Below, piece after piece: positions 1 to 22,117 of a stretch of DNA of 22,117 nucleotides. The stretch's first letter is position 1; each line of letters opens with the position of its first letter. The notes beneath the pieces are model-generated. The model did no database searches. It was given only the letters and a program-made list of their open reading frames with translations, and was not told the origin of the DNA. Source of the stretch: a virus; IMG/VR virus record IMGVR_UViG_3300009706_000071, positions 1 through 22,117 of that record; one strand, given 5' to 3'. The position numbers were made by a program, and so were the translations under genes.

Positions 1-1151
1 TATCACACATGAGTGTGAATAGTGTAGACAGTCCTCAATATGTTGATGGAAGTATTGACGTAATACATATGAGTGCAAATTCCGTGGATTCTGCCCAATA
101 CGTTGATGGCTCAATTGACAGAGTTCACCTAGCGGCAGATATTATTGATGGTACAAAGATTGCTAACGATGCAATTAATTCAGAACATATAGCAGCAGAC
201 AGTATAGATGCAGAACACTATGCAGCTGGTTCAGTAGATGCTACAGCCTTAGCAAGTAATGCAGTAACAACAGCTAAGATAGCAGCAGATGCAGTAACAG
301 CAGCTAAGATTGGTGACAATGTTATAAATAGTGAACATTATGCGGCAGGTAGTATTGATGCAGAACACCTAGCCTCAGATTCTGTAACGGAAGCTAAGAT
401 GGCGGCGAATTCTGTGGACTCTCAGGCTTATGTAGATGGAAGTATTGACTTAGCTCATATGTCTAGTCAATCAGTAGACGAAGACAATCTTTATATATCA
501 AATGCTGGTACTAATGGTTTTTTCTTGCAGAAACAATCAGGTAACAACGGTGGATTAACTTGGGCAGAAGTGCCTGAAGGTGAAGATTACATACCTAATG
601 GTTCTGTCATGGTGTTCTTTCAATCAGCCGCTCCTACAGGTTGGACTAAAGTTACATCACAAAATGATAAAACACTAAGGGTAGTATCAGGTAATGGTGG
701 TGGTACAGGTGGTGACTGGGCAATGTCTGCTGGTGAAACAACCTCAAACCATACTGGACACGTTCACGGTGGTGCGGCGCATACTCACACATCTGCGGCT
801 CACACGCACACAGGCGCTTCACACGTTCACGCTACTTCAGCAATGACACTTGCAACTTCTCAAATACCTTCACACACTCACTCTTATGATAAACCTATTG
901 GTGGTGCTGGTGGACATGCAATCTATGGAAATATCGATTATTCACAAAACGCCAATACTGGTGCTACAGGTGGTGGTGGTTCTCATACTCACGGAAATAC
1001 AGCCGCTACAACTCCGGGCGCTGGTGGTTCAACAACTCCGGGTGCAACAGGCTCAACTACTCCGGGCAATTCAAGTTCGGCTGGAGCGCACACACATACA
1101 ATACAAGCACCACGGTATATTGATGTTATAATTTGTAGTAAAGACGCATAA
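1..1151 (+). CDS. Phage tail-collar fibre protein, 5' truncated by the window edge
   Basis: Virion fibre that probably contacts the host surface. The first in-frame ATG is at 9, but the frame is open to the window edge and the first codons already belong to the repeat pattern, so the true start lies upstream. The first 160 or so visible residues are degenerate short repeats with recurring YVDGSID, SVDS and AEHxAAGSID units, a pattern typical of beta-helical or trimeric shaft regions. From about residue 197 the sequence turns into a tail-collar-like head: MVFFQSAAPTGW, then a His-rich stretch with many HTH/HVH pairs, the IPSHTHSY motif, a Gly/Thr/Pro-rich segment and the closing PRYIDVII strand. 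The H-x-H pairs are of the kind that bind metal in collar/short-fibre tips. Family assignment is secure; the receptor is unknown. Confidence 0.88.
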   Translation, partial: SHMSVNSVDSPQYVDGSIDVIHMSANSVDSAQYVDGSIDRVHLAADIIDGTKIANDAINSEHIAADSIDAEHYAAGSVDATALASNAVTTAKIAADAVTAAKIGDNVINSEHYAAGSIDAEHLASDSVTEAKMAANSVDSQAYVDGSIDLAHMSSQSVDEDNLYISNAGTNGFFLQKQSGNNGGLTWAEVPEGEDYIPNGSVMVFFQSAAPTGWTKVTSQNDKTLRVVSGNGGGTGGDWAMSAGETTSNHTGHVHGGAAHTHTSAAHTHTGASHVHATSAMTLATSQIPSHTHSYDKPIGGAGGHAIYGNIDYSQNANTGATGGGGSHTHGNTAATTPGAGGSTTPGATGSTTPGNSSSAGAHTHTIQAPRYIDVIICSKDA

Positions 1152-1161
1152 AGGAGATAAA

Positions 1162-1584
1162 ATGACAACATTAACAATAGTTAAAGAAGATAGTTTTGTA
1201 AAAGTAGATGGGGTTGGACTAACTCCAATAGACTGTTCAAGTCTTGCTTCTAACATACACGCTATACAATTTGATGGTTCAAATGGTGAAGTTCAATATA
1301 ATGATGGTACAGATAATTTAGCTATTACTGATATTAGTGCTTACTCAACTATTACAAACCTATGGACATCTGCTAAAGCTACTGCTGACACAGCCGCTTC
1401 AGATGCGGCAACTGCTCAAACAGCTTTAGAAGCTACATATGGGTACAAACGACAAAATGATGCAACTACTAAATATGCTTCTCTTGGTGACCAATTAGAC
1501 CAACAGTATAAAGATGCTGTAAATGGTACAACTACTTGGAAAGATGCTATAGCGGCAGTTAAGGCGGCACATCCAAAACCATAA
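1162..1584 (+). CDS. Small protein downstream of the fibre, function unknown
   Basis: 140 aa, start chosen from a good ribosome site (aaggag at 1151-1156, 5 nt before the ATG). The N-terminal half is beta-like and polar. Residues about 67-92 are Ala/Thr-rich and probably helical (repeated TADTAASDAATAQTA), and the C-terminus is basic. I do not recognise a family. Its position directly behind a tail fibre suggests a fibre-associated or assembly protein, but this is inference from context only. Confidence 0.75.
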   Translation: MTTLTIVKEDSFVKVDGVGLTPIDCSSLASNIHAIQFDGSNGEVQYNDGTDNLAITDISAYSTITNLWTSAKATADTAASDAATAQTALEATYGYKRQNDATTKYASLGDQLDQQYKDAVNGTTTWKDAIAAVKAAHPKP

Positions 1585-1623
1585 GCGTATGATGTAATAA
1601 ATTAACCTAGGAGGAGGTTTTTT

Positions 1624-1935
1624 ATGGCTAAAGGTAAAAAAGAATTAAAAGTTGAGTACACGTGTCCGCTTGGTAGCGAGTGCGAAGAGATACGAGACAA
1701 CAAAATGTTTCGGTGTATGTGGTACACCATGATTGCTGGAACTGACCCTAACACAGGAAAACTTATTGATGAGTGGACGTGTGCTATTACTTGGATGCCT
1801 ACCCTACAGATTGAAATGGCTAATACCAATAGAGGTCAGACTGCGGCTATGGAGTCTTGGCGTAATGAAACAGTTAAAGGACAAAAAGAATTTAATTCTT
1901 TAATTGGAAACGAAGTTAAGAAGAAACTTAAATGA
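1624..1935 (+). CDS. Conserved-looking small hypothetical protein
   Basis: 103 aa with a very strong ribosome site (aggaggagg at about 1609-1617). The N-terminus is Lys-rich, followed by a Cys/Trp-containing core with cysteines in CPLGSEC, FRCMWY and EWTCAI, and the C-terminus is charged. The Cys spacing is irregular and does not make a clear zinc-binding motif. The stop overlaps the next ATG (ATGA at 1932-1935), so it is translationally coupled to the 2OG-oxygenase gene. Function unknown. The MWYTMIAG and WTCAITWMP segments suggest a compact beta domain. Confidence 0.75.
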   Translation: MAKGKKELKVEYTCPLGSECEEIRDNKMFRCMWYTMIAGTDPNTGKLIDEWTCAITWMPTLQIEMANTNRGQTAAMESWRNETVKGQKEFNSLIGNEVKKKLK

Positions 1936-2510
1936 ATAATTTATTTGACTATGTCACAGTTGAAAACTTAGTATCAGCAGAATTATCTAAAGAGATACTA
2001 AACATAGCAAACAGGGATAACTCAAGTTTTTGGAAAGACCATCCTTTTTCGCACACTCCTGATAAACCGGAAACTTTCCATGTCAATTGGTCAGTTCAAG
2101 ATTGTAACCCTGAATTAGATGCCTTAATAAGTCCTATTATTTGTACAGCAATAGATAGATATTCAGAAATTATTAAACCTATTACTGGGTATGAAAGCGA
2201 AAGGCATGGCGATATAACTAATCAATTTACTGTTCCGAGGTTAAATCGTTATGAAACTGGCGATAAAATGGCAGACCATGCCGATGCTTCCTCAATCACT
2301 AATGTAAAGCACCATTATCATGCTCCTGTGTTAAGTTTTGTAGGATTATTAAATAATGATTTTGAAGGTGGTAAGTTTTCAATTAGAGATAAAGAATACA
2401 ATTTAAAAGCTGGTGATGTTGTAACGTTCCCTTCTTTTTTTATGTATATACATGGGGCTTCAGAAGTTTTTAAAGGAACTAGGTATTCTTTTGTATCTTG
2501 GGCGCATTAA
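1932..2510 (+). CDS. 2-oxoglutarate/Fe(II)-dependent oxygenase
   Basis: 192 aa double-stranded beta-helix oxygenase of the prolyl-4-hydroxylase type. Such enzymes use 2-oxoglutarate and O2 to hydroxylate a protein or small-molecule substrate. The iron triad is visible as H116-x-D118 (in MADHADASS) and H174 (in MYIHGASEVF), with R184 (KGTRYSF) placed to bind 2-oxoglutarate. EGGKFSIRD and LKAGDVVTFPS are the usual strands between them. The start overlaps the preceding stop, and its own stop touches the ATG of the halogenase with no spacing, so the two enzymes are made together. The substrate cannot be read from sequence. A virion protein, a host protein, or the product or substrate of the halogenase are all possible. 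Confidence 0.9.
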   Translation: MNNLFDYVTVENLVSAELSKEILNIANRDNSSFWKDHPFSHTPDKPETFHVNWSVQDCNPELDALISPIICTAIDRYSEIIKPITGYESERHGDITNQFTVPRLNRYETGDKMADHADASSITNVKHHYHAPVLSFVGLLNNDFEGGKFSIRDKEYNLKAGDVVTFPSFFMYIHGASEVFKGTRYSFVSWAH

Positions 2511-3977
2511 ATGAGAGTAGTAAATGATATTGTAATTGTAGGTGGTGGAACATCAGGTTGGTTAAGTGCGGCTTACTTGTCTAATAATCTTGATTGTAGA
2601 GTTACAATCATTGACAAAGAGGTTGGCAATCCTATTGGAGTTGGTGAAGCTACACTTTTGAACTTTAAAGAATTTCTTCATGCTTGTAATTTACCTATAG
2701 AAAGTTGGTTTAATCCAATTTCAGCAACATATAAATCAGGTGGTTTATTTAGGGATTGGAACGAAATAGGAAAAGAAATTTGGCATCCTTTTGCTATGAA
2801 CTATTGGGTAGAAAATAAAAAATATTATACTGAGAAATTAAGTGGTATTACAAAATATGATTTATGGACGGACTGTCAAAATTTAGATTTCAAAAAATAT
2901 GGTACAAGGTCTTATGATTTGTGTGTATTGCATAAAAAAATAAATGTAGAAGCAAACCAAGCATATCATGTTGATTGCGGCAAACTTGTTACATATATTA
3001 AAGAGGCTTTAAAATATAAAGTAAATTTCATTCAAAGTGAAATGACAAAAATTGAAAGAGTTAGTGATAATGGAAATATTAAAAGCCTAACTTTAAAGAA
3101 TGGAAATGTGGTCAAGGGTGATTTGTTTATTGATTGTTCAGGTTTTTTAGAACTATTAAAAAATAAACCAATTAGAAATAATTTAAAAAATCGTTTAATA
3201 TGCGATACAGCAGTATGTGGTAGATTAGACAAAGACGAAAATATAAAACCTTACGCTGATTTCACAGCAAAAGAAAGTGGTTGGATTTGGGAAATTCCTA
3301 CACAAGACAGGCTAGGAACAGGATATGTGTTTAATAAAAGCCTACTAGACGTTGATGACGCCATGTTACAACTAAGTAACCATCATAAAGGTAGTATTAA
3401 ACCTGAAGATATGAGGATGTTAGATTGGAAGCCTTTTTATAATGAGAACTTTTGGCATGAAAATGTAGTGTCTATAGGACTTTCATCAGGGTTTATTGAG
3501 CCATTAGAAAGTACAGGGATTGCTTTAATTATGGAAGGAATTTATCAATTAACCCATCAAATTAGAGAAAATTCATACAACTATAAAAATGTTGAAATAT
3601 ATAATCACATAATGAGCGAATTCTTTGAATCAAGTGTTGATTTTGTAGGTTCACATTACACTCTTACAAAAAGAACAGACCCTTTTTGGCAAGAAGCAAA
3701 CTCTTATATAAAGATTTCGGATAGGCAAAAACATTATATGGACGTATTAAAAAATCCTAATGTGAGTGTTGGGTGTTCTATAAATAGCTATTCGTTTCAA
3801 GGTAGTATGAACTGGACTACTTGGTTAATTCAACAAGGATGTGAGGTTGCTAAAAGAAATCTTGACGATAGTTTAAGAATATTAGAAAGAGAAAACAATG
3901 AAAATAATCTACATAACCCTATGTATGGTACAGATAATGCAGAATATATTAAACATTTAAATCAACTTTGGACATGA
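2511..3977 (+). CDS. Flavin-dependent (tryptophan-type) halogenase
   Basis: 488 aa, close to the usual length for this family. FADH2-dependent halogenases make hypohalous acid, pass it to an active-site lysine and halogenate an electron-rich substrate. Visible motifs are: the FAD-binding VGGGTSGWLSAAYL (residues 10-23), GVGEATLLNF (43-52), a lysine K75 (SATYKSGG) in the position of the PrnA catalytic lysine, the diagnostic W-I-W-E-I-P (258-263) that separates halogenases from monooxygenases, and SSGFIEPLESTGI (325-337) carrying the Glu/Ser pair. All key residues are present, so it looks functional. Bases 3001-3060 hold only 14 G/C of 60, lower than the flanking secreted genes, which hints at separate ancestry. 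Phage halogenases are known from marine cyanophages. The substrate here is unknown, and tryptophan should not be assumed. Confidence 0.93.
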   Translation: MRVVNDIVIVGGGTSGWLSAAYLSNNLDCRVTIIDKEVGNPIGVGEATLLNFKEFLHACNLPIESWFNPISATYKSGGLFRDWNEIGKEIWHPFAMNYWVENKKYYTEKLSGITKYDLWTDCQNLDFKKYGTRSYDLCVLHKKINVEANQAYHVDCGKLVTYIKEALKYKVNFIQSEMTKIERVSDNGNIKSLTLKNGNVVKGDLFIDCSGFLELLKNKPIRNNLKNRLICDTAVCGRLDKDENIKPYADFTAKESGWIWEIPTQDRLGTGYVFNKSLLDVDDAMLQLSNHHKGSIKPEDMRMLDWKPFYNENFWHENVVSIGLSSGFIEPLESTGIALIMEGIYQLTHQIRENSYNYKNVEIYNHIMSEFFESSVDFVGSHYTLTKRTDPFWQEANSYIKISDRQKHYMDVLKNPNVSVGCSINSYSFQGSMNWTTWLIQQGCEVAKRNLDDSLRILERENNENNLHNPMYGTDNAEYIKHLNQLWT

Positions 3978-4540
3978 TACAAAAAAAGATAAATAACGCA
4001 ATAGCCTTTGGCATAGTAATGTGCTTTCTTATACTATCCTTTGCGGCTATGGCAGAAGAAAGCACCATCAACCAAAACACAACGTCTACAGTAACGAGCA
4101 ATGGCGTAAACGAGACCACAGTCAAGTCTGCACCGCCAAGCGCCATATCTCCGAATGTAGGCGGAAGCAACTCAGACCTATGTACTATCTCATCTAGTGG
4201 TGCTTTAGGCACTCAAATCTTATCCTTGAGCCTAGGAGCTACATATACAGAGGCAAATTGTTTATTATTAAAGAAGGCAAGAATGCTTTATTCGGCTGGT
4301 ATGAAGGTGGCTAGTGTATCTTTGCTTTGTCAAGACCCAGCTATATTTGAAGCTATGAAAATGGCTGGAACAAGTTGTCCATACCTTGGCTTAATTGGCG
4401 ATGAAGCCGCTAGAGCTTGGGAAGTTCATACAGATAAAATTCCATTACCAAAGGAACAAAATGAAGCAACGACTGCTGAAAAGAGGGATAGTGCCATTAA
4501 GATTATGGGCGCTGTTGCTTCTGCTTTCTTATTCTTTTAG
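3974..4540 (+). CDS. Secreted protein 1 of five, function unknown
   Basis: 188 aa from the ATG at 3974, which overlaps the halogenase stop as ATGA. A TTG six bases upstream is possible but less natural. The N-terminus is a classic signal peptide (basic residues, hydrophobic IAFGIVMCFLILSFAAMA, cleavage after AMA). Mature residues 25-70 are Ser/Thr/Asn-rich and flexible. A second part has four cysteines (DLCTI, ANCLLL, LLCQD, TSCPY) likely to form disulfides after export, followed by a short helix and a hydrophobic C-terminus (IMGAVASAFLFF) that could be a membrane tail. No family recognised. It is translated in step with the halogenase and is the first of a run of exported proteins. Confidence 0.8.
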   Translation: MIQKKINNAIAFGIVMCFLILSFAAMAEESTINQNTTSTVTSNGVNETTVKSAPPSAISPNVGGSNSDLCTISSSGALGTQILSLSLGATYTEANCLLLKKARMLYSAGMKVASVSLLCQDPAIFEAMKMAGTSCPYLGLIGDEAARAWEVHTDKIPLPKEQNEATTAEKRDSAIKIMGAVASAFLFF

Positions 4541-5351
4541 TACATTTGCCTACACATTTGGTTACACACCTAATGCCGCTTTAAATGGTTTAGAATGGTC
4601 AATGAACCCAACCTATATTGGCACTAATGCTGTTGGTGGTATGGAGGTATCAGGAGTCATTTACAAGTACACACCAATTAAAAACAAAGCAGATGATTAC
4701 GTTGTCACACTAGAGAATGACAAGGTAGGTGGTGGTTACGTGTTTCAAGATAAACAAGATTGGTCACAACGAGAAGGCGGTCTAGAGGTAAGAAGAACAA
4801 TAGCATTACCCTATACACCGATTGCAGTATTTGGTGATGGCAGACTCAAACAAGAAGGCACAGGAAGCATTGAAGGTGCAGACGTTAAATACATCTACCG
4901 ATTTGATAATTGTTTTATCCCACAAAGCGACCCTAACTGTCCGGGATATGTCAAACCTAAACCGCCTCCAATACCTGACATTCCTGACTATGATGCATTA
5001 GAAGATGAGGCAGTTAAATTAGCACAAGAAAAAACAGATAGAGATTTATCTGAAGAAGAACAAGCAGAGGAAGACAAAGAAGAAGATGAAGAAGACTCTG
5101 AGATGCAATTTCTTTTAGCTAATACAACCAATGCCTTAACAATAGCCAACGAAGCATCGCAGTCTGTACTTATGCAAGCTATTAATAAGGCTACCAATCT
5201 TAACAATTATTATGTTGCTGTAATACCTGACAGTTACTACCAAGATTCTATTACTTTACAAGGTGGTACTATAGTGGATAATAGAAGAGCATTAAGGAGC
5301 TTGGGGCAAGACAATTTAATGAATGAAATGATAGAGGAGCAATACAAATGA
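4461..5351 (+). CDS. Secreted protein 2 of five, acidic linker
   Basis: 296 aa from ATG 4461, chosen because aaggaac lies just upstream and because residues 1-32 then form a proper signal peptide (MKQRLLKRG, hydrophobic ALLLLLSYSF, cleavage near TFA). The longer frame from 4395 would bury that signal. The first 80 bases overlap the preceding gene in another frame. The mature N-terminal domain (about 30-170) is beta-rich and contains a Cys pair (DNCFIPQSDPNC). A Pro-rich hinge and a strongly acidic Glu/Asp run (about 195-215) follow, then a helical C-terminal domain. No lipobox and no enzyme motif seen. It ends with a 4-bp overlap onto the next secreted gene. Function unknown. Confidence 0.8.
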   Translation: MKQRLLKRGIVPLRLWALLLLLSYSFSTFAYTFGYTPNAALNGLEWSMNPTYIGTNAVGGMEVSGVIYKYTPIKNKADDYVVTLENDKVGGGYVFQDKQDWSQREGGLEVRRTIALPYTPIAVFGDGRLKQEGTGSIEGADVKYIYRFDNCFIPQSDPNCPGYVKPKPPPIPDIPDYDALEDEAVKLAQEKTDRDLSEEEQAEEDKEEDEEDSEMQFLLANTTNALTIANEASQSVLMQAINKATNLNNYYVAVIPDSYYQDSITLQGGTIVDNRRALRSLGQDNLMNEMIEEQYK

Positions 5352-5839
5352 AAAAACTATTAATAACACTTAGCTTTATACTTAGTGCAAGTCCAATTAT
5401 GGCGGCAGATATTGATGGCACAGTTGAATCGAGATGCACTATAGCAACTACTACACCGGGCGCTTATGGAAACCCAAACGCTTATACGTTAACGACTGAC
5501 CCAGCTAGTGCTGGTAGCGTACCTGTAATTCGTTTTGATACAACTTTAGCATCAGCGTACCTCGCTCAAGTGACCTACCCTACTAGCTTTAGCTCAAGCC
5601 CATCATTGTCAGACAATGTAACGTGGACTGGTGCTGTATCTGTAAACGCTACAGGAGATGCTGGAATGTCAGGCTATCAGGCGGCAAGTACCTCAACTGG
5701 GGCAATGCGTTCTTACCCACTTTCAGTAGCTGGTAGTGTGTGGCTACAATCAACGTCAATAGCTGTATATGGTGGCAACAGAGCTTTTCCGGGCGGTGCA
5801 TACAAAGCAGTAGTATTAGCTGAATGCGTTGCTCAATAG
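5348..5839 (+). CDS. Secreted protein 3 of five, pilin-like all-beta protein
   Basis: 163 aa with an obvious signal peptide (MKKLLITLSFILSASPIMA, cleavage before ADIDG). The mature protein is rich in Thr, Ser, Ala, Gly and Tyr, with alternating hydrophobic strands and only two cysteines, one near each end (SRCTI and AECVA), well placed for one disulfide. The last strand, GAYKAVVLAEC, resembles the closing strand of pilin or spore-coat-U-like subunits. That similarity is only in style. I cannot confirm homology. Start ATG overlaps the previous stop (ATGA at 5348-5351). Confidence 0.78.
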   Translation: MKKLLITLSFILSASPIMAADIDGTVESRCTIATTTPGAYGNPNAYTLTTDPASAGSVPVIRFDTTLASAYLAQVTYPTSFSSSPSLSDNVTWTGAVSVNATGDAGMSGYQAASTSTGAMRSYPLSVAGSVWLQSTSIAVYGGNRAFPGGAYKAVVLAECVAQ

Positions 5840-6201
5840 CATTATGTTTATTACTGTTTAATTACGCAGTACATAGTCATGAGCAAACACCAACTTATCC
5901 TAAGTGGTCAGTTAGTGGAGTAGATGGAATTAAGAAGACACAAATTAGGTTATGGAACTCAAGACCTAATGTAGAGTATTACGAGATAGGAGTGTTTAAA
6001 GAAGACTTAGAAACACCAATACCTTTTGTTACAGCTTACAAAATTGTACCTTTAGGATACTTAAAAGAAGTAAAGTTTGATGTTTACATCAGAGAAAGTA
6101 ACATTAAGGATGCTAAGTACGTTTGTTCATTGTCTAAATTAAGGAGTAATGATATGAGTAAGACCTTGGTAGCTACTAGAATATGCTCAAAATTTCAATA
6201 A
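5824..6201 (+). CDS. Secreted protein 4 of five, Ig-like or chaperone-like fold
   Basis: 125 aa. The start at 5824 overlaps the previous gene by 16 bases and has no clear ribosome site, so translation is probably coupled. Residues 1-18 (RCSIALCLLLFNYAVHS) make a signal peptide. The mature part is a series of beta strands (WSVSGV, TQIRLWNS, EYYEIGVFK, FVTAYKIVPL, EVKFDVYIRE, KYVCSLSK, LVATRICSK). The order of strands, with a conserved-looking Asn/Pro turn and a late Arg, recalls one Ig-like domain of PapD-type chaperones, but the length fits only one domain. Two cysteines near the C-terminus may pair. Function unknown. Confidence 0.72.
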   Translation: MRCSIALCLLLFNYAVHSHEQTPTYPKWSVSGVDGIKKTQIRLWNSRPNVEYYEIGVFKEDLETPIPFVTAYKIVPLGYLKEVKFDVYIRESNIKDAKYVCSLSKLRSNDMSKTLVATRICSKFQ

Positions 6202-6608
6202 AGTGGTTGCTGTTAGTTATGTTAAGTACACAAACGATAGCTAACAGTACCTCACTAAATTTACAATTACCGAGTAGTGGTTCTAGTTTTGGCGTTGACA
6301 GTATTAAAGCTGGTGACTTAGACTGCTCCAATTCTATTGGCGGTTCAACAAATTTTGAATTAGGCTTAACTGGAATAATTAATAATGCTACTTCTTTGTT
6401 TAGTACAGAAGACAAAAACAATCCACAGACCAAAGATTTAGGCTTATATGCTAGGTTAATAATCCCTTTAGATGCACCAAAAGAACGAATTAATTGTAAT
6501 ACGCTTTATCAACTTGAACTGCAAAGACGTAGGCTAGAAGTTGAAAAGTTGCGCCAAGAAATAGAACTGTTAAAATCTATGCAACAAGGAGACGGATTTG
6601 ACAACTGA
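6183..6608 (+). CDS. Secreted protein 5 of five, C-terminal coiled coil
   Basis: 141 aa, overlapping the preceding gene by 19 bases. The signal peptide is residues 1-20 (KISIKWLLLVMLSTQTIA). The mature N-terminal part is beta-like with FGVDSIKAGDLDCSN and two cysteines (LDCSN, INCNT) that may pair. LYARLIIPLD is a probable membrane-facing or strand segment. Residues about 104-135 are a clear amphipathic helix (LYQLELQRRRLEVEKLRQEIELLK) with heptad-spaced Leu, so it probably oligomerises. No known family assigned. It closes the run of exported proteins and overlaps the next gene by 11 bases. Confidence 0.78.
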   Translation: MLKISIKWLLLVMLSTQTIANSTSLNLQLPSSGSSFGVDSIKAGDLDCSNSIGGSTNFELGLTGIINNATSLFSTEDKNNPQTKDLGLYARLIIPLDAPKERINCNTLYQLELQRRRLEVEKLRQEIELLKSMQQGDGFDN

Positions 6609-7068
6609 TTTAGGTGACAAGGTAGCAGAGATAGAAGGACTATCTAGCAAAAAAGTTAAGGTTGGAGGTTTAAAACTTAGTGGTACTAGCATTATGGGGT
6701 TGTTAGCTTTAATCTCAACGCTAGTAGGCACAATGTATGGCGGTTTTTTAATGTACCAAAAGGTTGAGTCTCTAGCTTCTTTAGACCTTGGAGCTATAAG
6801 CTCTCAAATGAAAAAGACCTCTGCTGACGTACTCCGAGTAGAAGAGGTAGCTTCAGCTATTAAAATAGAATTAAAAGAAGACCTATCTCGACTTCGTGAC
6901 AGTAGTTATAATCTTGAAAACAGAATAGATACTAAACTTCAATCTATAGATGTACGTATAACTAACATGGATAATAAGTTAGACAAATTTGACATACAGC
7001 TCGATGCTACAGAAGAAAAGTTAATGAAGCGAATACAACAGTCATTAGACAATCCATTAAACAACTGA
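6598..7068 (+). CDS. Single-span membrane protein with long coiled coil
   Basis: 156 aa. The start is a TTG at 6598, supported by the ribosome site aaggag (6587-6592) at a good distance. No ATG upstream fits. Residues 31-53 (SIMGLLALISTLVGTMYGGFLMY) form one transmembrane helix. After it, residues 58-150 are charged and helical, with an IDxKLQSIDVRITNMDNKLDKF pattern typical of coiled coils. No enzyme signature. Position between the exported proteins and the holin-like gene suggests a lysis-related or envelope-spanning role, perhaps comparable to an inner-membrane spanin, but no partner is evident and this is inference. Confidence 0.75.
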   Translation: MTTDLGDKVAEIEGLSSKKVKVGGLKLSGTSIMGLLALISTLVGTMYGGFLMYQKVESLASLDLGAISSQMKKTSADVLRVEEVASAIKIELKEDLSRLRDSSYNLENRIDTKLQSIDVRITNMDNKLDKFDIQLDATEEKLMKRIQQSLDNPLNN

Positions 7069-7085
7069 TAACATAGGAAGTATTG

Positions 7086-7280
7086 ATGACAATTCAAGAA
7101 AGAATGCAGATGCAACTGGATAAACAGGATAGACAGATATCTGACCTATATAAAGATGTCAGAGAGATTAAAAACATGAACCTCAAATTTATGTCAATGG
7201 GTAAAGGTTTATTAATTGGTTTTGCAGTAATGGTCGCTAGTGATTTTGGTATTGCTGAATTAATTATGAGGGTTATATGA
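7086..7280 (+). CDS. Small membrane protein
   Basis: 64 aa. The ATG at 7086 is preferred over a TTG three bases earlier because aggaag (7075-7080) lies at standard spacing. The N-terminal 35 residues are a charged amphipathic helix (QMQLDKQDRQISDLYKDVRE). Residues 41-60 form a single membrane span (GLLIGFAVMVASDFGIAELI). It overlaps the holin-like gene as ATGA. The small size and one span suit a holin or antiholin partner, but there is no specific signature. Confidence 0.72.
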   Translation: MTIQERMQMQLDKQDRQISDLYKDVREIKNMNLKFMSMGKGLLIGFAVMVASDFGIAELIMRVI

Positions 7281-7717
7281 TTAGTTTTTTAGCAAACATA
7301 GCTCCAATAGCTTTAGGTTTTCTTGGTAAGTTATTTGCCTTAAAGAGTCAAGCGGCTCAAGAACAACAGAAGCTAATGATAGAGAACATGCAAGCTCGCA
7401 ATGATTCTATCAATCAAGCAAGAGCGGCGGCAGACAAAGAATCCCCTATGGCGGCTTGGAACAGGCGCATAATCATTCTTGTAATATTAGCGTTAGTTAT
7501 CTTTACTCAGGTAGCACCTGTAGTCTTTAATGCTGAAATGGTTATACCAACAACTAAAGAAGGTTATAACTTTTTAGGTATGTTTCAAATTACCCCTGAC
7601 GTAGTAGAGTATGTAACTGTACAAGCTGGTTCAGTAGTTAAGATGGATGAACTATTTGGATGGGCAACAATGATAATCGAGTTCTATTTTGGAGCGCAAC
7701 TTGCCAAAGGCAAATAA
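7277..7717 (+). CDS. Holin-like protein with three hydrophobic segments
   Basis: 146 aa. Hydrophobic segments sit at about 1-20 (ISFLANIAPIALGFLGKLFAL), 64-84 (RIIILVILALVIFTQVAPVVF) and 124-142 (LFGWATMIIEFYFGAQLAKG). Between the first two is a charged helix containing AAADKESPMAAWNRR. This arrangement resembles the three-TM holins of gene transfer agents and related phages, which perforate the inner membrane to release lysin. Start is coupled to the upstream small membrane gene. Next gene is DUF1353, a common neighbour of holins. The family call is by layout, not by a diagnostic residue. Confidence 0.72.
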   Translation: MISFLANIAPIALGFLGKLFALKSQAAQEQQKLMIENMQARNDSINQARAAADKESPMAAWNRRIIILVILALVIFTQVAPVVFNAEMVIPTTKEGYNFLGMFQITPDVVEYVTVQAGSVVKMDELFGWATMIIEFYFGAQLAKGK

Positions 7718-7726
7718 GGAGACAAT

Positions 7727-8227
7727 ATGTCAGTAAAAATTGAATACCAAGAGATGCCACACATGATGCCAGTACCTATGGAGACTAAATCCAAAGGCTT
7801 TGTTGGCGGAATTATCTTATGGCTTACTAAGACTCGAACTTGGGAGATTACTAAAGATTGGAAATTTCACATAACCCATGATGGCAACACGCATCCAACG
7901 TACTACCTTATTCCAAAAGGATTTATCTTTGATGGCGCTTCAGTACCTAAACCATTAAGAAGTTGGCTCTCACCTATGGGAGTCCTCTTGAGTGGTGGTC
8001 TCGTACACGACTATGTGTATAAATTTGAAGTTCTCAAGTTAGGTGGCAAGAAGGGTGCTACAGACAAAAAGACTCAAAAATGGGCAGATATGCTCTTTAG
8101 AGACATTTGTGTAGATGTTAACGGATTTAAACTGATTAATTACCTAGCGTACTACGCACTTAGATTAGGTGGCTGGTTAGCTTGGAACGGACACCGCAAA
8201 CGCAATGTCAAATGGAATGCTAAATAA
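7727..8227 (+). CDS. DUF1353 family protein
   Basis: 166 aa with a textbook ribosome site (aaggag at 7716-7721). The DUF1353 core is clear: YYLIPKGFIFDGASVPKPLRSWLSP followed by GGLVHDYVYK, then a helical end with WADMLFRDICVDVNGF and a Tyr/Trp-rich tail. DUF1353 proteins are widespread in phages near lysis or tail genes. Their biochemical function is not established, although the conserved Asp/His (FDGAS and VHDY) suggest a metal or catalytic site. It is the last gene of the rightward late block. No recognisable endolysin is present, so it is a candidate to take part in lysis, which is inference. Confidence 0.88.
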   Translation: MSVKIEYQEMPHMMPVPMETKSKGFVGGIILWLTKTRTWEITKDWKFHITHDGNTHPTYYLIPKGFIFDGASVPKPLRSWLSPMGVLLSGGLVHDYVYKFEVLKLGGKKGATDKKTQKWADMLFRDICVDVNGFKLINYLAYYALRLGGWLAWNGHRKRNVKWNAK

Positions 8228-8231
8228 AAAA

Positions 8232-8269
8232 TTTGTACGATAGAAAATTATTTTTGTACGATAGAAAAT
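8232..8269. repeat. Two identical 17-bp direct repeats, 21-bp period
   Basis: The unit tttgtacgatagaaaat occurs at 8232-8248 and again at 8253-8269 with no mismatches, i.e. about two helical turns apart. It lies in the 54-base gap where the rightward late genes and the leftward early genes converge. No strong hairpin plus T-run is present, so it is not an ordinary terminator. Spacing in phase with the helix suggests a protein binding site. Confidence 0.8.
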
Positions 8270-8281
8270 CATTTTGTTTGA

Positions 8282-8533
8282 TTAAATAGACTTTAACGCT
8301 AACTTTAACATTTCGTCTTCGTAAGGTAACAATTTTTCTGCTTTAGGTTGTCTTCCTCTAGGCTTGCCGCCTTTTGCTCTGTTGTACGGTTCAAATACTT
8401 TAGCTCTATCCTTGTGTCTTTTTAAACGATTCCTAGCGGCTGATTCGGTTACGCCTAATGCTTGTGCAACCTCACGTGCAGTAACTATCGTTCCGTCAGA
8501 TAACTCATACGTCAGGGTTCTTCGCTTACCCAT
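8282..8533 (-). CDS. Small helix-turn-helix DNA-binding protein
   Basis: 83 aa, MGKRRTLTYELSDGTIV then VTAREVAQALGVTESAARNRLKRH (about 17-40), a good HTH, followed by a basic tail (RAKGGKPRGRQPKAEK). Start fixed at 8533: the ATG overlaps the stop of the upstream 38-aa gene as TAATG. The longer frame to 8608 has no ribosome site and runs through that gene. It is the last gene of the leftward operon and probably a small regulator or nucleoid-type protein. Target unknown; the 17-bp repeats just beyond its stop are an obvious site to test. Confidence 0.78.
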   Translation of the reverse strand: MGKRRTLTYELSDGTIVTAREVAQALGVTESAARNRLKRHKDRAKVFEPYNRAKGGKPRGRQPKAEKLLPYEDEMLKLALKSI

Positions 8534-8649
8534 TATTGTATGTACTGCTCGTACTGAGAGAACCATAAAGCTATGAATAGCGCTGAACCCGTAATAACCC
8601 AAATACATATATGTTTAATTATCTTAGCGGTTGTTATTAATGATTTCAT
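8533..8649 (-). CDS. 38-aa single-span membrane protein
   Basis: Reads MKSLITTAKIIKHICIWVIT, then GSALFIALWF and a short polar tail SQYEQYIQ. One membrane span covers about residues 13-31. A proper ribosome site (ggaga, six bases upstream) precedes the ATG at 8649, which itself overlaps the previous stop as ATGA. The stop overlaps the next start as TAATG. The junctions on both sides make a real gene likely despite its size. Function unknown. Confidence 0.68.
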   Translation of the reverse strand: MKSLITTAKIIKHICIWVITGSALFIALWFSQYEQYIQ

Positions 8650-8840
8650 TTCTTTTCTCCAATTAAACTGTTAATTAATGCATTGCGAGTTGAAGTAAAC
8701 ACTTTTAATCTTTTCTTAATCGCTTCAGATTCAGGTGTCTTATCAACTAAGCAACTTAAAATATCCATTGATTTTTTACCACTTTTTAACTCACCATCAG
8801 CGAACGCCATTAAGTCTTTGTCTGAGAATTTATTTTTCAT
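8646..8840 (-). CDS. Small acidic/basic protein with anti-sigma-like N-terminus
   Basis: 64 aa. The opening FSDKDLMAFADGEL resembles the N-terminal signature of many anti-sigma/zinc-finger regulators (LMAYADGEL), but the Cys/His ligands of that family are missing. The rest (SGKKSMDILSCLVDKTPESEAIKKRLKVF) is helical. The start overlaps the tail of the upstream 37-aa gene, and no separate strong ribosome site is seen, so it is probably translated by coupling. A role in blocking or redirecting host sigma factor is an idea only. Confidence 0.7.
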   Translation of the reverse strand: MKNKFSDKDLMAFADGELKSGKKSMDILSCLVDKTPESEAIKKRLKVFTSTRNALINSLIGEKK

Positions 8841-8943
8841 CAGGCATACCTAGTGTCATTAAGAGTAGCACAAGACCTGAACTAACAAGTCCTGTGCCAA
8901 TCAACGCCAAGAGAGGTACTGTAGTCTCAAGCAAGTACGTCAT
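8830..8943 (-). CDS. 37-aa single-span membrane protein
   Basis: Reads MTYLLETTVPLLALIGTGLV, then SSGLVLLLMTLGMPDEK. Almost the whole peptide (about 8-33) is one hydrophobic helix with a short charged end. A strong ribosome site (agagga, about six bases before the ATG) supports the start. It overlaps the upstream SAP-like gene by 17 bases and the downstream gene by 11. It looks like a tiny membrane protein; role unknown. Confidence 0.65.
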   Translation of the reverse strand: MTYLLETTVPLLALIGTGLVSSGLVLLLMTLGMPDEK

Positions 8944-9097
8944 AACATTCCTCTATAAGATTTTTCATTGATTTTCTTTTGTCCAGTTCAATGCCATGCC
9001 TTCTAGCTTTTTTCTCTAATTGAACCTTAGAAAAGTTTTCAGTAATGAAGTCAACATTCATACTGCGACTCCAAAATGGTTTGTATTTGTTACTCAT
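8927..9097 (-). CDS. 56-aa protein with SAP/HeH-like motif
   Basis: Starts MSNKYKPFWSRSMNVDFITE and continues NFSKVQLEKKARRHGIELDK then RKSMKNLIEECYDVLA. The LxxKARRHGIELDKRKSMKNLI segment fits a helix-extended loop-helix (SAP, HeH or Rho-N type), a small nucleic-acid binding fold found in many phage proteins. The ribosome site ggag lies seven bases before the ATG at 9097. The upstream lipoprotein stop lies two bases before the ATG. Probably a DNA or RNA binding accessory protein. Confidence 0.7.
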   Translation of the reverse strand: MSNKYKPFWSRSMNVDFITENFSKVQLEKKARRHGIELDKRKSMKNLIEECYDVLA

Positions 9098-9098
9098 A

Positions 9099-9314
9099 TT
9101 ACTTCTCCTTATCTATATCTTTTTGGGTAAGAAAACCTGAACATAACGTCATGTTTTCGCTTGAGCAGATTAATTGGTCATCACCTATAACATCAGGTGG
9201 TATTAACAATGAATCATGCTTTTCTTGTAATGCACTACAGCCGGACATTGTTAATGATATTGCAACATATGGCAACACAATTAAAAATGCAAATATTTTA
9301 AAATGGGATGTCAT
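9099..9314 (-). CDS. Small lipoprotein nested against SSB
   Basis: 71 aa from ATG 9314 (a longer frame to 9365 would lie entirely inside ssb and has a poor start). MTSHFKIFAFLIVLPYVAIS followed by LTMSGCSALQ is a lipoprotein signal with the lipid-modified Cys at about residue 24. The mature part is about 47 aa, charged, with a Cys pair (LICSS, LTLCSG-like) and a Lys/Asp tail. Its first 17 bases overlap the last SSB codons in another frame. A secreted lipoprotein in a recombination operon is unexpected. It could be an outer-membrane spanin subunit, a superinfection-exclusion factor or a surface protein; nothing decides. Confidence 0.7.
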   Translation of the reverse strand: MTSHFKIFAFLIVLPYVAISLTMSGCSALQEKHDSLLIPPDVIGDDQLICSSENMTLCSGFLTQKDIDKEK

Positions 9315-9735
9315 CGTCAAACTCCTCAGTAGCAACCGGGGTAATAGAAGCTGGAGCATCAGCAATTTGTTGAGCTGGAGCTTGCGTGTTAGCTTTCTTA
9401 GATAAAATCTTTAACTCAGAACCAAAGCCGGAAAGCTTTACCTCAGTCACGTATTTCTTTTCACCGTTTGGTGCATCATAACTTCGGTGAGTTAGCTGTC
9501 CTTCTATGTACAATTGCGTACCTGTATCAAGGTCTAATTTTTGTACAACTTCCGCAAGCTTATTAAAAATTGTTATACGATGGTATTGAGCCAAGGTCTT
9601 TTTTTCTCCGGAATTTTTATCTACCCAAGATTCATTTGTTGCTAAATTTAACAGAGCTACTACTCCGCCACTTGACGTGTTTTTAATTTCTGCTGGCTTG
9701 GTTAGGTTACCAATCAATATTACTTTATTTACCAT
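9298..9735 (-). CDS. ssb: Single-stranded DNA-binding protein
   Basis: 145 aa, OB-fold SSB that coats single-stranded DNA during replication and recombination. Residues 1-112 match the family throughout: VNKVILIGNLTKPAE, VALLNLATNESW, QYHRITIFNKLAEVV, GTQLYIEGQLTHRSYDAPNG, YVTEVKLSGFGSELKIL. A Gln/Ala/Pro linker follows, and the tail EEFDDDIPF is the classic acidic tip that recruits partner proteins. The ribosome site aaggag is seven bases upstream. It sits just downstream of the ERF annealase, the usual pairing in recombination modules. Confidence 0.95.
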   Translation of the reverse strand: MVNKVILIGNLTKPAEIKNTSSGGVVALLNLATNESWVDKNSGEKKTLAQYHRITIFNKLAEVVQKLDLDTGTQLYIEGQLTHRSYDAPNGEKKYVTEVKLSGFGSELKILSKKANTQAPAQQIADAPASITPVATEEFDDDIPF

Positions 9736-9759
9736 TACATCTCCTTATATTAAATTAGG

Positions 9760-9779
9760 TGGTTACTTAACGGTAACCA
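9760..9779. other. 7-bp hairpin in the ERF-SSB gap
   Basis: tggttac at 9760-9766 pairs with gtaacca at 9773-9779 around a six-base loop. It lies in the 102-base noncoding gap (9736-9837) between the annealase and SSB genes on the leftward transcript. There is no T-run after it, so it is not a terminator. It may affect translation or stability of the ssb message. A 21-codon frame read leftward just before it (about 9763-9828) has only a weak ribosome site and is not called. Confidence 0.45.
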
Positions 9780-9837
9780 ATCGGTAGCGTTTGTTTTAAC
9801 TTTACGAGGCTAGGACACCCCGACTTCAGCATAGGTG

Positions 9838-10482
9838 CTACACCTCTGAGTTCTTTTGCGCTTCTGCTGTGGCAAATTTTACAATACGTTCAAGCTTATC
9901 CTCTTTCTTAGTCTTAGCTTCATCAGCTATTTTAACCGCACGTTCAGTCATATATGCAGATTCATCAGACCGTAGTTCTTTCCATACAGCAGACTTGAGA
10001 GGTACGTTACCTTTAAAATTAGTAAGCACTTCTAATATTCCTTCTTCATCTGCTTCTTCAATAGCCATTGATAAAGCTTGAGATATGTACGCTACTGCTG
10101 ATGCCATAGTTAATTCATGTACAGCAATGTGTGACTGTTGCAATTTAGCGTTCTCAACCTCCTCATACGAGGCAATTTGACCGCTTGGCATTAAACCAAT
10201 ACCAAACGCCAGCGCCCTTCCTATTGCGGAAGTCTCCGCGCATTCTACATGAGACGTGCTGTTGATGTTACTAGAACCCATGTCTTCTTTTGCATGACCA
10301 GTACCTCTAATAACTCCATCAACAACAGCATGAGCTTTAAAAATTACTTGCCCATCTTTGTTTGTTACTATCTCAGTAAGAATTTGTCCATTCTCGTACA
10401 TCTCTTTAAACTTATGAACACGATTAACCACCATGGCATAATCTGCTCCGCCTTGTACCTTAGTTGTTTTAACTGTTGCCAT
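9838..10482 (-). CDS. erf: ERF-family single-strand annealing protein
   Basis: 214 aa. ERF proteins anneal complementary single strands and drive phage recombination. The family core is visible: ADYAMVVNRVHKFKEM, then the characteristic STSHVECAETSAIGRALAFGIGL around residues 75-98, preceded by GTGHAKEDMGSSN. The C-terminal third is helical, charged and Lys-rich, as usual for this family. The start is supported by aaggag about eight to ten bases upstream and overlaps the stop of the winged-helix gene as TAATG. The gene pairs with SSB downstream. Confidence 0.88.
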   Translation of the reverse strand: MATVKTTKVQGGADYAMVVNRVHKFKEMYENGQILTEIVTNKDGQVIFKAHAVVDGVIRGTGHAKEDMGSSNINSTSHVECAETSAIGRALAFGIGLMPSGQIASYEEVENAKLQQSHIAVHELTMASAVAYISQALSMAIEEADEEGILEVLTNFKGNVPLKSAVWKELRSDESAYMTERAVKIADEAKTKKEDKLERIVKFATAEAQKNSEV

Positions 10483-10856
10483 TATATAATCTCCTTGTCA
10501 AGTCTTTTATCCATATTTTTCGTACCAAGATATTGATACTTTGCCCAAGTACATGGTGTACCAAATTTGTTAGTGCCTTTTATTATTTGAGTAGGCTCAA
10601 CAAACTGATGACCTAATTTTTTTAAATCAAATATCACAGCCGCTATTCTTGTGATGCTGTATGTGTCTTCAGCTTCACGATGTGTAATACTTCCTTTAGT
10701 CCTAAGGTAAGATAAGACCTGTTCTTTTTGGTTACTGATATTATTCTCCTTAATTTGCATAGCTTCTAAGATTTCTGTTTCAATGTATTCACCACCTTCA
10801 AAATCATAGTGGTCTTTGTTAGCGTAAGTTCTTTCTACTCCATTAATGTCAGCCAT
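10482..10856 (-). CDS. Winged-helix DNA-binding protein (HTH_39-like)
   Basis: 124 aa. Residues about 42-85, QKEQVLSYLRTKGSITHREAEDTYSITRIAAVIFDLKKLGHQF, match the small winged-helix family seen in many phage early operons (helix, SIT-start recognition turn, RIAAxIFDL recognition helix, wing). The N-terminal 40 residues are acidic. Overlaps both neighbours by one base (TAATG). Likely a DNA-binding accessory or regulator for the recombination operon. No catalytic residues. Confidence 0.78.
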   Translation of the reverse strand: MADINGVERTYANKDHYDFEGGEYIETEILEAMQIKENNISNQKEQVLSYLRTKGSITHREAEDTYSITRIAAVIFDLKKLGHQFVEPTQIIKGTNKFGTPCTWAKYQYLGTKNMDKRLDKEII

Positions 10857-11188
10857 TATTTCGCTCCTAGTTTTAGTTCAAAAGAAAGTTCATCTTGTAG
10901 CACATCTTTAATCTGCGCTGTAAAGTCATAGTCAAAGGTTTCTTCATAGTCTTGATGCTTGCCATAGACTTGAGCATAAAAACTGTAATATCGAAGATTT
11001 ACCACCTTGTTGATAGCATCAGCTAGTGTAAGAACATCCTGTACATTGACAGTTTGATTAATATCGTCAACTAAATGCTCAACCTCCATAAGAATATTAT
11101 CAACCTCAATCAAACAATTATCTCTAGCAGAATCGAAGTTAGATTCCCATTCAGTTTGAAAGTCATCATCTTGTTTAAAATTTTCCAT
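10856..11188 (-). CDS. Acidic helical hypothetical protein
   Basis: 110 aa, very rich in Asp, Glu, Asn and Gln, with predicted long helices (ARDNCLIEVDNILMEVEHLVDDINQTV and LTLADAINKVVNLRYYSFYAQVYG). First gene after a strong promoter (11233-11261), with ggag eight bases before the ATG. Not recognised. The strong acidity could mean a DNA mimic or a protein-binding factor, which is inference. Confidence 0.72.
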   Translation of the reverse strand: MENFKQDDDFQTEWESNFDSARDNCLIEVDNILMEVEHLVDDINQTVNVQDVLTLADAINKVVNLRYYSFYAQVYGKHQDYEETFDYDFTAQIKDVLQDELSFELKLGAK

Positions 11189-11209
11189 TTACTTCTCCTA
11201 TTTAGTTAT

Positions 11210-11226
11210 GTGATTAATTCAATCAC
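11210..11226. promoter_or_regulatory. 17-bp dyad downstream of the leftward promoter
   Basis: gtgattaattcaatcac: arms gtgatt (11210-11215) and aatcac (11221-11226) are perfect complements around five bases. It lies just downstream of the -10 of the 11233-11261 promoter, in the leader, where an operator or a leader hairpin would act. It is not a CRP site because the spacing differs. Confidence 0.5.
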
Positions 11227-11232
11227 GAAGTG

Positions 11233-11261
11233 AGTATATCATAAACGATATATAAAGTCAA
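11233..11261 (-). promoter_or_regulatory. Sigma70-type promoter for the recombination operon
   Basis: Read leftward: TTGACT (11261-11256), 17-base spacer, TATACT (11238-11233). Both hexamers are one base from consensus and the spacing is ideal. It would drive the genes from 11188 down to 8282. The -35 box overlaps the stop of the upstream 95-aa gene. Confidence 0.8.
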
Positions 11262-11545
11262 CCTAGGTTTAACAAATACTCTTCAGAGTAATTAGTGTTA
11301 GCTAAAACTTTATCGTAATGTAAATTGATTATTACAGCCATGTCATCGAGAACCATGTGACTCATTATTCCAAGAGTTTCAAGGTGACGAACGTCACTTA
11401 GTTTTAAGCCATTCTGTTGCAATATTGAACGCTCAGTCTCAGCTTTGTCTTCATCACCCCATAGCGATACACAGACCATCTCTTTGTCGTTCCATCTGTA
11501 ATCTGCTACATTGAGTAGCTTAACTAATAAGTCAGTAATATTCAT
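11258..11545 (-). CDS. Hypothetical protein, leftward operon
   Basis: 95 aa, mixed helix/strand: ITDLLVKLLNVADYRW, MVCVSLWGD, ETERSILQQNGLKLSDVRHLETLG and MVLDDMAVIINLHYDKVLANT. No motif recognised. Coupled to the upstream 96-aa gene by an ATGA overlap at 11542-11545. Lies at the end of the operon started from 12382-12409. Confidence 0.7.
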   Translation of the reverse strand: MNITDLLVKLLNVADYRWNDKEMVCVSLWGDEDKAETERSILQQNGLKLSDVRHLETLGIMSHMVLDDMAVIINLHYDKVLANTNYSEEYLLNLG

Positions 11546-11832
11546 ACATTCTCCTCTGTTAAATTAGGCACAGGTTGTTTAAGAACTTCACCAATAATAT
11601 CCCAATGAGTTTGTGAAGTTTCAAGAAAATCTAAGTCAGCATCAAGCCATTTTTTATGAACTTTTTTGCATTGGGAAACACTAGCACTTCGTAAATAATG
11701 TCTGTACTCGTATGCCCAAAAATATGCAAGACCTAAATAACTAGGTGTACCTATAAAAGTTTCGTCAAGTTTAAGCAAAGCATCTGTAGCTTGCCAAGTA
11801 ATTGTTTCAAGGTTGATTGAATATGTAGACAT
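11542..11832 (-). CDS. Hypothetical protein, leftward operon
   Basis: 96 aa, helical and Trp/Tyr-rich (ETITWQATDALLKLDETF, LAYFWAYEYRHYLRSASV, CKKVHKKWLDADLDFLET). No catalytic pattern and no membrane span. It overlaps the zinc-ribbon gene by one base (TAATG) and the next gene by four, so all three are expressed together. Function unknown. Confidence 0.7.
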   Translation of the reverse strand: MSTYSINLETITWQATDALLKLDETFIGTPSYLGLAYFWAYEYRHYLRSASVSQCKKVHKKWLDADLDFLETSQTHWDIIGEVLKQPVPNLTEENV

Positions 11833-12023
11833 TATTTTTTCCCCTTAATTATCCAAGCATTTTTTTCTACATCTGAATGACATCCATCACATTCAATTGC
11901 AGACCAAGAAAAATGATAAACAGTAGAACTTTTATCACATACTGGACAGATAATTTGTTTACCATCAACTCCAGCTCTAGTATATTTGTTAACGTATTTA
12001 GTATCGTAAGTAATTGTGTGCAT
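11832..12023 (-). CDS. Small zinc-ribbon protein
   Basis: 63 aa. Cysteines at 26, 29, 45 and 48 (CPVC and CDGC) form a clean C-x2-C, C-x2-C zinc ribbon with aromatic residues between (VYHFSWSAIE). This fold commonly binds DNA, RNA or proteins in early phage genes, and similar mini-ribbons occur in Lar/DUF restriction-alleviation groups, although this link is weak. The ribosome site (aggaga) is clear. Confidence 0.78.
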   Translation of the reverse strand: MHTITYDTKYVNKYTRAGVDGKQIICPVCDKSSTVYHFSWSAIECDGCHSDVEKNAWIIKGKK

Positions 12024-12041
12024 TGTATCTCCTAGGTAGTT

Positions 12042-12058
12042 GGGGGGAGTTACCCCCC
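12042..12058. other. G6/C6 hairpin in an intergenic spacer
   Basis: Six G (12042-12047), a five-base loop and six C (12053-12058) form a perfect GC stem in the 41-base gap upstream of the zinc-ribbon gene. On the leftward transcript no T-run follows, so it is not an ordinary terminator. It may protect or cut the message, or block ribosome entry. Confidence 0.5.
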
Positions 12059-12064
12059 GGATAA

Positions 12065-12337
12065 TTAAATTAGTGCGCCTGTCTTAATATCAATAGTAAA
12101 TTCTGCGGCATCAAAAAAAGAATCACGATTGTCTGAACTGTGATGACCTTCTAATGAATAGCTGTCATCTAAATATTTGTAAAGAACTTCGTCTTTGTCA
12201 CCTTCAACATGGTTGTCTAAAAAAGCAATAATTTCAATTGGACTTTTATGCCATTTAGGTGCAAGAGTTAAATCAGTATTTTCATTAAAAGTTTTTATAG
12301 TACATTTAACGCCTATGTAGTGGTCTAAATTTTTCAT
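12065..12337 (-). CDS. Hypothetical protein, first gene of the 12382 operon
   Basis: 90 aa, acidic, with an N-terminal strand region (HYIGVKCTIKTF), WHKSPIEIIAFLDNHVEGD, and a His/Asp/Ser-rich segment (SLEGHHSSDNRDSFFDAAEF). No family recognised. Start supported by an aggagat ribosome site and the promoter just upstream. Confidence 0.72.
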   Translation of the reverse strand: MKNLDHYIGVKCTIKTFNENTDLTLAPKWHKSPIEIIAFLDNHVEGDKDEVLYKYLDDSYSLEGHHSSDNRDSFFDAAEFTIDIKTGALI

Positions 12338-12381
12338 TGTATCTCCTAGATTTAAGTTAAAGTTATGTTGTTGTTGAGAGT

Positions 12382-12409
12382 ATTATATCACAATTGAGGT
12401 ACTTGTCAA
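12382..12409 (-). promoter_or_regulatory. Strong sigma70 promoter
   Basis: Read leftward: TTGACA (12409-12404), 16-base spacer, TATAAT (12387-12382). Both hexamers are exact consensus. It sits between a terminator and the 90-aa gene and starts a new leftward unit. Confidence 0.85.
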
Positions 12410-12440
12410 GCTTTATTTAATTAAACAGAACAAATAAGTT

Positions 12441-12473
12441 AAAAAAAACCCCCGGGAGAATAAGTCCGGGGGG
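12441..12473 (-). terminator. Intrinsic terminator after the DUF932 gene
   Basis: ccccccgg-type arms at 12449-12455 and 12466-12472 form a 7-bp GC stem with a ten-base loop. Read leftward, the stem is followed at once by eight T (12448-12441). It ends the transcript of the 12501-13301 gene and isolates it from the next operon. Confidence 0.88.
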
Positions 12474-12500
12474 AAACGTTACTTACGTTTATTGGAGATG

Positions 12501-13301
12501 TTATGCTACAAGCAACTCATTAAGCATAGGAATAGCTTTTCTTACCTTAGCCTCACGATTGTATATAGTAGCAACTTTGTTAGCCTCATTCTTAAATTTA
12601 GCGTGGCTAGACCAATCAGTTAAAGTATTAAAGACTGCCCAAAGATTCTTACCCATCTCATTAACATATTTTAGGTAAGTCTCTTCAAGTAGTAACTCAA
12701 GTCTATCACTTTTGCCAGCAACTCTCTGAAAAATCTTAGTAGCTTCTGCATTAGTAACTGGAGACTGTGGGTATTTTTTCCAAAGCTCAGTATTTTTTGT
12801 ATAGACTATAAGAGCTGTCTCAAGTTTAGCAACTGCAACGTCAACGTCTAAGCTTCTTGTGTGTTTAGCACTATACTCAGAGAATGCATCAGCAATTACT
12901 TGACCGTTCATACAAGCAAGTCTAACAGCTCCTACCATAGACATAAACTTCCAAGAGCCATCGTAAGAGTTAAGCACCATAATTTTAAGGTCAACAAAGT
13001 CACCTGTGTCAATCTCAATCCTGTGAGCTGGGAAAGTATAAGTAACAATAGTCTTAGCACCCATGTGAGACTGTTGGATGTCTTTAGTCATGTCAGTCCT
13101 GTCTAAATCAGAAGCTAAGATAACTTCGTGAAACTGAGGCATGATGTCAGCATTCTGAACTAGGTTATAGTTCTTGCCTACTACTGCGATTGGAGTGCCA
13201 TCGTCATTTACAATAGCTTTGTGTGTTGGTACTAACATTGCGTCACCACCAGTAAATAAAACTCTCTCTTCTACTACGTTATATTCATTTACTAATTCCA
13301 T
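12501..13301 (-). CDS. DUF932 phage/plasmid-like protein
   Basis: 266 aa. The conserved DUF932 centre is plain: VLNSYDGSWKFMSMVGAVRLACMNGQVI (about 110-137), preceded by the THKAIVNDDGTPIAVVGKNYNLVQN segment near the N-terminus and followed by a helical C-terminal half (KLETALIVYTKN, LLLEETYLKYVNEMGKNLWAVFNTLTDW). These proteins are common on plasmids and phages; a link to DNA metabolism or anti-restriction is often guessed but not proven. It has its own promoter and a strong terminator, so it is an isolated transcription unit facing away from the structured RNA region. Confidence 0.88.
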   Translation of the reverse strand: MELVNEYNVVEERVLFTGGDAMLVPTHKAIVNDDGTPIAVVGKNYNLVQNADIMPQFHEVILASDLDRTDMTKDIQQSHMGAKTIVTYTFPAHRIEIDTGDFVDLKIMVLNSYDGSWKFMSMVGAVRLACMNGQVIADAFSEYSAKHTRSLDVDVAVAKLETALIVYTKNTELWKKYPQSPVTNAEATKIFQRVAGKSDRLELLLEETYLKYVNEMGKNLWAVFNTLTDWSSHAKFKNEANKVATIYNREAKVRKAIPMLNELLVA

Positions 13302-13342
13302 CTGTGTATCTCCTATTAAGTTAAAAGTGCCATTTGTTTCTC

Positions 13343-13357
13343 AATGACGTAGTCATT
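13343..13357. promoter_or_regulatory. 15-bp palindrome at the DUF932 promoter
   Basis: aatgac gta gtcatt, perfect six-base arms around a three-base centre (13343-13357). It overlaps the -10 box and start point of the leftward promoter, where a repressor would block RNA polymerase. Operator role is inferred from position. Confidence 0.55.
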
Positions 13358-13384
13358 ATATCAGATTAGATACGTTCTGTGTAA
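13355..13384 (-). promoter_or_regulatory. Leftward promoter of the DUF932 gene
   Basis: Read leftward: TATAAT at 13360-13355 is exact consensus. The best -35 is TTACAC (13384-13379) with an 18-base spacer, which is moderate. It lies about 55 bases upstream of the DUF932 start. Confidence 0.65.
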
Positions 13385-13411
13385 TTAAATAGAAAAATAA
13401 ATTGAAATAGT

Positions 13412-13440
13412 TTGACCTAGATTTAATCTACGGGTATGAT
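13412..13440 (+). promoter_or_regulatory. Rightward promoter of the structured RNA, with internal operator
   Basis: TTGACC (13412-13417), 17-base spacer, TATGAT (13435-13440). The spacer starts with a perfect 13-bp palindrome, tagatt-t-aatcta (13418-13430), exactly where a repressor bound between the boxes would block transcription. Transcription would start near 13447, at the 5' edge of the folded region. Confidence 0.7.
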
Positions 13441-13445
13441 TTGTG

Positions 13446-13990
13446 TTCTTGGTTTAGAGTTATTTAAGAGATTAGATAGCAAAAATGCCTAGAGTGATTG
13501 AAGCTCTAAGCATTTTCTAAACTGGTATGTTTGGCTACCGTTCTATGAAAGATTATACCATTTTCAGTTCAGAAGGCAACTATCAGGATACGACTGTAGA
13601 TATGTCTGACTTCGGTTTCACTCACTACAGTAAAAAAAAGAGATTCAGCTATGTGTTCCAAGAAGCTGTTGATTGATGTTTAGATAAGAACCTTTATGTT
13701 GGTAACCACCTCGGAGGCTAAGAAATCTAAGCGCAGAGTGCAGAAGGCTGAGTACCTATTACAAGGTAGCGATGACTCTGACCTGATTAGTTGTAATGGT
13801 TTCAGGCATACGGATAATACTGTGAAGGACTTATACCGATGACAATCTCTAGTTTAGTTTAGGCTACTCTAGGGATTTCTTCGCACCGAAACTCCCAGTT
13901 CAGGAATTACCCGATAAGTTAAGAGCTTTAAAAAAAAGGGATTTATCCCTCTGCTTTACGGAAGTAAGTCGCTGAAAGCGAAACTAAAAG
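13446..13990 (+). ncRNA. Large structured RNA candidate, about 550 nt
   Basis: No open frame of 60 codons lies in this span, yet it is full of complementary pairs. Helices seen by eye: 13446-13452/13658-13664 (long-range 5' domain), 13452-13458/13516-13522, 13482-13488/13510-13516 capped by agag/ctct, 13523-13528/13555-13560, 13593-13599/13625-13631 enclosing a c(UUCG)g loop, 13678-13685/13725-13732, 13734-13739/13775-13780 enclosing 13753-13757/13764-13768, 13782-13786/13802-13806, 13811-13817/13831-13838 with one bulge, 13872-13879/13888-13896 with one bulge, 13937-13941/13946-13950, 13956-13959/13964-13967 with a GGAA loop, 13970-13973/13977-13980. G-U pairs and UUCG/GNRA loops favour the + strand, as does the promoter at 13412. 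Size and phage setting recall the giant phage RNAs GOLLD and ROOL, but I cannot assign it. It could also contain a replication origin. Confidence 0.68.
13930..13950 (-). terminator. Possible leftward terminator inside the RNA region
   Basis: The 5-bp stem 13937-13941/13946-13950 with a four-base loop is followed, read leftward, by eight T (13937-13930). It could stop antisense transcription, or may simply be one helix of the + strand RNA. The stem is short. Confidence 0.35.
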
Positions 13991-14000
13991 TTAAACAAAC

Positions 14001-14028
14001 TAAACATAGTTATCTAAGATGATATAAT
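14001..14028 (+). promoter_or_regulatory. Extended -10 promoter for the rightward gene set
   Basis: TATAAT at 14023-14028 preceded by TG-a (14020-14022) makes an extended -10. The -35 is weak (TAAACA at 14001-14006, 16-base spacer). It would start transcription near 14035, some 20 bases before the next ATG. Confidence 0.6.
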
Positions 14029-14054
14029 TAAATCTTTTTCAATATACTATTCTT

Positions 14055-14264
14055 ATGAAGAAAGCAATCTATTATCATTCAATCCCAGCAGAAATTAAAA
14101 GGTTAGGTATTACACAGAAAGAATGTGCTACTTTACTTGGATGTTCTCTGTCCGGTTTAACCCATCGTATTGCCGCAAACAAACAACAACTACATTGGGC
14201 AATTTATGGAGTCTCAAATTATTTAGGAGCTGAAGAAAACCTTCAAAGAAATGTCGAAGGATGA
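14055..14264 (+). CDS. Small Cro-like helix-turn-helix protein
   Basis: 69 aa. GITQKECATLLGCSLSGLTHRIAANKQQ (about 18-45) is a helix-turn-helix, with short flanking helices as in Cro/C1-type proteins or packaging regulators. No ribosome site precedes the ATG, which lies about 20 bases after the predicted start of transcription, so translation may be inefficient. Being first behind a promoter next to operator palindromes, it is a good candidate to regulate the divergent region; this is inference. Confidence 0.72.
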   Translation: MKKAIYYHSIPAEIKRLGITQKECATLLGCSLSGLTHRIAANKQQLHWAIYGVSNYLGAEENLQRNVEG

Positions 14265-14424
14265 GGTAGCTGAGACTATTCATTCTTTAATGTCATTGCT
14301 AAGTAAGATTGAAGACAGAAAATTAAAGGGTGAACTTGAAGACCAAATTATTGCATTGTGTGACCAACTTAAATTTACTATGATTATAGATAGAGTTAAC
14401 GAGAAAAAAGCTAATGAAAAATGA
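14251..14424 (+). CDS. 57-aa helical hypothetical protein
   Basis: Reads MSKDEVAETIHSLMSLLSKI, then EDRKLKGELEDQIIALCDQL and KFTMIIDRVNEKKANEK. It is helical and charged. It starts inside the preceding gene (14-base overlap) and ends 11 bases inside the next (14414), so it fills what would otherwise be a 150-base gap. No good ribosome site; coupling is likely. Function unknown. Confidence 0.65.
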   Translation: MSKDEVAETIHSLMSLLSKIEDRKLKGELEDQIIALCDQLKFTMIIDRVNEKKANEK

Positions 14425-14779
14425 TGAACACCTAGTTCAAAAAGCTATCTGTGAGTATTTAGATATGCGGAAGATTTTTTATTTTGCTATTCCGAATGGT
14501 GGTAAGCGCAGTAAATCTGAAGCTGGTAAGTTTAGAGCAGAAGGGGTGAAAAGTGGCATCCCCGACCTCTGTCTTCTCATGTCAGGAATTGCATTTTTTT
14601 TAGAAGTCAAGAGACCAAAAACTGATAGCAACCCGGCTGGAAGGTTGACAGATAATCAAAAAATTATGATTGAAAAGTTAGAGGATGCTGGCTCAGATAC
14701 TGCTGTGGTATATTGTGTAGCAGATGTCATTGGACAATTAATAGATTGGGGATTTAATGAAACAAAACGCAATAACTAA
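14414..14779 (+). CDS. VRR-NUC domain nuclease
   Basis: 121 aa, the size of stand-alone phage VRR-NUC proteins, which are PD-(D/E)xK nucleases linked to branched-DNA (Holliday junction) cleavage. Visible elements: E5 and the helix HLVQKAICEYLDMR, the family motif AIPNGGKRSKSEAGKFRAEGVKSGIPD with G48-x-P-D51, the E64-V-K66 pair (FFLEVKRPK) and Q82 (DNQK). All metal-binding residues are in place. It overlaps both neighbours and begins a run of nuclease-type genes before the terminase. Confidence 0.9.
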   Translation: MKNDEHLVQKAICEYLDMRKIFYFAIPNGGKRSKSEAGKFRAEGVKSGIPDLCLLMSGIAFFLEVKRPKTDSNPAGRLTDNQKIMIEKLEDAGSDTAVVYCVADVIGQLIDWGFNETKRNN

Positions 14780-15104
14780 ATCAGCTCGTCACAAAGCATG
14801 TACCTTTCGCTCTGATGTCTGTGACTCAGGTGTTAATAATGAGAACGTGGTATTCTGTCATGAAAACGTTTCAGGTGTTGGAATTAAAGCTAAAGATAGT
14901 CATGGTAATGACATAGGTTTTTACGGTTGTCATGCATGTCATGCGCTGTATGACACATTAGACCATCCATACTACAAGCCGCACTTTATTAAAGAGATGG
15001 CTCAGTTTGCTATAACTAGAACCAAGAGACAGTTAGTCAGGTCTTTATTGGTTGATGAGTATTATTCCGAGTCAGCTTCACCACCTAGAACTCCTTTTGA
15101 CTAA
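14757..15104 (+). CDS. DUF1364 (YbcO-like) zinc-binding nuclease-type protein
   Basis: 115 aa. The opening ITKSARHKACTFRSDVC, followed by GVGIKAKDSHGND and FYGCHACHALYDTLDH, is the DUF1364 pattern found in lambdoid ybcO-type genes near NinB and Holliday-junction functions. Cysteines at 15, 22, 58 and 61 with nearby histidines can bind zinc, and an HNH-like nuclease role has been suggested for the family. It overlaps the VRR-NUC gene by 23 bases. Called with good confidence as a family, low for the exact activity. Confidence 0.8.
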   Translation: MKQNAITKSARHKACTFRSDVCDSGVNNENVVFCHENVSGVGIKAKDSHGNDIGFYGCHACHALYDTLDHPYYKPHFIKEMAQFAITRTKRQLVRSLLVDEYYSESASPPRTPFD

Positions 15105-15542
15105 ATGAATACTTTTAAGGAGGATTTAGAAGACGGACACAATGCAGAACAAGATGTTCTAAAGTTATTACAGACCCAATATCCTAGTGCTGTTATCATT
15201 CCGGGTTACTGTAAAGAAATGGATATATACGTACCGGAGATACACAAACGTTATGAGGTTAAGAAAGATTTTAAGAGTAAGTACACAGGAAATTTAGTTG
15301 TAGAGATTGCAATGTATGGTAAGCCTTCAGCGTTAATAACGAGTCAGGCTGAGACATGGGTTTTTGTTACACATACTAAATATATTTTTATAGCAAGAGA
15401 TAGAATTAAAGATTGCATCATAGAAAACAACTTACAATTTAAGACGTTTGTTGGTAATGGGGATACTGAGGCAAAAGATGCGTATCTAATTAAAGAGGAT
15501 TTATTATTACCTTATTCTTACAAAATTTTAAATTATGAGTGA
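15105..15542 (+). CDS. PD-(D/E)xK-like protein, second nuclease candidate
   Basis: 145 aa. E15, D40 (KEMDIYVPE) and E51-V-K53 (RYEVKKDFKSK) give the spacing of a PD-(D/E)xK nuclease core, with HNAEQDVLKLLQ as the first helix and NLVVEIAMYG as the next strand. ATG follows the previous stop directly (0 nt), with no separate ribosome site. It resembles small phage restriction-endonuclease-like proteins. Substrate unknown. A second nuclease fold beside VRR-NUC is noteworthy. Confidence 0.68.
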   Translation: MNTFKEDLEDGHNAEQDVLKLLQTQYPSAVIIPGYCKEMDIYVPEIHKRYEVKKDFKSKYTGNLVVEIAMYGKPSALITSQAETWVFVTHTKYIFIARDRIKDCIIENNLQFKTFVGNGDTEAKDAYLIKEDLLLPYSYKILNYE

Positions 15543-15600
15543 GCGCAATCTTCCCCTTTCGAGTCTAATATGCGATAGAAAGGCGAGGGAGTCGGGGGTT

Positions 15601-15628
15601 TGGTAGCTGACCTGTAAAGAAACTACCA
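15601..15628 (+). other. 6-bp hairpin in the 104-base gap before the NinB-like gene
   Basis: tggtag (15601-15606) and ctacca (15623-15628) are perfect complements around a 16-base loop. Upstream in the same gap (15543-15600) a G-rich run (gggggt) faces a C-rich one (cttcccc), and cttt-type and gaaag arms also match. This suggests an RNA leader element. No promoter of good quality seen. Downstream a weak aagg precedes the NinB-like start. Confidence 0.4.
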
Positions 15629-15646
15629 TTAATTTAAGGCAAACGT

Positions 15647-16060
15647 ATGAATGAGACATTAACTAGAATATTAAAGAGAGACAAACCTAAAGCTGATATA
15701 GTAGAGGGCATGACTAGAAGTTTCTTTAAGAATACTAGTGAAGATGAAGCTGTCATAACTATTAAAGCACACAAGATGACCCGGAGCTTACAACAAAATA
15801 AATTGTATCACAGTATTGTAGACCAAATAAGAATGGAGACTGGTAACACTAAAGATGCTATAAAGGTACATTGCCAGTCAGAATTTCTTGAGACTAGAAT
15901 TGAAGAAGTTGCTAAGAAGCAAAGACTGGTGTTAAAATCGACAACAGAACTTAATACAAAAGAGATGTCTATTTTTTTAGATGATGTTATAGCTTGGGTT
16001 GAGAATGATTTAGTAATCACACTTAATCTTCCTGATAATTGGAGAGAGTTAGTTGGATAA
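15647..16060 (+). CDS. NinB-like recombination protein
   Basis: 137 aa. KMTRSLQQNKLYHSIVDQIRMETGNTKDAIKVHCQSEFL and STTELNTKEMSIFLDDVIAWVENDL recall NinB (lambda Orf), which binds single-stranded DNA or SSB and helps load recombination enzymes. The N-terminal 40 residues are beta-like, as in NinB. Identity looks weak, so treat as probable. Its place after the nuclease-type genes and before packaging fits the ninB neighbourhood in lambdoid phages. Weak ribosome site (aagg). Confidence 0.62.
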   Translation: MNETLTRILKRDKPKADIVEGMTRSFFKNTSEDEAVITIKAHKMTRSLQQNKLYHSIVDQIRMETGNTKDAIKVHCQSEFLETRIEEVAKKQRLVLKSTTELNTKEMSIFLDDVIAWVENDLVITLNLPDNWRELVG

Positions 16061-16283
16061 TAAATTTGACATAGATGGCAATGAATTTGACATAGACGGC
16101 GAAACAGAAATGGAAATATCAGACACAACTGTATTACCTTATTTGTATATTGCCTTGCTTGAGTATTGCTCTGAGATGACAGGTGATTCAATAAAAGATA
16201 TAGATAAACATATAGCAAGGACAGTTGGATTGTATGGCACAACTGGTGCTAATTTTCCGAGAGGAGACAAACTAAATGGCTAG
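16053..16283 (+). CDS. Small acidic protein with duplicated FDIDG motif
   Basis: 76 aa from TTG 16053; the ribosome site ggagag (16041-16046) is well spaced and no ATG fits. The N-terminus has a tandem 7-residue repeat (KFDIDGN then EFDIDGE). The DNA repeats with a 21-base period (16063 and 16084), one mismatch in 17 bases. The rest is helical. Function unknown. It overlaps both neighbours and sits just before TerS. Confidence 0.7.
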   Translation: MDNKFDIDGNEFDIDGETEMEISDTTVLPYLYIALLEYCSEMTGDSIKDIDKHIARTVGLYGTTGANFPRGDKLNG

Positions 16284-16650
16284 ACCAAGTAAATATAATG
16301 CCACAATACTAGAGAAGGCTGAACACTACATAATTAACTATATTAAGTACGGTGACCAAATACCTATGATTGATGGATTGGCTTTAGAACTAGGCATTCA
16401 CAGGGATACAGTCAACGATTGGGAGAAAAAATATCCTGAGTTTTCCGACATCGTAAGAACTTTAATGACACATCAAGGCAGAAAGCTTATGAATGGCTCA
16501 CTTAGTGGAGAGTTCAGAGAGAGGACTGCAACTCTAGCATTAAGCTCAAATCATGGCTTAGTTGCTAAGACACAAACAGATATAACATCGAGTGACGAGA
16601 CTATGAAACCGCCAACTATTATTCAATTAGTAGCTAAGGTTAATGAGTAA
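16276..16650 (+). CDS. terS: Terminase small subunit (DNA recognition)
   Basis: 124 aa. The N-terminal HTH-like part (ARPSKYNATILEKAEHYIINYI, DGLALELGIHRDTVNDWEKKYPEF) binds DNA at the packaging site, and the C-terminal half (GRKLMNGSLSGEFRERTATLALSSNHG) matches small terminases of this type. It overlaps the large subunit by eight bases, the normal pairing. It recruits the concatemer to TerL. Confidence 0.85.
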   Translation: MARPSKYNATILEKAEHYIINYIKYGDQIPMIDGLALELGIHRDTVNDWEKKYPEFSDIVRTLMTHQGRKLMNGSLSGEFRERTATLALSSNHGLVAKTQTDITSSDETMKPPTIIQLVAKVNE

Positions 16651-17971
16651 GGTAGCTGTAGTAGAAGAAGAAGTAGTTAAACAAGAGATAGAACTCCCAC
16701 CTAAACTCGTGCCAGTCTTTGAAGGTGAGGCAAGAATTAGAGCCAGCTATGGTTCAAGAGGTTCAGGTAAGACAAGAAGCTTTGCATTAATGAGCGCTGT
16801 CTTTGGTTATCGTTGGGGTAGTTCAGGCATTAGTGGCACAATACTGTGTGGACGTGAGTTTATGAACTCGCTTACTGAATCATCCCTAGAAGAAATTAAA
16901 GCGGCTATTAGGTCAATTCCTTGGCTTGAAGATTACTATGAGATAGGTGACAAATACATCAAGAGCCATGACGGACGGATTACATACACGTTTGCTGGTC
17001 TTAGACGTTCACTAGACTCAATCAAATCAAAGTCTCGCATCCTATTAGCTTGGGTAGATGAAGCAGAAAATGTAAGTGGTAGAGCTTGGGATGTCTTACT
17101 ACCCAGTATTCGAGAAGAAGATAAATCTGTAGGTTTTAGCTCAGAGGTATGGGTAACGTGGAATCCGGAGTCAAAGTATTCAGCTACTCATGAAAGATTT
17201 AGAGCATCCTTTCCTAGCAACTGTAAGATAGTCCAGTTAAATTACACAGACAATCCATGGTTTCCAAAAGTATTAGATGACCAACGAATAGAAGACAAAG
17301 AGAAAAGACCGGATATGTATGAGCATATTTGGGAGGGCGGTTTCTTAGTATATTCAGAAGGCAGTTACTACAGCTCAGAGATGAGAAGAGCCAAAGATGA
17401 AGACAGAATTGGTAAGGTTAGATATGACAGAGCCAAAGGAGTAGTCACAAGCTGGGATTTAGGTATTGGAGATAGCACGTCAATCGTATTCTCACAGTTT
17501 ATTGGTACTGAGATTCACATCATTGATTACTATGAAGCTTCAGGTGCTGGACTAGAACATTACGCTAAGGTGTTACAAGATAAAGGATACGTTTACGACC
17601 AGCATGTATTCCCACATGACGTAAGAGTTAGAGAGCTTGGAACAGGTAAGAGTCGTATCGAGACATTAGAATCATTAGGCATTAGAGATATAGAGATAGC
17701 ACCTTCATTGTTAATAGATGATGGCATACAAAAAGTTAGAGAGATGTTAGACAAGTGTTTCTTTGATGAGACAAAGTGTGAGAAGCTGATAGATGCTCTG
17801 TTAAATTACTCACGCGATTGGGATGACAATGGTAAAACGTGGAGAATGAGACCAAGGCACGATTGGAGTTCACATGCGGCAGATTCAATGAGGTATCTTG
17901 CTATTGGATACACGCCATACAATGAGTCTTGGGATAAACCTATTAGAAGAAATTTACAGGGAATAGTTTAA
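16643..17971 (+). CDS. terL: Terminase large subunit (ATPase and nuclease)
   Basis: 442 aa. TerL drives DNA into the prohead and cuts it. ATPase domain: Walker A GSRGSGKT (37-44), Walker B ILLAWVDE (133-140). Nuclease domain: D272 (TSWDLG), D326 (FPHD) and D414 (HAADSMRY) give the RNase-H-like metal site. All catalytic residues are present. The stop overlaps the ATG of the next gene as TAATG, so the next protein is linked to packaging or head assembly in expression. Confidence 0.95.
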   Translation: MSKVAVVEEEVVKQEIELPPKLVPVFEGEARIRASYGSRGSGKTRSFALMSAVFGYRWGSSGISGTILCGREFMNSLTESSLEEIKAAIRSIPWLEDYYEIGDKYIKSHDGRITYTFAGLRRSLDSIKSKSRILLAWVDEAENVSGRAWDVLLPSIREEDKSVGFSSEVWVTWNPESKYSATHERFRASFPSNCKIVQLNYTDNPWFPKVLDDQRIEDKEKRPDMYEHIWEGGFLVYSEGSYYSSEMRRAKDEDRIGKVRYDRAKGVVTSWDLGIGDSTSIVFSQFIGTEIHIIDYYEASGAGLEHYAKVLQDKGYVYDQHVFPHDVRVRELGTGKSRIETLESLGIRDIEIAPSLLIDDGIQKVREMLDKCFFDETKCEKLIDALLNYSRDWDDNGKTWRMRPRHDWSSHAADSMRYLAIGYTPYNESWDKPIRRNLQGIV

Positions 17972-20475
17972 TGGCTGGATTGTTAGACGAATTTAAAGAT
18001 GGTTTAAGTGAAACCTTATCTGCTGGATGGGATGGTATATCAGACTTTGCTGGTGGAATATTAGAATTTGCTACTACTGTTAATCCTGAAAGACAAGCGG
18101 AGTATGATAAATCTAGAGCAGACTTAGAAGCTTTAAGACGCACACTACCACAACATGCTTGGAGATTTAAAGAACCATCAACCAATCCAAACAAAGTAGA
18201 ACGTTTCTTTGAAAGAATGCCAACAGCATTGGCTGGTGTGATGGATGAAACTGCAAATGTAATTTCTACACCTGAACATATGATAAAGGGTGCAATTGAT
18301 TTAACAACCGGTGGTGTGCTTAACGCATTCGGAGCAGAAACAATTGGTGAAGAACAACGTGCAGTAGCTGATGCATTTGGTGGCACAATTAAAGACTTGT
18401 TTGAAGATTTCGATAGCTTTACTAATGGAGTTGCAAATAACCCTGATATAGTATTGTCTATCTTGCTTGGTGGTGGAGTAGGTGCGGCAAAGTTAGCTCA
18501 ACTTGCTAAAAACCCAGCACTTAAACCAGCAGTTAGAAATACATTAGTTAGTCTACTAGGTGAAGACCCTATGGATTCAATCATGTCAGGTGTGTTGAAA
18601 TCAAATCTTAATCCCGGCTTGGCTAAGTTAGGTGAAAGCAAGATACCAGTCATTACTTACCAAGGCACAAACACAGGTGCTAGATATACTAAATTAGACA
18701 TGGACAAGGTTGGTAGTAACTCAGGCACTAAGGTTCAAGGTCATGGGTTATATGTTGCAGAGAACAAAGACACAGGTAAAAGATTTGCAAGACATGACAA
18801 TGACATGATGAAAAATGCAAAACTAATGTCTGAAATGAAAAGTAACAATCCAATTGAAACTAGAATATGGGATGACTTATCGTATGGTGTTTATCCTGAC
18901 ACAATTAGAAAAGAGATAATGAAAGACTTAGAAGGTAATCCGGAAGGTATGGCACAGGCTAACAAAATCTTATCTGATGTAGAGCTTGAGTTTGATACTG
19001 CCTTAAACCAATTGTATGAAATAGATTTAAGTGATGAAGCTGTAGCGTCTATGATTCGTAGAGAGTTGCCTTTAACAAAACAACCTGACATAGTGCAAGA
19101 CTTAATGCGAAAGAATAACATGAGTGACACATCAACTGGTAAAGACTTTTATGAATCGTTAACAGAACAATTTGCTGATGAAGTAGGTGGTTTTGGTGCT
19201 GAACGAGCGGCGTCTGCTTATCTAAATGACAATGGCGTACCGGGTATGAAATTCTTAGATGAGCTTGGTAACTCTGCCGCTAAGTATGCTGGCAAACCTG
19301 ACCCACGAGCCTCTAACTATGTCTTATACAACTCTGACATTACTAAAGTATTAAAAAGACAAGACATAGACATAACTAAAAACACAGGTGACAGAATAAC
19401 TATTGGCTCTACACTTGGTGAGACTATAGATGACCGGTTTGCTACTAGGAAATCAGACAAAGACAAAATTAATCAAGGACTCATGGATGTTCAGATAGAA
19501 ACTATGGATAACAGTTTGATATATACTCCTGAATTAGACATAAGAGATTTAGAAGGCTATCCAATTGTAGGAACTATGGTTGACAATACAGCCGGTGGTG
19601 ACATAATGACTAGTGTAAACGGACATAGTATTATTGGTGTAGATGGCAAAGGTGTAAAGAGAGAAGCTGGTAGTGATTATCCGTTTATTGAAGAGAACGT
19701 TGACAGAGGTTATTTGTGGGCGTCAGCAACAGATGCAGTAAACAAAATAGTTAAACAAGCTGGAGAAGCTAAACAGTTGTATAAGAAAGACCCATTGTTA
19801 ATGCCTTTTAGTATGTCACCAACAGGTATGGATTTTAGTCAACAACTTACCAAAACAATGCTTAACTCTGCTATAAACGGATTAGACGCAAAACAACTTA
19901 AAGTATTAGATGACCTTATAAAAACTACATCAAAAGAGAGTGTTAAAAATTCAAAAGGTCAGTTTTATATACGTCAAATTAACAAGGAATGGAAAGGTTC
20001 TAAATCTGATAATCCATTAGAAGGAACTACAGGTAGTGAGCGAAAAGAGATAGCACGTATCATTGATGTAAACTTTAGAGATACAAGTGGTAAGTTAGTT
20101 AAAGGAGATGCTAATGGAGTCTTATCATATCCTACAGCAAGACTAGCTAATGCAGACCCTAGACAATTAAATAAAAAACAAGGCACATTGCAAACTGTTG
20201 GAGTTATGGATATGCAAAATAGTGTAGCTGGTAAAAGAAGTCATTCATCTTACGATGAAACGTTAATGGGAGGCGGTGTTGGAATATTAAATCCTAAACA
20301 ACGTGAGCTTAGTATCTTAGATTTAGTAGACAATACAAAAGCAGATGGTTCTCCTATGACAGCCGCTAACATGACTGATGCTGATATGAGAAAGTTAACA
20401 ATGCAAAGTCCTCCTATTGGTTTACTGACACATGAAAGGTTAATGGCTTTAGAGAAAAAGGGATTACTAGATTAA
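17971..20475 (+). CDS. Polyvalent protein with ADP-ribosyltransferase-like domain
   Basis: 834 aa, likely a virion-internal or injected protein. N-terminal part (1-200) is helical, with a membrane-like stretch DIVLSILLGGGVGAAKLAQL (about 159-178). Residues 226-463 carry the ART layout of phage polyvalent proteins: TYQGTNTGARYTKLDMDKVGS, GHGLYVAEN (257-265), LYEIDLSDEAV, GVPGMKFLDELGNS (422-435) and NYVLYNSDITKVL. The usual first-motif His is Gln here (Q231). Between the parts sits a charged helical insertion. The C-terminal third is unfamiliar. It starts inside the TerL stop. Confidence 0.75.
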   Translation: MAGLLDEFKDGLSETLSAGWDGISDFAGGILEFATTVNPERQAEYDKSRADLEALRRTLPQHAWRFKEPSTNPNKVERFFERMPTALAGVMDETANVISTPEHMIKGAIDLTTGGVLNAFGAETIGEEQRAVADAFGGTIKDLFEDFDSFTNGVANNPDIVLSILLGGGVGAAKLAQLAKNPALKPAVRNTLVSLLGEDPMDSIMSGVLKSNLNPGLAKLGESKIPVITYQGTNTGARYTKLDMDKVGSNSGTKVQGHGLYVAENKDTGKRFARHDNDMMKNAKLMSEMKSNNPIETRIWDDLSYGVYPDTIRKEIMKDLEGNPEGMAQANKILSDVELEFDTALNQLYEIDLSDEAVASMIRRELPLTKQPDIVQDLMRKNNMSDTSTGKDFYESLTEQFADEVGGFGAERAASAYLNDNGVPGMKFLDELGNSAAKYAGKPDPRASNYVLYNSDITKVLKRQDIDITKNTGDRITIGSTLGETIDDRFATRKSDKDKINQGLMDVQIETMDNSLIYTPELDIRDLEGYPIVGTMVDNTAGGDIMTSVNGHSIIGVDGKGVKREAGSDYPFIEENVDRGYLWASATDAVNKIVKQAGEAKQLYKKDPLLMPFSMSPTGMDFSQQLTKTMLNSAINGLDAKQLKVLDDLIKTTSKESVKNSKGQFYIRQINKEWKGSKSDNPLEGTTGSERKEIARIIDVNFRDTSGKLVKGDANGVLSYPTARLANADPRQLNKKQGTLQTVGVMDMQNSVAGKRSHSSYDETLMGGGVGILNPKQRELSILDLVDNTKADGSPMTAANMTDADMRKLTMQSPPIGLLTHERLMALEKKGLLD

Positions 20476-20504
20476 TTGATAACATATAAAAGAGATGATA
20501 TACT
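20476..20504 (+). promoter_or_regulatory. Sigma70-type promoter before the virion gene set
   Basis: TTGATA (20476-20481), 17-base spacer, TATACT (20499-20504). Each hexamer differs from consensus at one position and the spacing is ideal. It starts right at the stop of the polyvalent gene and precedes the 206-aa gene. Confidence 0.8.
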
Positions 20505-20529
20505 TACGCTTAATTAGACAGGAGACATC

Positions 20530-21150
20530 ATGGGCGATTTAACGTACCAACAAATACTAGAGATGTTAAAAGGACAATATGCTGGCATGGATAGAAGCGG
20601 TGTAATGGATGGGTCTGTGGGTTCTAGAGGTGTAGATACTCCAGCAAAACGTGAAGAATTAGCATTTGATTCTGATAATGGCGTAATGGATTTAGCTACT
20701 AACTATAAAAACACCAACGCTACACAAGCTGACTACGATACTAAGATGTCTTACATAGATAGCGCTCCAGCATTAGGTGGATTAGATAAAATGAGAGCTT
20801 TACAGAATATAGATTCTAGTAACCTTGGTTTTTTAAGTGATAGTGAATTAGGTGCTGGTGTTAGAGGTTTTGATACTCCAGCCGCAAGAGAAGGTGCAAT
20901 AGCGGAATCAGAATTCTTAAAGAATAGTTTTGCTGGTACTGGTATGCCTAACTTAGATGCTGTAGCAGTTGACCCTGACAAATTTAATAACCAATATAAC
21001 AATCTTACTAGCATAGAAAAATCAAACGTAGATGAAATAATGGCTAACATGACTGAAGACGAAAAAAGAATTTTTGCTTTAGGAATTACAGACGCACCAT
21101 TAAGTGGCTTTCAAGTACAAGATGAAGCTTATGACTTTTTTACTAGATAA
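20530..21150 (+). CDS. Probable virion-associated protein with duplicated RGxDTPAxRE
   Basis: 206 aa, ribosome site caggag at about 20519-20524. Two copies of a motif occur: GSRGVDTPAKREE (about 31-43) and GVRGFDTPAAREG (about 109-121), each followed by a helix. The rest is helical, with Asn/Asp-rich spacers. No enzyme signature. Between packaging and adaptor genes, a head or internal protein is plausible. Not recognised. Confidence 0.75.
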   Translation: MGDLTYQQILEMLKGQYAGMDRSGVMDGSVGSRGVDTPAKREELAFDSDNGVMDLATNYKNTNATQADYDTKMSYIDSAPALGGLDKMRALQNIDSSNLGFLSDSELGAGVRGFDTPAAREGAIAESEFLKNSFAGTGMPNLDAVAVDPDKFNNQYNNLTSIEKSNVDEIMANMTEDEKRIFALGITDAPLSGFQVQDEAYDFFTR

Positions 21151-21159
21151 GGAGACTAT

Positions 21160-21786
21160 ATGGCTCTAACTAATTACACAGGACTCAAAGCTTCTATTGC
21201 TGACTTCTTAAACAGAGATGACCTTACGTCTGTCATACCTGACTTTGTTGCATTAGCAGAAGCTCAGATTAACAGAGACATACGTCATTGGAAGATGGAA
21301 GCACGTTCAAGTGGACAACAATCAGCCGCAGATGAATACATGCAGATACCAGCAGATTGGGTAGAAACAATTAGATTACATTTAACAGGCACAGGAACTT
21401 CAGTAGTTAACCTAGTGTCTAGAGATTCAATGGCAGATAAACGCGAAGCGCAAGAGAATGCCGCCGGCACACCAAGAATGTATACACACGCGAATGGGCA
21501 GTTTCAGTTATACCCAACGCCATCAAACGACACAGATTTTGAGTTGCTTTATTATCAGAAGATACCTTCGTTAATAACCAACACAGATAACTGGCTCTTA
21601 CTAGAAGCGCCTGATGTATACCTCTATGGAGCGTTATTACATTCAGCACCGTATCTAGCGGAAGATGCACGAGTAGCTATATGGGCGCAGATGTATTCTG
21701 CGGCAGTACAGCGTTTAAACCAAGTCTCTGAGGATGCTATGTTTAGCGGTTCAGGGTTAACACTTAAAGTGAGGGGATTAGTATGA
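21160..21786 (+). CDS. Head-tail adaptor/connector-like protein
   Basis: 208 aa, strong ribosome site (aaggag). The segments YTGLKASIADFLNRDDLTSVIPDFVALAEAQINRDI, DEYMQIPADWVETIRLHLTG, PRMYTHANGQFQLYPTPSND, FELLYYQKIPSL, NWLLLEAPDVYLYGALLHSAPYL match the common phage adaptor layout (helical ends, beta sandwich middle) used at the neck below the portal. Coupled to the next gene by an ATGA overlap (21783-21786). Confidence 0.78.
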   Translation: MALTNYTGLKASIADFLNRDDLTSVIPDFVALAEAQINRDIRHWKMEARSSGQQSAADEYMQIPADWVETIRLHLTGTGTSVVNLVSRDSMADKREAQENAAGTPRMYTHANGQFQLYPTPSNDTDFELLYYQKIPSLITNTDNWLLLEAPDVYLYGALLHSAPYLAEDARVAIWAQMYSAAVQRLNQVSEDAMFSGSGLTLKVRGLV

Positions 21787-22117
21787 GTTTTACAAACTTT
21801 TTAGAAACGGAAATTTTAGACCACGTATTTGCTGGAGCGGCTTACACAGCACCTTCTCAGCATTACTTAGGATTGTTTACAGCCGCACCGGGAGAAGCTG
21901 GTGGAGGTACTGAGTTGTCAGGTAGTGCTTATGCAAGACAAACAGTTGACTTTGCAACGTCAGGTGCAACAACATCTAATGATGCGGCTATTGAATTTCC
22001 TACAGCAACAGGTTCATGGGGAACAGTAACTCACGTTGGTGTGTTTGATGCGGTATCGTCAGGTAACTTAATGGCTTATGCGACTTTATCGTCAAGTAAA
22101 GCTATTGCTACTGGTGA
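21783..22117 (+). CDS. Virion structural protein, 3' end beyond the window
   Basis: At least 111 residues. MSFTNFLETEILDHVFAGAA, then YTAPSQHYLGLFTAAPGEAG, GGTELSGSAYARQTVDFATS and VTHVGVFDAVSSGNLMAYAT are visible. It fits a well-known phage structural family with conserved LGLFTAAP, GGTE-SGxxYAR and WGTVTHVGVFDA motifs, usually near neck/tail genes. Continues past 22117 with no stop. Confidence 0.75.
   Translation, partial: MSFTNFLETEILDHVFAGAAYTAPSQHYLGLFTAAPGEAGGGTELSGSAYARQTVDFATSGATTSNDAAIEFPTATGSWGTVTHVGVFDAVSSGNLMAYATLSSSKAIATG

Follow-up and report, generated by a model that had tools for sequence, protein, structure and literature searches.

Lambdoid phages control their Cro/CI regions with a small HTH regulator that reads symmetric sites at its own and at leftward promoters. 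In phages of the HK022 type, the put RNA lies just downstream of a promoter and ahead of an operon, where it acts in antitermination. To our knowledge, only few large structured RNAs are without an assigned function. GOLLD and ROOL are often, but not always, located near tRNA islands. Both are large RNAs of phages and prophages that form RNA-only cages and whose function is unknown (PMC12286853).

The locus analysed here lies in an IMG/VR virus record of 22,117 bases and 37% G+C, which was examined over its whole length and is referred to as the window. A gap of 753 bases separates the leftward DUF932 gene (12501-13301, minus strand, 266 aa; Pfam PF06067 at E 5e-19, phrog_1221 at E 2e-35) from the rightward gene of a 69-aa regulator with a predicted lambda-repressor/XRE-like fold, termed HTH69 (14055-14264, plus strand). 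Within the gap, a leftward promoter (TACACA-17-TATAAT with TG before the -10; 13355-13383, minus strand) and a rightward promoter at the 5′ edge of a conserved RNA (TTGACC-17-TATGAT; 13412-13440, plus strand) each match the consensus at 10 of 12 bases. A 15-bp palindrome, AATGAC-gta-GTCATT (AATGACgtaGTCATT, 13343-13357), extends from the edge of the leftward -10 to just past the inferred transcription start, and a 13-bp palindrome (TAGATTtAATCTA, 13418-13430) lies in the spacer of the rightward promoter. When 13302-13450 was scanned exhaustively for inverted repeats whose arms are 6 bp long and whose centre is 0-3 nt, exactly these two were identified. The original prediction had located both promoter-like sites and both palindromes correctly. 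However, two or more such palindromes also arise in 4.4% of dinucleotide shuffles of this 149-nt stretch, palindromes of this type are rarer in the whole window than in shuffles (17 versus 31), and promoter-like matches in 12000-15500 show no excess (12 versus 12.6 in shuffles). Palindromes and promoter matches in a single sequence are thus weak evidence by themselves, and conservation must carry the claim.

Relatives were collected with a DUF932 search, which returned 65 loci and was complemented by additional loci found with DNA patterns from the gap, and with a search for the HTH family, which returned 87 loci, 80 of them retained. A nucleotide profile of the gap located an element of ~550 nt in 71 contigs including the window (~13447-13990, plus strand, ends approximate), with five copies cut at a contig end. 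Additional copies were found in three contigs (L194, L197, L198) and more diverged ones in nine (L215, L217, L218, L220-L224, L230), bringing the total to 83 virus contigs, many of which are near-duplicates; six more HTH loci (L161, L169, L171, L202, L206, L207) show only the 3′ part of the element, at a contig end. Dropping copies that were at least 95% alike left 33 of 62 uncut copies as the non-redundant set (alignment A1).

Cultured phages (INPHARED) gave no match to window positions 12501-14264 or to the divergent L224 region by blastn, nor to HTH69 by tblastn. Genomes of bacteria and archaea had no match to a single strict, exact pattern of the RNA, and an alignment search for HTH69 confirmed none of 191 stretches. 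The RNA was likewise unmatched by nhmmer at E up to 10 in Paracoccus KLEP18-1 and Sulfitobacter pCB2047-A, both of which are among the phages whose terminases matched best. The group is one of uncultured tailed phages that are probably virulent, a lifestyle hinted at by the absence of an integrase from 12 of 12 records searched, which may be incomplete.

The RNAalifold consensus of the 33 aligned copies describes a multi-helix RNA with invariant loops. It comprises 70 pairs, of which 29 have changed on both sides in at least one sequence. Standard pairs are formed in 96.9% of the consensus cells, compared to 88.4% in shuffled alignments and 28 to 43% in a control in which the partners were slid by 1 to 3 columns. 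The number of cells changed on both sides is 192 (shuffled mean 51.5, at most 27 when slid), and that of pairs changed on both sides is 29 (17.4 and at most 13, respectively), while pair types, one of five measures, amount to 69 versus 64.9 in shuffles, 32 of 500 of which reach 69. The best pair of helix 13679-13683/13727-13731 shows five pair types and that of helix 13594-13598/13626-13630 shows four. A strict, home-made covariation test, in which substitutions were reshuffled on a neighbour-joining tree, was applied to a core set of 41 of 78 uncut copies that were less than 97% alike. Only two base pairs reached E <1 (E ~0), one in each of these two helices. With the full-length set, several of the top pairs were linked segments rather than base pairs, and such linked non-pairing columns indicate that covariation is partly due to relatedness or exchanged segments. 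Segments of the RNA indeed look exchanged among relatives as cassettes, such as the 5′ part of L122, L077 and L126, and the insert of helix 7 is absent in L025, L031, L072, L118, L126 and others; cassette exchange and an optional internal arm would inflate covariation between unpaired columns. The nine contigs with diverged copies form a clade in which the helix 7 arm is far longer and the stretch ahead of the HTH gene is longer as well. Taken together, the structure is well supported at the level of helices, with some inflation by relatedness and apparent segment exchange. The window copy by itself folds no better than its shuffles (z -1.59, 8 of 100 as good).

One might argue that the conserved stretch encodes small proteins instead of an RNA, given that the window contains frames of 49 and 48 aa. 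These frames are, however, open in only 1 and 6 of the 33 loci, length differences are spread across all three phases, and pairs change in a compensating manner, leaving this reading with hardly any credibility. A coding stretch was rejected because reading frames are not kept across the 33 loci. Covariance models of Rfam 15 gave no match at gathering score in the window and eight further loci, and only two matches, far below gathering scores, at E up to 10 over 13250-14100. No tRNA or tmRNA was detected in the window or, in the case of 11 scanned relatives, in any of the 11 loci. With no matches in the loci scanned, assignment of the RNA to tRNA, tmRNA or an Rfam 15 family was rejected as well. 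Neither Rfam nor the literature searched, in which subscription journals were thinly covered, contained a description of this RNA. A conserved stretch of ~130 nt lies to the left of the RNA in the L042 clade (L042 ~2939-3090, plus strand; also L094, L071, L111, L102, L030 and L025); it is hairpin-rich by eye and may be a second small RNA, and no tRNA was found in the scanned loci of this clade (L042, L071, L102).

In 71 of 71 plus 12 of 12, i.e. 83 of 83, contigs, the RNA is followed by a same-strand gene for a relative of HTH69, which starts 29 to 197 nt past the end of the profile in the 65 contigs measured. In the reverse direction, all 64 loci of the HTH69 family that have 650 nt or more of upstream sequence carry the RNA, and 11 of the 16 loci with less than 650 nt show part of it. 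Whereas these HTH loci were found by protein alone, the seed alignment was derived from RNA-bearing loci, and the two directions are therefore only partly independent. The linkage may also reflect in part a general synteny of related phages, because nuclease, NinB and terminase genes follow too. DUF932 is visible upstream of the RNA in 35 of 65 contigs, within 500 nt in four of these 35 (the window, L101, L021 and L023) and farther away in 31; it is not the constant partner of the RNA.

At the promoter of the RNA, TATNAT is found near the RNA start in 33 of 33 non-redundant loci, which is a weak test of conservation as the script took the nearest occurrence, and TTGACC or TTGCAA is present 17 nt upstream of it in 13 of the 33. 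The 13-bp palindrome in the spacer is perfect in only four of these loci (L001, which is the window, L002, L077 and L122), and two further loci retain four of its six pairs. The original prediction had regarded this palindrome as a regulator site and had named in advance, as speaking against it, the outcome found here, namely a palindrome that is not conserved while the promoter -10 persists. The palindrome is most likely due to chance.

The 15-bp palindrome, by contrast, is conserved in relatives through compensating changes of its arms, so that the adverse outcome named in the original prediction was not seen here. Leftward promoters often share a layout in which the -10 is followed by two successive base triplets, a third triplet complementary to the first, ATTGAG and, farther downstream, an arm that base-pairs with the palindrome's right half, and promoters of this layout precede different leftward genes in relatives. 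In the window, the leftward mRNA is predicted to carry a 5′ hairpin (13329-13348, minus strand) that begins at the inferred transcription start, its GTCATT/AATGGC arms forming six of six pairs including one G-U. When leftward sites were anchored on the -10 and a GAG-like motif, 45 distinct ones were obtained, a few of which are probably not promoters. The arms are complementary in 37 of them, compared to a mean of 15.8 and a maximum of 26 in 5,000 permutations of the right arms, and 33 sites have the full 5′ hairpin, versus 8.6% with shuffled tails. In an unanchored set of promoter-plus-ribosome-site candidates, complementary arms are present in 51 of 196 leftward but 0 of 122 rightward candidates, and the hairpin is present in 55 and four, respectively. 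Starting from 46 distinct hairpin-bearing leftward sites, a complementary left arm was found in 31 (permuted mean 8.4, highest 18 in 5,000). The upstream half of the palindrome (e.g. 13352-13354) precedes the transcription start inferred from the spacing to the -10, yet co-varies with the transcribed half.

The sequence of the arms is not fixed, with GAC, TAC, AAC, GGC and CAC found at different promoters. Within single contigs, arms differ in 25 of the 28 contigs with at least two modules, several of these contigs being near-duplicates, and in 24 of 27 if four spurious-looking ATA/TAT sites are left out. In the window itself, one module has GAC/GTC arms (13343-13357) and another CAC/GTG arms (11224-11232). 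The latter belongs to a second complete leftward module (11210-11250, minus strand) ahead of ORF 10856-11188, composed of a candidate operator (TATCGTTTATGATA, 11237-11250), the -10 TATACT, a CAC-ttc-GTG palindrome and a GTGATT/AATCAC hairpin. The module is absent from the leftward promoters beside the RNA in L122, L077, L103 and L076 and was not recognised in the L042 clade. A perfect TTGACA-16-TATAAT with an extended -10 at 12382-12409 (minus strand), ahead of a 90-aa ORF (12065-12337), is also without the palindrome module.

Since its arms differ among the promoters of one genome, the 15-bp palindrome is no fixed protein site, and arms that change together are explained by base pairing but not by a protein reading a fixed sequence. 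It would rather represent a separate, structure-based module of leftward promoters, the right half of which would start the leftward mRNA and fold into a 5′ hairpin, with the left half mirroring the right at the DNA level. The symmetry of the palindrome, its position at the inferred transcription start and its strand specificity would also suit a sequence-specific operator bound by one dimeric repressor at all leftward promoters, but the variable arms and, in particular, their divergence within 25 of 28 multi-module contigs make such an operator improbable. The same divergence speaks against two sequence-specific regulators, one per palindrome. It also bears on the complete original proposal, in which two palindromic operators, one at each divergent promoter, and two regulators constitute a switch between expression of DUF932 and of the RNA. 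The two palindromes and the two promoter matches do exist, two such palindromes are expected by chance in just 4.4% of shuffles, and the 15-bp palindrome is conserved. Yet the 13-bp palindrome is perfect in just 4 of 33 loci, the 15-bp element is general to leftward promoters and varies in its arms among those of one genome, and DUF932 and the RNA are within 500 nt of each other in only four of the 35 contigs showing both. We consider this switch very unlikely.

Comparative sequence analysis instead points to TATC-N6-GATA as a better operator candidate. The window contains four exact copies, against an expectation of 0.30, and the motif overlaps the -10 at three promoters, those of DUF932 (TATCTAATCTGATA, 13359-13372, minus strand), of HTH69 (TATCTAAGATGATA, 14011-14024, plus strand, with the -10 at 14023-14028) and of the leftward promoter at 11233-11250 (site 11237-11250). 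Judged by sequence, the HTH69 gene's own promoter and a leftward promoter of the window thus have a candidate symmetric site in common, which the RNA promoter (13412-13440) lacks. The fourth copy (1984-1997) sits inside ORF 1932-2510, which encodes a 2OG-Fe(II) oxygenase-family protein (E 3e-9) and adjoins a gene for a tryptophan-halogenase-family protein (2511-3977, Pfam E 9e-93). An 18-base form, TATCTNNNNTGATATAAT, is found mismatch-free in the window only at 13355-13372 and 14011-14028, and matches with up to three mismatches are not in excess (8 versus 6.4 expected).

In relatives, the exact operator is present in 23 of 31 distinct HTH promoter segments but in only four of the 21 distinct left promoters nearest the RNA, the rest having variants or none. 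HTH and left promoters of the same phage are nevertheless more alike than permuted pairs (8.25 versus 7.36 of 16 positions identical, p 0.0008, 28 pairs, not corrected for phylogeny). Five distinct HTH proteins (L089, L098, L113, L118, L121) have KSTMSH or RSTLNH in place of SLSGLTH in the predicted recognition helix, and the promoters of their genes contain TGTWCGATATTTGATA instead of TATC-N6-GATA. As a counter-case, L073 and L086 keep the SLSGLTH helix although their HTH promoters are without the exact operator. The AlphaFold2 model of HTH69 has four helices at a mean pLDDT of 84, and the top Foldseek matches include lambda-repressor-like proteins, HipB, Aca1, P22 c2 and 434 Cro, the best at E 0.42 and none at E <= 0.001. 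Pfam at E <= 0.1 assigns HTH_3 to 20 and Cro to three of 35 family members, the window protein being unmatched. From the operator pattern, the joint change of helix and operator and the fold, we infer that HTH69 is the likely reader of TATC-N6-GATA. The suggestion that the 69-aa HTH protein is a regulator at this locus has therefore gained support, but the sites through which it would act are those at 13359-13372 and 14011-14024 and not the palindromes. The other HTH-like protein named in the original prediction (8282-8608, minus strand) shows a weak match to the Ren-like exclusion family phrog_16568 (E 8e-6). The locus provides a worked example of how an operator candidate can be told from neighbouring palindromes by comparative sequence.

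We favour, as the probable explanation of the locus as a whole, a Cro-like HTH69 acting on TATC-N6-GATA next to an independently made RNA, a structure-based 15-bp module and a chance 13-bp palindrome. In this explanation, for which transcription starts, HTH69 binding, repression, RNA independence and lifestyle are all deduced from sequence, HTH69 would bind the operators that overlap the -10 boxes at its own gene and at leftward early promoters, among them that of DUF932. Like Cro in lambdoid phages, HTH69 would, as it accumulates, repress both itself and the leftward genes, while the operator-free RNA promoter would keep making the ~550-nt RNA, which the HTH69 gene follows, independently of the regulator.

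Testable roles for the RNA are suggested by its partner gene with the associated operators, and we lean, slightly, towards a role in cis tied to transcription into the HTH69 operon over a role in trans. As a cis leader, the RNA might work as an attenuator or might modify RNA polymerase in the manner of put-like antitermination. This tentative possibility fits the linkage, with a same-strand HTH69 relative after the RNA in 83 of 83 contigs and the RNA present in 64 of 64 loci in the reverse direction. It also fits the 3′ end of the RNA, where the final 120 nt together with the next 45 nt lack a terminator-like site in all 33 of 33 loci. Within the RNA (window ~13845-13880), a conserved hairpin with a short U-rich run behind it, flagged by a terminator scan in at least 17 of 33 loci, is also consistent with it. 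On the other hand, a conserved promoter of HTH69 itself lies between the RNA and the gene, known put RNAs are far smaller than this RNA, and the internal U tract is weak, with a stem of ~4 G-C pairs; moreover, the window copy was not flagged, and a second scan shows no plus-strand terminators there.

Slightly more doubtful is a role in trans, in which the RNA would be an independent ornate RNA comparable to GOLLD and ROOL and would serve a host or phage process, possibly as an RNA-only assembly. The large size, the multi-helix structure with invariant loops, the phage location and the separate promoter of HTH69 would agree with such a role, for which GOLLD and ROOL set a precedent as large phage and prophage RNAs (PMC12286853). 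Against it, the RNA has no Rfam match, neither the window nor any of the 11 relatives scanned has a tRNA, unlike the frequent setting of GOLLD and ROOL, and the RNA was never found apart from HTH69 in the copies examined. Returning to a role in cis, its most far-reaching version, a new class of large ornate RNAs that is tied to a Cro-like regulator and controls the transition from early to late transcription via RNA polymerase, is speculative and in our view unlikely. If it were true, phage timing would run on a 550-nt RNA machine in addition to repressor proteins. Another class of large RNAs offers a direct handle if, as here, natural variants number in the tens, helices are clear and the genetic partner is constant.

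Compared with known systems, the locus resembles the Cro/CI regions of lambda, P22 and 434 in that HTH69 is predicted to be lambda-repressor-like and that symmetric sites lie over the -10 of its own and of leftward promoters. It differs in that all 12 of the 12 records searched lacked a recognisable integrase, that no CI-type repressor was noticed, that the similarity of HTH69 to Cro is marginal (best Foldseek E 0.42, window protein without Pfam match) and that a ~550-nt structured RNA is placed between the divergent promoters and the regulator gene. The anti-CRISPR-associated Aca autoregulators are small HTH proteins reading palindromic DNA, as proposed for HTH69, and Aca1 is among both the profile and the fold matches of HTH69, although with weak scores (E 0.14 and 0.63). 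Like the put RNA of the HK022 type, the RNA lies just downstream of a promoter and ahead of an operon, but is much larger. It shares with GOLLD and ROOL a phage location, a large size and an elaborate structure (PMC12286853), and differs from them in having no Rfam match, no tRNA neighbours and, in the copies examined, a fixed link to one regulator gene. The regulator and its operators are of a known kind; the RNA is the part of interest.
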